Assembly (NCBI GenBank): GCA_023265025.1
Contig: JAHFUP010000012.1
Coordinates: forward strand, 1-64,000
DNA from: Acidimicrobiia bacterium
Lineage (GTDB): Bacteria; Actinomycetota; Acidimicrobiia; Acidimicrobiales; AC-14
Reading direction: 5' to 3'
DNA: 64,000 nucleotides
Part shown: positions 1 to 64,000 of the stretch, one piece after another
How positions within the stretch are numbered: the first letter of the stretch is position 1
How the letters are laid out: each line of letters opens with the position of its first letter
The notes under the pieces: model-generated
The model's database searches: none
Told to the model about the DNA's origin: nothing
The model's input: the letters and a program-made list of their open reading frames with translations, nothing else
Translations under genes and position numbers: made by a program

Positions 1-77
1 GCGCCGACCTCAGCACCACCGACACCGTCTATCCCGGCACCGACCTCGTCCTCCGCTACAGCGTCAAGGAGCCCTGA
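1..77 (+). CDS. C-terminal end of a LysM-like protein (partial)
   Basis: Only the last 24 codons are in the window, read from base 3 to the TGA at 75-77. The residues include TVYPGTDLVLRY, which resembles the end of a LysM peptidoglycan-binding module (a YPG turn followed by a beta strand). The family assignment rests on this short tail only. The stop lies in the same reading frame as the following Vps62-like gene, and no other stop intervenes before that gene's GTG. Confidence 0.45.
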   Translation, partial: ADLSTTDTVYPGTDLVLRYSVKEP

Positions 78-140
78 GCACCGCAGGGACTACTGCGCGT
101 AGGTCAGGAGTCCTGGATTCCTCACGACGACCCCGACCCC

Positions 141-1103
141 GTGTCTCGTTATGCGCCGCTTGTGCGGCTGCATCCGCTTGAGAGGTACTTCCCACTCGAC
201 CCAGACTTGTTTATTGCTCACTCGGAGCTTCGCTGGGCACACGATCGTGCCTGTGGAGACCACACCGCCGCGGCCCTCGGGACGATCGACCCCTACGATC
301 TCGGGCACGGTCGCTACGGTCATCAAGCCGCGAGCATCGGACTCCTCTCGCGCTGTCTGGACGATGGTCCCCGCTTCGGATCGGATGAGCTCACCCGCCC
401 CGGCCAGACGGGCAAGCCGGGCCTTGCTACCGACGAAGGCTTTTTCCTCGATCTAGACAACTCTTGGCGAGCCGGGCAGAAGCCGGTCGCGGGTGAGCCT
501 TATACGGTTCCGGTGTACTACACCTATGTTCCTGGCAGGTTCATCACGTATTGGTTCATGTATGGGTTCAACGATCCCGGCATCGGATGGACCAACTGGG
601 GTCCGATTCCTCCTCTGCCAGTATACGCGTCGCTCGATCGCCATGAAGGGGACTGGGAGCGGATCGTCGTCCGCTTGGACAGGAACGAAAACCCAATCGG
701 CGTCGAGTACTTTCAGCACAACTGTGACGGCAAGCTTGTCGATTGGTCCGTGATGGGGTTGAACGGTCATTTGTTCAATGAGACCCATCCCATCGTGTAC
801 AGCGCCTTGGGCTCCCACGCGTCGTACTTTGAGGTCCCATTGAGCGGTGGCTACCTGTTCCCCTGCTTTTCTGGCCCGCCGGCCTTCGACCTGGTCGCCG
901 ACGGCGGAGCGCAATGGGAAACCTGGTTGTCCCTGAGGAACGTCGATGTCGAGGGCCGGCCTTGGTATGGAGAATCGGGGACGGGTGGATACGGAGGCGC
1001 TTGGGGCGAGGTGGGCTCGCGAATCCCAGGAACTGATTGGTCCAATACCGGCCCACTCGGCCCCCCGTGGAAGCGAGCTGACGGCGGCGGGCTGGCGCGC
1101 TGA
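141..1103 (+). CDS. Vps62-related protein
   Basis: A 320-residue protein matching the bacterial Vps62-related family. Diagnostic stretches are APLVRLHPLERYFP near the N-terminus, DRHEGDWERIVVRLD in the middle and YSALGSHASYF followed by a Trp/Gly-rich C-terminus. The HEGDWE and GSHASY segments are the family core. No signal peptide or membrane segment is visible and the biochemical role of the family is unknown. The GTG start at 141 is the only usual start codon near the N-terminal homology, but no clear ribosome site precedes it, and the frame is open back to the TGA at 75-77. It may belong with the LysM-like gene just upstream. Confidence 0.75.
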   Translation: MSRYAPLVRLHPLERYFPLDPDLFIAHSELRWAHDRACGDHTAAALGTIDPYDLGHGRYGHQAASIGLLSRCLDDGPRFGSDELTRPGQTGKPGLATDEGFFLDLDNSWRAGQKPVAGEPYTVPVYYTYVPGRFITYWFMYGFNDPGIGWTNWGPIPPLPVYASLDRHEGDWERIVVRLDRNENPIGVEYFQHNCDGKLVDWSVMGLNGHLFNETHPIVYSALGSHASYFEVPLSGGYLFPCFSGPPAFDLVADGGAQWETWLSLRNVDVEGRPWYGESGTGGYGGAWGEVGSRIPGTDWSNTGPLGPPWKRADGGGLAR

Positions 1104-1353
1104 CACGAAGCAAGGACTCACCCGCACCGAGGGCGTTCCTGAGGCAGCCGAGACGGCACGACACCGAGACCGAAGGCGCTTGCTGAACGCCCGCGCCTCC
1201 TCGGTCGTCCGGCTCGCGCTCGGCCGATCCGGGCTGGCGTACCTGGGCTCGTCCGCAACATCCGAGCAGCAGCCCGCTTGCGCGCTCATGGAGAACGTCG
1301 GTCGAGTCGATGCGGGCCATGAGGGCACTGTCACTCTGCTGTCGCAGCCACTG

Positions 1354-1742
1354 TCAATTTCCTGTCGCTTTACAGCGGTCGTTCTCAGCAATGATGAAGC
1401 GGTCGCTGAGCCCGGCTCGGCTCAACTTCTCGAGAGTCCCCGAGCGGGGGACTTGAGGAGCATCTCGCCCTTGATCTCGTCGAGCAGCGTCGAAGCGGTG
1501 ACCAGGGCGACCAGTCCCGCGTGGTCGAGGAACTCCGCCCTACCGAGGTTGACGACGACGCTTCGGTACCCGCTGTCGACCAGAGCCCGCACCCGGTTCA
1601 GGAACTCGGGAGCCGTCCACCGATCCACTTCTCCGACCAGACTGAGATGAACTCGGGCCCCACGGATAGCGACGTACAGACCGAGGCGCGTGTGCCGGGC
1701 CGGCAGACGACCGGGTCCCAGGCCGATTGGCAGGGCAAGCCG
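1354..1742 (-). pseudogene. STAS-domain protein, frameshifted
   Basis: On the minus strand the reading runs ...HLSLVGEVDRWTAPEFL... then VVVNLGRAEFLDHAGLVALV, the beta-strand and phospho-acceptor-loop pattern of STAS anti-sigma-factor antagonists (D-H-A-G-L in place of the usual D-S-A-G-L). Near 1438-1441 a run of four G on the minus strand appears to lack one base: adding one restores a normal STAS end (LEKLSRAGLSDRF...) that stops at 1354, whereas the frame as given stops at 1422. The first beta strand precedes the only GTG (1626-1628), so no proper start is visible. The frame is open back to the TAG that ends the methyltransferase upstream. Gene decay and an assembly indel are both possible. 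Confidence 0.6.
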
Positions 1743-2546
1743 CTATAGCGGCTTCATTGCGGCGACGACGATGTAGCCGAGGTACGGCACGGCGCGAGCC
1801 ATGCGGGGCATGAGCCAGGCCATCTTGCGGACATGCGCCGGCCGGATGGCGACCCGGCCCATGATCGCCATGCTCCTCGCCACGCCCTCGTCGGCCAGGA
1901 ACCCGCGGGGCGTCATCATCTCGAACGGACCGGTCTCGGTCTCGATGGCGCCGAGGCCGGCGGCCTCGTAGATCTGGACCCAGTCCTCGACCGTGTCGAA
2001 CTCCAGCCCCGGGCACACCTGGCCCAGGAAGATCTCTCTGGCCTCCTCCGACGGCCGGCTCCGCCAGAAGAACTCGGTGGCCAGCACCCGCCCGCCCGGC
2101 TTCGCCACCCGCACCAGCTCGGCGGCGGCACGGCGGCGATCGACGAACATGGTGACCGCTTCGGCGATGACGACGTCGAAGACCCCGTCGCCCACATCCA
2201 GGCCGAGGATGTCGCCGTGAGCCACCGTGACGCAATCCGCGACGCCCGCAGCCCGGACGTTGTCCTCCGCTCGCTCCAGCATCAGCGGCGAGATGTCCAC
2301 CGCCGTCACCTGGGCCCCAGAACGGCGGGCGATCTCGACGGCGGTCGCCGCCACCCCGCACCCGACGTCGAGCACCCGGGTCCCATGGGTGATGCCGGCT
2401 CGGGCCAGCAGCGACTCCGTCGAGGCCCGGCCGCCCGGGTGGATCACTCGTTTGCCGATCACCGCCATGAACCTGTAGGGATCGAGCGCGGCGATGTCGT
2501 CTGCAGCCAGCCTGGTCATAACGGTCCCCTTCGCACCCTTCGACAT
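1743..2546 (-). CDS. SAM-dependent methyltransferase (class I)
   Basis: Class I Rossmann methyltransferase of about 267 residues. Motif I is VLDVGCGVAATA and the acidic end of strand 2 is TAVDISPLM. Further family-like blocks are AEAVTMFVDR, KPGGRVLATEFFWR and a C-terminal PYLGYIVVAAMKPL. The conserved GQVCPG Cys sits after strand 5, where ArsM-like enzymes carry a functional Cys. The substrate is unknown. The start at 2546 has AAGGA on the minus strand; an ATG at 2519 behind AAGGGG is equally good. It is divergent from the ArsR-rhodanese operon and shares its palindromic intergenic region, so co-regulation is likely. A broken STAS frame follows in the same frame after its TAG. Confidence 0.8.
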   Translation of the reverse strand: MSKGAKGTVMTRLAADDIAALDPYRFMAVIGKRVIHPGGRASTESLLARAGITHGTRVLDVGCGVAATAVEIARRSGAQVTAVDISPLMLERAEDNVRAAGVADCVTVAHGDILGLDVGDGVFDVVIAEAVTMFVDRRRAAAELVRVAKPGGRVLATEFFWRSRPSEEAREIFLGQVCPGLEFDTVEDWVQIYEAAGLGAIETETGPFEMMTPRGFLADEGVARSMAIMGRVAIRPAHVRKMAWLMPRMARAVPYLGYIVVAAMKPL

Positions 2547-2573
2547 GCCACATCCTTGGATCCCCTGGGTGCT

Positions 2574-2605
2574 ATTGTCAAGAGTTAGTGTGATAACTTG
2601 ACAAT
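2574..2605. promoter_or_regulatory. Palindromic operator between divergent genes
   Basis: A perfect 9-bp inverted repeat, ATTGTCAAG-N14-CTTGACAAT, with a second nested pair AGTTA (2583-2587) and TAACT (2594-2598). It lies 28 bp upstream of the ArsR-rhodanese start and upstream of the divergent methyltransferase. TTGA-containing dyads of this kind are typical targets of ArsR/SmtB-family repressors. The nearest candidate regulator is the adjacent gene. A GATAAC at 2592-2597 could act as the -10 of the rightward promoter, which would place the operator over it. Confidence 0.7.
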
Positions 2606-2632
2606 GCCGCCACACCAGCGGAGGATGACGCC

Positions 2633-3301
2633 ATGAGCGACCGACAGGCCAAGGACGCGCTGTTCGACGCCTTCGCCGAAGTGGCCAAGGCGCTGGCCAG
2701 CGGGCGGCGGGCCGAGATCATCGACGTGCTGGCCCAAGGGGAGCGATCCGTCGAGGAGATCGCCACTGAGCTCGGCCAGTCGGTGGCCAACACGTCGCAC
2801 CACCTCCGGGCCCTGGCCCGAGCCGGGCTGGTAGCCACCCGTCGGGATGCGACCCGCATCTTCTACCGCCTGGCCAGCGACCGCGTCGCCAGCCTGTGGG
2901 CCGCAATGCGCGACGTCGCAGCCGACCATGTCGCTGGCATCGACCGCCTCGCCGAGGCCTATCTCGGCGACCGTGACGGCTTGGAGGCCATCAGCCAACA
3001 GGAGCTGGCGGCGCGGCTGGCGCGGGGCGACCTGGTGGTGCTCGACGTCCGCCCCGAGCCCGAGTTCCGGGCCGGGCACATCACCGGCGCCCGCTCCGTG
3101 CCCCTCAGCGAGCTCCGGCGCAGCCTGCGGGCGCTGCCCAAGGGCGCCGAGGTCGTGGCCTACTGCCGCGGCCGGTACTGCGTGTACGCCGACGAGGCCG
3201 TACGCGAGCTGGGCCGCCGGGGCTACCGGGCCAAGCGGCTCGAGGACGGGTTCCCAGAATGGAAGCGGGCCGGGCGCCCGGTGACCACCGGCCAAGACTG
3301 A
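2633..3301 (+). CDS. ArsR-type HTH regulator fused to rhodanese
   Basis: A 222-residue fusion. Residues 10-95 form an ArsR-type winged helix with recognition helix SVANTSHHLRALARAGLV. Residues 115-215 form a rhodanese domain (VVLDVRPEPEFRAGHITGA) with Cys178 in the active loop AYCRGRYC and a second Cys at 183. The HTH part has no cysteines, so the classical ArsR metal site is absent and the likely sensor is the rhodanese Cys178/Cys183 pair. That suggests response to persulfide, sulfane sulfur or an analogous selenium or arsenic species (inference). The ATG has GGAGG at 2620-2624. First gene of a four-gene operon, with autoregulation likely through the palindrome just upstream. Confidence 0.9.
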   Translation: MSDRQAKDALFDAFAEVAKALASGRRAEIIDVLAQGERSVEEIATELGQSVANTSHHLRALARAGLVATRRDATRIFYRLASDRVASLWAAMRDVAADHVAGIDRLAEAYLGDRDGLEAISQQELAARLARGDLVVLDVRPEPEFRAGHITGARSVPLSELRRSLRALPKGAEVVAYCRGRYCVYADEAVRELGRRGYRAKRLEDGFPEWKRAGRPVTTGQD

Positions 3302-3317
3302 GCGGGGAGAACGACCC

Positions 3318-4097
3318 ATGCCTTCCGACGTGCTGGTTGACGCCGAGAGCCTTCGGGCCGAGGTGCGGGACAAGTACCGCGCCGTGGCCGTCGATCCCAC
3401 CCGCGCCTACCACTTTCACACCGGCCGGGCCCTCGCAGCTCGCCTCGGCTACGACCCCGACGTGGTCGACGCCCTGCCCGAGGTGGCGGTGGAGTCCTTC
3501 GCCGGCGTCGGGAGCCCCTTCGCCCTCCGCCAGCTCGCAGAGGGCGAGCGGGTGGTCGACGTGGGCTCGGGGGCCGGCTTCGACTCCTTCGTGGCCGCCG
3601 GCCAGGTCGGGCCCCACGGTCGCGTCGTCGGCGTCGACATGACGGAAGAGATGCTGGCCAAGTCCCGGGCCACCGCCGAGCAGCTAGCGCTTGATCAGGT
3701 CGAGTTCCGTGAGGGCCTGGCCGAGGCCTTGCCGATCGCCGACGCGTGGGCGGACGTGGTGATCTCCAACGGGGTCATCAACCTGTGTGCCGACAAGCGG
3801 GCAGTGTTCGCCGACATCTTCCGTGTCCTGCGCCCCGGCGGGGTCCTCCAGTTCGCCGACATCGCCAACGGCCGGCCGGTGCCGACCGAGGCCCTGCGGG
3901 ACATCGACCTGTGGACCGGCTGAATCGCCGGTGGCCTGCCGTGCGCAGGCTGGCAGCAGATGCTCGAAGGCTCGGGCTTCGTCGACGTCCGCATCGGGGA
4001 GCCGGTCGACACCTTCGGCGGGGCGGGGGGCGAGGCAAATGCCCGGGCCTATGAGGTCTTCGGCTACGCGTTCCTGGCCCGCAAGCCGACGGCGTGA
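3318..4097 (+). CDS. SAM methyltransferase with in-frame TGA (candidate selenoprotein)
   Basis: Class I methyltransferase related to ArsM/UbiE-like enzymes: motif I VVDVGSGAGFDS (79-90), VVGVDMTEEML (103-113), SNGVINLCADK (150-160), LRPGGVLQFADI (171-182). Codon 202 is TGA (3921-3923), inside DLWTG-TGA-IAGGLPCAGW. Related methyltransferases have Cys here, equivalent to the conserved third-region Cys of ArsM. After the TGA the same frame continues for 57 sense codons with normal GC-rich third positions and a family-like C-terminus (GYAFLARKP). It ends at 4095-4097, where the next gene starts in a GTGA overlap. A hairpin with a G/U-containing loop directly follows the TGA. Alternatives are a recent nonsense mutation or a base error; termination at the TGA would give only 201 residues. 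Confidence 0.75.
3927..3954 (+). promoter_or_regulatory. SECIS-like hairpin behind in-frame TGA
   Basis: Starting 3 nt after the TGA at 3921-3923, GCCG (3927-3930) pairs with TGGC (3951-3954, one G-U pair). After a three-base GTG bulge on the 5' side, GCCTGC (3934-3939) pairs with GCAGGC (3945-3950) around the loop CGTGC (3940-3944). The loop G is 18 nt past the TGA. Bacterial SECIS elements are stem-loops directly 3' of the UGA with a G, often GU, in a small apical loop and a bulged U in the stem. All are present here, although the exact spacing differs from E. coli fdhF. Drawn by eye; no folding energy was computed. Confidence 0.5.
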
Positions 4098-5458
4098 GCG
4101 GCGCCATCAGCGTGCCCGATGTCGTGGCCGTGGTCGACGAGGGCCTGGGGAACAGCTCGTACCTGGTCGACCTCGGCGACGGCAGCGCCCTGGTGGTGGA
4201 CCCGGTGCGCGATGCCGACGGCTACCTTGCCGAGGCGGACCGTCGTGGCCTGCGCATCACCCGGTCCGCCGAGACGCACCTCCACGCCGACTTCGTCTCC
4301 GGCAGCCGCGAGCTGGCCGCCCGGGGCGCCCGGGTCATTGCCGCCCGCTCCGCCGGTCTGGAGCACCCCCACCACGGGCTCGAGGGCGGGGAGGAGCTGG
4401 ACATGGGCGGGCTCACCCTCGTCGCCCTAGCCACACCGGGCCACACCCCCGAGCACCTCGCTTACCTCCTCCGGGACGGCCAGCGCCCGCTCGCCCTGTT
4501 CAGTGGCGGGTCGCTGCTCGTCGGCGCAGTGGCCCGCACCGACCTCATCAGCGCCGAGCGGACGGAGGAGCTGGCCCGCTTGCTGTGGCGATCGATCCAG
4601 GACCAGCTTCTGAGCCTGCCCGACGAGGTGCCCGTCCACCCCACCCACGGTGCCGGCTCGTTCTGCTCGGTCGCTCCAGGGGGCGAGCGGGTCACCACCA
4701 TCGGCCGCGAACGCAGCTCGAACCCGCTCCTCGCTGCGCCCGACGAGGACGCCTTCGTCGCCCGCCTCCTGGCCGGCTTTGGCACCTTCCCGCCCTATTT
4801 CCTCGAGCTGCGCGAGGTCAACCGCCGCGGCCCCGACGTCTACGGCGAACGTCCCTCCCTGAGCCAGCTCGGCGTCAGCACTGTCACCGGCCTTGTTGCC
4901 CAGGGCACCGTGGTGGTCGACGTGCGAGGAGTCGAGGCCTTTGCCGCCGGCCACATGCCGGGTTCACTGTCGATCCCGTTGCGCCCGCAGTTTGCCAGCT
5001 GGCTGGGCTGGCTGGTCGGGCGGGACCAGGACATCGTGTTCGTACTCGACGCGGACCAAAACCGGGCGGAGCTGGTCCGTCAGTGCCTGGCCATCGGCTA
5101 CGAGCGCCTGGCCGGCGAGCTGGCCGGCGGGATCGACTCATGGAGGTCCAAGGGCAACCCGGTGGCCACGATGTCGCTCGTCCTCCCCGACGAGGCGATC
5201 GGAACGGTGGTGGATGTGCGCCAGCGCAACGAGTTCTCCGCCGGCCACGTACCCGGTGCAGTGAGCATGGAGCTCGGGGACACCGCCGAGCAGCTCTCGA
5301 CGCTGCCGGCGGGCCCGCTCACCGTCATGTGCGGCCACGGCGAGCGAGCCATGAGTGCGGCGAGCATCCTCGCCGCCGAGGGCCGCACGGACGTCTCGGT
5401 GCTCCTCGGTGGCCCGGCTGACGTCGTTGCCGCCCGGCACCAGCGCCTGGCCGTCTGA
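4094..5458 (+). CDS. MBL-fold hydrolase with two rhodanese domains
   Basis: A 454-residue protein of the persulfide dioxygenase/CstB-like class. The MBL domain (about 1-235) has THLHADFVSGS (His62, His64, Asp66), ATPGHTPEH (His117), the dioxygenase-type Asp150 and VHPTHGAGSFCS. A first rhodanese (about 255-345) has DVRGVEAFAAGHMPGS but an Asp in place of the catalytic Cys. A second (about 365-450) has DVRQRNEFSAGHVPGA and a catalytic Cys near 412 in VMCGHGERA. Expected chemistry is oxidation or transfer of sulfane sulfur from a low-molecular-weight persulfide. The GTG start overlaps the stop of the upstream methyltransferase, so the two are translationally coupled. The MFS gene follows 2 bp later. 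Confidence 0.88.
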   Translation: MSGAISVPDVVAVVDEGLGNSSYLVDLGDGSALVVDPVRDADGYLAEADRRGLRITRSAETHLHADFVSGSRELAARGARVIAARSAGLEHPHHGLEGGEELDMGGLTLVALATPGHTPEHLAYLLRDGQRPLALFSGGSLLVGAVARTDLISAERTEELARLLWRSIQDQLLSLPDEVPVHPTHGAGSFCSVAPGGERVTTIGRERSSNPLLAAPDEDAFVARLLAGFGTFPPYFLELREVNRRGPDVYGERPSLSQLGVSTVTGLVAQGTVVVDVRGVEAFAAGHMPGSLSIPLRPQFASWLGWLVGRDQDIVFVLDADQNRAELVRQCLAIGYERLAGELAGGIDSWRSKGNPVATMSLVLPDEAIGTVVDVRQRNEFSAGHVPGAVSMELGDTAEQLSTLPAGPLTVMCGHGERAMSAASILAAEGRTDVSVLLGGPADVVAARHQRLAV

Positions 5459-5460
5459 CA

Positions 5461-6747
5461 GTGCCTGCGCCGAGGGCCCGCCTAGCGATCCAGCTGGGGC
5501 TGCGGGAGAACCTGGCCCAGTTCAGCCTCCTGGTGGCCGTCAACGCCCTTGTGGGCGGCATGGTCGGCCAGGAGCGGACCGTGCTGCCGCTGCTGGCCAA
5601 GCAGACCTTCGCTCTCACCGCCTTCACCGCCAGCGCCACCTTCATAATTGCCTTCGGAGCGACCAAGGCGCTGGCCAACCTGGCCACCGGGGCCCTTATC
5701 GACCGGATCGGCCGCAAGCCCGTGCTCGTCGCCGGCTGGATCGTCGGGATCCCGGTGCCGCTCCTGCTGATCTGGGCGCCGACCTGGGGGTGGATCATCG
5801 CCGCCAACGTGCTGCTCGGGGTCAATCAGGCCATGACGTGGTCGACGACGGTCGTCATGAAGATCGACCTGGTGGGACCTGCCCGGCGAGGCACTGCCCT
5901 GGGCTTCAACGAGGCGGCCGGCTACGGCGCCGTCTCCCTCACCGCCCTGGCGACGGGCGCGATCGCCGCCCGCTACGGGCTACGCCCCGAGCCGTTCTTC
6001 CTGGGCATCGCCGTCACCGCCCTGGGGCTCGGCCTGTCCACGCTCTTCGTGCGAGAGACCCAGGGCCACGCTCGCCTCGAAGCGGCTTCGGCCGGAAGGG
6101 CGGACGGCACCGACAGCTTCGGTTCCATCTTCGCCCGGGCCACCTGGGGCGACCCTACGCTCAGCGCGGTCAGCCAGGCTGGACTGGTGAACAATGCCGT
6201 CGACGGGTTGGCATGGGGGATCCTGCCGCTTCTGTTCGCGGCCAACGGACAGTCGGTGGAGGCGATCGGTGTGCTGGCCGCTCTCTATCCCGGCGTGTGG
6301 TGCGTGGGCCAGCTGTTCACCGGGGCATGGTCGGACCGGGTTGGGCGCAAGCCGCTGATCGTGGCCGGCATGGTGCTGCAGGGTGCCGCTCTGGCCCTGG
6401 TGTCGGCGACGACTGGTTTCGCGTCGTGGGCGGTCGGCGCCGTGCTCATCGGCATCGGTACCGCCCTGGTGTACCCCACGCTCATCGCCGCGGTGGGCGA
6501 CGTGGCGCATCCAACCTGGCGGGCGACTGCCGTCGGCGTCTACCGGCTTTGGCGCGACACTGGCTACGTGGTCGGCGCCCTCCTCGGCGGTGTCGTGGCC
6601 GACGCGTTCGATCTCCGAGCCGCGGTGATGGTGGTCGCAGCATTGAGCGTCGTCTCCGGCCTGGTCGTCGCTACGCGCATGGAGGAGACAGGCGATCCGG
6701 ACGATGGGGCTGGTCCGCGCAGAGCGCCGGCTGTCAACGCGGCGTGA
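5461..6747 (+). CDS. MFS transporter
   Basis: A 428-residue integral membrane protein with about twelve hydrophobic segments. The family loop motif occurs twice, GALIDRIGRKPVLV (after the second segment of the N-half) and GAWSDRVGRKPLIV (C-half), as expected for two six-helix bundles. It starts with GTG two bases after the MBL-rhodanese stop and is the last gene of the ArsR-rhodanese operon. The context suggests export of the product of the methyltransferase or relief from a reactive sulfur or metalloid species. The substrate cannot be told from sequence. Confidence 0.88.
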   Translation: MPAPRARLAIQLGLRENLAQFSLLVAVNALVGGMVGQERTVLPLLAKQTFALTAFTASATFIIAFGATKALANLATGALIDRIGRKPVLVAGWIVGIPVPLLLIWAPTWGWIIAANVLLGVNQAMTWSTTVVMKIDLVGPARRGTALGFNEAAGYGAVSLTALATGAIAARYGLRPEPFFLGIAVTALGLGLSTLFVRETQGHARLEAASAGRADGTDSFGSIFARATWGDPTLSAVSQAGLVNNAVDGLAWGILPLLFAANGQSVEAIGVLAALYPGVWCVGQLFTGAWSDRVGRKPLIVAGMVLQGAALALVSATTGFASWAVGAVLIGIGTALVYPTLIAAVGDVAHPTWRATAVGVYRLWRDTGYVVGALLGGVVADAFDLRAAVMVVAALSVVSGLVVATRMEETGDPDDGAGPRRAPAVNAA

Positions 6748-6766
6748 CTGTCAGTTTCCCTTCACT

Positions 6767-7177
6767 TCACAAGGGCAGTGGACGCGCTTCTACGACCTCG
6801 ATCACGCACCGAGGACCGGGTGCCCGCGCCAGCCGGGCGTCGGCCGTGATGAGCGTGGCCTGCAGCGCCTCCGCAAGGGCGACATAGAACGCGTCCCACG
6901 CTCGCAGCGAGCCCTTGAGCTCCCAGACTCTGCCCAAGAGCGGCCGGTGCCCAAAACGCTCGCCCGGCCATTCTCGAAGGTCTTCGACCGCCTGGTCCGC
7001 CGCCGTTGCGTCGAGACGGCCTCGTAGGTGATCCCTTCGGATCACGCTGACCACTTCGACGTCGATGACTGATGGTGCTGCGTGTTCAGTATCGAGGGCG
7101 AGCCTCGCCCGGACGTCGTCGGCACGAGCGGTATCGGCGACGACCTCGTAGAGGCAGCTGGCATCAACGACCAGCAT
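6767..7177 (-). CDS. PIN-domain toxin, VapC-like
   Basis: A 136-residue PIN domain reading MLVVDASCLYEVV at the N-terminus (first catalytic Asp at residue 5). A helix around IDVEVVSVIRR carries a candidate acidic residue, and the C-terminal acidic pair lies in AWDAFYVALAE and LITADARLA. PIN toxins are Mg-dependent ribonucleases that cut tRNA or rRNA. The ATG at 7177 overlaps the end of the antitoxin gene by 14 bp. It points toward the MFS gene, ending 20 bp from it. A longer form starting at 7225 is possible but would extend far into the antitoxin. Confidence 0.85.
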   Translation of the reverse strand: MLVVDASCLYEVVADTARADDVRARLALDTEHAAPSVIDVEVVSVIRRDHLRGRLDATAADQAVEDLREWPGERFGHRPLLGRVWELKGSLRAWDAFYVALAEALQATLITADARLARAPGPRCVIEVVEARPLPL

Positions 7178-7424
7178 CGGGCCACTGCCCACGAAGCTCA
7201 TCCAACGCGGCGACCACATCTGCACGATCGATCTGTGACGGTCGACGTCTCGTCCGGGCGAGCCACTCCTCCACGGTCGGACGCGCCGCGAGTCGGGTGG
7301 CCTCCCTCCGGAGCAACTCCGGCACAGTCAGGCCAGCTTCTGATGCGCGCCGTCGAAGCGCCTCGTACACGTCATCGTCGAGGTCGCGCACCTGGATCGT
7401 CTTCGGCACGCCAAACCCTATCAT
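7164..7424 (-). CDS. Antitoxin, VapB/FitA-like
   Basis: About 86 residues. It opens with a short strand PKTIQVRDL followed by DDDVYEALRRRASEAGLTVPELLRREATRLA, the ribbon-helix-helix fold of FitA/VapB-type antitoxins. The C-terminal tail (EEWLARTRRRPSQIDRADVVAALDELRG) would wrap and block the PIN toxin. The upstream gene of a toxin-antitoxin pair with a 14-bp overlap. Such pairs usually repress their own promoter, here in the 7425-7713 gap, although I see no clear operator. An ATG at 7436 would add four residues. Confidence 0.82.
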   Translation of the reverse strand: MIGFGVPKTIQVRDLDDDVYEALRRRASEAGLTVPELLRREATRLAARPTVEEWLARTRRRPSQIDRADVVAALDELRGQWPDAGR

Positions 7425-7713
7425 GCGCCGGTGCATGTTTACACGCGCATCCGCATCACAGGAGGGCTACCCATCGTCCACCTTTCCCCTTTCAGGGGTC
7501 CCTGCAGCAAGACCCCTACCCTTGGTTCCGTTGCCGGGGGTGTCCGACCCTGGACAGCCGGCAGCCGGCAGGCGTAGCTTTCGATCCCGGCGGGGCGTCG
7601 CCCGGCTTTGCCACCGAGCCGACGCGTACCCAGCCGGCGACGAGGCTCGAGCACACGGGCCGCGTCTCGCCAGGCGGTCCTGTTCGCAGCCTCTTCACGC
7701 ACGAAAGACCGAC

Positions 7714-9054
7714 ATGGAAAGCGCACCGCTCGCGGGCCACCGTGGCCCTGGGTCCCAGCGCCGGGCGACGACGCGGGCCCTGCACATCGCCGCCCAGGTG
7801 CGGACGTCGTACCAGGTGGATCTGGGCGGGATCGGGGCCTTCCTCCCGGCGCGGGTTCCAACCGACGACCTGCCCCGGGCACTCCGGCCCTACCTCCTTG
7901 CCTGCGGCGAGCTTCCGAACCGGTACCCGCAGGGCGGAGGAGGGGTTCGCGAGTGGCTGGACCGGTGCTTCCGCACCGACCCGCCAGCCGTCCGCCAAGC
8001 GGTCGAGGCCCTGGACGCCGCCGAAGCCGATGCGCTCATGACCGCACTCGCCGTGCTGGGCCACACCTACCGGTGGGACAGCGTGCCCCCGCTGGCTGAG
8101 CGGTTCGCCGAGCGGTCGATCGAGCTCCCACCCGGGATCCTCGGCCCATGGAGCCAACTGGCGCGCCGTCTCGACCAACCGCGTGTCGGCTCGGCCTGGA
8201 GCCTGCACCTGACCAACTGGAGGATGCCCGATCGGCAGGGTGGTGATTCCTACCGGGCCGGGGAGCTGAACCGACCGGTCCTCCGCATCGCCCACACGTG
8301 GCTCGCTCCGCCCCTCGCTGACCAGCTGGAGAGCTTCTCACTGGCCTTCGTCCTCATGGAGGCGATGGGCGCCGCGGTCCTCGACGGCCTGGTCGACGCG
8401 ATCGAGTGCGCCGCCGCCGACGCCTCCGACGGGGTGCTCGCCGCCCTCGACCGGGTGCACATCGCCATCATGGCCATGACGCTCGGCTTCAGCCGGAACG
8501 TGCGGCCACGGACCGTCGACCCAACCATCTGGCTCGAGGTCATCCAGCCGACGTTCGCGTGGGGAGCCGAGGCGTGTGACGCCGGTCGCATCGGCGGCGG
8601 CCCCAGCGGGATGCAGCTCGGCATCATCCAGGCATTGGACGCCGCGTTCACGGTCGGGGGACGATCGGGAATGGCACAGATGGCCGGCGCCGCCCGTCGC
8701 CACATGCCGCGACGCCATCGCCGGTTCCTGAGCACCCTGGACCAGGCGGGGCCGCTCCTGCGGGCCTTCGTCACCGACGGCGGCTCCCCCGAGCTGGCGG
8801 CGCGGTTCGACGCGTGCGTTCTCGCCCTCGCCCGCTTCCGGGTGACCCACCGGGCCCGGGGCGCCCAGTACCTCCGCAACCGCTCCCCCAGTGAGGTCCC
8901 CCGTGCCTCCACCGGTCTGACTATCGGGATACACGACGACCCAGTCAGTACCTTCGATCAATCCATGAACGAGCGGATCGCCGAAACCTACGAGGCAATG
9001 CTTGATCCGGATCAGCGTCGTGAGGTCGGACATCCTCACGTCGTGGGCACATAA
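7714..9054 (+). CDS. Indoleamine 2,3-dioxygenase-like protein
   Basis: A 446-residue protein with the pattern of the indoleamine 2,3-dioxygenase superfamily. SYRAGELNRPVLRIAHTWLAP begins the core, and GIIQALDAAFTVGG precedes a basic MPRRHRRFL block corresponding to the family's MPxxHRxFL. The C-terminal helix ALARFRVTHRARGAQYL carries the expected proximal heme His. IDOs cleave the indole ring of tryptophan; bacterial relatives include PrnB-type enzymes with other chemistry, so the substrate is uncertain. The start at ATG 7714 is chosen because upstream in-frame sequence is low complexity and overlaps the toxin-antitoxin genes. No partner kynurenine gene is nearby. Confidence 0.75.
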   Translation: MESAPLAGHRGPGSQRRATTRALHIAAQVRTSYQVDLGGIGAFLPARVPTDDLPRALRPYLLACGELPNRYPQGGGGVREWLDRCFRTDPPAVRQAVEALDAAEADALMTALAVLGHTYRWDSVPPLAERFAERSIELPPGILGPWSQLARRLDQPRVGSAWSLHLTNWRMPDRQGGDSYRAGELNRPVLRIAHTWLAPPLADQLESFSLAFVLMEAMGAAVLDGLVDAIECAAADASDGVLAALDRVHIAIMAMTLGFSRNVRPRTVDPTIWLEVIQPTFAWGAEACDAGRIGGGPSGMQLGIIQALDAAFTVGGRSGMAQMAGAARRHMPRRHRRFLSTLDQAGPLLRAFVTDGGSPELAARFDACVLALARFRVTHRARGAQYLRNRSPSEVPRASTGLTIGIHDDPVSTFDQSMNERIAETYEAMLDPDQRREVGHPHVVGT

Positions 9055-9560
9055 ACGCTGCGCCGATGTCGATGTATGTCGGAGTCGAACGCTCCTTGCC
9101 GTGCGGCCAATCGAGAGGCCGGGAAACGAACAAGAGCGACAGAAGAGGTTCAGCCACCGCCGGGGCGGTTGGACCTCGCGCTCAGCGGCAGCGGACCCTC
9201 GGGTGCACGCGGATCACGGCGTCGTTGAGCAGGAGATGTTTCGAGCGCAGTGTGTCCCTGCGTAGTCGACAAGACTGATGATGACCGTTCGCCGTCCGGA
9301 CGGCCGGACGAGGACAGGGATGGGTACGCCGGCGGTGAGGGACGGGTCCTGTCTCCACTGTCGTGCTCCGTCTGAGTGTGCCTGTGACGGGCCAGGTCTC
9401 GACCCGTCATCGTTACGGTAGTGCGTTGTTGCTATAGCTAAGTACACCACGACATCGGCGACGAGTCCAATACCCTGGTGCAAAATGCGCGCTCGATCAT
9501 TCAGTGCTCGCAGGCGCCACCAGGCAACACAATAGGCTGGAGCTATGTGAGGATAGACAG
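9055..9560. other. Intergenic region upstream of LysR gene
   Basis: About 500 bp without a convincing gene. It contains a short dyad TTGCTATAGCTAA near 9428-9440 and AT-richer sequence just before the LysR start, unlike the surrounding GC-rich DNA, so the promoter of the LysR gene probably lies in 9420-9550. No T-N11-A motif stands out enough to call as a LysR box. Confidence 0.35.
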
Positions 9561-10427
9561 ATGGAATTAAGGCACCTGCAATATTTCCTGGCTCTGTCGG
9601 AGGAACAGAACTTCAGCCGGGCGGCCCGGCGCCTGCAGATCGCCCAACCGTCGCTGAGCCAGCAGATCAAGAAGCTCGAGGACGAGTTGCAGACCGAGCT
9701 CTTCGATCGCGCCAGTCGACCCATCCGGCTCACCGCCGCCGGCGAGCTTCTCCTCGACGACGCCCGCCGGCTGGTCCAGGAGATGGAGGCGACCGCCCGC
9801 GAGGTGCGGCGAGCGGGCAGGGGCGAGGTCGGGCGCGTGCGCATCGGCTACTCCTACGGAGGGCTGTACTGCCTAGTCCTCACCCTCCTGCGCCGGCTCG
9901 TCGCCGCGTGCCCTGACACCAACATCGTGATCCATCAGCTGTCGGAGCGCGACCAGGTGCCCGCCCTGCGCACCGGCCGTGTCGACGTCGTGCTCGGCCG
10001 CCTGACTGAGCCGCCCACGCCCGACATCACCGTCCGCCCCCTGCGTGACGAGCGCTTGATCGCCATCCTGCCGGCGGACCACCCGCTGGCCGTCGGGCCG
10101 GAGGTGAAGCTCGGCGCCCTGGCCGACGAACGGTTCGTGATGTTCCCCCGTCGGCTCGAGCCCGTGGTGTTCGACAACTACATCCAGGCCTGCATGCGCG
10201 CCGGATTCACCCTCCAGCTCGTCCAGGAGGTGACCGACGCGCAGACACAGGCCCTGGCCATCGCCGCCGGCCTTGGCGTCGGCCTCAGTGGCGAGCAGCT
10301 GGCCCTGCGGTTCCCCGAGCTCGTGTACCTCCCGATCGAGCCGGCCTTCACCGTCGCCAAGATCGCCGCGCTGTGGTGCGACACCCGCCCTCCCACCACG
10401 TTGGAGCCGTTCCTGACAGGCCTTTAG
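9561..10427 (+). CDS. LysR-family transcriptional regulator
   Basis: A 288-residue LysR regulator. Residues 1-60 form the HTH (MELRHLQYFLALSEEQNFSRAARRLQIAQPSLSQQIKKLE), followed by the linker helix. Residues 90-288 form the two-lobed effector domain with RVDVVLGRL and LIAILPADHPLA. The start at 9561 matches the family's canonical MELRHLQYF. It is not divergent from an obvious target: the IDO-like gene lies upstream in the same direction. The BTAD/AAA regulator follows 46 bp later. The effector is unknown. Confidence 0.92.
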   Translation: MELRHLQYFLALSEEQNFSRAARRLQIAQPSLSQQIKKLEDELQTELFDRASRPIRLTAAGELLLDDARRLVQEMEATAREVRRAGRGEVGRVRIGYSYGGLYCLVLTLLRRLVAACPDTNIVIHQLSERDQVPALRTGRVDVVLGRLTEPPTPDITVRPLRDERLIAILPADHPLAVGPEVKLGALADERFVMFPRRLEPVVFDNYIQACMRAGFTLQLVQEVTDAQTQALAIAAGLGVGLSGEQLALRFPELVYLPIEPAFTVAKIAALWCDTRPPTTLEPFLTGL

Positions 10428-10473
10428 TGGCAAGGCCCGAGCCGGCGGCCGCGGCCCCTCCTAGAGTGGGGCC

Positions 10474-13400
10474 GTGCGGTTCGGCATCCTGGGGCCCCTC
10501 CAGGTGGACGACGACGGGCGCCGGCTCGACCTGGGACGTCCGAAGCAGCGCGCCCTGCTCGCCCTCCTGCTGATCCACGCCAATTCCGTCGTGTCGGTCG
10601 ACAAGCTGGTTGACGACCTGTGGGCCGGCCACCCGCCGGACGACGCATCGGCGGCGCTGCAGGTGCAGGTGTCGCGGCTGCGGCGGGCACTCGCCGAAGG
10701 CGCCGGCGGCGCAGTGGTCGTGGAGAACCGCAAGCCGGGCTACGTCCTCCACGTCGCACCGGAGGATCTCGACGCCCAGCGCTTCAGACGGCTCGTCGCC
10801 GGGGCGGGCGACGCCATGGCCGGCGACACGCCCGAGCAGGCCCTCGCCCTCCTCGACGAGGCCCTGGGGTTGTGGCGCGGGCCGGCGCTGGCGGAGTTCG
10901 CCGACGAGCCGTTCGCCATGTCCGAGGCCGCCCGCCTGCACGAGCTCCGACTCGTCGCCGAGGAGGAGCGGGTGGAGGCCGAGCTGGCCCTGGGCCGCCA
11001 CGCCACGCTGGTCGGCCGCCTGCGTCAGCTCGCCGGCGAGCACCAGCTCCGTGAGCGGCTCTGGGGCCAGCTCATGCTGGCCCTGTACCGGTGCGGGCGG
11101 CAGGCCGAGGCCCTGCGCGCCTACGGCGAGCTCCGCCACCACCTCGGAGAGGAGCTCGGGATCGACCCCTCCCCCGCCCTCCAGCGCCTCGAGGAGGCCG
11201 TGCTCCTGCAGGCGTCGGAGCTGGACTGGACGCCAACGGTGGCCGACGGCCCGATCAGCCCAGTCGAGGTCGACCATTCCACTTCCGGCGCCGGCGCGCT
11301 GCCGATGGCCGCGGGGACCGAGGCCTCCCCCTTCGTCGGCCGCCGGCACCACCTCGAGCACCTCCTGGGCGAGTGGCAGGCGGCGACGGCCGGCGGGCCG
11401 CGGCTCGTGCTCGTCGCCGGCGAGCCGGGCGTGGGCAAGACCCGGCTGGCCATGGAGCTGGCCCGCGCCGCCCACGCGGGGGGCGCGATGGTGCTTCTCG
11501 GCCACTGCGACGAGGAGTTGGCTGTTCCTACCAGCCCTTCGCCGAGGCCCTCGCCCGGGCGCTCATCACGCTGAGCCCCGAACAGCTCCGTACCTGCCTC
11601 GCCGGCCGGGGCGGCGAGCTGGTCCGCCTGGTGCCGGAACTCGGCGACCTGGTCGAGGACCTGCCCGCCCCGGTCCCGTCCGATCCGGAGACGGAGCGGT
11701 ACCGGCTGTTCGAGGCGGTGTCGCGCACGTTCGCCGCGCTGTGCAGGGAGACGCCCGTCGTCCTGGTCCTGGACGACCTCCACTGGGCGGCCAAGCCGAC
11801 GGTCCTGCTGCTCCGCCACCTCGTCCGACGAGCCGGCACCATGCCGTTGCTCGCCGTGGGCACGTTCCGGGACACCGAGGGGACGGGTGCGTTGGAGCTG
11901 CTGGCCGACGCGGACGCCAGCAGCCGCGTGGCGCTCGCCGGCCTCGACGAGCCGGCGGTGCGCGAGCTGGTCGGTGGGCCGGGGGTGGAGCTCGACGACG
12001 GACTGGCGCGTTCGATCCACGCGGGTACCGCGGGCAACCCGTTCTTCATCGGCGAGGTGATGCGCGCGCTCACCGAAGACGGCGGCCCGCGGGCTGGCTG
12101 GTCGATCGAGGCGGCCGGCGTGCCCGACGGCGTGCGCAGCGTGGTCCGCCGGCGCCTGTCGCGGCTGTCCGAGGTGACCGGCCGGCTCCTGGTGGTGGCA
12201 TCGGTGATCGGCGGCCATTACCACCTCGATGTCCTTCAGTCGGCGACGGGCCTCGACGAGGACACTGTCCTCGTCGGCATGGAGGAGGCGCTGGCCGCCG
12301 GCCTCGTCGCCGAGGTGCCGGGCAGCTCGCTGCGCCAGCGCTTCACCCACGCCCTCGTCCGGGCCGCGCTCTACGAGACCCTGTCGGCCGGCCGGCGGGC
12401 CCACTTGCACCGCCAGGTCGGCGAGGCCCTGGAAGGGGTGTTCGCCGGCCGCCTCGGTGAGCACCTGCCGGAGCTCGCCCACCACTTCTCGCGTGCGGCC
12501 GAGCTCGGCGCTGCGGCCAAGGCGGTCCGCTACGGACGCCTGGCCGGCGACCGCGCCCTGGAGCTCCTGGCCCACGACGAGGCGGCCGACCACTACCAGC
12601 GGGCCCTGGAGCTGCTCCCCGCGTCCGGCGCCGCGGACGAGGAGCTCCAGCGCTGCGACCTGCTCCTGGCCCTCGGCGAGGCCCAGAAGCGCTGCGGCAC
12701 GCCGGCCCACCGGGCCACGCTGCTCGACGCCGCCCACCTCGCCGCCGGCCTCGGCGACGCCGGCCGGTTGGCGGCGGCCGCGGTGGCCAACGGCCGGGGG
12801 TTCTGGAGCGCCACCAACAGCGTGGACCGGGAGCGCGTGTCGGTGCTGGAGGCGGCGCTGGACGCCTTGCCGGCTGACGACGGCCCGCTGCGGGCCCGGG
12901 TGCTGGCCAACCTGGCGGTGGAGCTGGTGTACACGGGCGACACCGAGGGCGTCCGCCGGCGCAGCGACGAGGCCCTGACCATGGCCCGTCGAATCGGCGA
13001 CCTGACCACGCTCGCATCCGTGCTCATCCCTCGCTACAACACGCTCCGGGGCGACCCCGGGACCCTCGAGGAGCGGCTGGCCAACACGGCCGAGCTCCTG
13101 GCGGTGACCGAGCAGATCCCCGACCCGTCGATGCGGTGCCACGGGTGGGGCTGGCGGGCGATCGCGGCCATGGAGGCAGCCGACGCCGACGAAGCGGCGC
13201 GCTGCTTCTCGACGTTCGAGCGGCTGTCCGCCGAGCTGCGCCAGCCGACCACCGCCTGGTACACCACCTACCTGCGGGCCGGCCGCATGCTCCTCGCCGG
13301 CCGGTTCGACGACGCCGAGCGGCTCTCCGGCGAGGCGTTCCGCCTCGGACGGGCCGCCGGCCACGCCGACGCCGAGCTGTTCCTCTCCTGCCAGCGGATC

Positions 13401-14029
13401 CAGCTGGCGTTCGAGTCCGGCGGCCTCGACCGTGGGGGCGCCCGCTGCGGGTCGCCCTGAACCGCCACCCCGAGTCCCTCTGGTTCCTCCGGTCGTGGCA
13501 GGCGCTCGCCTTCAGCGAGGCCGGCGACGCCGAGCGGGCCCGCCCGATCTTCGAGGAGTTGGCGGCCAAGGACTTCGCCGACTTCGCCTTCGAGCCCACA
13601 TGGCTCCACGTCGTCACCCACTGCGCCGCCGTCTGCGCCCGCCTCGGCGCCGTCGAGCACGCCGGCACTCTCCTGACGCTGCTCCGCCCGTACGACGGCC
13701 AGTTCGTGACCATGTCGTCGCTGGCGTACACGGGCCCCGTGGCCCATTACCTCGGCGTGCTGGCGGCCACCCTCGGCCGCCGCGACGAAGCACTCGGGCA
13801 CTACGCGTCGGCCGCGTCCGCCTCCGAGCGGATGGGCGCCCCGACCTGGCTGGCTCGGACCCGTCTGGAGTGGGCCCGGTGCCTGCTGGACGCCGGCGAG
13901 ACGGAGGCGGCGGCACCGCTCCTGGACCGGGCCCTCGACACTGCGGTGCAGCTGGGCCTGGCCACCGTCGAGCGTGGGGTGCAGGAGGTGCGGGCCACCT
14001 CAGCCGGCGTTCAGGCGCCCTTGGCGTAG
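10474..14029 (+). pseudogene. BTAD/AAA-ATPase regulator (SARP-like), two frameshifts
   Basis: One gene in three frames encoding about 1185 residues. The first segment (10474 to about 11527) has an OmpR-like HTH plus BTAD domain (MRFGILGPLQVDDDGRRLDL...) and an ATPase start with Walker A GEPGVGKTR. The second (to about 13433) carries Walker B VVLVLDDLHWA and TPR-like helices. The third ends at 14029 with more TPRs. The breaks are single missing bases: the C pair at 11527-11528, where ...ELAVP-YQPFAEALARAL is expected, and the G/C run at 13432-13443, before PLRVALNRHPES. Proteins of this class are large transcription regulators of secondary metabolism or adaptation. No C-terminal LuxR HTH is visible. 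Either a pseudogene or indel errors. Confidence 0.8.
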
Positions 14030-14490
14030 TCGGGCCACGGCGTCGGCGGCGCACCGCCGATCTGGTCGACGAACTCGTCGATGAACCAGTGCCGGAACCG
14101 GAGCTCCTCAGGAGGCGTGGCTAGCGTGAGGAGGTGGTCGCCCCGCCGGCAGTAGTCGTCGGCCTCGTCCAGCATGTCCCCCAGCGCGTGTGCCGCGCCG
14201 GCGGCGCCAGCCGGCAACTGGTAGGTGAGGTCGATCGACATCTCACCCCGTTCCAGGGCCGCTTCCATCTCGATGCGCTGCGATTGCGAGAAGTGGCCGT
14301 AGCCGGCGCTCAACTCCTGGACGAGTCCCAGCAGCCGTCCTGGCGTGGCCGCCCGGGCCTCGGCGTCCTGCACGATCAGCGCGAACTCCCGCAGCAGGCC
14401 GTCGACGTGCTCCTGGGTCCGCTGCCACACGTCGAGCGGCAGCTGGAGGAGGTCGACCCGGACGAGCTCGTCGGCCATCTCCCGTTCCAC
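14011..14490 (-). CDS. Conserved hypothetical protein
   Basis: A 159-residue soluble, helical, acidic protein. The N-terminus LVRVDLLQLPLDVWQRTQEHVDGLLREFALI and the middle LPAGAAGAAHALGDMLDEADDYCRRGDHLLTLATP recall the small helical partner proteins encoded next to SpoIIE-like phosphatase or HATPase regulators in actinobacteria, but I cannot name a family with confidence. It is convergent with the BTAD/AAA gene and overlaps its 3' end by 19 bp. An ATG at 14478, closer to a purine-rich ribosome site, is an alternative start. Confidence 0.65.
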   Translation of the reverse strand: MEREMADELVRVDLLQLPLDVWQRTQEHVDGLLREFALIVQDAEARAATPGRLLGLVQELSAGYGHFSQSQRIEMEAALERGEMSIDLTYQLPAGAAGAAHALGDMLDEADDYCRRGDHLLTLATPPEELRFRHWFIDEFVDQIGGAPPTPWPDYAKGA

Positions 14491-14609
14491 GGCGGCACCG
14501 TAGCGGGTGGTGAACGATGAGGAAACCGATGCTCGGCGGAGAGTGCAGGACGGGGAAACATGGCCCCTTTCCGCGGCCCTGCGGACCGTTTGGCTAGGTT
14601 GGCCCCTCT

Positions 14610-16544
14610 ATGCCGCGCATCGACATCGAACTGACGAGCTCCCGCCCCGACGGTACCTGGACGTGGCGCGCCGCAGGTGCCCGTCAGCCCAAGGGTGTGG
14701 TGGCGGCATCCGTCCTGCACGAGGGGGCCAAGGTCGGCGACGTGTTGAAGGCCGAAGCCGACTTCGACCTCGACGGCATCAACGTCACGTCCGTCGCCGC
14801 GCCCAAGGCGAAGAAGGCCGCGCCGGAGGTGCTGCCCATCCTCGGCTCGGGCAAGGTCGAGGAGCTGGTGACGCACAGTCCCGGCATCAAGCCCGAGCGG
14901 GAAGGGGGCGGCGATCGCCGCGAGCGCGGCGGCCGTGACCGGTTCGGTGGCGGTGGCGGTGGGTTCGGTGGCGGCGGACGGGGTGAAAAGGGACCGGTCG
15001 GGCCCGATGGGCGGCCGCTCGGTCCGGGGGCCACCCGGCCCAGGGCGACGCCGAGCCCGGCTCCGGCGCCGCGCGAAGGGGCCCGGCGCGAGGGCGGCGC
15101 CGGCCGTGGCCCGGGCCAGCGCGAGCGGGCACGGCCCGACCGTCCCGAGCGCCCGCGCGGCGAGCGGGTGGCCGGCGACGGTCCCAGGGGCGAGCGCCCC
15201 GCCGGCGAGCGGCCGCGGCGCGAAGGTGCGTCCCGTGAGGGTGTCGGGCCCCGTGAGGGTGCCGGGCCCAGAGAGGGCGCCGGGCCGCGGGAGGGTACTG
15301 GGCCGCGTGAGCGCCGCGAGGGCGGTCGGCCGCCCCGGGAGGCCGCCGGTCGCGAACGGCCCGCGGCACGAGGCCCGGCCGGCGCCGCGCCCGCCCGCCC
15401 GCGTCTCCAGCCGAAGCGCATCCAGGCCGGGCGGACCCATCGCGAGGCCGTGCTCGCCGCCCTTCCCCCCGAGCAGCGGGCCATCGCCGAGCAGGTGCTG
15501 CGGGGCGGCCTGGCGGGCGTCCGCCAGGCCGTGGAGGAGCAGAACAGTCAGACGCGGGCGGCCGGCGGTCCGGAGATCCGGCCCGAGGCCCTGTTGAGCC
15601 TGGCCGAGGAGCTGCTGCCCAGCCTGCGCGCCGCCGAGTGGCGGGACCGGGCCGAGGCGACGGCGGCCATCGTCGACGAGGTCGGCCTGCGCGACCTGCG
15701 CTCGATCGTGGCGGGCGCCGACCTGGCCGGGCGGGACGAGGAGAGCCGGGCCCTCGCGACCCTCCTCCGCGAGGGCCTCGAGCGGCGGAGCGCGGCGGAG
15801 CGCCAGGCCTGGACGGACGAGATCGCCTCCTGCCTCGCCGAGGGCCGTGTCGTGCGTGCCCTGCGGGTGAGCGGCCGAGCGCCGGAGCAGGGGCTGCGTC
15901 TCCCCGCCGAGCTCAGCGCCGGCCTGAGCACCGCGGTGGCCGAGGCCATGACGCCCGAGACCGCGCCGGACCGCTGGCTGGCCCTTCTGGAAGCGGTGCT
16001 GGCCTCCCCGGTGCGGCGCACCATCGCGCCCAAGGGCCTGCCGGCCGGCGCCGACCAGGAGACCCTCAAGACCGTGCGGGCCGCGATCTCCAAGGTGCCG
16101 GCGCTGGGCCCTCTCCTTGGCGAGTCACCGTCGTCGCGCCCGGTCCCCCCGCCGCCCCCGCGCCGTCCGCCGGCGCCGCCGGCACCGCCCGCCGCCACTG
16201 CGCCGGTCGCGCCGGAGACGGCCGCAGAGCCGGCGCCGGCCGCCGAGTCGATGGCCCCCGCCGTCGAGCAGGCCCCCGCAGTCGAACCCCGCTCCGAGAC
16301 GCCGGCGCCCGAGACCGCGGCGCCCGAGACAGCGGCCGAGGACGCGCCCGTCGCCGGCGACGCCCCCGAGTCCATGGCCGTCGCCCCCGAGTCCATGGCC
16401 GTCGCCCCCGAGATGCAGCCCGTCGCGGCCGCTCCGGAGGCGCCGGCCGCCGATGATGCGCGCGGTGCCGCCGACCCTGTGCCCGAGGCCGCAGCTGCAC
16501 TGGCCGATGCCGGCGAGGACGAGCCCGAGCGGACGGTCGACTAA
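14610..16544 (+). CDS. Large disordered RGG/Pro-Ala-rich protein, RNA-associated?
   Basis: A 644-residue protein in three parts. Residues 1-95 form a compact beta-rich domain (RIDIELTSSRPDGTWTWRAAGAR...GDVLKAEADFDLDGINV), plausibly nucleic-acid binding. Residues 96-270 are low complexity: Gly-rich RGG-type segments, then Arg/Glu/Gly/Pro tracts with a short tandem repeat of GPREGAG-like units. Residues 270-510 are helical (QAGRTHREAVLAALPPEQRAIAEQVLRGG...). The C-terminal 130 residues are Pro/Ala/Glu-rich, with the 8-residue unit ESMAVAPE twice. It resembles RNA-binding proteins with RGG boxes in layout but matches no named family I recognise. A monocistronic gene ending just before a strong hairpin. 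Confidence 0.7.
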   Translation: MPRIDIELTSSRPDGTWTWRAAGARQPKGVVAASVLHEGAKVGDVLKAEADFDLDGINVTSVAAPKAKKAAPEVLPILGSGKVEELVTHSPGIKPEREGGGDRRERGGRDRFGGGGGGFGGGGRGEKGPVGPDGRPLGPGATRPRATPSPAPAPREGARREGGAGRGPGQRERARPDRPERPRGERVAGDGPRGERPAGERPRREGASREGVGPREGAGPREGAGPREGTGPRERREGGRPPREAAGRERPAARGPAGAAPARPRLQPKRIQAGRTHREAVLAALPPEQRAIAEQVLRGGLAGVRQAVEEQNSQTRAAGGPEIRPEALLSLAEELLPSLRAAEWRDRAEATAAIVDEVGLRDLRSIVAGADLAGRDEESRALATLLREGLERRSAAERQAWTDEIASCLAEGRVVRALRVSGRAPEQGLRLPAELSAGLSTAVAEAMTPETAPDRWLALLEAVLASPVRRTIAPKGLPAGADQETLKTVRAAISKVPALGPLLGESPSSRPVPPPPPRRPPAPPAPPAATAPVAPETAAEPAPAAESMAPAVEQAPAVEPRSETPAPETAAPETAAEDAPVAGDAPESMAVAPESMAVAPEMQPVAAAPEAPAADDARGAADPVPEAAAALADAGEDEPERTVD

Positions 16545-16568
16545 CCTCGATCCTCGGCCGCCCAACCG

Positions 16569-16618
16569 GTTCTTTGTCGGCTGGAACTGCCGCAGCGGTA
16601 TCCCAGCCGACAAAGAAC
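16569..16618. terminator. Bidirectional terminator hairpin
   Basis: A perfect 16-bp inverted repeat, GTTCTTTGTCGGCTGG (16569-16584) with its complement at 16603-16618, around an 18-nt loop that itself holds CTGC/GCAG complementarity. It sits between convergent genes ending at 16544 (+) and 16632 (-), the classic place for a shared terminator. No U-tract follows on either strand, so termination may be of the hairpin-only type reported in high-GC actinobacteria. Confidence 0.65.
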
Positions 16619-16631
16619 GGTCGGCGAACGC

Positions 16632-17039
16632 TCAGGCGATCACGGGCACGATGCCGTGCTCGTGCAGGAACTCGGCCAGGCCGTCGACGAGGCGGAGGTG
16701 GGACACCTCGTCGAGAGGCACCCATGCCGCCTCGGCCGCGTCGGCGCCGGCCCGGGTGGCGGCGTCCGGGTCGTCGAGCACGGTCACGAAGAAGTCGAAG
16801 ATGACGAAGTGGTGGTCCTCGCCGATGCGCTCCACCCAGCCGACCAGGTCGTCGCACACCGCCTCCAGGCCGGTCTCTTCGGCCAGCTCCCGGACGACGG
16901 CCTCCGCCAGCGTCTCGCCGCCCTCCACCCGGCCGCCGGGCACGCTCCACTCCCCCGCCGCCGGCCCGTGACCGCGGCGGATCAGCAGGAGCCGGTCGTC
17001 GACGAGCGCGACCGCCCCGACGCAGACCTCCGGCTTCAC
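16632..17039 (-). CDS. Nudix hydrolase
   Basis: A 135-residue Nudix hydrolase with a complete box: [24 protein letters not shown] fits Gx5Ex7REUxEExGU, so the Mg-binding glutamates are present. The N-terminal strand [18 protein letters not shown] is typical of ADP-ribose/NTP pyrophosphohydrolases of the MutT-like group. The substrate is not deducible. It lies 13 bp downstream of a GNAT gene in the same direction, so the two are probably co-transcribed together with the gene before them. Confidence 0.92.
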
Positions 17040-17052
17040 GAGTTCGGCGGCT

Positions 17053-17562
17053 TCACGACGCCGGGGTCGGGCGGGGAGCAGTTTCCTGCTCCATGCCGAA
17101 CCGGTGGTGCATCACGAGCTGGCGGGCGGTGAAGCCCGACTCCTCGAAGAAGTTCTTGGACGCCCGGTGCCCGGGGAGGGCCATGGCGTCCATTCCGATG
17201 CACTTGCGCTCCTCGCACCAGGCCATGAGGTCGCCGATCATCAGCTCACCCAGGCCGACCTGGCGGGCTTCATCCTCGACGAAGAGGTCGTCGACGACGC
17301 CGAGGACCGATCCGTCGCGCAGGTGCTCGAGGTGCACGATCCCGTAGCCGACGACGACGTCGTCGATGGTGGCGACGATGATCCGGACGTCGGGCTCGTC
17401 GAGCAGCGCCGCCAGCCCCTCCTCGATCGGCTCCGGACGGGCCTCCCGCGCCTTCCAGACCCCGCCGCCGCGCATCGGGGTCAACTCCTCGATGACCGCC
17501 CGGTTGAGCTCGGCGATGCGGGCCACGTCGGCTGGTCGGGCCGGCCGGCAGCCTTCCTCCAC
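17053..17562 (-). CDS. GNAT family N-acetyltransferase
   Basis: A 169-residue GNAT protein. The N-terminal [22 protein letters not shown] is the first strand-helix. The acetyl-CoA loop is degenerate ([27 protein letters not shown] in place of RxxGxG/A), with a downstream [15 protein letters not shown] block as in GNATs. The start codon overlaps the stop of the upstream 166-residue protein by one base, so the two are coupled. The acceptor substrate is unknown. Confidence 0.85.
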
Positions 17563-18062
17563 TAGGCGCTGGCCCGCAGCTGGTCGATCCGGGTCAGGAC
17601 CGTCTTGCGGGCCCGGGTGGCCTCCTCGTAGGCCCGGATGGCATCCAGCTCGGCGGCCGAGAGGCCCTCGAGGCGGGGCACCACCTGGGACGCCGAGAGG
17701 GTGTCGTAGGCAGTGATGGCCAGGGCGCCGGCGTCGGGTGCGGGGCCTGCGTCGGATGGCACGCTCGCCGGCGCCGGCGCCGGCCGGTGCCCGTTCGTCG
17801 GTCGCGCCGCTCCCGACGCCGGCGACGCCGGGCCGCCGGCCCGCTCCTCCCGGAGGCGCTGGACGATCTTCTCCGCCCGGCGCTGGCCCTGGCGGACGGC
17901 CATCTCGCCGATCATCCGGGCCACGGTGACCTGCCCACCCATCCGCTGGCGGCCCTTGTCGGCCAGCTTGGGCACCAGGTCCCGGGCCTCCATCAGCAGG
18001 CCGAGCGGTGCGTACACCAGCAGGTCGAGGAGGTGCTCCGCGGGTTCCTGGCGCTTGCTCAT
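17562..18062 (-). CDS. Conserved actinobacterial hypothetical protein
   Basis: A 166-residue protein. The N-terminal half (EHLLDLLVYAPLGLLMEARDLVPKLADKGRQRMGGQ) forms an amphipathic helix that could touch membrane or lipid. A Pro/Ala linker follows, then a compact helical end YDTLSASQVVPRLEGLSAAELDAIRAYEEATRARKTVLTRI. That C-terminal helical hairpin (a YDxL...RLxxLxxxELxAIxxYE pattern) recurs in actinobacterial proteins of unknown role. First of a three-gene run with the GNAT and Nudix genes. Confidence 0.7.
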   Translation of the reverse strand: MSKRQEPAEHLLDLLVYAPLGLLMEARDLVPKLADKGRQRMGGQVTVARMIGEMAVRQGQRRAEKIVQRLREERAGGPASPASGAARPTNGHRPAPAPASVPSDAGPAPDAGALAITAYDTLSASQVVPRLEGLSAAELDAIRAYEEATRARKTVLTRIDQLRASA

Positions 18063-18111
18063 GGTGGCCAGCCTAGGGCCGCCGGCGGGCCTTTCAGACG
18101 CGACTGGCGGC

Positions 18112-18588
18112 CTAGACGCAGTCGCGGCAGTACATCCGCTCGGGGTCGGCCAGCTGGCTGGGGTGCTTGACCAGGAAGCAGGACTGGCAGACGAACTCGC
18201 CGGGCCGCTTGGGGAGGACCTTGGTCGAGCCCTCGGCCCGGTCCTCGGCGTCGGGGACGTCGTCCTCCTCGTCCTCCTCCTCGTCGACCACGACGAGGCG
18301 GTCCTTCAGGATGACGTCGAGGCCGGCCTCCACGTCGTCGGGATCGATGTCGTCGTCCTCGTCGTCGTCATCGTCGTCGTCGGTGACCACGCCGATCGGG
18401 ACGACCACGTCGTCCTCGACCAGGTCGACGTCGTCGACGACCACGTCGTCGACCAAGTCGTCGACCAAGTCGACGTCGTCCTCGATCAGGTCGTCATCGT
18501 CGTCGTCCTCGAGCGACTCCAGGTCGACGATATCCGGGTCGTCGGGCTCGTCGACGTCGTCGAGTTCCTCGTCTGGCTCATCAGGCAT
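18112..18588 (-). CDS. DUF4193-type acidic protein with zinc ribbon
   Basis: A 158-residue protein. The C-terminus TKVLPKRPGEFVCQSCFLVKHPSQLADPERMYCRDCV carries two CxxC pairs of a zinc ribbon and matches DUF4193, an actinobacterial family. The N-terminal 110 residues are extremely acidic, with long Asp runs coded by repeated GAC. This makes the DNA look like a GTC/GAC repeat and is longer and more acidic than usual for the family. No function is known; a role in RNA polymerase or nucleic-acid mimicry is only speculation. Confidence 0.82.
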   Translation of the reverse strand: MPDEPDEELDDVDEPDDPDIVDLESLEDDDDDDLIEDDVDLVDDLVDDVVVDDVDLVEDDVVVPIGVVTDDDDDDDEDDDIDPDDVEAGLDVILKDRLVVVDEEEDEEDDVPDAEDRAEGSTKVLPKRPGEFVCQSCFLVKHPSQLADPERMYCRDCV

Positions 18589-18995
18589 TTCGACAGCGTC
18601 CGTTCCACAAGAGGGGCCTTCGGGGGCGGCAGCATAGACGACCCGCCCGGGCTACGGGCCGTGTCGCCGGGTGGTCCGAAGCGATCGGGGCCCGAGAGAC
18701 CGTTGGTACCGCTCCGTAGCCCTCCCACGGGGACGGTGGCCGGCCCGGCCCCCCGTGGTGGATTATCAGAACGTTCTCTACTTGGTCCCCCGAGCCCCGC
18801 GCTTGCCCTAAGTACGCCCCCACCGCGGCGCAGCCCGCAGGCGACGCCGAGGCCCACGACCCGGGGGTGTGGGGCGAAAGGGACGACCGGAGCATGGCGC
18901 GCCTGGGCCGACCGTGCAAGGGCACCGAGGATGCCCGTGACCAGCCTCTTCGCGCGTCAGCGCAGGTCAGGAGCATCGGATTTTTTACCTCTAGT
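18589..18995. other. Intergenic region between DUF4193 and thyX genes
   Basis: About 400 bp with no gene. It holds a 10-bp perfect palindrome AGAACGTTCT (18768-18777). On the minus strand this is next to TGATAAT, a possible -10 for the DUF4193 gene about 180 bp downstream. The palindrome lacks the 4-bp spacer of actinobacterial LexA boxes (GAAC-N4-GTTC). A T6 run occurs just right of 18979 without a clear stem. Confidence 0.4.
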
Positions 18996-20621
18996 TCATG
19001 TCGAGGCTTGCCCGGTCGGCGAGGTGCGCCGGGCCTCGGCCCGCCGCTCCCCCGGCAGTCGCTCCAGGCCAGCACCGGCCTCGCTGTGGTCGACGAAGGC
19101 CATCAGGCCGGCGACGACGCGGTGCCCGGCCTGCTCGGCGATCAGGCGGTGCATGTCCTGGCAGATGCGCCGGTACGACGGGTGGCCGGCCGGCGACGTC
19201 CGCAGCTCCAGCATGTGCAGCGCGGCCCGGGCGTTGAGCTCGATGGAGTACCGGAGGCGGTAGGCCAGGGAGACGGCGTAGGACGCCTGGGCGGGGAACT
19301 GGGGCTCCAGGGCGCCGTGGAGGGCGGCCGAGCACGCCATCGCCTCCTCGAAGGCCTCCGAGGCGCCTGCAGTCAGGACGTCGTCGGCCATGACGTAGCC
19401 GTGGCGCGGGCTGAGCGCCTGCCACTGGATGGTGAGCATGCGGTGGCGCTGGAGGTCCCGGAAGGCGCCGTAGTCGGAGAGGACGTCGAACCGGTAGAAC
19501 AGGTGTTCGAGGGCCCGCCCGGGCTTGTGCCGGCGGTTGCGCCGGTCGCCCACGTAGGCGTCGGCCACCGCCTGGCGCTCGTCGGCCGAGAGGGTGCGCA
19601 CCCGCGCCAGGATTTGGTCGTCGGGCAAGTCCAGGTGGGGGTAGAGCATGGCGGCGAGGAGCTTGTCCTCGCCGTCGGGGTCGAAGTCGACGAGCGTGAC
19701 CGCCGGCCGGGGGTCGGGCTCCACGCCGGCGAACAGGCGCTCGGCCACCTCGGCAGTTTCCCGGGCGGTGGCGGCGAGGTAGTCGGTCCACTCCCCGCCC
19801 CGGTCGGGGCGGTCGAGGCGGGTCAGGAAGGAGGGGATGACCTTGCGGAGCTCGGCCACCATCAGGGTGGCGTACTCCCGGGCCTCCGGGAGGGCGTGGC
19901 CACGCATGCGCAGCAGGAGGAGCTCGTAGGCCTGGCCCGTGCCGTAGATGCCGACGTTGGACAGGGCGGCGGCCGGCAGCAGGCCGCGGAGGGCGTCGAA
20001 GGCCTTGGCCTTGATCGACTGCCGGTACACGAAGTCAGAGTCGCCCGGCTCCTTGGGGAAGCGCTCGCGGTAGTGGTCGCCCATCACCGGGACCAGGGCG
20101 GCGTAGGTGTCGAAGAGGTGGTCGAGGTCGGCCACGTAGCGGGTGCCCAGCGCCGACGCGAGCACGGCGGGGTCGCGGTGGTACCGGTAGCGGCCGCCGA
20201 GGCGGGCGTCGTAGGCGACGTACCGGGTCGACTGCTCCAGGTAGGCCATGAGACGGCCCCACTCGAGCACCTTGGTCAGCAGGTTGGACGACTGCTCACA
20301 GGCGAGGTGCACTCCGCCGAGCTGGGCCACGGAGTCGTCGCCGTACTCGGTGAAGACCTTCTCGTAGAGGGCCTCGGCCCGCTTGACGCCCACGGTCGCG
20401 TCGATCGAGGAGTCGCCCTCGGTGTCGAGGTCGCCGACGAACTCGTCCAGGAACAGCCGGCGCAGGCTCTTGTGCGACCGGGAGTACCGGGCGAAGAGGG
20501 CGCCCTTGACCACCTCGGGCAGGTTGACCAGGGCGAACACGGGGCCGTCGAGGTTCGTGAAGTACCGCCGGAGGACGTCGGCCTCCTGGTCCGTCCACGG
20601 CTCGACGACGTAGGGATGCAT
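18996..20621 (-). CDS. thyX: ThyX-like thymidylate synthase, double-domain
   Basis: A 541-residue protein built of two ThyX-like halves. The N-half has ALFARYSRSHKSLRRLF, then YGDDSVAQLGG (93-103) and LEQSTRYVAY (128-137), close to the ThyX YGHxSxxEH and EQSxRY elements. The C-half has RHRMLTIQWQALSPRHGY (about 392-410), a divergent RHRxxSxNxxSxRY FAD/dUMP motif. Canonical ThyX is about 220-250 residues and forms the site between tetramer subunits, so this reads as an internal duplication. ThyX makes dTMP from dUMP using methylene-THF and FAD. Residue changes in the signature leave activity uncertain. The M20 gene lies upstream, 12 bp away. Confidence 0.8.
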   Translation of the reverse strand: MHPYVVEPWTDQEADVLRRYFTNLDGPVFALVNLPEVVKGALFARYSRSHKSLRRLFLDEFVGDLDTEGDSSIDATVGVKRAEALYEKVFTEYGDDSVAQLGGVHLACEQSSNLLTKVLEWGRLMAYLEQSTRYVAYDARLGGRYRYHRDPAVLASALGTRYVADLDHLFDTYAALVPVMGDHYRERFPKEPGDSDFVYRQSIKAKAFDALRGLLPAAALSNVGIYGTGQAYELLLLRMRGHALPEAREYATLMVAELRKVIPSFLTRLDRPDRGGEWTDYLAATARETAEVAERLFAGVEPDPRPAVTLVDFDPDGEDKLLAAMLYPHLDLPDDQILARVRTLSADERQAVADAYVGDRRNRRHKPGRALEHLFYRFDVLSDYGAFRDLQRHRMLTIQWQALSPRHGYVMADDVLTAGASEAFEEAMACSAALHGALEPQFPAQASYAVSLAYRLRYSIELNARAALHMLELRTSPAGHPSYRRICQDMHRLIAEQAGHRVVAGLMAFVDHSEAGAGLERLPGERRAEARRTSPTGQAST

Positions 20622-20633
20622 GGACCGGCGAGA

Positions 20634-21797
20634 CTAGGGTCCCGAGCGGAACGCAGCGCGGACCTTCTGGACCGCCCCCTCGGTGAGCCATAGATCCATG
20701 ACCGTCATGGCCATGGCCTTGGCCCCGTCGAGCACGGCCTTGTCGCCCTCCTCCGAGGCGGCCCACCGGGCGAACTCGGCCGAGTGCAGCGGCACGTCGG
20801 GCGGGCTGACGGCCATCATCGGGTGGATGGACGGGACCAGGTGGCTGACGTTGCCCATGTCGGTGCTGGCGATCACCCGGTTGGCCGCGCTGGGGTCGGC
20901 CAGGGGCCGGCCGAGGGCGACGCTGTTGGCCCGGTAGAGGTCGATCATCACCGGATTGGTCCGCAGGTCCATGTACTCGGGGCACGTCGGGTGCACCTCC
21001 AGCCGGCAGCCCGCCGCCGCCGCGCCCGCTTCCAGGCAGGCCAGCACCCGGGCCTTGAGGGGCTGGAGGCTGTCGATGGTGGCCGATCGGACGTACCACT
21101 CGGCCACGGTGTGGTCGGGGACGATGTTGGGCTTGTCGCCGGCCTCGGTGAAGACGCCGTGGATGCGGTCGGTGGCGGCGATGTGCTGGCGCAGGGCGGC
21201 CACCGCGTTGTAGCCGAGCACCATGGCGTCGAGGGCGTTGCGACCGAGGTGGGGGGCGGCGGCGGCGTGGGCGCCCTGGCCGAAGTATTCGACCCGCCAT
21301 GTGGCGATGGCGATGATGTCCGCCTCGGTCAGGTCGGCGCCGCAGGGGTGGACCATCATCGCCGCGTCGACGCCCTCGAAGGCGCCCCGCTCCCCCATCA
21401 GTACCTTGCCGCCGCCGCCCTCCTCGGCCGGCGTCCCGAGGACGACCAACCGGCCGCCGGCCACCTCGGCCAGGGCGCTTGCGGCCAGCGCCGCCCCCAG
21501 CCCGGCGGCGGCGATCACGTTGTGCCCGCAGCCGTGGCCGATGCGCGGCAAGGCGTCGTACTCGCAGAGAACGGCCACATTGGGGCCGTCACCGGATCCG
21601 TGCTTCACCTCGAACGCCGTGTCCAGCCCGTAGGCGCCGGCCTCGGTGCCCAGGGCGGACGCCAACACGTCGGCGGCGAAGGTCTCGGCGAAGAGCAACT
21701 CCGGATGGCCGTGGATCCGGTGGGAAACCTCGAGGAGGAGGTCGGCTCGGCGGTCGACCTCGTCCCGCACCCGCGCTTTGGCGTCCTCCAGCTCCAT
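20634..21797 (-). CDS. M20 family amidohydrolase/peptidase
   Basis: A 387-residue zinc hydrolase of the M20D/AbgB-like type. HRIHGHPELLFAE is near the N-terminus, YDALPRIGHGCGHNVIAAAGLGAA carries the GHGCGH metal site, TPAEEGGGGKVLM has the EE pair, and STDMGNVSHLVPSIHP is the C-terminal ligand block. Substrates in this group include N-acyl or aminobenzoyl-linked amino acids; the specific one is unknown. It is transcribed toward thyX with a 12-bp gap, so they probably form one unit. Confidence 0.9.
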   Translation of the reverse strand: MELEDAKARVRDEVDRRADLLLEVSHRIHGHPELLFAETFAADVLASALGTEAGAYGLDTAFEVKHGSGDGPNVAVLCEYDALPRIGHGCGHNVIAAAGLGAALAASALAEVAGGRLVVLGTPAEEGGGGKVLMGERGAFEGVDAAMMVHPCGADLTEADIIAIATWRVEYFGQGAHAAAAPHLGRNALDAMVLGYNAVAALRQHIAATDRIHGVFTEAGDKPNIVPDHTVAEWYVRSATIDSLQPLKARVLACLEAGAAAAGCRLEVHPTCPEYMDLRTNPVMIDLYRANSVALGRPLADPSAANRVIASTDMGNVSHLVPSIHPMMAVSPPDVPLHSAEFARWAASEEGDKAVLDGAKAMAMTVMDLWLTEGAVQKVRAAFRSGP

Positions 21798-21841
21798 CCC
21801 GGCCAGGGTAGGCCCCGGCCGGGACGGGTGGGACCGGAGGG

Positions 21842-21997
21842 CTACTTCTTGAACTTGTCGCCGATGTCCTCGACGATCTCCTTGACCTTGCCGACCCCCT
21901 GGTCGACCTTGCCCTCGCGCTTGAGGCCGCCGTCGTCGGTGAGGTCGCCGGCGGCTTCCTTGATGCGGCCCTTCAGCTCATCTACGTTGTCGACCAT
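21842..21997 (-). CDS. CsbD family stress-response protein
   Basis: A 51-residue protein, too short to catch by length alone. It begins MVDNVDELKGRIKEAAGDL, then KREGKVDQGVGKVKEIV, the charged repeating-helix pattern of CsbD family proteins (GK/KEAAG motifs). CsbD is a general-stress protein of unknown mechanism, usually sigma-B or similar controlled. The ATG at 21997 has an AGAGAGGAAGT purine-rich stretch upstream on the minus strand. A divergent neighbour is the VOC protein gene. Confidence 0.88.
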   Translation of the reverse strand: MVDNVDELKGRIKEAAGDLTDDGGLKREGKVDQGVGKVKEIVEDIGDKFKK

Positions 21998-22077
21998 GTC
22001 GGTACTTCCTCTCTCGTTGGTACGGGAGGTGTTCCCTCCCTGACCCTGGCGCTAACGCCAGCGGCGATACTGGGCCC

Positions 22078-22452
22078 ATGGGCTCCCTGCGAGGCGAGAC
22101 GATCCCGATCCTGGCCTCTCGCGACATCGCCGAGACGGTCGGCTTCTACGAGCGGCTTGGGTTCGGTGTCGTGCGGCTGTACGAGGGGTTCGGGGCGCCG
22201 TACCTCCTGCTGCGGCGCGATGACGTCGAGCTGCACTTCGTCCACTCCCCCGACACGGACCCGAAGGAGAGCCACGGCGGCTGCTACTTGCGCCTGGAGG
22301 ACGCCCAGGCCGTCTACGACGAGTGGGCGCCCCTCGGCGTCCCCGAGGTCCACCCGCCGCGCGACACGCCCTGGGGCATGCGCGAGTTCTTCGTCGTCGA
22401 CCCCAGCGGCAACTTGATCCGCATCGGCACGCCCCTGCCTGGGGGGCCCTAA
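22078..22452 (+). CDS. VOC family (glyoxalase/bleomycin-resistance-like) protein
   Basis: A 124-residue vicinal-oxygen-chelate fold. The start PILASRDIAETVGFYERLGFGV and the strand VELHFVH are the first beta-alpha-beta-beta-beta unit. The second ends in WGMREFFVVDPSGNLIRIG, where the DPsGN(L/I)I segment is the family hallmark. The length and pattern match the BRP-like subgroup, which binds bleomycin-type ligands without catalysis; the actual ligand is unknown. It overlaps the end of the convergent 62-residue gene by 4 bp. Confidence 0.88.
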   Translation: MGSLRGETIPILASRDIAETVGFYERLGFGVVRLYEGFGAPYLLLRRDDVELHFVHSPDTDPKESHGGCYLRLEDAQAVYDEWAPLGVPEVHPPRDTPWGMREFFVVDPSGNLIRIGTPLPGGP

Positions 22453-22637
22453 GCCTCTTCGCCGCTCCATTCGCGGTCCTCGCGGTCCCACTCGTCGTTG
22501 CGGGCCTCGACCCGGTCCTTCCAGTGCTCCGCCGCCTCCTTGGAGTCGTACGGGCCCATGCGGTCCTCCGGCGGGCAGGCGGCGTCCGCCCCTTCGGCCC
22601 GCCCGTGCTTCAGACACCAGTACCACGAGCCGCTCAT
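22449..22637 (-). CDS. Small acidic hypothetical protein
   Basis: About 62 residues: MSGSWYWCLKHGRAEGADAACPPEDRMGPYDSKEAAEHWKDRVEARN and an acidic tail. It has two Cys and a SPOR-like fragment, GPYDSKEAAEHW. Proteins of this shape (WYWCLxHxxVE...C...xxGPYxSxxEA) are common in actinobacteria without known function. The ATG at 22637 follows GAGAGGAGCGGCC on the minus strand; an alternative at 22673 adds 12 residues. Confidence 0.7.
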   Translation of the reverse strand: MSGSWYWCLKHGRAEGADAACPPEDRMGPYDSKEAAEHWKDRVEARNDEWDREDREWSGEEA

Positions 22638-22759
22638 CGGCCGCTCCTCTCGACGGATCACTGTTCCACTCACCCCCTACCCGCTCAAGATGTTCGGACG
22701 ATCCGCCGATATCAACCACGACACCCGCGTCCAGAACAAGGGCCAGAGGAACCGAGGGG

Positions 22760-25700
22760 GTGAACGTCTCGACCGCAGCTCCCCAGTCCGACGCCGACCA
22801 GCCCCGCCGGTTCGGAGGCCGCTTCCGGGCGACGCGCGTGCTGCGTGCGACGGCGGCCGGGGAGACCCTCCGCGGCATCGACGCCTCCGACGGCCGCGAG
22901 GTCGTCATCCGCACGATCACCAGCGCCGACCCCTCCGCCGGTGCCCGCCTGGAGCAGGAGCTGGCCACCCTGGCCCGCCTGGAGGGCACCGACCTGGTCA
23001 GGCCCCTGGCCGTGGGTCGGGAAGGCGCGGTCCTGTACTCGGTGGTCCCCTACGTCGCCGGTGTGACCCTGGAGGCCCACCTCGCCGCGCTCGGCCGGCC
23101 GCTCACCGTGGCCGAGGCCCTGGCGGTGGGTCGGGGCGTCCTCCATGCCCTGGTCGAGGCCCACGGGCACGGCTGGCTCCACCGGGACGTACGGCCGTCG
23201 AACATCGTCGTCGAGGTCCTCACCGTCCCGACCCTCAGCCGGGCCGCCGGCGCCTCCCCGGCCGAGCGCAGCCGCCTCCATCGGGCGACGCTCGTCGACT
23301 TCGGCGTCGCCCAGCTCCGGCGGGTGGCCGGCGCCCCGCCCGAGACCGGCGTGCGGGCCGCCCGCTACACCTCGCCGGAGGCGGCCGGGAGCGTCGACCA
23401 CGAGGTCGACGAGCGCTCCGACCTCTACTCCTTCGGCGCCGTGCTCTTCGAGTGCCTGGCCGGCCGGGCCCTCTTCGATGGCGAGACCGTCGGCGAGGTG
23501 CTCCGCCAGCACGTGACCGAACCGGTGCCCCGCCTGCGGACCCTCGCCGGCGCCGTGCCCGCCGCCCTCGACCAGGTCGTCCAGCGCCTGCTCATGAAGG
23601 AGCCGGCCGACCGCTACGCCGGCGCCCATGCCGCCCTGGCCGACCTCGACGAGATCGCGGCCGCCCTCGAGTCGGGCGACGCCGATCCCGACGTGGTCGT
23701 GGGCGCCCACGACACGCGCGGGACCCTGGCCCAGCCGGCCTTCGTCGGGCGGGAGGCCGAGCTGGCCGAGATCAGAGCCCAACTCGAACGGGCCCGCGAC
23801 GGGCTGGGTGGGCTGGTCCTCGTCGAGGGTGAGTCCGGCGGAGGGAAGACCAAGCTGCTCGAGGAGCTGGCCCAGCGCAGCCGCGAGCAGGGGGTCTGGG
23901 TGCTGCGGGGCCAGGGCGTCGACCAGATGGCCCAGCGCCCGCTGCGGGTGCTGGACGGTGTGGTCGAGGCGGTGCGGCACCGGGCGGACGACGATGGCCG
24001 CTTCGCCCTGGCCATGGGCGCCGCCCTCGGCGCCCACCTCGAGGCGCTCGTCGACGCCCTGCCGAGCCTGGCCGAGACGTTCGGCGCCACGGAGTCCCAC
24101 TCCCTCGGTCCGGAGGCCTACGGCGAGGCCCGCTCCCTGCCCGCCCTGACCGCATTCCTCGACGCCCTCGGGACGGTCGGGGGGCCGGTGATGGTCCTGC
24201 TCGACGACTGCCAGTGGGCCGACGAGCTGACGCTGAAGCTCGTCGGCCACTGGTCGAGCCACCGCCCGGGCGAGGCCGGCCGGCGGGTGATGGTCGTCGC
24301 CGCGTTCCGTTCCGAGGAGGTGGCCCCCGGCCACCCGCTCCGGCGCCTCCACGCCGGCGCCCACCTCGCCCTCCCGGCCCTGGCGGAGGTCGAGATGCGG
24401 CGGATGCTCGTCTCGATGGCCGGGCCCCTCCCCGAGGAGGCCGTCGAAGTCGTCGAGCAGCTGTGCGAGGGCAACCCGTTCATGGCCACCGCGGTGCTCC
24501 GGGGGCTGGTGGAGACCGGCGCCATCGTCCACGACGCCATCGGCTGGGGCGTGCACCCGACGGCGATGGCCGGCGTCCAGACGTCCCGCCACGCCGCCGC
24601 CTTCCTCGCCCGGCGCCTCGACCTCCTTCCTGCCCCGGCGCGGCGCCTGCTGGCGGTGGGGGCGCTCCTCGGCAAGGAGTTCGACGCCGGCATGGCCGCG
24701 TCCCTCATCGGCCAGGACGCCACCGAGGCGGCGGCCGGCATCGAGGAGGCCCGCCGGCGCCACATACTCTGGTCCTCCGGCAACCACTGCACCTTCGTGC
24801 ACGACAAGCTCAGGGAGGCCCTCCTCGCCCAGCTCGAGGACGCCGACCGCCGGGCCCTCCACCGCGACGCCGCCCTGGCCTTCGAGGGCCAGGACGAGGA
24901 CCGGGTCTTCGAGCTGGCCTACCACTTCGACGCCGCGGGCGACGCCCGCCGGGCGCTTCCCTACGCCCTGGCCGCCGCCGAGCGGGCCCGCTCCCAGCAT
25001 GCGCTGGAGATCGCCGAGAGCCAGTACCGCATCGCCGAGCGGGGCGTGGTCTTCGGCGACGACGACGCCCGCCGCCGGGTGGCCGAGGGGCTGGGCGACG
25101 TGCTCATGCTGCGGGGCCACTACGAGGACGCGGCAGCGCAGCTTCAGATGGCGGCCCGGCTGGCCGCCGACGTCGTGGACCGGGCCGAGATCGAGGGCAA
25201 GCTCGGCGAGCTCGCCTTCAAGCGGGGCGACGTAGGGTCGGCCAGCGAGGCGGTCGAGCGCGCCGTCCGGCTGCTGGGCCGGCGGATGCCCAGGAGCTCG
25301 ATGGGCTTCCTGGTCTCGGCCGTCGGCGAGATCGTCGTCCAGTTGTTCCACAGCCTGATGCCCCGGATCTTCCTGGCCCGCCGGCGGGCGGACGGCGCCC
25401 GCGCCGAGCTGCTCGCCGTCCGGCTGTACAGCCGCCTGGCCTACATCTACTGGTTCCAGCGGGGCCGGATCCCCTGCCTGTGGGCCCACCTCCGGGAGAT
25501 GAACCTCGCCGAGCGCTACCCGCCGTCGGCCGAGCTGGCCCAGGCGTACTCCGAGCACGCGCCGGTGATGACCATGGTCCCGTGGTTCTCGCGCGGCCAG
25601 GCCTACGGGGAGCGCTCCCTGCAGATCCGCGCCAATCTCGGGGACGTCTGGGGCGAGGGCCAGTCGCTCCACTTCATCGGGGTGGTCCTGTACGCGGCCT

Positions 25701-28700
25701 CTCGGTACCAGGACTGCATCGACCACTGCCGACGGGCCGTCGCCCACCTCGACCGCACCGGCGACTGCTGGGAGGCCAACACCGCCCGGTGGCACATCGC
25801 CTTCTCCCTGTACCGCCTCGGCGATCTGGCCGGCGCGGTGGAGGCGGCCAAGGCCGTCCGGCAGGCGGCAGTGGAGATCGGCGACCACCAGGCCGCCGGC
25901 ATCGCGCTGGGCGCCTGGGCCAAGGCGGCCTCCGGCGACCTCCCCGCCGACGTGATCCACGCCGACCTCCTCCTGGTCGGTGAGGACGTCCACACCTCGG
26001 CCGAGGTCCTCCAGGCCGAAGCGCTGCGCCTCATGGGCGCGGGACAGCCCGCCGACGCCGCGGAGGTGCTGCTCCGGGCGGCCCGCATGGTCAAGGCCAA
26101 GGGGTTGAAGCAGGAGTACGTCGCGCCGGTCCAGCCCTGGCTGGCCACCGCCCTCCGCATGGCGGCGGAGACGACGCCGGCCTGGTCGCCGCGCCGCCGC
26201 GACCTGATGCACCGGGCCAACACCGCCGCCCGCCGCGCCCGGCGCATCGCCCGCAGCTACCCGAACAACCGGCCCCACGCCTTGCGGGAGAGCGCCCTGC
26301 TGGCGGCCATGGCCGGGCGCACGCGCCGGGCCCGCCGTCGCTTCGACGAGAGCCTCGCCAGCGCCGAGGCCCAGCACGCCCGCCACGAGCACGCCCAGAC
26401 CCTGCTCGCCCGCGGCCTGATCGGGCTGGAAGCCGACTGGCCGTTCGCGGCCGACGACGTCGCCCAGGCCCGGCGGGAGCTGGCCGAGATCGCCGCGCCT
26501 TCCATGGCTGAGGACGAGGGCCAGGTGACGCTCTCCCTGCTCGACCGCTTCGACACCCTGCTGGAGGTCGGCCAGCAGATCGCATCCGCGCTGACACCCC
26601 ACGCCGTCTACGGCGCGGTCGGCGAGGCCGGCCTCGCCCTGTTGCGGGCCGAGGACTGCGCAGTGCTCGCCGTCGAGGCGGGGGAACCCTCATCCACGAA
26701 GGTCGTCGCCGCCAGCAGCGCCCGGCCGGTCAGCGACGACCTGGTGGCCCGGGCCCTCGTGGCCGGTCGACCGGTCGTCCTGGACACCGACCCGGACGAA
26801 TCCGACGGCCCGGTCCGCTCGGCCATGTGCGCGCCGGTGTTCGTCCGGGGCCGGGCCGTGGCCTGCTTCTACCTGACCCACGGGCAGGTGGGGGCCCTCT
26901 TCGGCGAGGAGGAGGTGCGCCTGGCCGAGTTCATCGCCACCCTCGCCGGCACCGCCCTGGAGAACGCCGAGGGCTTCGCCGAGGTCCAGGCCCTCAGTCG
27001 GTCGCTGGAGCGTCGGGTGCAGGAGCGCACGACCGAGCTGGCCGAGACCAACCTCCGCCTGGCCGAGCGCTCCGAGGCGGTGGCCCTGCTCAGGACCATC
27101 GCCGTCGCCACCAACGAGGCGTCGTCGGTGGAGGAAGCCCTCCAGATCGCGCTCGACGAGGTGTGCCGGCACACGGGCTGGCCGGTCGGCCACGTTTGTC
27201 TCGTCGCCGAGGAGCTCCCGGGTGAGGCCGCGCCCACGACCATCTGGCACGTCGACGACCCCGACCGCTTCGCCGCCTTCCAGCGCGTCACGGAGACGAC
27301 CCGTCTTCCCATGGGCAGCGGCCTGCCCGGACGCGTGGCCGCCGCCCGCACGCCCGTGTGGATTCCGGACGTGCTGGTCGACTCGAACTTCCCGCTGGCC
27401 CGGCGGGGCGTCGACATCGAGGTGCGGGCCGGCTTCGCGGTGCCGCTCCTCGCCGGCCAGGACGTCGTGGGCGTGATCGAGTTCTTCTCCACGGACGTGG
27501 TCGAGGTCGACCGCCGGCTGCTCGACCTGGTGGCGCAGGTGGGGACCGAGCTGGGCCGGGTGGTCGAGCGCAAGCGGTCCGAGGATGCCCTCCGCCACAG
27601 CGAGGAGCGCACCCGCACGATCCTCGGCGCGGCCAACGACGCGTTCATCGGCATGGACGAGGACGGCGTCATCACCGACTGGAACCGGAGCGCCGAGGCG
27701 ATCTTCGGCTGGCCGGCGTCGCGGGTCGTCGGCCGCCTCCTGGCCGACACGATCATCCCCGAGCGCCAGCGCCAGGCCCATCGAGACGGCCTGCAGCGGT
27801 TCGCCGAGACCGGCGACGCACCGATGATCGGCCGGCGGATCGAGCTCGTGGCCCTCCACCAAGACGGCCGGCAGTTCCCGGTCGAGATGTCGATGTGGAA
27901 GACCACCAGCGGCCGGAAGCACTTCTTCAACGCCTTCGTGCAGGACATCACCGAGCGCAAGCGCACCGAGCAGGCATTGGCGGTCGCCCGGGACCAGGCC
28001 ATGGAGGCGTCGCGCATGAAGTCGCAGTTCCTCGCCACCATGAGCCACGAGATCCGCACGCCGATGAACGGGGTGATCGGCCTGGCCGAGCTCCTGCTGG
28101 GCTCCGGGCTGGAGGCCGAGCAGCGGCAGTACGCCGAGGGCCTGCGCAGCGCCGGGGAGTCGCTCCTCGCCGTGATAAACGACATCCTCGACTTCTCCAA
28201 GATCGAGGCGGGCAAGCTCGAGCTGGAGGACGTGGACTTCGACCCCAGGCACCTGGTGGACGACGTGGTCCAACTCCTGGCACCGACCGCCCACGCCAGG
28301 GGCCTCGAGCTGGTCGGCGTGTGCTCGAAGGACCTGCCGGCCCGGTTGCGGGGCGACCCCGGGCGGCTCCGGCAGATCCTCGTCAACCTGACCTCGAACG
28401 CGGTGAAGTTCACCGAGCGGGGCGAGGTTGTGGTGCGCATCGATCCGTGCGGGGTCTCGGCGGGCGACTGGTCCACGGTGCAGCTTCAGGTGCGCGACAC
28501 CGGCATCGGCATCGACCCGGACGACCAGCGCCACATCCTCGAGCCCTTCTCCCAGGCCGACGCGTCCACGACCCGCCGGTACGGCGGCACCGGGCTGGGC
28601 CTGGCCATCTGCCGCCAGCTGGCCGAGGTCATGGGCGGCTCCATGTCGCTCGAGAGCGTGCCCGGCCAAGGGAGCACGTTCAGCGTCGTCGTCCCGCTCG

Positions 28701-29959
28701 GAATCATCTGGCCGTCTCCCGACGAAGCCGCCGCCGCTGTGTCACCCGACCTGGCGGGCGTCCGCGTCCTCGTGGTCGACGACAACGCCACGACCCGGGC
28801 CGTGCTGGAGTCTCACCTCGCCTCGTGGGGCGTCCAGGCGGAGTCGGTCGGCGACGGCGTGTCTGCGCTGGGCCGCCTGGCTGCGGCCGCCGCGGAGCAG
28901 GATCCGTTCCGGGTGGCGGTGGTCGACATGGCGATGCCCGAGATGACCGGCCTCGAGGTGGCCGCCCGGACGGTGGCCACCCCGGCGCTGGCGTCCACCC
29001 GCATCGTCCTGCTCACCACCGGCCGCTCGGTGGAGGCCACGCCGGCGACAGGTGTCGGCGCCCGAGTCAGCAAGCCCGTGGTGGAGCACCTCCTTCACGA
29101 CGCTCTCGTGGACGTGCTGCAGGCGCCGCCGGCGCCGTCGGCCCCCCCTGCGGCCGATCCGGTCGACCGCCCACTGGCGGCTGACACGGCGCGAGGGGTC
29201 AGCCCCCGTAGTCGAGGCCGCGTCCTCGTGGTCGAGGACAACTTCACCAACCAGATGGTGGCGACCGGGCTGCTCTCCCGCCTCGGGTTCAACGTCCAGG
29301 TTGTCTCCGACGGCCACCAGGCCGTCGAGGCCGTCGCCCAGTCCCAGTACGCGACGGTCCTGATGGACTGCAACATGCCGGGGATGGACGGCTACGCAGC
29401 CACCGTCGCCATCCGCCTATGGGAGCGGACGGCCGGCGTCCACGTGCCCATCGTGGCCATGACGGCCAGCGCGCTGGTCGGTGACCGGGAGCGGTGCCTG
29501 GCCGTGGGCATGGACGACTACCTGTCCAAGCCGGTCACCATGTCCGACCTCGACCGCGTCCTCTCCCGGTGGGAGCCGGCCGCCGGCCCGGCGATGACCC
29601 ACGACCCGATCGACGGCGACCAGCTCGAAGGGCTGCGGGCGCTCGACGAAGGCGACGGCGCCTTCCTCGCCGGCGTGGTCGAGTCATTCCTCGCCTCGAC
29701 CGAGACCAGCCTACGTGAGCTCGGGACGGCGATAGAGGCCGGGGACGCCGGCGCGCTCGCCCGGGTGGCGCACCGCTTCAAGGGTGAGGCGTCGACCCTC
29801 GGTGCCAGCGCGTTGGCCGCGGTGTGCGCCGAGCTGGAGTCGATGGCGTCACCCGTGGATCAGGGCGCGGCCCGCGACCTGCTGGCCCGGGTCGCGCGGG
29901 AGGCCGACCGGGCACGGGTGCGGCTCCGGCACGAGTTGAGCCCGGACCGCCGGCCCTGA
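22760..29959 (+). CDS. Giant hybrid: kinase-like + AAA + GAF/PAS histidine kinase + 2 REC + HPt
   Basis: A 2399-residue signalling protein. Domains in order: Ser/Thr kinase-like (about 20-290, with HRDVRPSNIVV and VDFGVAQ); AAA/ATPase (FVGREAEL, Walker A GESGGGKTK near 358, VLLDDCQWAD near 480); a TPR region (about 700-1230); GAF 1267-1400; a coiled coil; GAF 1440-1597; PAS 1605-1740; HisKA with ATMSHEIRTPMNG (His near 1763); HATPase with DTGIGID and GGTGLGLAI (about 1870-1985); receiver 1 (Asp near 2055); receiver 2 with LMDCNMPGMDG (Asp near 2202); and HPt with AHRFKGEAS (His near 2337). A phosphorelay H-D-H is complete within one chain. The kinase-ATPase-GAF-HK layout recalls the large kinases of cyanobacteria and myxobacteria. 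GTG start; neighbours give no output regulator. Confidence 0.92.
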   Translation: MNVSTAAPQSDADQPRRFGGRFRATRVLRATAAGETLRGIDASDGREVVIRTITSADPSAGARLEQELATLARLEGTDLVRPLAVGREGAVLYSVVPYVAGVTLEAHLAALGRPLTVAEALAVGRGVLHALVEAHGHGWLHRDVRPSNIVVEVLTVPTLSRAAGASPAERSRLHRATLVDFGVAQLRRVAGAPPETGVRAARYTSPEAAGSVDHEVDERSDLYSFGAVLFECLAGRALFDGETVGEVLRQHVTEPVPRLRTLAGAVPAALDQVVQRLLMKEPADRYAGAHAALADLDEIAAALESGDADPDVVVGAHDTRGTLAQPAFVGREAELAEIRAQLERARDGLGGLVLVEGESGGGKTKLLEELAQRSREQGVWVLRGQGVDQMAQRPLRVLDGVVEAVRHRADDDGRFALAMGAALGAHLEALVDALPSLAETFGATESHSLGPEAYGEARSLPALTAFLDALGTVGGPVMVLLDDCQWADELTLKLVGHWSSHRPGEAGRRVMVVAAFRSEEVAPGHPLRRLHAGAHLALPALAEVEMRRMLVSMAGPLPEEAVEVVEQLCEGNPFMATAVLRGLVETGAIVHDAIGWGVHPTAMAGVQTSRHAAAFLARRLDLLPAPARRLLAVGALLGKEFDAGMAASLIGQDATEAAAGIEEARRRHILWSSGNHCTFVHDKLREALLAQLEDADRRALHRDAALAFEGQDEDRVFELAYHFDAAGDARRALPYALAAAERARSQHALEIAESQYRIAERGVVFGDDDARRRVAEGLGDVLMLRGHYEDAAAQLQMAARLAADVVDRAEIEGKLGELAFKRGDVGSASEAVERAVRLLGRRMPRSSMGFLVSAVGEIVVQLFHSLMPRIFLARRRADGARAELLAVRLYSRLAYIYWFQRGRIPCLWAHLREMNLAERYPPSAELAQAYSEHAPVMTMVPWFSRGQAYGERSLQIRANLGDVWGEGQSLHFIGVVLYAASRYQDCIDHCRRAVAHLDRTGDCWEANTARWHIAFSLYRLGDLAGAVEAAKAVRQAAVEIGDHQAAGIALGAWAKAASGDLPADVIHADLLLVGEDVHTSAEVLQAEALRLMGAGQPADAAEVLLRAARMVKAKGLKQEYVAPVQPWLATALRMAAETTPAWSPRRRDLMHRANTAARRARRIARSYPNNRPHALRESALLAAMAGRTRRARRRFDESLASAEAQHARHEHAQTLLARGLIGLEADWPFAADDVAQARRELAEIAAPSMAEDEGQVTLSLLDRFDTLLEVGQQIASALTPHAVYGAVGEAGLALLRAEDCAVLAVEAGEPSSTKVVAASSARPVSDDLVARALVAGRPVVLDTDPDESDGPVRSAMCAPVFVRGRAVACFYLTHGQVGALFGEEEVRLAEFIATLAGTALENAEGFAEVQALSRSLERRVQERTTELAETNLRLAERSEAVALLRTIAVATNEASSVEEALQIALDEVCRHTGWPVGHVCLVAEELPGEAAPTTIWHVDDPDRFAAFQRVTETTRLPMGSGLPGRVAAARTPVWIPDVLVDSNFPLARRGVDIEVRAGFAVPLLAGQDVVGVIEFFSTDVVEVDRRLLDLVAQVGTELGRVVERKRSEDALRHSEERTRTILGAANDAFIGMDEDGVITDWNRSAEAIFGWPASRVVGRLLADTIIPERQRQAHRDGLQRFAETGDAPMIGRRIELVALHQDGRQFPVEMSMWKTTSGRKHFFNAFVQDITERKRTEQALAVARDQAMEASRMKSQFLATMSHEIRTPMNGVIGLAELLLGSGLEAEQRQYAEGLRSAGESLLAVINDILDFSKIEAGKLELEDVDFDPRHLVDDVVQLLAPTAHARGLELVGVCSKDLPARLRGDPGRLRQILVNLTSNAVKFTERGEVVVRIDPCGVSAGDWSTVQLQVRDTGIGIDPDDQRHILEPFSQADASTTRRYGGTGLGLAICRQLAEVMGGSMSLESVPGQGSTFSVVVPLGIIWPSPDEAAAAVSPDLAGVRVLVVDDNATTRAVLESHLASWGVQAESVGDGVSALGRLAAAAAEQDPFRVAVVDMAMPEMTGLEVAARTVATPALASTRIVLLTTGRSVEATPATGVGARVSKPVVEHLLHDALVDVLQAPPAPSAPPAADPVDRPLAADTARGVSPRSRGRVLVVEDNFTNQMVATGLLSRLGFNVQVVSDGHQAVEAVAQSQYATVLMDCNMPGMDGYAATVAIRLWERTAGVHVPIVAMTASALVGDRERCLAVGMDDYLSKPVTMSDLDRVLSRWEPAAGPAMTHDPIDGDQLEGLRALDEGDGAFLAGVVESFLASTETSLRELGTAIEAGDAGALARVAHRFKGEASTLGASALAAVCAELESMASPVDQGAARDLLARVAREADRARVRLRHELSPDRRP

Positions 29960-29972
29960 TCGGCCGGCGGGC

Positions 29973-30407
29973 TTACCGGTGGCTCAGGTAGGCGTCCCGG
30001 AGGACGTTCGTCTCGAGTTCCATGTCCTCGAGCCGGCACTTCACCACGTCGCCCAGGCTCATGATGCCGCACAGGCGACCGCCCTCGACGACGGGGATGT
30101 GGCGGTTCCGCGTCCGGGTCATCTTGGCCATCACCGAGGTCAGCGAGTCCTCCGGCGCGCACGTCGGCACCGCGCGCGACATCACCGCCACCACGCTCAT
30201 GTCGAGCAGGCCGGCGCCATGTGACGTCAGGCCCCTGACGATGTCGCGCTCCGACAGGAGACCGTCGACCCGTTCGCCGTCCCTGGAGACCACCAGGGCG
30301 CCGACGTTGTGCATCCGCATGCGATGGACGGCGATGAGGACCTTGGCGTCGGGACGGATGGTCTCCACGGCCCCGCCCTTGTTGAGGAGGATGTCGTTGA
30401 CCTTCAT
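29973..30407 (-). CDS. CBS-domain protein
   Basis: A 144-residue pair of CBS domains (Bateman module). The first is MKVNDILLNKGGAVETIRPDAKVLIAVHRMRMHNVGALVVSRDGERVDGLLSERDIVRGL. The second is SVVAVMSRAVPTCAPEDSLTSVMAKMTRTRNRHIPVVEGGRLCGIMSLGDVVKCRLEDMELE. Such modules bind adenine nucleotides and act as energy or redox sensors. The start overlaps the stop of the upstream 139-residue gene in an ATGA, so the pair is coupled. It ends 13 bp from the end of the giant kinase gene (convergent). Confidence 0.92.
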   Translation of the reverse strand: MKVNDILLNKGGAVETIRPDAKVLIAVHRMRMHNVGALVVSRDGERVDGLLSERDIVRGLTSHGAGLLDMSVVAVMSRAVPTCAPEDSLTSVMAKMTRTRNRHIPVVEGGRLCGIMSLGDVVKCRLEDMELETNVLRDAYLSHR

Positions 30408-30823
30408 GCCGCGGCCCGGGCCATGACCACGGCGGACGTCTTGACCTCGAAGGTCCGGGCGATCCGGTGCGGGAGGTCCTGGTGCAGCCACCGGGACAGC
30501 CCCGGCGGCAGGGTGGACAGGATGATCTCGTCGAACGGCGGGGCGTCGCGCATGGCGTCCCGGATGGCGTCCATGGGCCGGGCGTCGCCCACCTCGCCGA
30601 CGACCTCGATGCCGAGGGCGCGGAAGCGGGCCAGCCCCTCTTCCAGCCGCCGCAGCGCGAACGCATGATCGCGGTGCTCGAGCTGGCTGAACGGGCCCGG
30701 GGCATGGGTGGCGGGCACGACGAGATGGAACTCGCACGGGCCGGCGGCGAGGCACTCCTTGACCCGGGCCAGCAGCGGGGCGCCGAGAAGCGTCCGGTTG
30801 GCCACGATGAGATAGCGGCGCAT
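30404..30823 (-). CDS. Universal-stress-like/nucleotide-binding hypothetical protein
   Basis: A 139-residue alpha/beta protein beginning RRYLIVANRTLLGAPLLARVKECLAAGPCEFHLVVPATHA, with FDEIILSTLPPGLSRWLHQDLPHRIARTFEVKTSAVVM at the end. The strand-loop pattern and LSTLPPG resemble USP-fold proteins found as partners of CBS proteins, but a glycine-rich ATP loop is not evident. Overlapping ATGA with the CBS gene downstream. A role together with the CBS protein in stress or energy sensing is inference. Confidence 0.7.
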   Translation of the reverse strand: MRRYLIVANRTLLGAPLLARVKECLAAGPCEFHLVVPATHAPGPFSQLEHRDHAFALRRLEEGLARFRALGIEVVGEVGDARPMDAIRDAMRDAPPFDEIILSTLPPGLSRWLHQDLPHRIARTFEVKTSAVVMARAAA

Positions 30824-30985
30824 GTGACCCCCTCTCTCTCAATCCAATCGTACGCCCGGCCGTCGCGTACGTACAGCATTTCTACCGATACGTGTCGGCA
30901 GCATCTAGTGACACGGCTCGCACCTGGTCCGCCCTTCCGCGTCCTCCAGAGCGTCAAAAACGTACATCTGAGTGACGCGGAACGT

Positions 30986-33247
30986 TTAGGAGAACCAACC
31001 TTGTACGTCGGCGACGACGTGGGTCGAGCCGAGGTTGTTGTAGAGCGACACCTTGCCGTTCTGGACCCGCACGATGACCAGGTTGGGCACCGTCTCGCCG
31101 GCGACGAAGTTGAGGTTCGACGCCACCGGGCGGGCGGTGCCGGTCGGGAAGAGGGTCAGGAAGCTCTCCGGCCCCGTGGGCTCGGTCACGGCCACGTTGA
31201 GGACAACCGACGTCACCCCCGACGCCGGCACGCCGGCGACGCCGGCGACGGTGAGCTCGATGGTCCCGCCCGGCCCCAGGCGGCCGATGCCGGATGTGCC
31301 CGTGCCGGTGCGGGTGTCGAGGATGCGAATCGGGCTGATGCCGACGTAGGTGGATCTGGTCGGCACCGGCACCGGCGCCGCGAACCACCCCTGCACGTCG
31401 GCGATCACGTCGGTGGACCCGAGGTTGTTGTAGAAGGCGACCTTCCCGTCGCCGCCCACCTGGGCGACGACCAGGTTGGTGGTGGCCGGACCGCCCGTGA
31501 AGCTCAGGTTCGACGCCGTCGGCCGCGCCCCGCCGGACGGCCAGACGGTCAGGTAGCTCTCGGGGCCGGTGGCGTTGGCTGCGGTCACGTTCAGGACGAC
31601 CGCCGACACGCCGGACGCCGGCACGCCCCCGACACCGGTGACGCCGAGTGACACCACGCCGGCGGGGCCGGTCCTGCCCACCACGCCGCCCGTGCCGGCG
31701 CCGGTCCGGGTGTCGAGGATGCGGGCCGGATCGACCGGGGTGTACGCCGAGCCGCCGGCCGTCGCCACCGGCCCGTACCACCCCTGGACGTCGGCCACGA
31801 TGTCGACGGTGCCGACGTCGTTGTACAGCGAGACGCTCCCGTCGGCGCTCAGCCGGACCATGACCAGGTTGGAGGTCGACGGGCCGGCGGTGAAGTTGAG
31901 GTTGGAGGCGAACGGCCGACCGGCGCCCTTCGGCCACACCGTGAGGTAGCTCTGCGGACCGCTGGCGAGGGTGGTGGTGACGTTGAGCGCCACCGCGGTG
32001 GCGCCCGTCGTCGGCACGCCGCCGGCCGCAGCCACCCGCAGGTCGATCGTCGCCTTCGGGCCGACGCGGCCGGCGGTCGCCCCCACACCGGTCCGCGTGT
32101 CGAGCACCCGGGCCGGCGACAGCGGGTGGTACGTCGACCCCGCCGGCACGCCGATGATCGCCGCCACCTCGGTCCGCAGGCTCGGGAGGAGGCTCTCGAC
32201 CATCGTGCCGGGGCACTCGGTGGCGGTGAGGTCTCGGTGGCCGGAGATCGTCTGTACCGGGACGCCGCTGGCGACGATGGTGGCGTTGGGGTCGACGCCG
32301 TGGAGGGCCAGCTTCCACGCCAGGAGGTTCTTGACCGCGGTGTAGGCCGCCGACGGGAGGGGCTCGGTCGTGAAGGTGCCGAGCACGGCGACGCCGGTGC
32401 TCCCGGTGTTGAAGCCCTCGGCGTGGGCCCCGACCACCGCGCTGGTGACGCCGCCGTACCGGCCCTCCAACACGGTGCCGAACCTATCGACCAGGAAGTT
32501 GTACCCGATATCGCACCACTTGTTGGTGTGGGTGTGGAAGAAGTAGATGCCGCGAACCAGCGCGGCCGAGTCGGAGGCGGTGTAGGCGTTGGTACCGGCG
32601 GTGTGGTGGACGACCGCGAACCGCACGCCGGACGCGTAGAGCGGCTGGGTGCAGCCGGGGTTGATGGTGCGGTACGACTCGTCCGCGCCCCAGTTCGCCC
32701 GGGAGACGATGCCAGGCTGCGCCGGCGCCGCCCCCGCCGGCTTCACCCCGCCGACGCCGGCGCCGGCGGGCGGCTCCTGCGAGCGCAGTGCGTGGAGCTT
32801 GAGGTTCGGGAGCGAGCCCTTGGCCACCCGCACCTGCACCCGCTCCACGCCCCTGCCGACCCACACCGGGCCGGCGGTGGTGCGGTCGTGGTGCTCGCGG
32901 GAGTCGACGTCGGGGCCCTCGGTCGGCTCGCCTTCGACCCGCTCCCATTCGGTCCAGCCGTCCGGCCCCAGCGAGCGGACCTCGACCGCCCCGGCGCGCG
33001 ACCCCTGCCACTCGAAGCCGACCATCTCGCTCGGCTGGCCGGTGTCGACGGTGCGCTGCCATCCGGGCTCGGCCCGGCCCTCGGTCAGGGCCTGGATCTT
33101 GTCGGAGATCTCGCCCCGCAGGTCGCTCTGCGCCGGCAGTGCGACGATCCCCGTGGCCACCAGCGTGGCCGCCGCCGCGGCGACGCCCAGCCGGGTGCGG
33201 AGGCGGCGGGCGGCCGCGAGCGGATGCTGGTACGGGCGTGCACGCAT
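30986..33247 (-). CDS. Secreted PGRP-type N-acetylmuramoyl-L-alanine amidase with three surface repeats
   Basis: A 753-residue exported protein. The N-terminal RRLRTRLGVAAAAATLVATGIVALPA is a signal peptide. A beta-rich spacer (about 60-155) precedes a PGRP/amidase_2 domain (about 178-350). That domain has FAVVHHTAGT with His214/215, IYFFHT, YNFLVDRFGTVLEGRYGG and ISGHRDLTATECPG as zinc-ligand blocks. Three tandem repeats of about 120 residues follow, each with (S/D)P(A/I)R(V/I)LDTRTG..., NL(N/S)F and (V/I)ADVQGW. These repeats are common on actinobacterial surface proteins and probably bind the wall. It should cut stem peptides from glycan strands. The start is ATG 33247; longer forms run into the divergent kinase leader. 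Confidence 0.9.
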   Translation of the reverse strand: MRARPYQHPLAAARRLRTRLGVAAAAATLVATGIVALPAQSDLRGEISDKIQALTEGRAEPGWQRTVDTGQPSEMVGFEWQGSRAGAVEVRSLGPDGWTEWERVEGEPTEGPDVDSREHHDRTTAGPVWVGRGVERVQVRVAKGSLPNLKLHALRSQEPPAGAGVGGVKPAGAAPAQPGIVSRANWGADESYRTINPGCTQPLYASGVRFAVVHHTAGTNAYTASDSAALVRGIYFFHTHTNKWCDIGYNFLVDRFGTVLEGRYGGVTSAVVGAHAEGFNTGSTGVAVLGTFTTEPLPSAAYTAVKNLLAWKLALHGVDPNATIVASGVPVQTISGHRDLTATECPGTMVESLLPSLRTEVAAIIGVPAGSTYHPLSPARVLDTRTGVGATAGRVGPKATIDLRVAAAGGVPTTGATAVALNVTTTLASGPQSYLTVWPKGAGRPFASNLNFTAGPSTSNLVMVRLSADGSVSLYNDVGTVDIVADVQGWYGPVATAGGSAYTPVDPARILDTRTGAGTGGVVGRTGPAGVVSLGVTGVGGVPASGVSAVVLNVTAANATGPESYLTVWPSGGARPTASNLSFTGGPATTNLVVAQVGGDGKVAFYNNLGSTDVIADVQGWFAAPVPVPTRSTYVGISPIRILDTRTGTGTSGIGRLGPGGTIELTVAGVAGVPASGVTSVVLNVAVTEPTGPESFLTLFPTGTARPVASNLNFVAGETVPNLVIVRVQNGKVSLYNNLGSTHVVADVQGWFS

Positions 33248-33404
33248 GCGGGAGGACCTCCAACGCCGGGGAAGTGGCGGCCCTGCCATGGTGCCACCTT
33301 CGGCACGCGGGCAGAAATCCGGCGCGGGTGTCGAGACCCGTACCGAGCGGGCCGAAGCTCGCGAATGCATCATCAACGCGCGCCCTGGCCGGGCCGAAAA
33401 GTAC

Positions 33405-35864
33405 ATGATGAACGGCGCAGCGCTGTACCTCGTTACCGGCGCCATTGTCTCGGTCGCCTACTTCCTCGTCCCCGGTTTCGAGGGCAACGGGGTGGTGTTC
33501 GGCCTGGTGGGATTGTCGGCCGCGGCGGCCATCGTCGTCGGCGCCCTCCGCAACCGGCCCCGGCGTCGCCTCCCGTGGATGCTGTTCGCCGCCGCCCAGG
33601 TGTCCTTCGTGGTGGGCGACCTCTTCTACTACGCCCTCGACGCCGAGTTCCCGTCCGTCGGCGACGTCTTCTACCTGGCCGTCTACCCCCTCCTGGTCGC
33701 CGGCCTGCTGATGCTGGTCCGCTCGCGCAGCGCCGGCCGGGACCGGGGCAGCCTGCTCGACGCCTCCATCATCACCGTCGGACTCGGTCTGCTGGCCTGG
33801 GTGTTCCTCATCGAGCCCTACACCCACCTGGAGGGCCTGGCCACCATCGACCGGGTGCTGTCCATGGCCTACCCGTTGATGGACGTCCTGCTCCTCGCCG
33901 TCGCCGCCCGGCTGGCCATCGGTTCCGGCACCCGGCCGCTCAGCTTCTACCTGATCAGCGTGGGCATCGTCAGCCTTCTGGCCACCGACAGTGTCTACGG
34001 GTACATGCTGCTGCACAACGGCTACGGCCAGGGCGGGCTGCTCGACGCCGGCTGGCTGGTCTACTACCTGCTCTGGGGTACCGCCGCCCTCCTGCCCAAC
34101 ATGCGCAGGATCGAAGAGCGTGCGACCGGACGCGGGCCCAGCCTCACCGGTCGCCGGCTGCTGCCGCTGGCGGCCGCCACGCTGATCGCCCCCGCCGTCG
34201 GTATCATCCAGTCGATCCAGGACACCGACGCCGCGCTGTCGGTGTCGGCGGTGGCGTCGGCCGTGCTGTTCCTCCTCGTGCTGTCCCGCATGACCGGCCT
34301 GGTCAAGAGCCTCAGGCACAGCATCGACGACGAGCACCGGGCCGTCTTCCGGGAAGGGGTGCTCCGCCGGGCCGCAGTGGCCCTCGGAGGCGCCCCGGAC
34401 CGCGATGTCGTAGACCGGGTGACACTGGAGGCGGCCTCCGCGCTCACCGCCGACGCCGGCCGCGTGGAGGTCGATGTCGCCCTCCGCCCGGCGCAGGGCG
34501 GTTCGGGCCCCCAATCCGGACCCATGCCCACGCCCGGTGGTCCCTGGACGCTCCAGGTGCCCATCGCCACCCACGCCGCCGACCACGGGTCGATCTGGGT
34601 CTCCGGGCCCGAGCGACCGGCGCCGGCTCTGCTCGCCGCCCTGGAGGCGCTCGGCGCCCAGGCCGCCGTGGCCCTCGACCGCGCCGCCCTCGCCGACGAC
34701 CTCCTCCGCCGGCGCAGCGACGAGCGAATGTCCGCCATCGTCCAGCAGGCGTCCGACGTGATCATCGTGCTCGACGCCGACCTCGTCATCCGGCACCAGA
34801 CCGCCTCCCAGAGCCGCTTCCTGCATTACGAGGCGGCGGCGATAACCGGCGTGCCGTTCATCGACCTCGTCCACCCCGACGACGTGCCGGTGGCCGTGGC
34901 GTTTCTCAGCGCGCTGGCGGCCCGGGCCGGCCTCCGGCCCGAGACCGAGTTCCGGTTCCGCAGTGCCGACGGGCGATGGGTCACCATCGATGCGCTCGGC
35001 AACAACCTCCTGGCCGACCCCCGCGTCATGGGGATCGTCGTCACCATGCGGGACGCCACCAAGCGCCGCGCCCTCGAAGAGGGCCTGCGCCTCCAGGTGC
35101 ACGAACTGACCGAGCTCGACCGGATCAAAACCGACCTCGTCACGACCGTCTCCCACGAGCTCCGCACACCGCTGACCACGGTGGTGGGCCACGTCGAGAT
35201 GCTGGGCGACGGAGAGTTCGGCACGCTGGCCGACGAGCAGGTCTGGGCCGTGAAGGCCATCGAACGGAACTGCCACCGGCTGCTCACCCTGATCGAGGAC
35301 ATGCTGACGCTGGCCAAGATCGAGAACGGTGGGCTCGGGCTGGACATCGTCGCCACCGACGTGCCGGCGCTGTTGGCCGACGTCGCGACGGCAGGGGCCG
35401 CGCTGTCCACGCCGAAGGGCCTGGCGATGAGCTTCGACGTCGCCCCGGACTTCCCCGCCGTGCTGGCCGACCGCTCCGCCCTCGAACGGGCCCTGCTCAA
35501 CCTCGTCTCGAACGCGATCAAGTTCACCCCGGACGGCGGTTCGGTCGCCGTGCGAGTCGGCTGGGACCAGACCAATGCCATCTTCAGCGTCCGGGACACG
35601 GGAATCGGCATGTCCGCCGACGACCGGGAGCGGCTCTTCACCCGCTTCTTCCGGTCGCCGACCGCCATGTCGATGGCCATCCCGGGGACCGGGCTCGGCC
35701 TCGCCATCGTCAAGAAGATCATCGACGACCACCACGGGACGATCCGGGTCGACTCCGTGCCGGGCGCCGGCACCACTGTCCAGTTCACGATCCCCCTCGT
35801 GCCGGCGACCACCCCCCGGGCGGCCACGCTGGTGACGGCGGGGCCGCGGCGCCGTCTCGCCTGA
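33405..35864 (+). CDS. Membrane-bound PAS sensor histidine kinase
   Basis: An 819-residue protein. The first 300 residues contain about nine hydrophobic segments (LYLVTGAIVSVAYFLVPG onward), a seven-to-nine-helix membrane sensor. A linker with a degenerate GAF-like part (about 330-430) follows, then PAS (about 438-558), HisKA with TVSHELRTPLT (His584) and HATPase with NLVSNAIKF (about 699), DTGIGMSADD (about 732) and GTGLGLAI (about 762). No receiver or HPt is fused and no response regulator gene is adjacent, so the partner is unknown. ATG at 33405 is immediately followed by a second ATG. Confidence 0.9.
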   Translation: MMNGAALYLVTGAIVSVAYFLVPGFEGNGVVFGLVGLSAAAAIVVGALRNRPRRRLPWMLFAAAQVSFVVGDLFYYALDAEFPSVGDVFYLAVYPLLVAGLLMLVRSRSAGRDRGSLLDASIITVGLGLLAWVFLIEPYTHLEGLATIDRVLSMAYPLMDVLLLAVAARLAIGSGTRPLSFYLISVGIVSLLATDSVYGYMLLHNGYGQGGLLDAGWLVYYLLWGTAALLPNMRRIEERATGRGPSLTGRRLLPLAAATLIAPAVGIIQSIQDTDAALSVSAVASAVLFLLVLSRMTGLVKSLRHSIDDEHRAVFREGVLRRAAVALGGAPDRDVVDRVTLEAASALTADAGRVEVDVALRPAQGGSGPQSGPMPTPGGPWTLQVPIATHAADHGSIWVSGPERPAPALLAALEALGAQAAVALDRAALADDLLRRRSDERMSAIVQQASDVIIVLDADLVIRHQTASQSRFLHYEAAAITGVPFIDLVHPDDVPVAVAFLSALAARAGLRPETEFRFRSADGRWVTIDALGNNLLADPRVMGIVVTMRDATKRRALEEGLRLQVHELTELDRIKTDLVTTVSHELRTPLTTVVGHVEMLGDGEFGTLADEQVWAVKAIERNCHRLLTLIEDMLTLAKIENGGLGLDIVATDVPALLADVATAGAALSTPKGLAMSFDVAPDFPAVLADRSALERALLNLVSNAIKFTPDGGSVAVRVGWDQTNAIFSVRDTGIGMSADDRERLFTRFFRSPTAMSMAIPGTGLGLAIVKKIIDDHHGTIRVDSVPGAGTTVQFTIPLVPATTPRAATLVTAGPRRRLA

Positions 35865-35870
35865 CGCGGC

Positions 35871-37016
35871 TTACCCGGAGGCCACCCGCTCGAGGAAGGG
35901 AACCGACTCGGCAACCTCGGGTAGCGCCTGCACCGCATCCCGCACGGACCGGGCACCATCCCCGAAGGACGGGTCGGAGAGCGCCCGCGTCACGGCGGCC
36001 GCCAGCGCGCCGACCGCGGCCATTTCCCCTTCGAGGGCGATGCCGGCGCCCAGCGCCGCGACCCGCGCCGCGTTGTAGGGCTGGTCGGCGAACAGGGGCA
36101 GGACAACCATGGGCACTCCTGCCGCCAGGCCGAGCATCGTCGTGCCCATGCCGCCGTGGCCGACCATCGCCGCGGCATGGGGCATCACCGCACGCTGTGG
36201 CCACCACTTCTCCACATGCACGTTGGCCGGGAGCGGCCGTAGCGCCTCCGGGTCGCCCGCTTCGCCGAGCGTGAGGAGCACGCGCACCGGGAGGTCGCCG
36301 AGCGCCGCCGCCACCTGCTGGTACAGGACGGGGAACAGCCCCATCGCCGCCGCGACCGACCCGAAGCTGACATAGACCAGCGGGGCGTCCGACCCGTCCC
36401 ACCAGTCCGGCAGCGCGGCCTGCTCGGCGGCGGTGGCCGGGTCCCGGAACCGGCGCACGGACCGGCTGCCCCCCGCCGCCGGTGGGTCGAACAACTCGGG
36501 CAGCAGCGACACGCACGGCTCCGACTGGAGGCCGGCGACGCCGGCGGTCGCGCCCAGGGCGGCGAGGGGGCCGGCGAGGCCCGGCAGGAATGCGTCCTCG
36601 AATGCCATGAGCCCGACGGCCACGCAGGCGTGCGGTATGCCGGCCTCGACGGCGACGGCATACGAGGCGAACTCGCTCGGATCACGCAGGACGAGATCGG
36701 GACGCCACTCCCCTACCGTGGCCCGCAATCCGGGCCGGGCGGCCCGGGCGTTGATGCCCGTGAAGATCTCGCCGATGACGATCGCGTTGGCATCGACATT
36801 CGACAGCCCGGGCAGGCGGGCGAACACCGCGCCCTGCGCTACGGGATCGCCGTCGGAAAACGGTCGGTGGTCGAAGCCGGCCGACGCGACGGCGCCGGCG
36901 AACGACTCGGGTGCCGCGACGGCAACCTGGTGGCCGGCGTCACGGAGGGCACGGGCAAACGGGACCATGGGGCCGAAGTGGCCGGCGCCGGCGGTTGTCG
37001 CTACGAGGACGCGCAT
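35871..37016 (-). CDS. GT1/MGT-type glycosyltransferase
   Basis: A 381-residue GT-B glycosyltransferase. The N-terminus VLVATTAGAGHFGPMVPFARALRDAGHQVAVA is the acceptor lobe with His12 of the family, and the C-terminal block WPQRAVMPHAAAMVGHGGMGTTMLGLAAGVPMVVLPLFADQPYNA is the NDP-sugar signature. It resembles macrolide or glycopeptide glycosyltransferases and UGTs, which glycosylate small molecules or antibiotics. No metabolite cluster surrounds it, so the acceptor is unknown. ATG at 37016 is the natural start; the upstream lipoprotein gene ends 7 bp before. Confidence 0.88.
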   Translation of the reverse strand: MRVLVATTAGAGHFGPMVPFARALRDAGHQVAVAAPESFAGAVASAGFDHRPFSDGDPVAQGAVFARLPGLSNVDANAIVIGEIFTGINARAARPGLRATVGEWRPDLVLRDPSEFASYAVAVEAGIPHACVAVGLMAFEDAFLPGLAGPLAALGATAGVAGLQSEPCVSLLPELFDPPAAGGSRSVRRFRDPATAAEQAALPDWWDGSDAPLVYVSFGSVAAAMGLFPVLYQQVAAALGDLPVRVLLTLGEAGDPEALRPLPANVHVEKWWPQRAVMPHAAAMVGHGGMGTTMLGLAAGVPMVVLPLFADQPYNAARVAALGAGIALEGEMAAVGALAAAVTRALSDPSFGDGARSVRDAVQALPEVAESVPFLERVASG

Positions 37017-37023
37017 GTGTCGA

Positions 37024-37482
37024 TCATGGCTGGAATCGCACCTCGGCGACGCCGCCGGTGGGGTTCTGCACCCGTATGAGCAGCTGCTCACCGGACGGTC
37101 GCCGCCAGGCGCAGATCGTCGAACCTGCGGCACCCGAGCACTCGGAGAACGACCAGAGGTCCGCCGCCTGCCATCGGCGGGCGAACAGCACGTCGACCGC
37201 CGCCGGCTGGGCCACCTTGGCCGCCGCGGCGCGGTCGGAAGCCGCCCACGCGGCGTAGAGCGCCCGGGCCGAGGCTTCGGGTGATGCCGGCGCCGGCGCA
37301 GTGGTCGTCGCCCGAGCCGTCGTCGTGGTCGACGCCGCCGGCGTGGTGGTGGATGACGTCGAGGTGCTCGTCTGCACCACTTCTGGGGTCGGGACGGGCG
37401 GTGCGGTCCTCGCCGTGGGGTCGTCCGAGCAGGCGGTGAGGACCACCGCCATCACGAACGCGCCCACGACCTTCCGCATCAC
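37024..37482 (-). CDS. Lipoprotein with Ser/Thr-rich linker
   Basis: A 152-residue lipoprotein. MMRKVVGAFVMAVVLTACSDDP has a lipobox (L-T-A-C, Cys around residue 18), followed by a 45-residue Ser/Thr/Pro linker. The C-terminal 80 residues form a small globular domain with two Cys, ...FSECSGAAGSTICAWRRPSGEQLLIRVQNPTGG. It lies between the GH25 lysozyme gene (adjacent, same strand) and the glycosyltransferase gene, so an envelope role is likely. The domain is not one I recognise. Confidence 0.78.
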   Translation of the reverse strand: MMRKVVGAFVMAVVLTACSDDPTARTAPPVPTPEVVQTSTSTSSTTTPAASTTTTARATTTAPAPASPEASARALYAAWAASDRAAAAKVAQPAAVDVLFARRWQAADLWSFSECSGAAGSTICAWRRPSGEQLLIRVQNPTGGVAEVRFQP

Positions 37483-38322
37483 CTACGGCTTCGGCGCGCC
37501 CTGCAAGCCGGTGAGGATGTTCGTGAGCAGGCCTCGGACGAGGTCGCCCAGGGGATCCGCGGAAGGCGGCACGGTGCCGCCGTAGCCGGCGAGCTCGGCG
37601 GCGGTGCCGGCGAAGATCGAGTCGTCCACCCTGCCGACCACGCCCGGCACCGTCGTGTTCGAGGTGTACTGCCACCAGGTCCACCTGCTCCAGCGGTCGG
37701 TCCTCGGCGGGGTCGCCGGGACGCTCCCGTCGTCGGCCCCCCACGCCGCCACCCACAAGGGGTACTGGGTCAGGCGGCTGGTGGGGATGGAGTAGAGGTA
37801 GGACTGGTAGCTGTACAGGACGGGCGTGCGGCCTGTCCCCTGGGCCACCAGGCCGAGCCACTCGGCGGCCCAGTCGCCGACCCCCGCGCCGGGCGCCACC
37901 TCCAGGTCGAGCACCGGCACCTCGCCCGGGCCCAGCGGCCCGACGGTGCGCAGGAAGTGGGCCGCCTCGGCCGCGGCCGTGTTCCGGTCCGGGCGGGCGA
38001 AGTGGTAGAAGCCTCGGAGCGCGAAGCCGGCGCCAGCCATGCCCAGACGGTTCCCGGCGTAGGTGCTGTCGACGGACGTGGCCCCTTCGGTGGCCTTGGC
38101 GAACGCGAAGAGACGGCCGGAGCGCCGAACTGCCCCCCAGTCCACCGTGCCCTGCCAGCCGCTGACGTCGATCCCGTGGATGGCCGGGGCGGCGCCGGCG
38201 GGGCCGGCGGTCACCACCACGCCGACGCCGGCGATGCCGACGGCACCCAGCACGACGGCGACCGCCGCCGACACCGCGCTGCGGAACCCGGCCGCTCTCG
38301 GACTCCCAGCCTGCCCCGACAT
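37483..38322 (-). CDS. Secreted GH25 lysozyme (N,O-diacetylmuramidase type)
   Basis: A 279-residue protein. The N-terminal 48 residues form a signal peptide ending AGPAGAAPA. The GH25 domain opens with HGIDVSGWQGTVDW (catalytic Asp region), then FAFAKATEG, GFYHFAR, VPVLDLEV (acidic active-site pair), YSYQSYL and WTWWQYTS. GH25 enzymes hydrolyse beta-1,4 glycosidic bonds of peptidoglycan. The stop is next to the start of the lipoprotein gene downstream (at 37482). The ATG at 38322 is preferred over an upstream in-frame start because it places the signal peptide at the N-terminus. Confidence 0.92.
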   Translation of the reverse strand: MSGQAGSPRAAGFRSAVSAAVAVVLGAVGIAGVGVVVTAGPAGAAPAIHGIDVSGWQGTVDWGAVRRSGRLFAFAKATEGATSVDSTYAGNRLGMAGAGFALRGFYHFARPDRNTAAAEAAHFLRTVGPLGPGEVPVLDLEVAPGAGVGDWAAEWLGLVAQGTGRTPVLYSYQSYLYSIPTSRLTQYPLWVAAWGADDGSVPATPPRTDRWSRWTWWQYTSNTTVPGVVGRVDDSIFAGTAAELAGYGGTVPPSADPLGDLVRGLLTNILTGLQGAPKP

Positions 38323-38444
38323 CGCCAACCACCCCCGTCCTCCGACAGCCCCTCCGGCCCGTCCTGCCGCCCGGCGCCGAAAGGGTAGCCCCACGGGGAG
38401 CCGCCGTCGCGTCACGGAGTGCGTTCAGGGGCGCGGGCCGTGGA

Positions 38445-39041
38445 TCAGGCGGGAACCGGCCGGTAGGCGCAGATGATCACGCCGGTGCTCGCCATCGTCG
38501 TAGATATCAGCTCCATACGGCGTTTCCGGCCGTCCTCCGGAAAGAGCCGCTTACCGCCACCGAGGAGGATCGGTTCGAGCATCAGGTGGAGCTCGTCGAC
38601 CAGGTCGTTGACGAGGAGCTGGGAGGCCAGCGAGGCGCTGCCCATCACGTTCAGGGCCCCGCCGCCATCCCGCGCGCGCAGCGCCCTGATCGCCCCGATG
38701 GCGTCGTCCGCCGGCAGGAGGGTGGTGTTGGTCCAGGTGAGGTCGTCCGGCCCGAGTGTCCTCGACGCCACGTACTTGGGAATCGCGTTCATCTGGTCGG
38801 CGAACGGGTCGCCGGCGCGTCCCGGCCACGCCGCCGCCATCGTCGCCCAGGTGCGGCGACCGAAGAGGAGCGCCTCCGTCCGCTCCATCACTGCGCCGAT
38901 CGCCGGCCCCATGGCCTCGGCGTCGAAGAACGGCATGGACCATCCCCCGTGCTCGAACCCGCCGTCGGTGTCCTCTTTTCTCTGGCCCGGGGCCTGCACC
39001 ACCCCGTCGAGGCTCATGAAGTCGCTGAGGATGACCCGCAT
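38445..39041 (-). CDS. RibD C-terminal/dihydrofolate reductase-like protein
   Basis: A 198-residue protein reading MRVILSDFMSLDGVVQAPGQ at the N-terminus, then ALLFGRRTWATMAAAWP, FADQMNAIPKYVASRTL and LNVMGSASLASQLLVNDLVDELHLMLEPILLGGGKRLF. This is the RibD_C/YyaP-YwjB dihydrofolate-reductase-like fold, with the NADPH-binding GSASL loop. Members are usually annotated as dihydrofolate reductase family without proven activity. ATG at 39041 follows GAGAGGGGAGCGGAC on the minus strand. No operon partner is seen. Confidence 0.9.
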   Translation of the reverse strand: MRVILSDFMSLDGVVQAPGQRKEDTDGGFEHGGWSMPFFDAEAMGPAIGAVMERTEALLFGRRTWATMAAAWPGRAGDPFADQMNAIPKYVASRTLGPDDLTWTNTTLLPADDAIGAIRALRARDGGGALNVMGSASLASQLLVNDLVDELHLMLEPILLGGGKRLFPEDGRKRRMELISTTMASTGVIICAYRPVPA

Positions 39042-39116
39042 GTCCGCTCCCCTCTCTCGGCCTGGATGAGCTTCGCGCGAACTAACCATTCGCGGCCGGC
39101 CGTGACTTGAGGGGCC

Positions 39117-40304
39117 ATGAACGACACGGTGGAGAAGTACGGGCCGGACGGTCATCCGCCAGCAAGGGACGTGTGCCCCACACGGCCCCGCCGCCGCCTG
39201 CGGGTGGTGGCGGTCACCACGGCGGTCGGACTCGCCGGCGCACTGGTGGTGGGCCTCTCCGGCCCCTCCGGCGCGACGGTGACAACCGTGTCGGGGAGCG
39301 CGACCGGGTACCTCCTCTCCGTCGGCCTCTTCGGTGGTCCGGCGAGCCAGCGGGGCCCGGCGGGAACGCCGGGATGCGATCCGAACCTGCCGCCTCCGGG
39401 GCCGAACTCCACCCGGACGGAAGGCTGCAGCCCCACCGTCAGCCTTCCGTCATCGGGTTCCGCATCCCCGATCACCGCGACGGACGCCGACGGCGTGCGG
39501 GCGGTATACGGGCCCGCCGTCATCTTCGGCGGCCGATGGTCGTGGTCGATCAGCGCCCCGCCGTCGGGTCCGATCAGCGTCAGCACGCAGGGCACCACGG
39601 GCCCGTACGGATCCGTGGCCAGCTCGGTCTCCATCACCCGGGCGCCGTCGGGGGCGACCTGGCTCCCGCCGGGCGAAAAGGGCTCGATCTGGTGGCCGGG
39701 CGGTGTCGGTCCCGGGCCCGTGGTGGCCGATGGCGTGACCAGCGGGTGCCGGGCCGTGGAGACCAACGCCTCGACCGGATCGTCGACGGTGTTCGGCTGG
39801 ACCGCCATCAACAACGGCCGCCTGGGTTTGAGCACCGACCAGTGGGGCGACCCCGTCACAATCGAGCCGATGCCGGCCAGCCCCCGCCCAAACGACGGCC
39901 CGCACCGTGGCGTCCTGACCAACGTCGGCGACTCTTTCGAGGTGTTCTACAACGAGCAGGACACGTCGGTCCCGGGGTCGATCACCGTCACCGCGATCCA
40001 CATGCGGCTGCTCGGCCCGATCGCGGTGGGCGACCTCTACATCGGCCGGACCCAGTGCAGCGTCCGCGGAGGCGGCGGCGGCTCCACCACCACGATGGCC
40101 ACCACGGCTCCCATGTCCTGTGCCGAGCTCCAGGCGTCCCTGGCCCGTATGAACGCGGCCGTCGACGCCGCCGAGGCGTCTATCCCCTTCACCGTCCCGC
40201 GCGAGTTGCAGGCGGCGGCGCTGGCCGACCTGGAGCGGATCAGGGCCCAGCGCACGGCGGAGATCAAGCAAGCCATGGGATCGGCGTGTCCGTCCGTTCC
40301 CTGA
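39117..40304 (+). CDS. Secreted hypothetical protein, paralog of the lipoprotein at 41995
   Basis: A 395-residue exported protein with one N-terminal hydrophobic segment (RVVAVTTAVGLAGALVVGL) after a basic stretch. The body shares a distinctive layout with the lipoprotein at 41995: VSGSATGYLLSVGLFGGPASQRGP, GCDP, TEGCSPTV, RAVYGPAVIFGG, PMPA(S/H)PRPNDGPH, TNVGDS and YNEQDTSVPGSITVTAIHM-LLGP-AVGDLYI, plus two conserved Cys pairs. The C-terminal 90 residues are unique, with a helical segment AELQASLARMNAAVDAAE. It lies directly upstream of the ECF sigma gene. I recognise no named family. Confidence 0.78.
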   Translation: MNDTVEKYGPDGHPPARDVCPTRPRRRLRVVAVTTAVGLAGALVVGLSGPSGATVTTVSGSATGYLLSVGLFGGPASQRGPAGTPGCDPNLPPPGPNSTRTEGCSPTVSLPSSGSASPITATDADGVRAVYGPAVIFGGRWSWSISAPPSGPISVSTQGTTGPYGSVASSVSITRAPSGATWLPPGEKGSIWWPGGVGPGPVVADGVTSGCRAVETNASTGSSTVFGWTAINNGRLGLSTDQWGDPVTIEPMPASPRPNDGPHRGVLTNVGDSFEVFYNEQDTSVPGSITVTAIHMRLLGPIAVGDLYIGRTQCSVRGGGGGSTTTMATTAPMSCAELQASLARMNAAVDAAEASIPFTVPRELQAAALADLERIRAQRTAEIKQAMGSACPSVP

Positions 40305-40382
40305 CCCTGAAAGGAAGGAAACCGGTTGTGCCGGCGTGCGGGACGGCCTAAGCATTCCTCTGCACGTGTGACTTGAGGGGGC

Positions 40383-40895
40383 ATGGAGCAGACGGTGGCG
40401 GCGGACGTTTCCTTCGACCGGTGGTACCGCTCCGAACACAGCCGCATGCTCGCCCTCCTCACCGTCGTGGCCGGCGACGCCGACGTGGCCCGCGACACCA
40501 CCGCCGAGGCGTTCACCCGGGCGCTGGAGCGCTGGGAGCGCGTCGGGGTCATGGCGTCGCCGTCGGCGTGGACGTACCGCGTGGGGGTGAACCTGCTCCG
40601 TCGCCGCGGGCGGCGGGCGGCGTTCGAGATGCGTCTCGTGCGGGACCCGCCCAGGCCGGTCCCGCCGCCGGCCGTCGATGCCGATCTCTGGGCCGCGGTC
40701 CGGGCTCTGCCGGTCCGCCAGCGGACCGCGATCGCGCTCCGCTACCTGTGCGACCTCCCGCAGCGGGAGATCGCCGCGGTCATGGGCGTGGCCGAGGGCA
40801 CCGTCTCGGCCACCCTCACCGCCGCCCGGCGCCGGCTCGCCGACGAGCTGCGCGTCGTCGACGAACCGGCCGAACGTCAGGAGGTGCGGCCATGA
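40383..40895 (+). CDS. ECF sigma factor
   Basis: A 170-residue sigma-70 family factor of the ECF (SigE-like) group. Region 2 is FDRWYRSEHSRMLALLTVVAGDADVARDTTAEAFTRALERW, and region 4 contains LPVRQRTAIALRYLCDLPQREIAAVMGVAEGTVSATLTAARRRL. Sigma-2 and sigma-4 are present without extra domains. ATGA overlap with the next gene. A GTGACTTGAGGGG-type leader directly before the ATG is shared with the paralog gene at 39117, so both may be read from related signals, for example the sigma's own promoter. Confidence 0.92.
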   Translation: MEQTVAADVSFDRWYRSEHSRMLALLTVVAGDADVARDTTAEAFTRALERWERVGVMASPSAWTYRVGVNLLRRRGRRAAFEMRLVRDPPRPVPPPAVDADLWAAVRALPVRQRTAIALRYLCDLPQREIAAVMGVAEGTVSATLTAARRRLADELRVVDEPAERQEVRP

Positions 40896-41998
40896 CGGAC
40901 GTGGCCGAGGAACTCCGCTCCCTTCTCGACTATCCGGCAAATGCGCCGGAGCCGGTGGAGGAGCTGCATCGGAGGGTCGGGGTACGGCGCCGGCGCCGGG
41001 CGAGACGTCGCTCGCTGGCCGCCGGCCTGGCGGCCGTCGCCATGTCGATCGCCGTCGTGCCGATCCTGCACCGGGCCGACGACCAACCGACCCGCATCGC
41101 GACCGTCCCGGCGCCGGCGATCCCGGCCGGCCCGCGATTGGAGTACTCCCTGCCCGAGGGATGGCAGACCCTGTATGCCGAAGGCAACCGGCTTGCCGTC
41201 GCGACCGACGCTCTGTCGGACCGGGACCGGGAGCTCGCGCTTCTGACGCGGTCCGATGCGTCCTTCCGCGACTTGCCGCCGGATGCGGTCGTCGTCGCCG
41301 TGGGCGCCGACCCGCTGGACGTCAAGTACGGGACGAACTGGGACGGCTCGGTGATCAACGCCGGCCCCGCGTACGGTCTGGGCCCCGAGCGGGTGCTGGC
41401 GGGCGGCGTCCGGTTCCGGAAGGGAGACGTGCCGCAGTCCATCGTGCAGATCGCGTCATACGCCGGTCCGGATGCGCCGGCGAGCCGGCTGCGCGAGGCC
41501 GAAGCGGTTGCCGCCAGCATCCGCCTGGTCGGCGCCGGAGGCACCGCTCCGCCGGCTCCGCCGGCGGGGAGCGCGTCCGGGGCGTCGGCCGCCCCCCAAG
41601 CACTCAAGGAGGTGGCCCGGGCCGGCACCGGGCCCTCCTCGGTCGTGTTGGAGGCAGATGCCGACTGCGCCTACTTCCGCCCCGCCGGCAGCCAGCCCCA
41701 CCAGCAGGGCCACGACCGCCTGGGCGGAGGGTGTGGTACCCGACCGGCTCCGGGCGCGATCGCCACCATCGGATCGGCCGTGCTCGTGTGGGGGGAGCCG
41801 GGTACCGCGCCGTCCTCGGCGACGGCCATGCGGGTCGGTCCCGACGTGAAATCGGTGTCGGCCAGGACCGCGGACGGCCGCACGTTCCCTGCGGCCCTTG
41901 GTGCGACCGGATGGGGCGTCGCCGTGGGCCCCGGACGGATCGTGGGTCTGACGGCGATCGATTCCGCCGGCCGCCAGACCGAGTCCTTCGTGCCATGA
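40892..41998 (+). CDS. Membrane protein coupled to ECF sigma (anti-sigma-like?)
   Basis: A 368-residue protein with one membrane segment near residue 45 (SLAAGLAAVAMSIAVVPIL) behind a very basic stretch. The N-terminal 40 residues are cytosolic and acidic (MTDVAEELRSLLDYPANAPEPVEELHRRVGV). The large outside part carries a Cys-containing region (ADADCAYFR...GGGCG). In operon with ECF sigma (ATGA overlap) and with the lipoprotein (ATGA overlap), it occupies the position of an anti-sigma factor. It lacks the HxxxCxxC zinc motif of ZAS anti-sigmas, so the function is inferred from context only. Confidence 0.7.
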   Translation: MTDVAEELRSLLDYPANAPEPVEELHRRVGVRRRRRARRRSLAAGLAAVAMSIAVVPILHRADDQPTRIATVPAPAIPAGPRLEYSLPEGWQTLYAEGNRLAVATDALSDRDRELALLTRSDASFRDLPPDAVVVAVGADPLDVKYGTNWDGSVINAGPAYGLGPERVLAGGVRFRKGDVPQSIVQIASYAGPDAPASRLREAEAVAASIRLVGAGGTAPPAPPAGSASGASAAPQALKEVARAGTGPSSVVLEADADCAYFRPAGSQPHQQGHDRLGGGCGTRPAPGAIATIGSAVLVWGEPGTAPSSATAMRVGPDVKSVSARTADGRTFPAALGATGWGVAVGPGRIVGLTAIDSAGRQTESFVP

Positions 41999-42870
41999 CG
42001 GTCGTGCGACCGCGGCTCGTGCTCCTTGCCGCGATCGCGATGACGGCAATCAGCTGTGCCGGGTCCCCCGCTCCTGCCGGACCGGTGACTGCCGTGTCGG
42101 GGCGCGCCACCGGGTTTCTCGGCAGCGTCAGCCTCTTCGGCGGGCCATCCACCCAACGAGGCCCGACGGGAGACCCAGGGTGCGACCCACGCCAGAACGC
42201 CCCGGGCCCGAACACGACGCCGACGGAGGGGTGCAGTCCAACGGTCGTGTTGCCCTCGGAGGGGGCAGCCGCTCCGGTCCGCATGACCGACGGCGACGGC
42301 GCACGAGCCGTCTGGGGCCCGGCGGTCGTCTTCGGCGGCACGTGGCCCCGCGAGAACACCCTGCCGCCGCCGTCGGGGCCCATCACGGTGAGCACCGAGG
42401 GCAGCACCGGTCCTCACGGGTCGGTCACGAGCTGGGTGTCCATCACCCCGACACCAGCTTCGGCGTCCTGGACGCCGGCCGGGTCCACCGAAGCCCAATC
42501 GTGGCCCGGGGGCGTCGGGCCGGGCCCGATCATCGCCGAGGAGGTGCGCAGCACGTGCACGGCCTCGCCCGGACATACCGCCACCGGGGCGACGACGATC
42601 ACGCACGGCGTCCTCGGCCTCACCACCGACGCCTGGGGCGACCCCAACACGTTCGCCCCGATGCCGGCGCACCCGCGACCGAACGACGGACCGCATCACG
42701 GCGTCATCACCAACGTCGGCGACTCGTACGACGTCTACTACAACGAGCAGGACACCTCGGTCCCGGGATCGATCACCGTGACCGCCATCCACATGAAGCT
42801 GCTCGGTCCTGTCGCCGTCGGCGACCTGTATATCGCACAGGCGCACTGCGGCGTGACGACGAACCGGTGA
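41995..42870 (+). CDS. Lipoprotein paralog of the 39117 secreted protein
   Basis: A 291-residue lipoprotein. VLLAAIAMTAISCAGSP gives the lipobox I-S-C. The mature part is homologous to the 39117 protein over nearly its whole length, including GRATGFLGSVSLFGGPSTQRGP, EGCSPTV, RAVWGPAVVFGG, PMPAHPRPNDGPHHGV and YNEQDTSVPGSITVTAIHMKLLGPVAVGDLYI. It differs by lacking the C-terminal helical extension. Last gene of the sigma operon; the ATG overlaps the preceding stop. The pair may be the cell-surface output or the sensed partner of the sigma system (inference). Confidence 0.82.
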   Translation: MTVVRPRLVLLAAIAMTAISCAGSPAPAGPVTAVSGRATGFLGSVSLFGGPSTQRGPTGDPGCDPRQNAPGPNTTPTEGCSPTVVLPSEGAAAPVRMTDGDGARAVWGPAVVFGGTWPRENTLPPPSGPITVSTEGSTGPHGSVTSWVSITPTPASASWTPAGSTEAQSWPGGVGPGPIIAEEVRSTCTASPGHTATGATTITHGVLGLTTDAWGDPNTFAPMPAHPRPNDGPHHGVITNVGDSYDVYYNEQDTSVPGSITVTAIHMKLLGPVAVGDLYIAQAHCGVTTNR

Positions 42871-43050
42871 GGACCCATCGTCGTCAAGCCGTTCGCCACC
42901 GTGTAGCCCGACGGCGCGTTTGGTGCGCTCCGGCCGTGCCGCTCGTCGGATAACAACGGCGCATTGGGGTTGGGGTGGTCAGGGAATCGTTCAATACCCC
43001 TCGCTGTCGCCGGCGTCATCGACGGCGCCGGGACGACCTGACCGGCGACG

Positions 43051-44286
43051 TCAGCTGGCGTTGTCCGACGTCACGGTCGCACCCGACGCCGGCTGCTCGC
43101 AGTCGTCACCGAAGGTGTGCGCCACCGACTGGCCCCAGTCCGTGGAGTCGGCCTGCACCTGGAAGTGCAGGTGCGGGCCCGACGAGCGCCCCGTGCCCCC
43201 CGACGTGGCGATGGCCTGCCCCTGGGTCACCACGTCGCCCACGTTGACCAGGACGCCGTTCGCCTGAATGTGGAAGTACCAACTGGTGAAGCCGCCGGCG
43301 TGGCGGATCCTCACCGCATTCCCCCAGTTCTGGAGGCTTCCGTTGGGGAACGGCATGTTCCCGGGCCCCTGTGGCAGGTTGGGGTTGAAGGTCGCCGTCA
43401 GGTTTTCCTGGAGCCATTCCACCGTGCCGCCGCGGGCAGCACGGATGGTGGTGCCGGCGGGCAGCGAGAAGTCGAAGGCAAACGCCTGGCTCCCGTTGTG
43501 CGAGCCGGACGGGTTGTTGTTGCCCTGGCCCACGCCGTGCGACACGCCGCCCGCCCACGGGTACCGGTAGGCCCCGACCGGGTCGTCCTGGAGCTCGAGG
43601 CACGTGAGCCTGAGGCCTCTGGCGAAGTAGGTGTTGTCCTCGGTGGCGAAGTCGACCAACCCCCGCCTCGAGCTCCACCACTGCGTGCCGGAACCGGGCC
43701 GCCACACGGCCGCGTAGCGGCCCTTCTCGACGGCCAGGCACGTGATGCGCAGCCCTTGGCCGAAGTACGTCCTGTCCTGTTCCACGAACTCGCCGAAGGA
43801 CATGCCCCCCCGCACCCACTGCGTACCTGAACCAGGCCGCCACACCGCGGCATATCTCCCGTTCTCGAACTCCAGCGAGGTGACCCGTAGGCCCTGCCCG
43901 AAGTACGGGCCGTCCTGGGCCTTGAACTCGTCCCACGTCATACCGGGGCGGATCCACTGGGTCCCGCTGCCGGTACGCCAGACGGCCGCGTACCTGCCGT
44001 TCTCGATCGCCAGCGACGTCACCCGCAGCCCTTGCCCGAAGTAGGTGGTGTCCTGGGCCTTGAACTCGTCCCACGTCATGCCGGGGCGGATCCACTGGGT
44101 CCCGCTGCCCGGGCGCCAGACGGCTGCGAACCGGCCGTCGCGGATCGCCAGGGAGGTGACGCGCAGTCCCTGGGCGAAGAAGGTCGAGTCCTGGGTCTTG
44201 AACTGGTCCCAGGTCAGGCCGGCCCGGACCCACTGCGTGCCGGTCCCCGGCTGCCACACGCCGGCGAACGCATCGGGCCCGCTCAT
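43051..44286 (-). CDS. M23 peptidase with five BTRD1-type repeats
   Basis: A 411-residue protein. The first 215 residues are five copies of a roughly 42-residue unit, VWRPGSGTQW(V/I)R-GMTWDEFKAQD--YF-QGLRVTSL---NGRYA, matching bacterial tandem repeat domain 1. The last 180 residues form a LytM/M23 endopeptidase: SHNGSQAFAFDFSLP supplies the HxxxxxxxD zinc pair and GPHLHFQVQ the HxH. M23 enzymes cut peptide crosslinks in peptidoglycan. No signal peptide is visible at the N-terminus (it begins directly with a repeat), which is unusual for a wall enzyme. Either the start is further upstream or export is non-classical. Confidence 0.9.
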   Translation of the reverse strand: MSGPDAFAGVWQPGTGTQWVRAGLTWDQFKTQDSTFFAQGLRVTSLAIRDGRFAAVWRPGSGTQWIRPGMTWDEFKAQDTTYFGQGLRVTSLAIENGRYAAVWRTGSGTQWIRPGMTWDEFKAQDGPYFGQGLRVTSLEFENGRYAAVWRPGSGTQWVRGGMSFGEFVEQDRTYFGQGLRITCLAVEKGRYAAVWRPGSGTQWWSSRRGLVDFATEDNTYFARGLRLTCLELQDDPVGAYRYPWAGGVSHGVGQGNNNPSGSHNGSQAFAFDFSLPAGTTIRAARGGTVEWLQENLTATFNPNLPQGPGNMPFPNGSLQNWGNAVRIRHAGGFTSWYFHIQANGVLVNVGDVVTQGQAIATSGGTGRSSGPHLHFQVQADSTDWGQSVAHTFGDDCEQPASGATVTSDNAS

Positions 44287-44356
44287 CGTGCCGCTCCGCG
44301 CGCGCCGTCGGCCCTACCTCGTTCGCCCATGCTGTCCCCCTCCCGGACGGCGACGC

Positions 44357-44641
44357 TCAGTCGCCCTTCTTCAACCGACCCTTTGCTTCGGCAATTGTGG
44401 CATCCACCGCGCCGGCAAAGGCCTCGGCGACGCTGCGGGCGTCGTCCCGGACCGCGGGATCCCGAGCGGCGTTGCCGACACCCTCGAAGATGTCGCTCAC
44501 GGTGCCGGCCAGCCGCTCCAACGCCGAGGTGAACTCCTTGCCGTCCTCGGACATCTCCTGCTCGGCATGCAGCTTCAGCTTGAGGCCGAGCGCCGACATC
44601 GCGTCGCCGACGTCCGCCCATGCCTTCTTCGGATCAGCCAT
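44357..44641 (-). CDS. Small helical hypothetical protein
   Basis: A 94-residue protein: MADPKKAWADVGDAMSALGLKLKLHAEQEMSEDGKEFTSALERLAGTVSDIFEGVGNAARD... It is all-alpha, Ala/Lys/Glu/Asp-rich and has no membrane segment. Helices of this kind (KKAW...VGDAxSALGLKLKxH) recur in actinobacterial small proteins of unknown role. ATG at 44641 precedes the helix; longer frames add a low-quality N-terminus. No operon partner. Confidence 0.75.
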   Translation of the reverse strand: MADPKKAWADVGDAMSALGLKLKLHAEQEMSEDGKEFTSALERLAGTVSDIFEGVGNAARDPAVRDDARSVAEAFAGAVDATIAEAKGRLKKGD

Positions 44642-44732
44642 GCCCCCCAGTCTAGGAAGGTATGGGAGCATCAAGGCGCAGGCCGGGTCGGTCTCGTGAG
44701 GCTTCATACGGTTCAGGCGGCAAAGGAGCACT

Positions 44733-45758
44733 ATGAGGAAACGGCGGGACACCGAAACGCATATCGACGCCCACGCTTCGCTACGGCGGCACGATCGACC
44801 GCCCGGTTCGATCCACTCTCGCATTCTCGGGCTGATCGCTGTCGCCGTTCTCTGCGCGAGCTGTTCGTCCGGAGGACAGTCCAATGAGGATGTGTCCGTA
44901 GGACAGGCGGGTGCGGCATCCCAATCCGATGCGAGCGTGACCTCGACCAAGAAGACGGAGACGGTGCTGGCCCGCCGGTATGAGGTCGGAGACTGCGTCA
45001 TCTCCGAGGAGGCCGAAAACGTGCTCGGTGGCAGCGACCATCTCAGCACCGATGGCAAGACGGCGACCAGGGTCGTTCCGTGCGATCGGCCCCACCTCTA
45101 CGAGATCACCGGCACCTTCCGGCTTCGAGGGTACCCGGAGTATCCGACGCCCGAGCAGTGGAACGAGATCTTCCGGAAGGCGGGCGACGGCTGCCGGCCG
45201 TTCGCCGAGCGCTTTCTGAACAGCCCGCTCGACCCGTCCGGCAAGTTCATCTCGACCGGGATCAAACCCTCACCCGCCTACTGGGCGACGGGGAACCGGG
45301 ACGTGTGGTGCGCCCTAGGGCCGGCGCGGGATCCGCTCGACAGATCGAACGGCCGAGCGCTCAGCGAGGGCAGCGCTCGCGGTCAGAGTCAGACCAGGCT
45401 GCGGCCCGTCGGCACATGTCTCGCGATCATTCCGGGGGCGCAGCAGACAACCACTCCGGTCAGCTGCGACAAGCCCCATAGCTTCGAGGTGACTGGGTCG
45501 GTCAGTATCGCCGACCGGGCGCCCGCACGCCCGTCTACGGACGAGCAGTGGGAAAGGCTGGTCGAAGCGGACTGCCGGCGCCTGGCGGAGACGTACCTCG
45601 CCCGGCCGATCGACAATCAGACCCTTCGGGTGTCGAACTACTCGATCTCCGCGGAGAGCTGGCTCGCCGGCCGGCGGGAGGTTGAATGCGCGGTCGGCCG
45701 ATACGACGTCGGGGGTGTCAAGATCCCCGTCGCGGGCCTCCTCCGTGACCAGCCCTGA
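44733..45758 (+). CDS. Septum-formation-domain lipoprotein
   Basis: A 341-residue lipoprotein. LGLIAVAVLCASCSSGG gives a lipobox (A-S-C at about residue 44). The body is two Septum_form-like repeats: YEVGDCVIS...VVPCDRPHLYEITGTF...CRPFAERFL...WCALGP, and VGTCLAIIPG...VSCDKPHSFEVTGSV...CRRLAETYL...VECAVG. Each has the paired Cys and the C(D)xPHxxE(V/I)TG signature. Proteins with this domain in actinobacteria are membrane-anchored and implicated in septum or wall functions. GGAG lies just before the ATG. Monocistronic. Confidence 0.88.
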   Translation: MRKRRDTETHIDAHASLRRHDRPPGSIHSRILGLIAVAVLCASCSSGGQSNEDVSVGQAGAASQSDASVTSTKKTETVLARRYEVGDCVISEEAENVLGGSDHLSTDGKTATRVVPCDRPHLYEITGTFRLRGYPEYPTPEQWNEIFRKAGDGCRPFAERFLNSPLDPSGKFISTGIKPSPAYWATGNRDVWCALGPARDPLDRSNGRALSEGSARGQSQTRLRPVGTCLAIIPGAQQTTTPVSCDKPHSFEVTGSVSIADRAPARPSTDEQWERLVEADCRRLAETYLARPIDNQTLRVSNYSISAESWLAGRREVECAVGRYDVGGVKIPVAGLLRDQP

Positions 45759-45801
45759 GCCCCGCTTCCATGGTCTGACTTCCGCCGGGCAGGATGTGCC
45801 C

Positions 45802-46308
45802 ATGACGACACTCGTGGTCCTCGATCAGGGCGAGTCGATCTCCATCTGCTTCGAGGACCTCCTGAAGTACCACGGCCGGAGCTCGATCGCCGGCGTGGCC
45901 CACGCCTTCAAGGCGATGGAGCGCGGGTTCCCCCTGGTGTCGGCGGGCGGTCCGCCCGAGCGATACGACATCACCGTCGAGAGCGGGTTCCCCGGCGGCG
46001 GCGCACGCGACGCGTTCGAGATGGTCACCCGGGCGGTCACCGGCGACCGCTACCGCCTGACGTCCGATCCTCCGGTGGCGGCGCCGGAGGCTCCGGGTGG
46101 CCACTTCTTCTTCCGGCTGGGCTACCGGGGAACTGCGGTCGACCTCGTCCTGCGGGCCGGCATCATGCCGGCGGAGTTCCTCGACGTCGCCTGCAGGGAG
46201 GCTCCGACGCCGGCCGAGGCCGTCCGCGCCCAGCAGCTCAAGGAGGAGGTGGCCGAGCGGCTCCTTCGCCTGCCGGCCGAGGAGGTCTACGACGCCGAGC
46301 TCCGGTGA
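45802..46308 (+). CDS. Conserved hypothetical protein
   Basis: A 168-residue soluble protein. MTTLVVLDQGESISICFEDLLKYHGRSSIAGVAHAFKAMERGF...LVSAGGPPERYDITVESGFPGGGARDAFEMVTRAV... then HFFFRLGYRGTAVDLVLRAGIMPAEFLDVACREAP. It has the look of a small alpha/beta enzyme of a formylmethanofuran- or cyclase-like unnamed family; I recognise no motif. ATG at 45802 follows GGGCAGGATGTGCCC. The two flanking genes are unrelated. Confidence 0.65.
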   Translation: MTTLVVLDQGESISICFEDLLKYHGRSSIAGVAHAFKAMERGFPLVSAGGPPERYDITVESGFPGGGARDAFEMVTRAVTGDRYRLTSDPPVAAPEAPGGHFFFRLGYRGTAVDLVLRAGIMPAEFLDVACREAPTPAEAVRAQQLKEEVAERLLRLPAEEVYDAELR

Positions 46309-46336
46309 CGGTGCGCCGTCCTCGGCCGTCGCCCTT

Positions 46337-47206
46337 TCAGCCGAGCTCGAACGTCGACACGCCGAAGATCCGCTCCAGGGCAACGTCGGGGGCGGGGCCG
46401 TTGTACATGCGAGCCGTCTCGAAGACCGGGGTCATGCCCAGGTCCTCGGCGAGGGCCACGGCGGCATGCCCGACCTCCGGCACGTCGAGGAAGACCGGCT
46501 CCGGGCCGGTGCCGGCCGCGAGTGCCACGAGCAGCGCCCTGGCTACGCCGGCGTCGTCGGCGAACAGCGGCCCGACCTTGTGGCCGGTGTGGCACCGGCG
46601 GAGGACGCCGAAGCCGGCGAGAACGTCCCCGGCCATGAAAGCCAGCGCCCGGTGACCCGACGTCGTGGTCCAGGCCGAGAGGAACTCGTCACGCAACGCT
46701 GGGAAGCACGCCCGGTCGTAGGTCGCGAGCGCGGCGAACGGCACCTCGCCGATGTCCACGATCCGGCCGGTGGTGGCCACCGCCTCGGAGTGCGCGTCGA
46801 TCCGGCCGCCGTACCGGACGTTGCGATATGCCAGCTCGAAACCGGACCTCTCGTAGTTCGCCAGCTGAGCGGGCACCCCGTCGAGGCCGATCAGCCGATT
46901 CCCGGCGTGCGGTAGCGCCGCAAGCCACAGTGCGCGGCCGTACCCCTTCCGCCGGTGCGGCTCCGACACGATGTAGCAACCGACGAAACCGAATGCGTCG
47001 CCGTAGTTCACGACGGAGATCGAGGCGATCAGATCGCCGTCGAGATAGCCACCGAGGAAGCCCTCCCGGTCGACGGTGAGGAAGCAGGTGGCGTCGCGCA
47101 GTCCGGGGTTCCAGCCCTCGGCCCGGGCCCAGCCGATCGCCTTCCCCACCTCGGCCGGCGTCATCGTGCGGACCTCGTACGACCCCGTCCCGGCTCGCTC
47201 GCGCAT
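46337..47206 (-). CDS. GNAT N-acetyltransferase, two-domain
   Basis: A 289-residue protein. The N-terminal GNAT is VRTMTPAEVGKAIGWARAEGWNPG, then FVGCYIVSEPHRRKGYGRALWLAALPHA, where RRKGYGRAL is the acetyl-CoA loop. The C-terminal half (FGVLRRCHTGHKVGPLFADDAGVARALLVAL...VFLDVPE) is the second GNAT-like lobe found in YjdG/YobR-type double-domain acetyltransferases. ATG at 47206 is preferred; an in-frame upstream ATG would reach into the divergent 53-residue gene. The substrate is unknown. Confidence 0.88.
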   Translation of the reverse strand: MRERAGTGSYEVRTMTPAEVGKAIGWARAEGWNPGLRDATCFLTVDREGFLGGYLDGDLIASISVVNYGDAFGFVGCYIVSEPHRRKGYGRALWLAALPHAGNRLIGLDGVPAQLANYERSGFELAYRNVRYGGRIDAHSEAVATTGRIVDIGEVPFAALATYDRACFPALRDEFLSAWTTTSGHRALAFMAGDVLAGFGVLRRCHTGHKVGPLFADDAGVARALLVALAAGTGPEPVFLDVPEVGHAAVALAEDLGMTPVFETARMYNGPAPDVALERIFGVSTFELG

Positions 47207-47237
47207 CTCCTCCTCCCGGTTTGGGAACATTGACACC

Positions 47238-47399
47238 ATGCCATTCAAGCGAAGCCGCACGTACGAGGAGCAGGAACCGGAGAAGGACGACGAGGTGGCG
47301 CCGGAGGTGCCGACCTCCTTCGCCACCAAGGGCGTCGGCTGGTCCGGCCGCGAGAAGGACGATCTCGACGTCGTGGACCTCAACGAGGAGAAGAAGTAG
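47238..47399 (+). CDS. Small charged hypothetical protein
   Basis: A 53-residue protein, MPFKRSRTYEEQEPEKDDEVAPEVPTSFATKGVGWSGREKDDLDVVDLNEEKK, acidic with no membrane segment or cysteine. It lies divergent from the GNAT gene and overlaps the end of the convergent DUF1275 gene by 20 bp. It has no recognisable family, but the good codon bias and clear start suggest a real small gene. Confidence 0.55.
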   Translation: MPFKRSRTYEEQEPEKDDEVAPEVPTSFATKGVGWSGREKDDLDVVDLNEEKK

Positions 47400-48120
47400 C
47401 GCTCACCTGTGATCTCGGGTCAACCACTGCCTGACCCCACGCGCAGAGCGCCACCGCAGCAACGGGAAGGATGATCGCCCAGAAGTGGACGAGGGCGGTC
47501 ATCAGCCCCCCGAGCGCAGCGCCGCCGGCGAAGGCGACCACCACCCGGCGGAACGCCTGTACGCGGCGCATGACAGCCGCCCGCTCGTCATTCGGCCGTC
47601 CTCCGAAGACCCCGTCCGCGATGTCCATCCCCAGCAGCGTCAACGTGCCCGTCACCATGGTCGTCGGGAAGACGTAGCCGCCGAGCCGGGTGGCGACGCT
47701 CTGCACGGCCATCGCCGACACGCCGGCGGCACCGACGATCGTCTGGGCCACCAGGGACGGGCCGTTCCGGTGAGGAACCAGCGACACGCCGAACACCAGG
47801 AACAGTCCGAGGAGCACTGCCTCAATGCCCAGGATGACCGGAAGCGCCCCAGCAGAGCTCCGGCGCCGGATCCGGCCTGCCGCCCACGCGGCGGCGATCA
47901 CGGCGGCGAGCCACAGCGGCACCATGATCAGCAGGGGGATGGCGCTCCGTCCAGGACGGGCTGCGGCGATCGGAAGGTTACCCGTCACGTGGTTGGGGAA
48001 GAGCCCGCGCAGCATCATGTAGCCGGCGGTGTCGACGTAGCCGCCGACCAGCCCCAGGGTCACGGCTCGGGTGGCATCCCATCGGGTGGCGAGGCGCGAC
48101 GGCGCGAGGACGGCGATCAT
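47380..48120 (-). CDS. YoaK/DUF1275 family membrane protein
   Basis: A 246-residue membrane protein with six to seven hydrophobic segments. The N-terminal RAVTLGLVGGYVDTAGYMMLRGLFPNHVTGNLP is the DUF1275/YoaK signature, followed by AVQSVATRLGGYVFPTTMVTGTLT. The function of the family is unknown. The ATG overlaps the stop of the DUF983 gene upstream (ATGA), so the two are coupled. Confidence 0.9.
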   Translation of the reverse strand: MIAVLAPSRLATRWDATRAVTLGLVGGYVDTAGYMMLRGLFPNHVTGNLPIAAARPGRSAIPLLIMVPLWLAAVIAAAWAAGRIRRRSSAGALPVILGIEAVLLGLFLVFGVSLVPHRNGPSLVAQTIVGAAGVSAMAVQSVATRLGGYVFPTTMVTGTLTLLGMDIADGVFGGRPNDERAAVMRRVQAFRRVVVAFAGGAALGGLMTALVHFWAIILPVAAVALCAWGQAVVDPRSQVSATSSPR

Positions 48121-48554
48121 CTGGGCTTCAGGCGGACGTCGCTCGGCTCGGTCTCGTCGACGGGACGCAGGATGAGCTCGATGGCGACCCATAGCGTCTT
48201 GGAATAGGGGTAGAAGACGAGCGGTGCCAGCACTGCTCCGACAAGTCCGCCGACGATGACCGGTACCAGGCTGGCGTCGGGATCGGCGTTGAGCATGACG
48301 ATCGTGGGAATGACGGCAAGGAGCATCACCAGGCCCTGCGCGATCACCAGGTTCATCACATAGGCGCCGAGGAAGAACCCTTCCTCCCGTGCGAACTGGT
48401 AGCCACATCCGGGGCAACGGTCGGCCATCGCGAACCAGCCCGAGAACAGCCGGCCGGCGCCGCACGCAGGGCAACGCTTCAGTGCGCCGCGCAGGAGCAT
48501 GCGCCCGGGCGAAGGGGTGGCGGCCGCGCCCTTCTCGCCCACCGCGGTTGCCAT
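48117..48554 (-). CDS. DUF983 family membrane protein
   Basis: A 145-residue protein. The N-terminal LLRGALKRCPACGAGRLFSGWFAMADRCPGCGYQF has two CxxC pairs (zinc-ribbon type). EEGFFLGAYVMNLVIAQGLVMLLAVIPTIVML and VPVIVGGLVGAVLAPLVFYPYSKTLWVAIELILRP follow as membrane helices. This is the DUF983 layout, sometimes tied to haem or copper-related membrane assembly but unproven. Coupled to the DUF1275 gene by ATGA. The N-terminal Cys pairs are intact. Confidence 0.9.
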   Translation of the reverse strand: MATAVGEKGAAATPSPGRMLLRGALKRCPACGAGRLFSGWFAMADRCPGCGYQFAREEGFFLGAYVMNLVIAQGLVMLLAVIPTIVMLNADPDASLVPVIVGGLVGAVLAPLVFYPYSKTLWVAIELILRPVDETEPSDVRLKPR

Positions 48555-48636
48555 GTCGAACTCCTCTGTCTCGTCGGTCGCCCCATCGTGCGGCCCGTCG
48601 TTGCACGCCGGTTGCACCACGCGACCACTGACGGCC

Positions 48637-48795
48637 CTAGGAGAAGCCGGTACATCCGATCTCGTCCCCTCCGCCGACTCCTCCCCGAGTGAGCTCCTCG
48701 ATCGTGCCGAGGACTCGAAGCTCGGGCGGACGATCGGGCTCAGCCGTCCCGGCCGGCGGCGCCGGCCGCTCCTCGGGAACCATGCGCTCCTCCAT
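48637..48795 (-). CDS. Lasso-peptide-type RiPP precursor
   Basis: A 52-residue peptide. The leader ends RPPELRVLGTIEELTRG, matching the lasso RiPP leader pattern (PxLxxLGx-x-ELTxG, Thr at -2). If cleavage is after TR, the core is GGVGGGDEIGCTGFS: Gly1, acidic Asp7/Glu8 for the macrolactam and a short tail. It starts ATG at 48795 (GGAAGGGG upstream) or ATG 48783. It overlaps the 3' end of a fragment resembling an asparagine-synthase (lasso cyclase) C-terminus on the same strand. The B1/B2 leader peptidase genes are not in the window. The family call is from motif pattern by eye. Confidence 0.65.
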   Translation of the reverse strand: MEERMVPEERPAPPAGTAEPDRPPELRVLGTIEELTRGGVGGGDEIGCTGFS

Positions 48796-48997
48796 CGCCA
48801 ACCCCTTCCCGAGGATCGCCCTCGATGCACCGCCGGTACCAGAGTTCGAGGGCGACCACCGCCTGCATCGCCCAACCCGTCTCCGCCCGGCCGCGCTGCT
48901 CAAGGTAGTCGCGACGGACGGCGGGCAGATTTGGGCTGTTGACCAGGCCGAGGGCGACGAGCTGGGAGGAACTTGTCAACGCCCGTCGCGGCGAGAC
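48740..48997 (-). pseudogene. Fragment resembling asparagine synthase (lasso cyclase) C-terminus
   Basis: The reading LVALGLVNSPNLPAVRRDYL, then WAMQAVVALELWYRRCIEG, matches the end of asparagine-synthase-like enzymes, which finish with a WxLxxLELWLRxx helix. In lasso clusters that protein is the macrolactam-forming cyclase. Only about 60 residues are recognisable: no ATP-pyrophosphatase motif (SGGxDS) is found upstream, so the gene is truncated or frame-broken. It overlaps the start of the precursor gene by 56 bp. The fit is moderate; coincidence in GC-rich DNA is possible. Confidence 0.4.
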
Positions 48998-48999
48998 GG

Positions 49000-49151
49000 G
49001 AAGAACACCGCCGTCATTGCGACGCTCGACCGCGTAGGGCGGTGGACCGTTGGCGAGCCGCCGAGATCGGACTAACCTGGTCCTTGGCAGTACTACCCAC
49101 TCCTGACCCCGGTGGTGCACCTCAGGGCACTTCCAGGAGAAGGAGCGCGCG
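49000..49151. other. Intergenic stretch without clear gene
   Basis: No convincing coding frame. It lies between the cyclase-like fragment (minus) and two small weak frames (plus), and holds AGGAGAAGGAG at about 49134-49144, a good ribosome site for the frame that starts at 49152. Confidence 0.3.
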
Positions 49152-49346
49152 ATGGCCGGATGGTCCGGGTTCTTCGGGTGGCGGAGCCGGGACAAGCGGG
49201 TCCAGCCCGGCCTCCGGTCGTCTGATCCAGAAGTCATCCCGGCCGGCGGCGAGCCTTCGGAAGCCCCCCACGTCCCGGGCCTGGTGATTCGCGCCCGGCG
49301 AGCTGGCCAGCCCGCTTCGTCGCCGGTTCCGGGGGGAACCCCGTGA
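49152..49346 (+). CDS. Possible small protein
   Basis: A 64-residue frame, MAGWSGFFGWRSRDKRVQPG..., behind a strong purine-rich AGGAGAAGGAG. Its stop lies in a GTGA overlap with the next small frame (49343-49537), but codon third positions are less GC-biased than in true genes here. It is basic, Pro-rich at the end and has no family match. A minus-strand frame over 49350-49550 (FGQFRERLLTVREICGVLRAEERSAKVDAF) is an equally plausible coding alternative in the adjoining sequence. Confidence 0.3.
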   Translation: MAGWSGFFGWRSRDKRVQPGLRSSDPEVIPAGGEPSEAPHVPGLVIRARRAGQPASSPVPGGTP

Positions 49347-49537
49347 CCGGCGGTGTGTCCAAAGTCGTCGAGGCGGCCGGACGCCAACGCCTTGAACGCA
49401 TCGACTTTGGCGCTTCGTTCCTCGGCCCGGAGCACTCCGCAAATCTCCCGCACGGTGAGGAGGCGCTCCCGGAATTGGCCGAAGGTTTCGTGGTCGACTG
49501 GCAGCTGCTCGCAGCCGTCGAGGCCGGTATCGGTTGA
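49343..49537 (+). CDS. Possible small protein, coupled frame
   Basis: A 64-residue frame starting GTG inside the preceding TGA: VTGGVSKVVEAAGRQRLERIDFG... Third-position GC is only about two-thirds, lower than in neighbours, and the opposite strand has a competing protein-like frame. Reported because the GTGA junction is the coupling style used across this window. Confidence 0.2.
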   Translation: MTGGVSKVVEAAGRQRLERIDFGASFLGPEHSANLPHGEEALPELAEGFVVDWQLLAAVEAGIG

Positions 49538-49625
49538 GCCCGGCCCCCATTCGCCCCGCCGGCGACGACTGGCCATGGCCAGCCGGCGATGACGGAGAGC
49601 CCGACCGAACCCCAGCCTTTCGCTG

Positions 49626-49949
49626 GTGGTCGGTCGGGCCTTGGGCACCGTGGTGGTGACGGCCGACGGGCCCCTCACCCTGGCGAGCTGCCAGCGCCTC
49701 GAAGCCCTGCTCGCGGACCTCATCGAGGGCCAGGGCAATCTGGCCGTGGCCGTCGATCTGGCCCGGGCCTCCGTCGAGCCGGCGGCGCTACCGGTGTTCA
49801 TCGACGCGGCGCGCCGAGCCGGCCTCCACAGCACGAGGTTCATCCTGAAGGGACTGCCGGCGGACGCTCACGACGTGCTGCTGTCGAACGGGATGTCGCA
49901 TTCGGTCGAGGTCACACCCAGTCATGCCCGCCCCGTGGTGACTCCATGA
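49626..49949 (+). CDS. STAS-domain anti-sigma-factor antagonist-like protein
   Basis: A 107-residue protein. Strand-helix order ALGTVVVTADGPLTLASCQRLEALLADLIEGQGNLAVAVDLARASVEPAALPVFIDAARRAGLHSTRFILKGLPADAHDVLLSNGM is the STAS fold. The usual phosphorylated Ser lies in a D-S-(A/T)-G-loop; here the loop reads ARASVEPAALPVF, so phosphorylation is uncertain. It overlaps the XRE gene start (ATGA), heading a sensory gene run. Confidence 0.75.
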   Translation: MVGRALGTVVVTADGPLTLASCQRLEALLADLIEGQGNLAVAVDLARASVEPAALPVFIDAARRAGLHSTRFILKGLPADAHDVLLSNGMSHSVEVTPSHARPVVTP

Positions 49950-50413
49950 GCGAGGCCCCGGCTTGGTGGCCCGACGATCGCCCCGCACAGTTCGGGCGCC
50001 TTCTCGGCGAGGCGCTGGGGCGGCGCGACCTCACGCAGCAGGGCTTCGGGCGCATGGTGGGCGCCAGCCAGGCCTCCGTCAGCGGATGGATCGCTGGTCG
50101 GTACGAGCCGTCCCCCACGAAGGTCTTCGCCATGGAGGTGCTGCTGAGCTTGGAGCCCGGCACCCTCTGCCGAGCGCTGGGCTACCGGCCTGTGGACACG
50201 GCCCAGACGCCGAGCGTGGAGGTGGCGATCGCCGAGAGCACCGGGCTGGACGACGAGGACAAGGCCGCACTCCTTGGCGCCTACCGTGCGCTCTCCCGGT
50301 CCCGCGAGCCCGGCCGTCGACCAGACGGCATCGACGTCGGTCCTCGGGCCCGCGCTGGCGACGACTCGAGCGGGCGTTCGCACCGTCGCGTCCCGGGAAT
50401 CAACGGCGGCTGA
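49946..50413 (+). CDS. XRE-family HTH regulator
   Basis: A 155-residue protein with an N-terminal XRE/Cro HTH: FGRLLGEALGRRDLTQQGFGRMVGASQASVSGWIAGRYEPSPTKVFAMEVLL, where the helix pair TQQGFGRMVG and ASQASVSGWIAG is the HTH. The C-terminal half has an acidic helical piece (AIAESTGLDDEDKAALLGAYRALSR) and a low-complexity tail. ATGA overlap with the STAS gene suggests co-expression. The targets are unknown. Confidence 0.85.
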   Translation: MSEAPAWWPDDRPAQFGRLLGEALGRRDLTQQGFGRMVGASQASVSGWIAGRYEPSPTKVFAMEVLLSLEPGTLCRALGYRPVDTAQTPSVEVAIAESTGLDDEDKAALLGAYRALSRSREPGRRPDGIDVGPRARAGDDSSGRSHRRVPGINGG

Positions 50414-50513
50414 AGGGCTACGGCGGACCACGTCGGTCACACCGAGACCCTGGACCGAGTCCCCGGGTAGCGCCTCCGGGTCCGTTCGGTCTTGACGGCA
50501 TGGCGCCCGTGGA

Positions 50514-51254
50514 ATGTGCCCCGATCCAGCACCCGGCCCTCCACGCGCCCGAGGAGGGCTGAGCGCGTTGGCCTGCCATCGGCTCCTACGCATACTCGCC
50601 CGGATCGAGGATGGCGGTCCGGGCCCGGCTCGGCTCTGTGAGGTGTCCGCCGACCTCATGGCCATGACCGGCGCCGGGATCATGCTGATGTCCGGCGAGG
50701 TGCCTCGCGGCTCGGTCTGCAGCTCGAACGAGGTGAGCGCCCTGATCGAGGATCTCCAGTACACCCTGGGCGAGGGGCCCTGCGTCGACGCCTACAGGCA
50801 GGACCGGCCCATCCTGGAAGCGGACCTGGCCGCGCGCGGGGCGGCTCGCTGGGCCGCCTTCACCCCCGAGGCGCTGGCCGCCGGCGCCCGGGCCGTCTTC
50901 GGCTTCCCTCTCCATGTCGGCGCCGTGCGCCTGGGCGCCCTCAACCTCTACCGCGACCGCCCCGGCCCCCTCGACGACGACCAGCATGCCGATGCCCTGG
51001 TCCTGGCCGGCGTGGCCGCCAGGGCGGTCCTGGCCATGCAGGCCGGGGCACCCCCCGGCAGACTGGGCACCGAACTCGAGGGGGGTGCCGACTTGCGCTT
51101 CGTCGTGCACCAGGCTTCAGGCATGGTCTCGGCCCAGCTCGACGTCAGCGTCGGTGAGGCACTCATCCGTCTCCGTGCGCACGCGTTCGCCGATCACCGC
51201 CCGCTTGACGAGGTGGCCCAGGACGTGGTGGGAGGCCGGCTGAGGTTCGCCTGA
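50514..51254 (+). CDS. GAF-ANTAR regulator
   Basis: A GAF domain (about 30-170: GAGIMLMSG, SNEVSALIEDLQYTLGEGPCVDAYRQDRPIL...FGFPLHVGAVRLGALNLYRD), then an ANTAR domain at the end (VVHQASGMVSAQLDVSVGEALIRLRAHAFADHRPLDEVAQDVV). GAF-ANTAR proteins are RNA-binding antiterminators. The EGPC motif is typical of the actinobacterial GAF-ANTAR group. The start is uncertain: ATG 50514 gives 246 residues; TTG 50568, after a GAGGAGGGCTGA purine stretch, is plausible. Second paralog follows at 51351. Confidence 0.85.
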   Translation: MCPDPAPGPPRARGGLSALACHRLLRILARIEDGGPGPARLCEVSADLMAMTGAGIMLMSGEVPRGSVCSSNEVSALIEDLQYTLGEGPCVDAYRQDRPILEADLAARGAARWAAFTPEALAAGARAVFGFPLHVGAVRLGALNLYRDRPGPLDDDQHADALVLAGVAARAVLAMQAGAPPGRLGTELEGGADLRFVVHQASGMVSAQLDVSVGEALIRLRAHAFADHRPLDEVAQDVVGGRLRFA

Positions 51255-51350
51255 CCGGCCGGTCCAGGGCTGGTTGCGCAGCAGCCGGCCGACGTAGCAT
51301 CGAAGGAGGGCGCTGGTCGAGCAGAGGCCGGCGGCGGGAGGGCCATCGCC

Positions 51351-52067
51351 ATGACCGACCAAGGTTTACTGATCCAGACGCTGGTGGAGCTGGCCGACAA
51401 CCTCGTCGACGACTTCGACGTCGTCGAGCTGCTCTCCCTGCTCGCCGACCGATGCGTGGAGCTCCTGGGCGTCTCGGCCGCCGGGGTCATGCTCGTCGCT
51501 CCCGAGGGGGAGGTCCGGGTAGTCGCCTCATCCAGCGAGGCCATGCGGGTGGTGGAGCTGTTCGAGCTCCAGGCCGACGAAGGCCCGTGCCCGGACTGCT
51601 GTCGCAGCGGGGAGGCCGTCATCAACGAGGACCTGGCCACTGCGGGGGGCCGCTGGCCCCGGTTCGCCCCCATGGCCATGCAGGCCGGCTTCCGCTCCGT
51701 GCAAGCCCTGCCCATGCGCCTGCGGGGATCGATCGTCGGCGCCCTCAACCTCTTCAGCGCCGAGCCGGGCGCACTGACCGTGGCCGATGTGGCCGCCGGC
51801 GGGGCGCTGGCGTCGGTGGCCACCATCGCCGTCCTCCAGCAGCGCGTCGCGGCCGAGTCCCGCCTCCTCAACGACCAACTCACTCACGCCCTCAACAACC
51901 GTGTGGTCATCGAACAGGCCAAAGGTGTGCTCGCCGAGCGCACCGGCCTGTCCATGGAGGCGGCGTTCGAGGCGTTGCGCCACTACGCCCGCGACCACAA
52001 CCTGCGCCTCTCCGACGTCGCCCGCAGCGTCATCGACAAGAGCCTGCCCCCGGGAGCACTCGCCTAG
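51351..52067 (+). CDS. GAF-ANTAR regulator
   Basis: A 238-residue paralog: GAF (about 25-170, LGVSAAGVMLVAPEGEVRVVASSSEAMRVVELFELQADEGPCPDCCRSGEAVINEDL) with the EGPC motif and two extra Cys, then ANTAR (ALNNRVVIEQAKGVLAERTGLSMEAAFEALRHYARDHNLRLSDVARSVIDKSL). The ANTAR helical core is complete (KGVLAER...FxxLRxxAR). ATG at 51351 is followed directly by the GAF. Like its neighbour it probably modulates transcription antitermination. Confidence 0.92.
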   Translation: MTDQGLLIQTLVELADNLVDDFDVVELLSLLADRCVELLGVSAAGVMLVAPEGEVRVVASSSEAMRVVELFELQADEGPCPDCCRSGEAVINEDLATAGGRWPRFAPMAMQAGFRSVQALPMRLRGSIVGALNLFSAEPGALTVADVAAGGALASVATIAVLQQRVAAESRLLNDQLTHALNNRVVIEQAKGVLAERTGLSMEAAFEALRHYARDHNLRLSDVARSVIDKSLPPGALA

Positions 52068-52178
52068 GGACCGCACTTTGTTCCCCATTTCGTTCGCCAC
52101 CGGCGTACCATGAGAGTAGGTGACGTAAGGCAAGCCGCTCATGATCCCGGTGGCGCGCTCCGACGAAAGGAGAGCGCT

Positions 52179-53396
52179 GTGGCCGGAGGTTCCAGGTTGT
52201 TCGGGCCCATGCCGGTCGTGGCCGAGGCGGCGACCTCCGATACGGACCTGGAGGGCCTGGCCCGACCGCTCCTGGAGGCCCTGGCCACGATCGGCGACCT
52301 GGACTCGACGTACCTCACCGTCTTCGACTGGGACGTGTGCGAGCAGGAGGTCCGCTACCTCCACAGCAGGGGCCAGATCGAGATCGCCGACCGCAGCCGG
52401 CTCCCCCTGGCCGCGGCGGTGTCACGCCAGAGCCTCCCGGGCGTCACCCGCTCGCCGGCCGGCATGACCCAGAGCCACGCCGACAGCGAGGTGGCCAAGC
52501 AGGTCGGCCTGGCGACCTACGTCAGCGTCCCGATCGTGCTGGCCGGCCACGAGCTGTGGGGCATGATCTGCGGCGCCAGCAGGCTGGCCCAGCCCGAGGT
52601 CAGCGGTCGGGTGATCACGGTCATGGAGCAGTTCGCCGAGATCATCGCCGAGCACGTCAGCCGGGGGCGTGCGGCGGCGACCGAGCGGCGAGCCGAGACC
52701 GCCGAGGCGGCGTTGAACTCGCGCGGACGTTTCCTGGCCCAGGCCGAGCATCAGCTCAAGACGCCACTGACAGTCCTGCGGGGAGCCCTGGAGGTTCTGC
52801 AGCAGCGGTGGGAGGTTCTCGGCGATGCCGAGCGGGAGCAGTGGTTTGGGGCGATGAAGCGATCCGCCGACACGCTGGGCGCCGATATCGACGCTCTGTT
52901 GGCCGAGGCCCGTGCGGACCTCCAGAGCAGAGAGCTCGTCGCCGCCGAGGTGGATGTCGCCGTCGCCGCCGCCACGATGAGCCAGGCCTTCGATGCCCTT
53001 ACCGACCGCCATGTGGTGCACTCAGAGGTGGAGGGCGGCCTGCGCGCCTGGGTCGACCCGACCGCGCTGGCTCAGGTGCTCGGTCATCTTCTCGACAACG
53101 CGGTCAAGTTCTCGCCGGCGGGCGGGCTCGTCCGGGTGACGGGCCACAGCACACCCGGCTGGACCGAGGTGTCGGTTATCGACCAGGGGCTCGGCCTGCC
53201 CCAGGGGATCGACGTCTTCCAGCCTTTCCAACGGGGCGGGGCGGACCTGATGGCCGCTCCCGGCGTCGGGCTGGGCCTGCACATCGTCCGCGGCCTCGTC
53301 GACGCCTCGGGCGGATCGGTCACAACGCGCACCAACGCCGGCGGCGGCAGCACCTTCACGGTGAGGCTCCCATCCGGGAGGGCCAGTTCCGGTTGA
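52179..53396 (+). CDS. GAF-domain sensor histidine kinase
   Basis: A 405-residue soluble kinase. GAF (about 20-175, STYLTVFDWDVCEQEVRYLHSRGQ...YVSVPIVLAGHELWGMICGASR), HisKA with FLAQAEHQLKTPLTVLRGAL (His191) and HATPase with HLLDNAVKFSPAGG, DQGLGLPQGID and GVGLGLHIVRGLVDASGG. The HisKA box reads EHQLKTPL in place of the usual SHELRTPL; the His is retained. GTG 52179 has AAAGGAGAG five bases before it, which makes it better than ATG 52110. It lies downstream of two GAF-ANTAR regulators in the same direction, so a joint signalling role is likely. Confidence 0.88.
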   Translation: MAGGSRLFGPMPVVAEAATSDTDLEGLARPLLEALATIGDLDSTYLTVFDWDVCEQEVRYLHSRGQIEIADRSRLPLAAAVSRQSLPGVTRSPAGMTQSHADSEVAKQVGLATYVSVPIVLAGHELWGMICGASRLAQPEVSGRVITVMEQFAEIIAEHVSRGRAAATERRAETAEAALNSRGRFLAQAEHQLKTPLTVLRGALEVLQQRWEVLGDAEREQWFGAMKRSADTLGADIDALLAEARADLQSRELVAAEVDVAVAAATMSQAFDALTDRHVVHSEVEGGLRAWVDPTALAQVLGHLLDNAVKFSPAGGLVRVTGHSTPGWTEVSVIDQGLGLPQGIDVFQPFQRGGADLMAAPGVGLGLHIVRGLVDASGGSVTTRTNAGGGSTFTVRLPSGRASSG

Positions 53397-53849
53397 GAGG
53401 AACTGGGCCTCACGCGGCGCTGTGCCGGGTGTTCGTGCCGGGCCTCCGGCCCGTGCTGGGCTGCTTCACCGCGGCCCAGAGGTCCGGCGGGAGCGCGTCT
53501 ACCCCGGGTCCGCGCCAGGGGAAACGCAGCGTCTAGGCCGCAAGGGAACCGCTCGGGCGTCACCAGTGCCGACGCGAGCCGAGCGAGGATGTCCCCGCCC
53601 GCTCCGACGCACCCGGCCGGACAGCGTCGACGAGCACCTGGACGACGTACCCCTTCAGGAATCTGCGCCGATCCTCATCACGGGCCGAGGCCATCGGTTT
53701 TCTTGCGGCCATAATCGCGGTTCGTGGCCGAGTTCTTTTGCCACTTTGGCACGCTTACCCCGTAGACCCGAGCATCCAGAGCGGAGCAGCGCTCGGCCAA
53801 GGGCATCTAACCTGCGTTAGAGGAAGCATTGTTGGCCACTTTGGCGCCG
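53397..53849. repeat. Intergenic region with an imperfect direct repeat
   Basis: No gene is supported. A roughly 23-bp direct repeat occurs at about 53738 (TTGCCACTTTGGCACGCTTACCC) and 53832 (a variant with TTGGCCACTTTGGCGCC...TTACCC), each with a GCCA-CTT-TGGC core. A short hairpin CGGGCC-TCC-GGCCCG lies at 53439-53453, possibly terminating the histidine kinase gene. The repeats border an IS1380-like remnant and may be element debris or operator sites. Confidence 0.4.
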
Positions 53850-54008
53850 TTACCCAGATGTCCCCCACTCGCCCATGGCCACCGACATCGCCTCGCTCAG
53901 CCCCGAGCGGTCGGCCAGTTCGGCCACCAGCGCGGTGCCGGCGTGCGACACCAGGCCCTCACCGTCGGTGGTCACCTTCGCCCGCCTGACCGACTGGCTA
54001 CGATGCAC
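53850..54008 (-). pseudogene. IS1380-family transposase N-terminal remnant
   Basis: A minus-strand fragment of about 52 residues, VHRSQSVRRAKVTTDGEGLVSHAGTALVAELADRSGLSEAMSVAMGEW, resembles the N-terminus of IS1380 transposases (VTADGxGxVSHAGxxLLAELADxTGL). It stops just after; no DDE catalytic core, terminal inverted repeats or target duplication can be seen. A dead remnant of an element. Confidence 0.65.
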
Positions 54009-54165
54009 CTTCAAGGAGCCCTCCTCTTGTGCGGACTGCGTGCGTCGAGAACACGCATTCTCCCAGGTCAGGGGGGCTCTTTCGCGTACCTGCGCAGCGG
54101 ACCGCTCGGGCCGGAGCGACGAATGAGCGCTCGGCTTGTTTCCATCCGCTCGGCCCATCGGCGCA

Positions 54166-54858
54166 TCAATCAGCCGTTGCGGCGCCAGTCTCGGGCTTGA
54201 TGTGAGCGAACATGCTGCGGCCGTTCCATGTCGGGAAGGCCCTCACGAGCCACGACGGACCGTGGAGCAGGATCCGAGAGTCGCGGGTGGCCTCCGCCCA
54301 GGTGAGCTGCCCGGCATGCCACTTGACGAAGGCCTCGGCGTCGGCGGTGACGAAGAGGTCTTCGTCCAGACCGGGATACGTCTTGCAGATCTCGGCCTCG
54401 CGGTGTTCGAGCAGCAGCCAGTACCGCTCATGGGGCCGAAAGCCGGTGAAGTCCAGCCGGACGACGACGCGCTGGTCAGGCAGGCGTTCCGGACGGAGCG
54501 CGTTGCACATCGACCACAGCGCCACGAACGGATCGAGGTTCTCGGGGGCGATCTCGAGCCAGCGAGCTCCCCACTCACCGAGGGCCTCGCAGACCTTGAA
54601 CAGATCATCGCCCGACGTCGTGAGCACGTAACGGTGACCGCGCCCCTGCGCCTTGGGCGTTACCTCGACGAGGCCGAGGCGTTCGAGTTGCTTGAGCCGC
54701 TCGGCGAGCACGGTGCGGGAGAGTCCGGGCGCACCCTCGAGGATCTCGCCGAACGTCTCGCAGCCAAGATGGAGGTTGCGGATGATCAGCGGCGTCCACC
54801 GCTCGGCGAAGATCTCCGCACCCCGGGCGATGGGGCAGTACTGGCCGTAGGTCCTCAT
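54166..54858 (-). CDS. HxlR-family transcriptional regulator with C-terminal domain
   Basis: A 230-residue protein. The N-terminal 110 residues are an HxlR winged helix (YGQYCPIARGAEIFAERWTPLIIRNLHLGCETFGEILEGAPGLSRTVLAERLKQLERLGLVEV) with a Cys in YCPIA as in redox- or electrophile-sensing HxlR regulators (HypR/YodB type). The C-terminal 120 residues are an SCP2-like or ligand-binding part (VVVRLDFTGFRPHERYWLLLEHREAEICKTYPGLDEDLF). It is divergent from the FAD-oxidase gene across a region holding two tandem 21-bp dyads, probably its operators. Confidence 0.9.
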   Translation of the reverse strand: MRTYGQYCPIARGAEIFAERWTPLIIRNLHLGCETFGEILEGAPGLSRTVLAERLKQLERLGLVEVTPKAQGRGHRYVLTTSGDDLFKVCEALGEWGARWLEIAPENLDPFVALWSMCNALRPERLPDQRVVVRLDFTGFRPHERYWLLLEHREAEICKTYPGLDEDLFVTADAEAFVKWHAGQLTWAEATRDSRILLHGPSWLVRAFPTWNGRSMFAHIKPETGAATAD

Positions 54859-54890
54859 GAGCGCAGTGTCCCGCGCCTTTCCGCCGGTGT

Positions 54891-54932
54891 GAAGTCCGGA
54901 TTCCTTACTTCGAAGTCCGGATAGCTGACTTC
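54891..54932. promoter_or_regulatory. Tandem HxlR operator
   Basis: Two back-to-back 21-bp elements, each GAAGT-N11-ACTTC (54891-54911 and 54912-54932), sharing a CCGGAT core. Each is a dyad, and they abut with no gap. The pair lies between the divergent HxlR and FAD-oxidase genes, 33 bp upstream of the HxlR start and 51 bp before the oxidase ATG. HxlR-type regulators bind similar dyads, so this is the probable control region. Confidence 0.75.
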
Positions 54933-54982
54933 CCCCCGGTTCCCTCCTATGGCGCGATGAGCCCATACGCCGAGGAGGAACG

Positions 54983-56380
54983 ATGACAGAGCGAACCACG
55001 ATCCAGATTCCCGGGTTCCGGGGCGACGTGATCGTCGCGGGGCATCATCAGTACGACGGAGCACGCGCCGTATGGAACGGCGCCGTCGACCGACGACCTC
55101 GAGTGATCGCGCGCTGCCGAGTGACCGCCGACGTCGCTGCCGCGGTCCGCTTCGCCCGCGACCGCCGCCTTGAGATCGCCGTGCGAGGCGGGGGCCACAA
55201 CGTGGCCGGCACGGCGGTGTGCGACGACGGGATCGTGATCGACCTCTCGGCGATGCGCGCCGTCACGGTCGATCCTGTCGAGCGCACCGCTCTCGTCCAG
55301 GGCGGGGCTCTTTGGGGAGACGTCGACCACGCCACGCAGGCGCACGGTCTCGCCACCACGGGCGGCATCGTGAGCCACACCGGCGTCGGCGGCCTGACCC
55401 TGGGCGGCGGCATCGGCTGGCTGATGCGCAAGCACGGGCTCACCGTGGACAACCTCCTAGAGGCCGAGGTGGTCACGGCCGAGGGCCAGGTCGCGCGGGC
55501 GTCCGCCAGCGATCACCCCGACCTGTTCTGGGCGCTGCGGGGCGGCGGTGGGAACTTCGGCGTCGTCGGCTCGTTCCGGTTTGCGTTGCACCCGGTCGGC
55601 CCCACCGTCGTGGCCGGCCCGGTCTTCTGGGCGGCCGAGGACACCGCGGACGTCCTGCGCTTCTACCGTGACTTCGTCACCGACGCGCCCGACGAGCTCG
55701 GGAACGTCATCCGGCTCGGCACGATCCCCCCCCTGCCGGTGATCGACGAAAACCTCCACTTCCGGCCGGCGATCGCAGTGGCCACCTGCTATGCCGGACC
55801 CGTTCAGGAAGGCGCGCGCGCCGTCCGTGCGCTCCGCCAGTTCGGGACCCCGCTCGTGGATCTGGTCGGACCCACGTTGTACGTCGACCACCAAAGCGGC
55901 GTCGATGACACCGTCCCCCACGGCTGGCACTACTACTGGAAGGCCACCAACCTCACCGGCCTGTCCGACGAGGTCATCGACATCGTCGCCGAGCACGCCT
56001 ACCGCGCCGCCTCACCGAGGTCGTATGCGGCGATGTTCCACTTCGGTGGCGCAGTGGCCCGCGCCCCTCGGGACTCCACGGCCTACGTGGGGCGCGACGT
56101 GGAGCACAACATCGTCATCGACGCAGCCTGGCTCCCGGAACAGGACGACACCGTCGGCGCTGTGGAGACCGCTTGGGCACGAGCATTCCTCGACGCCCTG
56201 CAGGCTCACCGAGCCGGCGTCTATGTGAACTTCCTCGACTCCGACGACGACACGAGCCGCGTCCGCGAGGCCTATGGCGACGACACGTACCGGCGGCTCG
56301 CCGAAGTGAAAGCGAAGTACGACCCCGAGAACGTGTTCCACAACAACAAGAACATCCCGCCGGGGACGCCGGCGCGTTGA
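54983..56380 (+). CDS. FAD-linked (BBE-type) oxidase
   Basis: A 465-residue flavoprotein of the PCMH/BBE group. RPRVIARCRVTADVAAAVRFARDRRLEIAVRGGGHNVAGTAVCDDGIVIDLSAMR is the FAD-binding half; GGHN carries the conserved His and AVCD a Cys. VQGGALWGDVDHATQAHGLATTGGIVSHTGVGGLTLGGGIGWLMRKHGLTVDNL follows. The BBE C-terminal tail YGDDTYRRLAEVKAKYDPENVFHNNKNIPP is present. Family enzymes oxidise alcohols, sugars or tetrahydroisoquinolines; the substrate is not evident. Divergent from the HxlR regulator, so probably induced by an electrophile or its substrate. Confidence 0.92.
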   Translation: MTERTTIQIPGFRGDVIVAGHHQYDGARAVWNGAVDRRPRVIARCRVTADVAAAVRFARDRRLEIAVRGGGHNVAGTAVCDDGIVIDLSAMRAVTVDPVERTALVQGGALWGDVDHATQAHGLATTGGIVSHTGVGGLTLGGGIGWLMRKHGLTVDNLLEAEVVTAEGQVARASASDHPDLFWALRGGGGNFGVVGSFRFALHPVGPTVVAGPVFWAAEDTADVLRFYRDFVTDAPDELGNVIRLGTIPPLPVIDENLHFRPAIAVATCYAGPVQEGARAVRALRQFGTPLVDLVGPTLYVDHQSGVDDTVPHGWHYYWKATNLTGLSDEVIDIVAEHAYRAASPRSYAAMFHFGGAVARAPRDSTAYVGRDVEHNIVIDAAWLPEQDDTVGAVETAWARAFLDALQAHRAGVYVNFLDSDDDTSRVREAYGDDTYRRLAEVKAKYDPENVFHNNKNIPPGTPAR

Positions 56381-56520
56381 TCACGCTGACTTCATGGGTG
56401 CCATCAGGGTTTGCGCGCGGTCGATCCCGAGACCCCAACCCAGTGTCCGACTGGACCGTGCGGGAGACGAGATCACGGGTGCGGGTTGAAGCTGAACCGG
56501 ACGCCGATTCGGGGTGGGCG

Positions 56521-57120
56521 CTAGCCGGTGGTGGCGGTCACTGGCTTGCGCATGCGTGTCAGGGGGACAGGTGCGCCGCTCGACGCGTCCTCAACCTCTT
56601 CAACTGGCTGGAAGCCGAACGCCTCGTAAAGGGGTCGGCCGGAGCGCGTCGCCATGAGCTCCAGTGTCGCAAACCCCTCGGCCGCGGCGGCCGACTCACT
56701 GGCCTCGAGCACGAGACGGCCCACCCCTCGTCGGGCGAAGTCGGGGTGGGTGTACATGCCTCGGATCCGTGCCGCGTCGGTCGTGGGGTTGAGCAGGTCG
56801 GCGTTGCGCCCGGCCGAGTGTTCGCCGCCATAGAGCGTTGCCCGTCGGCTCCACCCCCCGCAACCAGCCACAGTGCCTCTGATTTCTACTACGAAGTAGG
56901 TCCCGTCTTCGATGAGCTGCCGGTCCATGCCCATGATCGCCTTGCTCGACTCGATCTGGGCATCGTCGAGGAATCCACGCTGCAGTTGCTCGATCGCGGC
57001 GTCCATCAGTGGGAGCAGGACGGCGAGGTCGTCGCCGGTCGCCAGCCGGACTGTGAGGATGTCGGTGGCGAGGTTCTCCGAGCGTGGGACATCCGGAGTT
57101 GCGTCCGCGGCGACGGCCAC
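56521..57120 (-). CDS. GNAT family N-acetyltransferase
   Basis: About 199 residues from GTG 57120. LTVRLATGDDLAVLLPLMDAAIEQL opens the fold, and the acetyl-CoA loop lies in IRGMYTHPDFARRGVGRLVLEASESAAAAEG (RRGVGR), followed by LYEAFGFQPVEE. FVVEIRGTVAGCGGW is the central strand. An ATG at 57180 would add 20 residues of unclear homology. The region between this gene and the BNR gene (57181-57447) holds no gene I can support. The substrate is unknown. Confidence 0.82.
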   Translation of the reverse strand: MAVAADATPDVPRSENLATDILTVRLATGDDLAVLLPLMDAAIEQLQRGFLDDAQIESSKAIMGMDRQLIEDGTYFVVEIRGTVAGCGGWSRRATLYGGEHSAGRNADLLNPTTDAARIRGMYTHPDFARRGVGRLVLEASESAAAAEGFATLELMATRSGRPLYEAFGFQPVEEVEDASSGAPVPLTRMRKPVTATTG

Positions 57121-57447
57121 GTTGAACCCGCCACATTGGCCGGGCGACTGACAATGATCTGTTCCTTGAGCATGCGGCAATCATCGGGCACGCAACGGCG
57201 GAACCCCTTCTGTCAGGCTGACGGGCCAGCAACTGTGCGAGCTGGTCGTGCAGCTCTGACAGCCTGAGGTCATGCCGGTCGCGTTCGGTGGCGAGGTCGC
57301 CACGTGCCCAATTCCTGGACAACGAGCGCCCTGACCTTTCCCCCGAGGGTAAAGGCAGGACGCATCTATTGAGTCGAAAGCTGCGTTGAGGCAGGCTCAA
57401 CGCCGGGCAGGGGCGAGACGCTCCCCCCGGGTTCGGAGGAGGAGAAC

Positions 57448-59061
57448 GTGCGGAGATGGCTGGCGGGGATGGCCGTGCTCGTGATGTTGGCCGTCGGGGC
57501 GCCGTTGGCCCGGGCCGCGGACACGCCGCAGGTCGACGGCGCCGTGCAGGTCACCGGGGCCAGCAACCCCGTCCGGGCCTATGCGTCGCCCGCACTGGCG
57601 GTGGACCCGCGCGATAGGAACACGATCGTCATCGCCGAGGGCGAAGCCCGAGGCTCGGGCTGCGGGGTGCAGGTCTCGACCAACGCCGGGCTGAGCTGGA
57701 CCGAGGGAGCCAACCCCCTTCCGAAGGAGGTTGCCGGCTGCGTCCGCAACACCAATGGCCCCCTGGCCAGCCTTGCCTTCGCTCCCGACGGGACCCTGTA
57801 CTACGCCTTTGCCGGCTACCCGAAGGCGAACGACTTCCACAGCAAGATCTACCTGGCTCGATCGACGGACCTCGGCCGCAGCTTCCAGGCCACCGCTGTT
57901 CCCGGTCTCGACCCGCCATACGCCGACGACAGCTTCGGCACCCCGGCGCTGCCGACGGTCAAGGTCGACCCGTCCAACCCCAAGCGGGTGTTCGTCGCCT
58001 ACCAGGCGAACTACGGCCTCTTCTCATTGGCGGGTTCGGTCTTCCCGCCCGGGAAGTTCTCATCGAGCTATCCGCTCCGCGCCTACGTCGCCCGCAGCGA
58101 CGACGGTGGGGTGACCTTTGGCCAGCCCGTGGCCGTGTCCAGCGACCCGAAGGACCACGCCAGCCGGGCCTACCTCACCATCGGCCGGGACGGCACCGTC
58201 TATGTCTTCGCCGGCGAGGTCAACACCCCGGTGCCTTTCGGGTCGACCAACCCGCCGGCGGCGACCCGGCTCTTCCAGTCCACCTCCACCGACGGGGGCA
58301 AGACCTTCACCTCGAAGATCATCTACACGGCCACGCCCGGGAAGTCCGGCGACGAGTACACGGTGCTGCTCGGGATCTCGACCGCCGTCGACCTGAAGAC
58401 CGACGCCGTGTACCTGACCTGGGAGGACAGCGCGCGGCCGGCGCCGGCCATCCTCTTCAGCCGCTCCTCTGACAAGGGGGCGACATGGACCAAGCCGGTG
58501 AAGGTCAACGATGCCGATCCCGGCCGCCAGTGGGACTTCAACGAGGAGGAGCCGGCGGTGTCGGTGGCCCCGAACGGGCGCATCGATGTGGCCTGGTTGG
58601 ACTACCGCAATGACTACACCTTCAAGGCGGGCCCGACCGCCCAGAACGCCTTTCAGGACGTCTACCTGTCGTCGTCGAGCGACGGCGGCGAGACGTGGTC
58701 GCAGAATATGCGAGTGTCGGACCGGTCTATCGACCGCCGCCTGAGCGACGTCTGGGCCACCGGGGTACACAGCGCCGTCGGCCTCCAGGCGCTCGATACC
58801 GGTGCCTATGTGGCCTGGGACGACACCCGCAACGCCACCGCCGACACCAAGGCCCAGGACGTCTACTTCACTCGGGTGCGATTGGGCGCCGTTCCCCCGC
58901 TTGGCGCGACGTCGTCGGCGGCGGGCGCCGATACCGCCACCAAGGTGGCGTGGGGCCTTGGCGGGGCCGCCCTGGCACTGTCCCTTGCTGGCGTCGCCCT
59001 CTTCCTCAGCCGGAGCCGGCTCTCCGGGGCCTCGGCGGCGACCGCTGCGACCTCCCGTTGA
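57448..59061 (+). CDS. BNR/Asp-box repeat surface protein (sialidase-like)
   Basis: A 537-residue protein: signal peptide MRRWLAGMAVLVMLAVGAPLARA, then a beta-propeller with at least six Asp boxes (STNAGLSWTEG, STDLGRSF, SDDGGVTF, STDGGKTF, SSDKGATW, SSDGGETW), and a C-terminal membrane anchor GGAALALSLAGVALFLSRSRL. The Asp-box count and order match bacterial sialidase/BNR proteins, but no catalytic sialidase Arg triad is obvious, so an adhesin or glycan-binding role is possible. GTG follows GGAGGAGGAGAAC. A broken paralog lies directly downstream. Confidence 0.85.
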   Translation: MRRWLAGMAVLVMLAVGAPLARAADTPQVDGAVQVTGASNPVRAYASPALAVDPRDRNTIVIAEGEARGSGCGVQVSTNAGLSWTEGANPLPKEVAGCVRNTNGPLASLAFAPDGTLYYAFAGYPKANDFHSKIYLARSTDLGRSFQATAVPGLDPPYADDSFGTPALPTVKVDPSNPKRVFVAYQANYGLFSLAGSVFPPGKFSSSYPLRAYVARSDDGGVTFGQPVAVSSDPKDHASRAYLTIGRDGTVYVFAGEVNTPVPFGSTNPPAATRLFQSTSTDGGKTFTSKIIYTATPGKSGDEYTVLLGISTAVDLKTDAVYLTWEDSARPAPAILFSRSSDKGATWTKPVKVNDADPGRQWDFNEEEPAVSVAPNGRIDVAWLDYRNDYTFKAGPTAQNAFQDVYLSSSSDGGETWSQNMRVSDRSIDRRLSDVWATGVHSAVGLQALDTGAYVAWDDTRNATADTKAQDVYFTRVRLGAVPPLGATSSAAGADTATKVAWGLGGAALALSLAGVALFLSRSRLSGASAATAATSR

Positions 59062-59084
59062 TGGCGCGGAGGAGAGCCGCATCG

Positions 59085-59331
59085 ATGCGGCGGCGGACCT
59101 TAAACCGACTGCTCATCGCTGGGCCGGGCCTGGTCCTGCGTGGCTGCGGCCGGCGTCGCGCCGGCGCCCGCGGCGACGCTGAGCGCACCGGTCGTCGAAG
59201 CGGCCCGTCAGGTGACGATCGACACCGACCCCACTCGGCTCTTTGACGTCCCCACCGTCGTCGTCGACCCCCGGGATCCTCGCCGGTCCTGCGTCGCAGC
59301 ACCCGTCGTCGGGCGTGGCCCCACGGCCTGA
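59085..59331 (+). pseudogene. Truncated paralog of the BNR surface protein
   Basis: MRRRTLNRLLIAGPGLVL reads as a signal peptide in one frame. After a frame change near 59134, VAAAGVAPAPAATLSAPVVEAARQVTIDTDPTRLFDVPTVVVDPRDP parallels the N-terminus of the upstream gene (AADTPQVDGAVQVTGASNPVRAYASPALAVDPRDR). It stops at 59331 after only one region, with no Asp boxes. A dead or partial duplicate. Confidence 0.6.
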
Positions 59332-59790
59332 GCACACCACCGCACGGTGGGCAGCCCAAGCGCCCGGCGGCGAGATCGGTCTCGACCACGGCCTGGTCGT
59401 TGCCTACGATGAGCACGGGTGCCTCCGGCATCTGCCAGGAAGAGCCCTCCCGACAGTCCGGACAAGATCGGCGGGAGGGCTCTTGCGCGTCTACGTCCCG
59501 CTCAGCCTGACGCGCCAACGAGCCCGCGCTCGGTCAGTGCCAGCTCACCGTCCCGGCCATCAGCGACGTCAGCACCCTCGCGGATCCTGATCCAGAGCGG
59601 CGGCTCAACGGTCGCCAAGGGCCAGGCGCAGTAGGAAGAAGTCGGCGCTGCGGCGGTCACGTTGACCTTCCCCTCCCCGCCCAAGTCGGCGCTCGGTAAG
59701 GTCCGTTCCACGACTCTGCGAAGCGGACGCGTCGAGGCGGGGGCCCCCGTCGTGAGAATGGCCCCCGCCCCGTCGACCGGTACCGCCGCT
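59332..59790. other. Intergenic region with terminator
   Basis: About 460 bp without a supported gene apart from the hairpin at 59440-59484. The broken paralog ends on the left, and the surface-protein gene at 59791 ends on the right (minus strand). Confidence 0.5.
59440..59484. terminator. Terminator hairpin
   Basis: A perfect 13-bp inverted repeat, AAGAGCCCTCCCG (59440-59452) with its complement at 59472-59484, around a 19-nt loop. The 3' arm ends GGCTCTT, giving a short T-ending tail. It lies between plus-strand BNR genes and the minus-strand gene ending at 59791, so it can serve both strands. Confidence 0.7.
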
Positions 59791-60449
59791 TTAGTGGAGG
59801 ATGACCACCTGGCCGGCGGCGACCGAGCTCAACGTCCCACCCGCCCAAGCGCCGGAGACGTAGTTGGTGGTCCCATCGGAGACCACGCCGGTGACGTCGG
59901 CTGCCCGCGTCGTGCCGCTCTCTCGGGAGTTCACCCGGAACCCGGGGTAGTCGAGCATGATGTGCTCGCGAGCCTTGGACGGCTCGCCGATGCCCGTCCA
60001 CTGGAGTTGGATGTCCATCGGGTACGGCGCGCTGTCGGCGGTCCGAAGGTCCCTCATCTGCACGGTCGCGGCCAAGCTCGCGCCGTCGAGACGGTCGAAG
60101 TCGAGCGCGTCGCCCAGATCCTCGCGGAACCCGAGAGAAAACCCGAGCGGCTGCTGCGTGCAGATGTCGACGCGGGTGACGGCCACGAAGACCGACGACT
60201 CGGCGTCGGGGCGCCCCGGCCCGGGCTTCACCCGCCCGTCCACGGCGTGGACGAACGCCTCGGTCCCGATGCATCCCTGCTGGGTGAAGAAGCGGGCCTC
60301 GGCCGTCTGGCCCTTGAATCCATAGTGGAGCGTCTCGGCTCCCCCGGCGCCGGCGGGCGCGGCCTGGGCCGCGATCGCCATGCTGAGTCCCAGGCGGCGG
60401 CGACCCTACGGCCGAGCCGGTGCCTGGGGCGATTTATTGTTTCGTTCAC
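59791..60449 (-). pseudogene. Secreted hypothetical protein, frameshifted in signal peptide
   Basis: About 218 residues if repaired. GTG 60449 (after GGAGGAACC) opens NETINRPRHRLGRRVAAA, then a missing base near 60391-60400 (GCCGCCGCCTGGG on the minus strand) shifts the frame. The second piece, starting MAIAAQAAPAGAGGAETLHYGFKG and QGCIGTEAFVHAVDGRVK, runs to 59791 in normal codon use. The paralog at 62433 keeps VAAALGLS unbroken, showing where the base is lost. It encodes a signal peptide and a beta-rich secreted domain of unknown family (GCxxxEAFVHAVDGRVKPGPGRPD). Decay or assembly indel. Confidence 0.7.
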
Positions 60450-60556
60450 GTCTGGTTCCTCCGTGTCCGCCGTTGTTGGCACTCATTTGGACGGAGGCGG
60501 CCCCCTCGTTCTTCACGCCCATCCATGGCGGCATTGGAAAATCGAGGCGCGCGCGA

Positions 60557-61420
60557 ACGGCGGAGCGCGTCCGGATATTGCTGAGCCCCCGGATCGAGGT
60601 GAAGGTCGTCGATGGGGCGGCGCTCGGCGCGCTGGGATGTGCTGGCCCTCGGCTTCCTGGTCATCAAGCGCAGTCGGCCGGTAACGCGCGACGAGCTTGG
60701 CTGAGGTCGTGGGGGGCGAGGTCGCTTCCCCCGAGCTGGGTGGCGTCGCTCCGGGCCGTCGTCCCGGGGCCGCCGGCGGCTGGAGTCAGCCGGTTTCGTG
60801 GACGACGTCATCACCGGCGGCGGGGGCTGCTATCAGTTCAACTTGCCGGAGGGCCGCTCGTCGACGTCGAGGAGGCTGCGGCCGACCTCGAAGCGGCCAA
60901 GAACTCCGTGGCGCAAGGTGACTGGGGAGCGGCGCGGGAGCGGGCCGGCGCTGCAGCCGGTGCCGCTGGCCACCGGTTCCTCCCAGGTCTGCGCGGGCTG
61001 TGGGTCGAGCGCCGCCAGCCGCGCGGGAGTACGCCCACGTGCGGGTGATGGCCGCCCACGCCAACGCCGGCAACCCGGGCGAGGCGCTGCGGGCCTACGA
61101 GCGGTGCCGGGTAGTGCTTGCCGAGGAGCTGGGCATGTCGCCCTGGGAGCGCGTCCAGGCACCTACGAGGCCGTGCTGGCCGGCGGGACGAACACGCCGG
61201 GGCACAAACCTCGGGGCGAGGGCCTTGGGCCGGAAGGCCCTCGCTATGCTCTCCCACCCTCTGGACAAGCGGGCCGCAGCCTTCAGCAGCCGTGCTTATC
61301 GATGTCGCCACGGTCCTCGCGGTGCGTCAGGGCGACCTTTCGCGGGCGGCGGTCCTGGCCGGCGTGGCGGACGCCATTCACGACCGGAACACCCGCGTAT
61401 GCGGACGCCGGATCCGTAGG
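60557..61420 (+). pseudogene. Decayed copy of BTAD/AAA regulator
   Basis: About 900 bp matching the intact regulator at 62538 at DNA level: the start ATG is ACG (60557-60559). RILLSPRIEVKVVDGAALGALG and VDVEEAAADLEAAKNSVAQGDWGAARERAGAAAGAAGHRFLPGLRGLWVERRQ remain in one frame, with other frames in between from indels. BTAD pieces occur to about 61170 (ALRAYERCRVVLAEELGMSP). A fragment of the ATPase-regulator C-terminus, LIDVATVLAVRQGDLSRAAVLAGVADAIHD, lies at about 61291-61392. The NB-ARC ATPase is lost. Clearly a dead duplicate. Confidence 0.8.
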
Positions 61421-61501
61421 TTTGCCTGGCTGCGGTCGTCCTCAATGTCCGACGCCCAGTCGAGAGGTGAGGTACTCGGGGATGAATGTGGACAGCCGGC
61501 G

Positions 61502-62125
61502 TCAGCGGTCCGGGCTGCTGTCACCAGTGACGGTCAATCGGCTGTCGACTGCGAACGGCACGATGGGCACGGGCATGGGATCGACGTCTCTACTAGTCGT
61601 GATTGTCGGGACGACTCTGTCGCTCGCGCCCGAGTGAAGCAGCGCTCCGAGCAGGACCGCTCCCGCCGTCAGCATTCCGGCGAAGAGGGCGGCAACCTTC
61701 TTCGCCGGGCGCCGGCGAGGGGGACCGGGGTCAGCAAGGCCCTTGGACAGGTGCTCGACGGTCTGGATTTGCATGGCTCCTCCGTGGTGGTGATCAGCGG
61801 AAATTGCTCTATGAATCGGCGCGGGCGTGGCGCCGATGCCGAACCAGCACAACGGCTTGATCCCGTTCTCGCCCTGGACGACGGCGAGTTGCGCCCAGCT
61901 GGACGGAGATGTCGCCGTCTCGAGACGGACCCGGCGGAAGGCGGCACGCGCCTCTTCTTCGGACGGGAAGATTCCCACGACGTCGGCCATGCCTCCCATC
62001 GGCACTGCATCAGCCCCGGCGAACAACAGGTAGCAAGGCCCTGTGGCTCCAGTCGATGCGCTGCCGGCGTCGAGCTCGGGGTGGTCGACGGTGGCGGTGT
62101 CGCTCGTGTCCATGGCGCTGGTCAC
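61502..62125 (-). CDS. Membrane hypothetical protein, possibly two coding parts
   Basis: A 207-residue frame. Residues 25-100 hold GPCYLLFAGADAVPMGGMADVVGIFPSEEEARAAFRRV, an actinobacterial small-domain pattern (YLLFAG...GxxxSxEEA). From residue 118 (MQIQTVEHLSKGLADPGPPRRRP) a second start with GGAGG before it leads to one membrane helix, KKVAALFAGMLTAGAVLLGALLHSG. So there may be two genes, one starting at 61774. The ATG overlaps the stop of the gene at 62122 (ATGA). The role is unknown. Confidence 0.55.
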   Translation of the reverse strand: MTSAMDTSDTATVDHPELDAGSASTGATGPCYLLFAGADAVPMGGMADVVGIFPSEEEARAAFRRVRLETATSPSSWAQLAVVQGENGIKPLCWFGIGATPAPIHRAISADHHHGGAMQIQTVEHLSKGLADPGPPRRRPAKKVAALFAGMLTAGAVLLGALLHSGASDRVVPTITTSRDVDPMPVPIVPFAVDSRLTVTGDSSPDR

Positions 62126-62433
62126 GACGCCAGAGCGGCGAGCTGGGCGGAAGCGGCTGATGGACGGGGCAGGGGCGAGGCGACGTGGTCCCAGAGGCGG
62201 TTGTCACCCGACGAATCCACAGCCGCTATCAGCGACTGCAGCCGATTGCCCTCAACCGCCTCGGAGTCGACGAGCTCGTCCGGTCGCCCGGCACCGACCT
62301 TCACCCGCCCGTCCACGGCGTGGACGACGAAGGTCTCGGCGGCCATGCACCCCTGCTGAGAGAAGCTCAATCCCAAGGCGGCGGCGACCGCACGGCCGAG
62401 CCGGTGCCTGGGGCGATTGGTTGGTTCGCTCAC
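62122..62433 (-). CDS. Short paralog of the secreted protein at 60449 (reduced)
   Basis: 103 residues: GTG start after GGAGGAACCAGGAC, SEPTNRPRHRLGRAVAAALGLSFSQQGCMAAETFVVHAVDGRVKVGAGRPDEL. Compared with the 60449 copy, the segment between signal peptide and QGC is absent and the C-terminal 120 residues are replaced by an unrelated tail. It seems to be a deleted copy, but the frame is intact and couples (ATGA) to the next gene, so it may still be expressed. It is divergent from the BTAD regulator at 62538, in the same layout as the decayed pair at 59.8-61.4 kb. Confidence 0.6.
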   Translation of the reverse strand: MSEPTNRPRHRLGRAVAAALGLSFSQQGCMAAETFVVHAVDGRVKVGAGRPDELVDSEAVEGNRLQSLIAAVDSSGDNRLWDHVASPLPRPSAASAQLAALAS

Positions 62434-62537
62434 GTCCTGGTTCCTCCGTGTCCGCCGTTGATGGCAGTCACTTGGACGGAGGCGACCCCCTCGTTCTTCA
62501 CGCCGATCCGTGGCAGCATGGGCATATCGAGGCGCGA

Positions 62538-64000
62538 ATGGCGGAGCGCATCCGGATCTCGCTGAGCGGCCGGATCGGGGTGGAGGTCGGCGACGAGGTC
62601 GTCGACGGGGCGGCGCTCGGTCCGTTGGGCGGTCTGGCCCTCGCGTTCCTGGCCACCGAGCGCAGCCGTCCGGTGACGCGCGACGAGCTGGCCGAGGTCC
62701 TGTGGGGCGAGGCGCTGCCCCGGAGCTGGGAGGCGTCGCTCCGGGCCGTGGTGTCCCGGGTCCGCCGGCGGCTGGAGGCAGCCGGTTTGGTGGGCGACGT
62801 CATCACCGGCGGCGGAGGCTGCTACCAGCTCCACCTGCCGGAGGGCGCGGTCATCGACGTGGAGCAGGCGGCGGCCGACCTCGAAGCGGCCAAGGCCGCC
62901 GTGGCGCACGGTAACTGGGGACCGGCGCAGGAGCGGGCCGGCGCCGCCGCCGGCGCCGCCGGCCACCGGTTCCTCCCCGGGCTCGGCGGGCTGTGGGTCG
63001 AGCACCGCCAGGCCGAGCTCGACGAGCTGCGGGTGAGCGCCCTGGAGATCCTGGCCGACGCGGCGTCCGCCGGCGGCGACCACGCCACCGCCCTCACCGC
63101 GGCCGAGGCGGCGGTGGCGGCCCAGCCCCTGCGGGAGTCCGCCCACCTGCGGGTGATGGCCGCCCACGCCGGCGCCGGCAACCCGGCCGAGGCGCTGCGG
63201 GCCTACGAGCGGTGCCGGGTGGTGCTGGCCGAGGAGCTGGGCGTGTCGCCCTCGGAGCGGGTCCAGGCCGCCTACGAGGCGGTGCTGGCCGGCGAGGTGA
63301 GTACGCCGCCGGCCACCAACCTCCGCCCCGAGCTCAGCTCGTTCGTGGGCCGCACGGAGGCCCGTCGCGACATCGAGAAGCTGCTGGGGACCGCCCGCCT
63401 CCTGACCCTGGTGGGGCCGGGAGGCGTCGGTAAGACCCGCCTGGCTACGCGAGTGGCCGGGGAGCTCGTCACCCGCTACCGGGACGGCGTGTGGCTGGTG
63501 GAGCTGGCCGCCCTCGTCGACGCCACCCTGCTCCCTCAGCACGTGGTGTCAGCGCTCGGCGTGGCCGAGAAGTCCGGATCGACCGCCGGGGAGTCGCTGG
63601 GCACCCACCTGGCGGAGCGCGAGCTGCTGCTCGTCCTGGACAACTGCGAGCACCTCTCGGCTGCCTGTGCCACCCTCGCCGTCGACCTGCTGCGCGCTGC
63701 ACCGGGCCTCGTAATCCTCGCCACCAGCCGGGAGCCGTTGGGTGTCCCCGGTGAGACGCTGTGGCCGGTGCCGCCGCTGTCGTTGCCCGGTCCCGGCGCC
63801 GGCGCGTGGGATTCGGACGCAGTGCGGTTGTTCATCGAGAGAGGTTCTGCGGTCGACCCGAACTTCAGATCGTCGGCCGACACCGACGCCGCCATTGCCG
63901 ACATTTGCCGCCGGCTCGACGGCGTGCCGTTGGCCATCGAGCTGGCTGCCGCCCGGGTCCGCACACTGTCCGTCACCGAGATCGCCGACCGCCTCCGAGA
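62538..64000 (+). CDS. BTAD/NB-ARC-type regulator (partial, AfsR-like)
   Basis: Open to the window end; 487 codons seen. HTH (MAERIRISLSGRIGVEV...DELAEVLWGEALPRSWEASLRAVVSRVRRRLEAAG) and BTAD (VIDVEQAAADLEAAKAAV...EALRAYERCRVVLAEELGVSPSERV), then an NB-ARC-like STAND ATPase starting LSSFVGRTEARRDIEKLL with Walker A VGPGGVGKTR and Walker B ELLLVLDNCEH, TSREPLGV and RLDGVPLAIELAAARV. AfsR/SARP-like STAND regulators activate secondary metabolism. The start is ATG 62538. Divergent from the 62433 gene. Confidence 0.9.
   Translation, partial: MAERIRISLSGRIGVEVGDEVVDGAALGPLGGLALAFLATERSRPVTRDELAEVLWGEALPRSWEASLRAVVSRVRRRLEAAGLVGDVITGGGGCYQLHLPEGAVIDVEQAAADLEAAKAAVAHGNWGPAQERAGAAAGAAGHRFLPGLGGLWVEHRQAELDELRVSALEILADAASAGGDHATALTAAEAAVAAQPLRESAHLRVMAAHAGAGNPAEALRAYERCRVVLAEELGVSPSERVQAAYEAVLAGEVSTPPATNLRPELSSFVGRTEARRDIEKLLGTARLLTLVGPGGVGKTRLATRVAGELVTRYRDGVWLVELAALVDATLLPQHVVSALGVAEKSGSTAGESLGTHLAERELLLVLDNCEHLSAACATLAVDLLRAAPGLVILATSREPLGVPGETLWPVPPLSLPGPGAGAWDSDAVRLFIERGSAVDPNFRSSADTDAAIADICRRLDGVPLAIELAAARVRTLSVTEIADRLR

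Follow-up and report, generated by a model that had tools for sequence, protein, structure and literature searches.

The minus strand of the window (the whole 64,000-nt stretch of DNA analyzed here) carries a short gene, designated gene A, whose product has the layout of a lasso peptide precursor, and upstream of it a reading frame, designated C′, that resembles the end of a macrolactam cyclase (Table 1). The full reading of gene A is MEERMVPEERPAPPAGTAEPDRPPELRVLGTIEELTRGGVGGGDEIGCTGFS followed by a stop, which the predicted cleavage point divides into MEERMVPEERPAPPAGTAEPDRPPELRVLGTIEELTR and GGVGGGDEIGCTGFS. The 88-aa ORF with a TTG start in the mechanical ORF list is an upstream extension of the 52-aa ATG form. 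By codon position, the GC content of gene A is 0.77/0.57/0.77.

Table 1 Features of the precursor locus and, in the last row, of related precursors elsewhere in the same genome (window positions unless stated)
Feature	Position	Strand	Remarks
Lasso precursor gene A	48637..48795	minus	ATG at 48793-48795; 52 aa + stop
Leader peptide of gene A	48685..48795	minus	D(-17)RPPEL(-12)...G(-8)...T(-2)R(-1); NF033521 match
Predicted core	48640..48684	minus	GGVGGGDEIGCTGFS; Gly1; candidate ring closers Asp7 or Glu8; C-terminal Ser15
Shine-Dalgarno-like sequence	48802..48810	minus	GGGAAGGGG; 6 nt before the gene A ATG; read from the sequence
C′, putative cyclase remnant	48827..48985	minus	RALTSSSQLVALGLVNSPNLPAVRRDYLEQRGRAETGWAMQAVVALELWYRRC; 53 C-terminal codons, Asn-synthase-family macrolactam cyclase
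Segment upstream of C′	48986..49129	minus	Without cyclase homology or coding signal; third-position GC 0.67
DUF983 gene, downstream neighbor	48117..48554	minus	Context, outside the lasso cluster
DUF1275 gene	47407-48123		Forms a block with DUF983, conserved in congener G003
Two tandem precursors, contig C60	L013 8471-8911 and 8964-9404; contig C60 about 55470-56403	plus	Leader, e.g., YEPPSLVWLGPLVDLTRFGG

We placed the core by the register of Thr(-2) with Pro(-14) and Leu(-12), and the cleavage site is predicted from this register. Lasso leaders carry a YxxPxL motif at defined positions (PMC10368454), here -17 to -12; the gene A leader has Pro(-14) and Leu(-12) exactly there, with Asp in place of the usual Tyr at -17, and it retains Thr at -2 (ELT-R/GG, the slash marking the predicted cut). 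Ring formation follows the rule of a free core residue 1 plus an Asp or Glu at core position 7–9 (PMC8498205), and the predicted core of gene A offers Gly1 together with Asp7/Glu8. The C-terminal Ser recalls paeninodin, in which the terminal Ser is the target of a kinase, and the other kinase-tailored lasso peptides (PMC9266682). Clusters of the paeninodin/pseudomycoidin type have HPr-kinase-like and nucleotidyltransferase genes (PMC9266682), whereas gene A has neither alongside and position -17 of its leader is neither Trp nor Tyr.

The NCBIfam profile NF033521 (lasso_leader_L3), whose PxL..LG....LT elements recur in gene A at identical spacing, ranked gene A first when run against the entire 5.45-Mb genome in six frames (E 0.021; 19.1 bits in frame context), ahead of two lasso precursors on contig C60 at ranks 2 and 8. 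Scored alone, the protein reached 18.3–18.5 bits, so that against the curated cut-off of 19 the match is borderline, just over in frame context and slightly under alone. It spans profile positions 3–19 of 20, leaving the first positions (Tyr) unmatched. A combined leader-and-core pattern matched once in the window, at gene A, and three times in total in 40 shuffled windows (0.08 per window); in 0.9 Mb of other DNA, all 20 of its 20 matches fell in loci chosen for lasso-leader or B2 matches. Pfam gave no match for either the precursor ORF or the stump ORF. Homologue searches with both gave only low-complexity matches in 10 family genomes and class-wide samples; two scans of about 85,000 species genomes detected no close relative, and a plasmid collection yielded nothing useful.

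C′ was scored with a C-terminal HMM that we built from 31 Asn-synthase-family loci. The match (11.5 bits, P 1.6e-5) was equaled by one of 2000 shuffles, and only 4 of 18,794 overlapping genomic peptides reached its score, three of which belong to the genuine cyclase on contig C163. Alignment by hhalign to a 20-row alignment gave a probability of 83% (P 9.6e-6). C′ ranked seventh genome-wide with an E of only 0.32, and thus much of its weight comes from its position. The true cyclases on contigs C60 and C86, as well as the lasso cyclase of the congener G002, scored below C′ with the same model, which is therefore insensitive to lasso-type ends. In pairwise alignments C′ was significantly similar to general Asn synthases (best to those at loci L109, L116, L121, and L123); no single alignment with a lasso cyclase (G002, C60, C86, or C163) was significant. 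BLAST of C′ against the genome's own cyclases likewise returned nothing significant, which is not evidence against C′, since lasso cyclase ends diverge. A PDB sequence search found nothing. The GC content of C′ by codon position (0.72/0.50/0.86) is coding-like. There is thus a good case from sequence that C′ is an Asn-synthase/lasso-cyclase-type end at the family level; its assignment to the lasso subfamily rests on position, as 53 residues are too few to resolve the subfamily.

The C′ frame, which differs from that of gene A on the same strand, has no stop after the region of homology and runs open into gene A as far as a stop at 48740; therefore, the original cyclase stop is gone. No frameshifted continuation of the cyclase was found upstream of 48985, in the three frames by eye or by third-position GC. 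An earlier note on this DNA had described a lasso-like precursor overlapping a cyclase-like fragment. Our searches bear out both identifications, the precursor through its first rank with NF033521, its leader register, Gly1, and Asp7/Glu8, and the cyclase end at the family level through the HMM, shuffle, and hhalign statistics. The overlap holds for the open reading frames, but 31 nt lie between the end of the homology and the ATG of gene A, and the two features are separate.

The same note saw no B1, B2, or intact C in the window, and this extends to the whole 85-kb contig (C66): the Pfam B2 model found no B2, our own models no B1 or B2, and the Asn_synthase domain (PF00733) had no match, so that a full-length cyclase is absent in cis. 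The assembly consists of 185 contigs, but the site lies inside its contig, so a contig edge does not account for the truncation. Neither a flanking repeat nor a mobile element was recognized around the remnant to explain a deletion, and inspection of flanking repeats and tRNAs disclosed no integration or deletion scar. The DUF983-DUF1275 block downstream is conserved in the congener G003 (80% and 76% identity), where it is preceded by an ABC-transporter gene set and not by a lasso gene; the lasso remnant is thus lineage-specific. Separately, GTTGCA/TGCAAC motifs are repeated upstream of DUF983 both here (48590-48625) and in G003 (L183 8235-8280) and are a possible shared operator.

B2 genes (PF13471) are rare in the class, occurring in 18 of 385 genomes. 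One intact cluster lies in G002 (contig C62, L087), where B1 (PqqD), B2, C, and A follow one another on one strand with a divergent ABC exporter, and A starts 23 nt after the stop of C; in G347, too, A directly follows C. A cyclase end followed at a short distance on the same strand by a precursor, as in the window, is thus how such a cluster would be expected to end; G002 has the complete set, whereas of C the window has only the stump. The G002 precursor aligns with gene A across the leader and the start of the core (PxL...G.I..LT..GVG.G...G), past the cleavage site, and 0 of 2000 shuffles of the G002 precursor equaled the score; it differs in having Tyr(-17) and in the greater length of its core region, NGVGSGIDGGLIPGMTRPT. 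Overall, the class precursors closest to gene A are those of G103, G002, and its own genome's C60 (scores 58, 51, and 49 and 48).

We consider it probable that in gene A and C′ the 3′ end of a B1-B2-C-A lasso cluster survives as a relic: upstream of an intact precursor ORF, and on its strand, stand the final ~50 codons of a cyclase-family gene, and no other part of the cluster is found on the contig. A deletion or rearrangement with a junction close to 48985 would have taken away B1, B2, and most of C. That gene A is the genome's top lasso-leader match counts for this reading, as do the homology of C′ beyond shuffles and nearly all other genomic peptides, the C-then-A order of G002 and G347, the alignment of gene A with the G002 precursor, the lack of B1, B2, or another C on the contig, and the ABC-transporter gene upstream of the G003 block. 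The absence of a sigma-70-like promoter in 48000-50000, searched with sigma-70 patterns alone, points the same way. So does the replacement of Tyr(-17) by Asp, since YxxP is reported to be essential for RRE binding (PMC13381572). Against a relic stand the undamaged ORF, the good ribosome site, and the retained core features, none of which would have to persist in a gene long dead. The ~50-residue stump, moreover, is closer in pairwise comparison to general Asn-synthase C-termini than to those of the lasso cyclases compared and has the E of 0.32 noted above; the scans of about 85,000 species showed no close relative of either part, and hence no intact ancestor; and no recognized repeat or mobile element explains the deletion.

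From what is known of the family, the intact cluster would have worked as follows. B1 would bind the leader at Y(-17)xxP(-14)xL(-12) and deliver the precursor, and cleavage by B2 would fall behind Thr(-2)-Arg(-1). Adenylation of Asp7 or Glu8 by C would then allow its linkage to Gly1, giving a ring of 7 or 8 residues around the remaining tail. The predicted product is a small lasso without a disulfide, with a tail of 7–8 residues in which Phe14 would be the sole bulky plug; a kinase might act on the terminal Ser, as happens in paeninodin. The chemistry of such a product is of a known kind. In its present state, gene A is probably decaying, deprived of its operon promoter, its cis enzymes, and its Tyr(-17) anchor.

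The earlier note had offered distant enzymes as an alternative to truncation and proposed a genome search for maturation genes, and three B1/B2/C sets are indeed present in the same genome. The C60 set comprises NTP_transf_5, B2 (Transglut_core3), a Pfam-less ORF, two precursors, B1 (PqqD), and C; the C86 set has NTP_transf_5, B2, a weak HPr-kinase match, C, and B1. Both thus share NTP_transf_5, and C86 the weak kinase match, with clusters of the paeninodin/pseudomycoidin type. On C163 (L014), B1 (PqqD) and the cyclase are adjacent, with an ABC transporter, and B2 is about 12 kb off; we recognized no precursor there. Gene A could therefore be a live orphan whose expressed product is processed in trans by one of these sets, most plausibly that on C60. 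The gene A leader aligns best within the genome to the two C60 precursors, one of which nearly shares PP.L..LG....LTR.GG with it (YEPPSLVWLGPLVDLTRFGG versus DRPPELRVLGTIEELTRGG in gene A); the ORF is intact, its terminal Ser is that of kinase-tailored lasso peptides (PMC9266682), and a citrulassin tailoring enzyme is known to act from outside its cluster (PMC8498205). However, Tyr(-17) is now Asp and RREs discriminate between leaders (PMC13381572), the adjoining cyclase stump points to cluster loss, no sigma-70 promoter pattern was seen, and gene A lacks the Peptidase_S74 tail borne by the C60 precursors, whose set runs in the order B2-A-A-B1-C. We regard maturation in trans as unlikely, and the wider proposition, that gene A is a functional stand-alone precursor with a non-aromatic -17 residue and that one B1/B2/C set serves several scattered precursors, as doubtful too. 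Truncation is the better supported of the two, given that about 50 residues are all that is left of the cyclase and that Tyr(-17) is lost. The outcome that the note had named as refuting its proposal, namely no maturation genes and no homologous precursors, is contradicted by the three sets and by the related precursor beside an intact cluster in a congener.

In each of the two C60 precursors, a lasso-type leader and a brief core-like segment are fused to a Peptidase_S74 intramolecular-chaperone domain at the C-terminus (Pfam E 7e-11 and 1e-8). In phage tailspikes, S74 domains self-cleave at their start. By analogy, the S74 tail might free the C-terminus of the core. Our literature search found no paper combining a lasso-type precursor with a Peptidase_S74 domain.

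It is also conceivable that, in a GC-rich genome, the precursor-like ORF and the cyclase-like end resemble lasso genes by coincidence. Neither match is strong by itself (genome-wide E 0.02 and 0.32), NF033521 also gives weak matches under its cut-off in control genomes that are unrelated, and nothing searched contains a close homologue. Yet the two signals are independent and, with 31 nt between them, share a strand and the order of G002 and G347; we estimate from the genome-wide search that a cyclase-end match this good would fall within about 1 kb of the leader with a probability of ~1e-4, and the precursor pattern is rare in shuffled windows, as noted above. Because two independent signals coincide in the G002-type order, we give chance a low weight and think it very unlikely. 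Least probable of all is an origin of the stump in an ordinary amidotransferase gene of the AsnB type that was placed independently beside a lasso precursor: its best pairwise matches are general Asn synthases and the C60, C86, and G002 lasso cyclases score lower with the same model, but lasso cyclases belong to the same family with divergent ends, and if C precedes A as in G002 and G347, a cyclase end is expected at precisely this position.

If the locus is the relic of a B1-B2-C-A cluster, as we favor, it reflects ordinary cluster decay and illustrates that a precursor can outlive its cluster, adding a new core sequence. Orphan RiPP precursors of this sort are easily missed by enzyme-first genome mining. 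With three enzyme sets in the same genome, trans maturation is directly testable.

Two further observations concern loci in other genomes. In G322 (contig C6; L086 7462-9963, minus strand), a single open frame of 834 aa has both cyclase similarity and a Transglut_core3 (B2) match and, judging from these matches, is a possible fused C-B2 enzyme. In G236 (contig C83; L091 6918-7534, plus strand), six tandem lasso-type precursors lie downstream of a B2 gene and have very short acidic cores, e.g., LGDGSLKQDGN.
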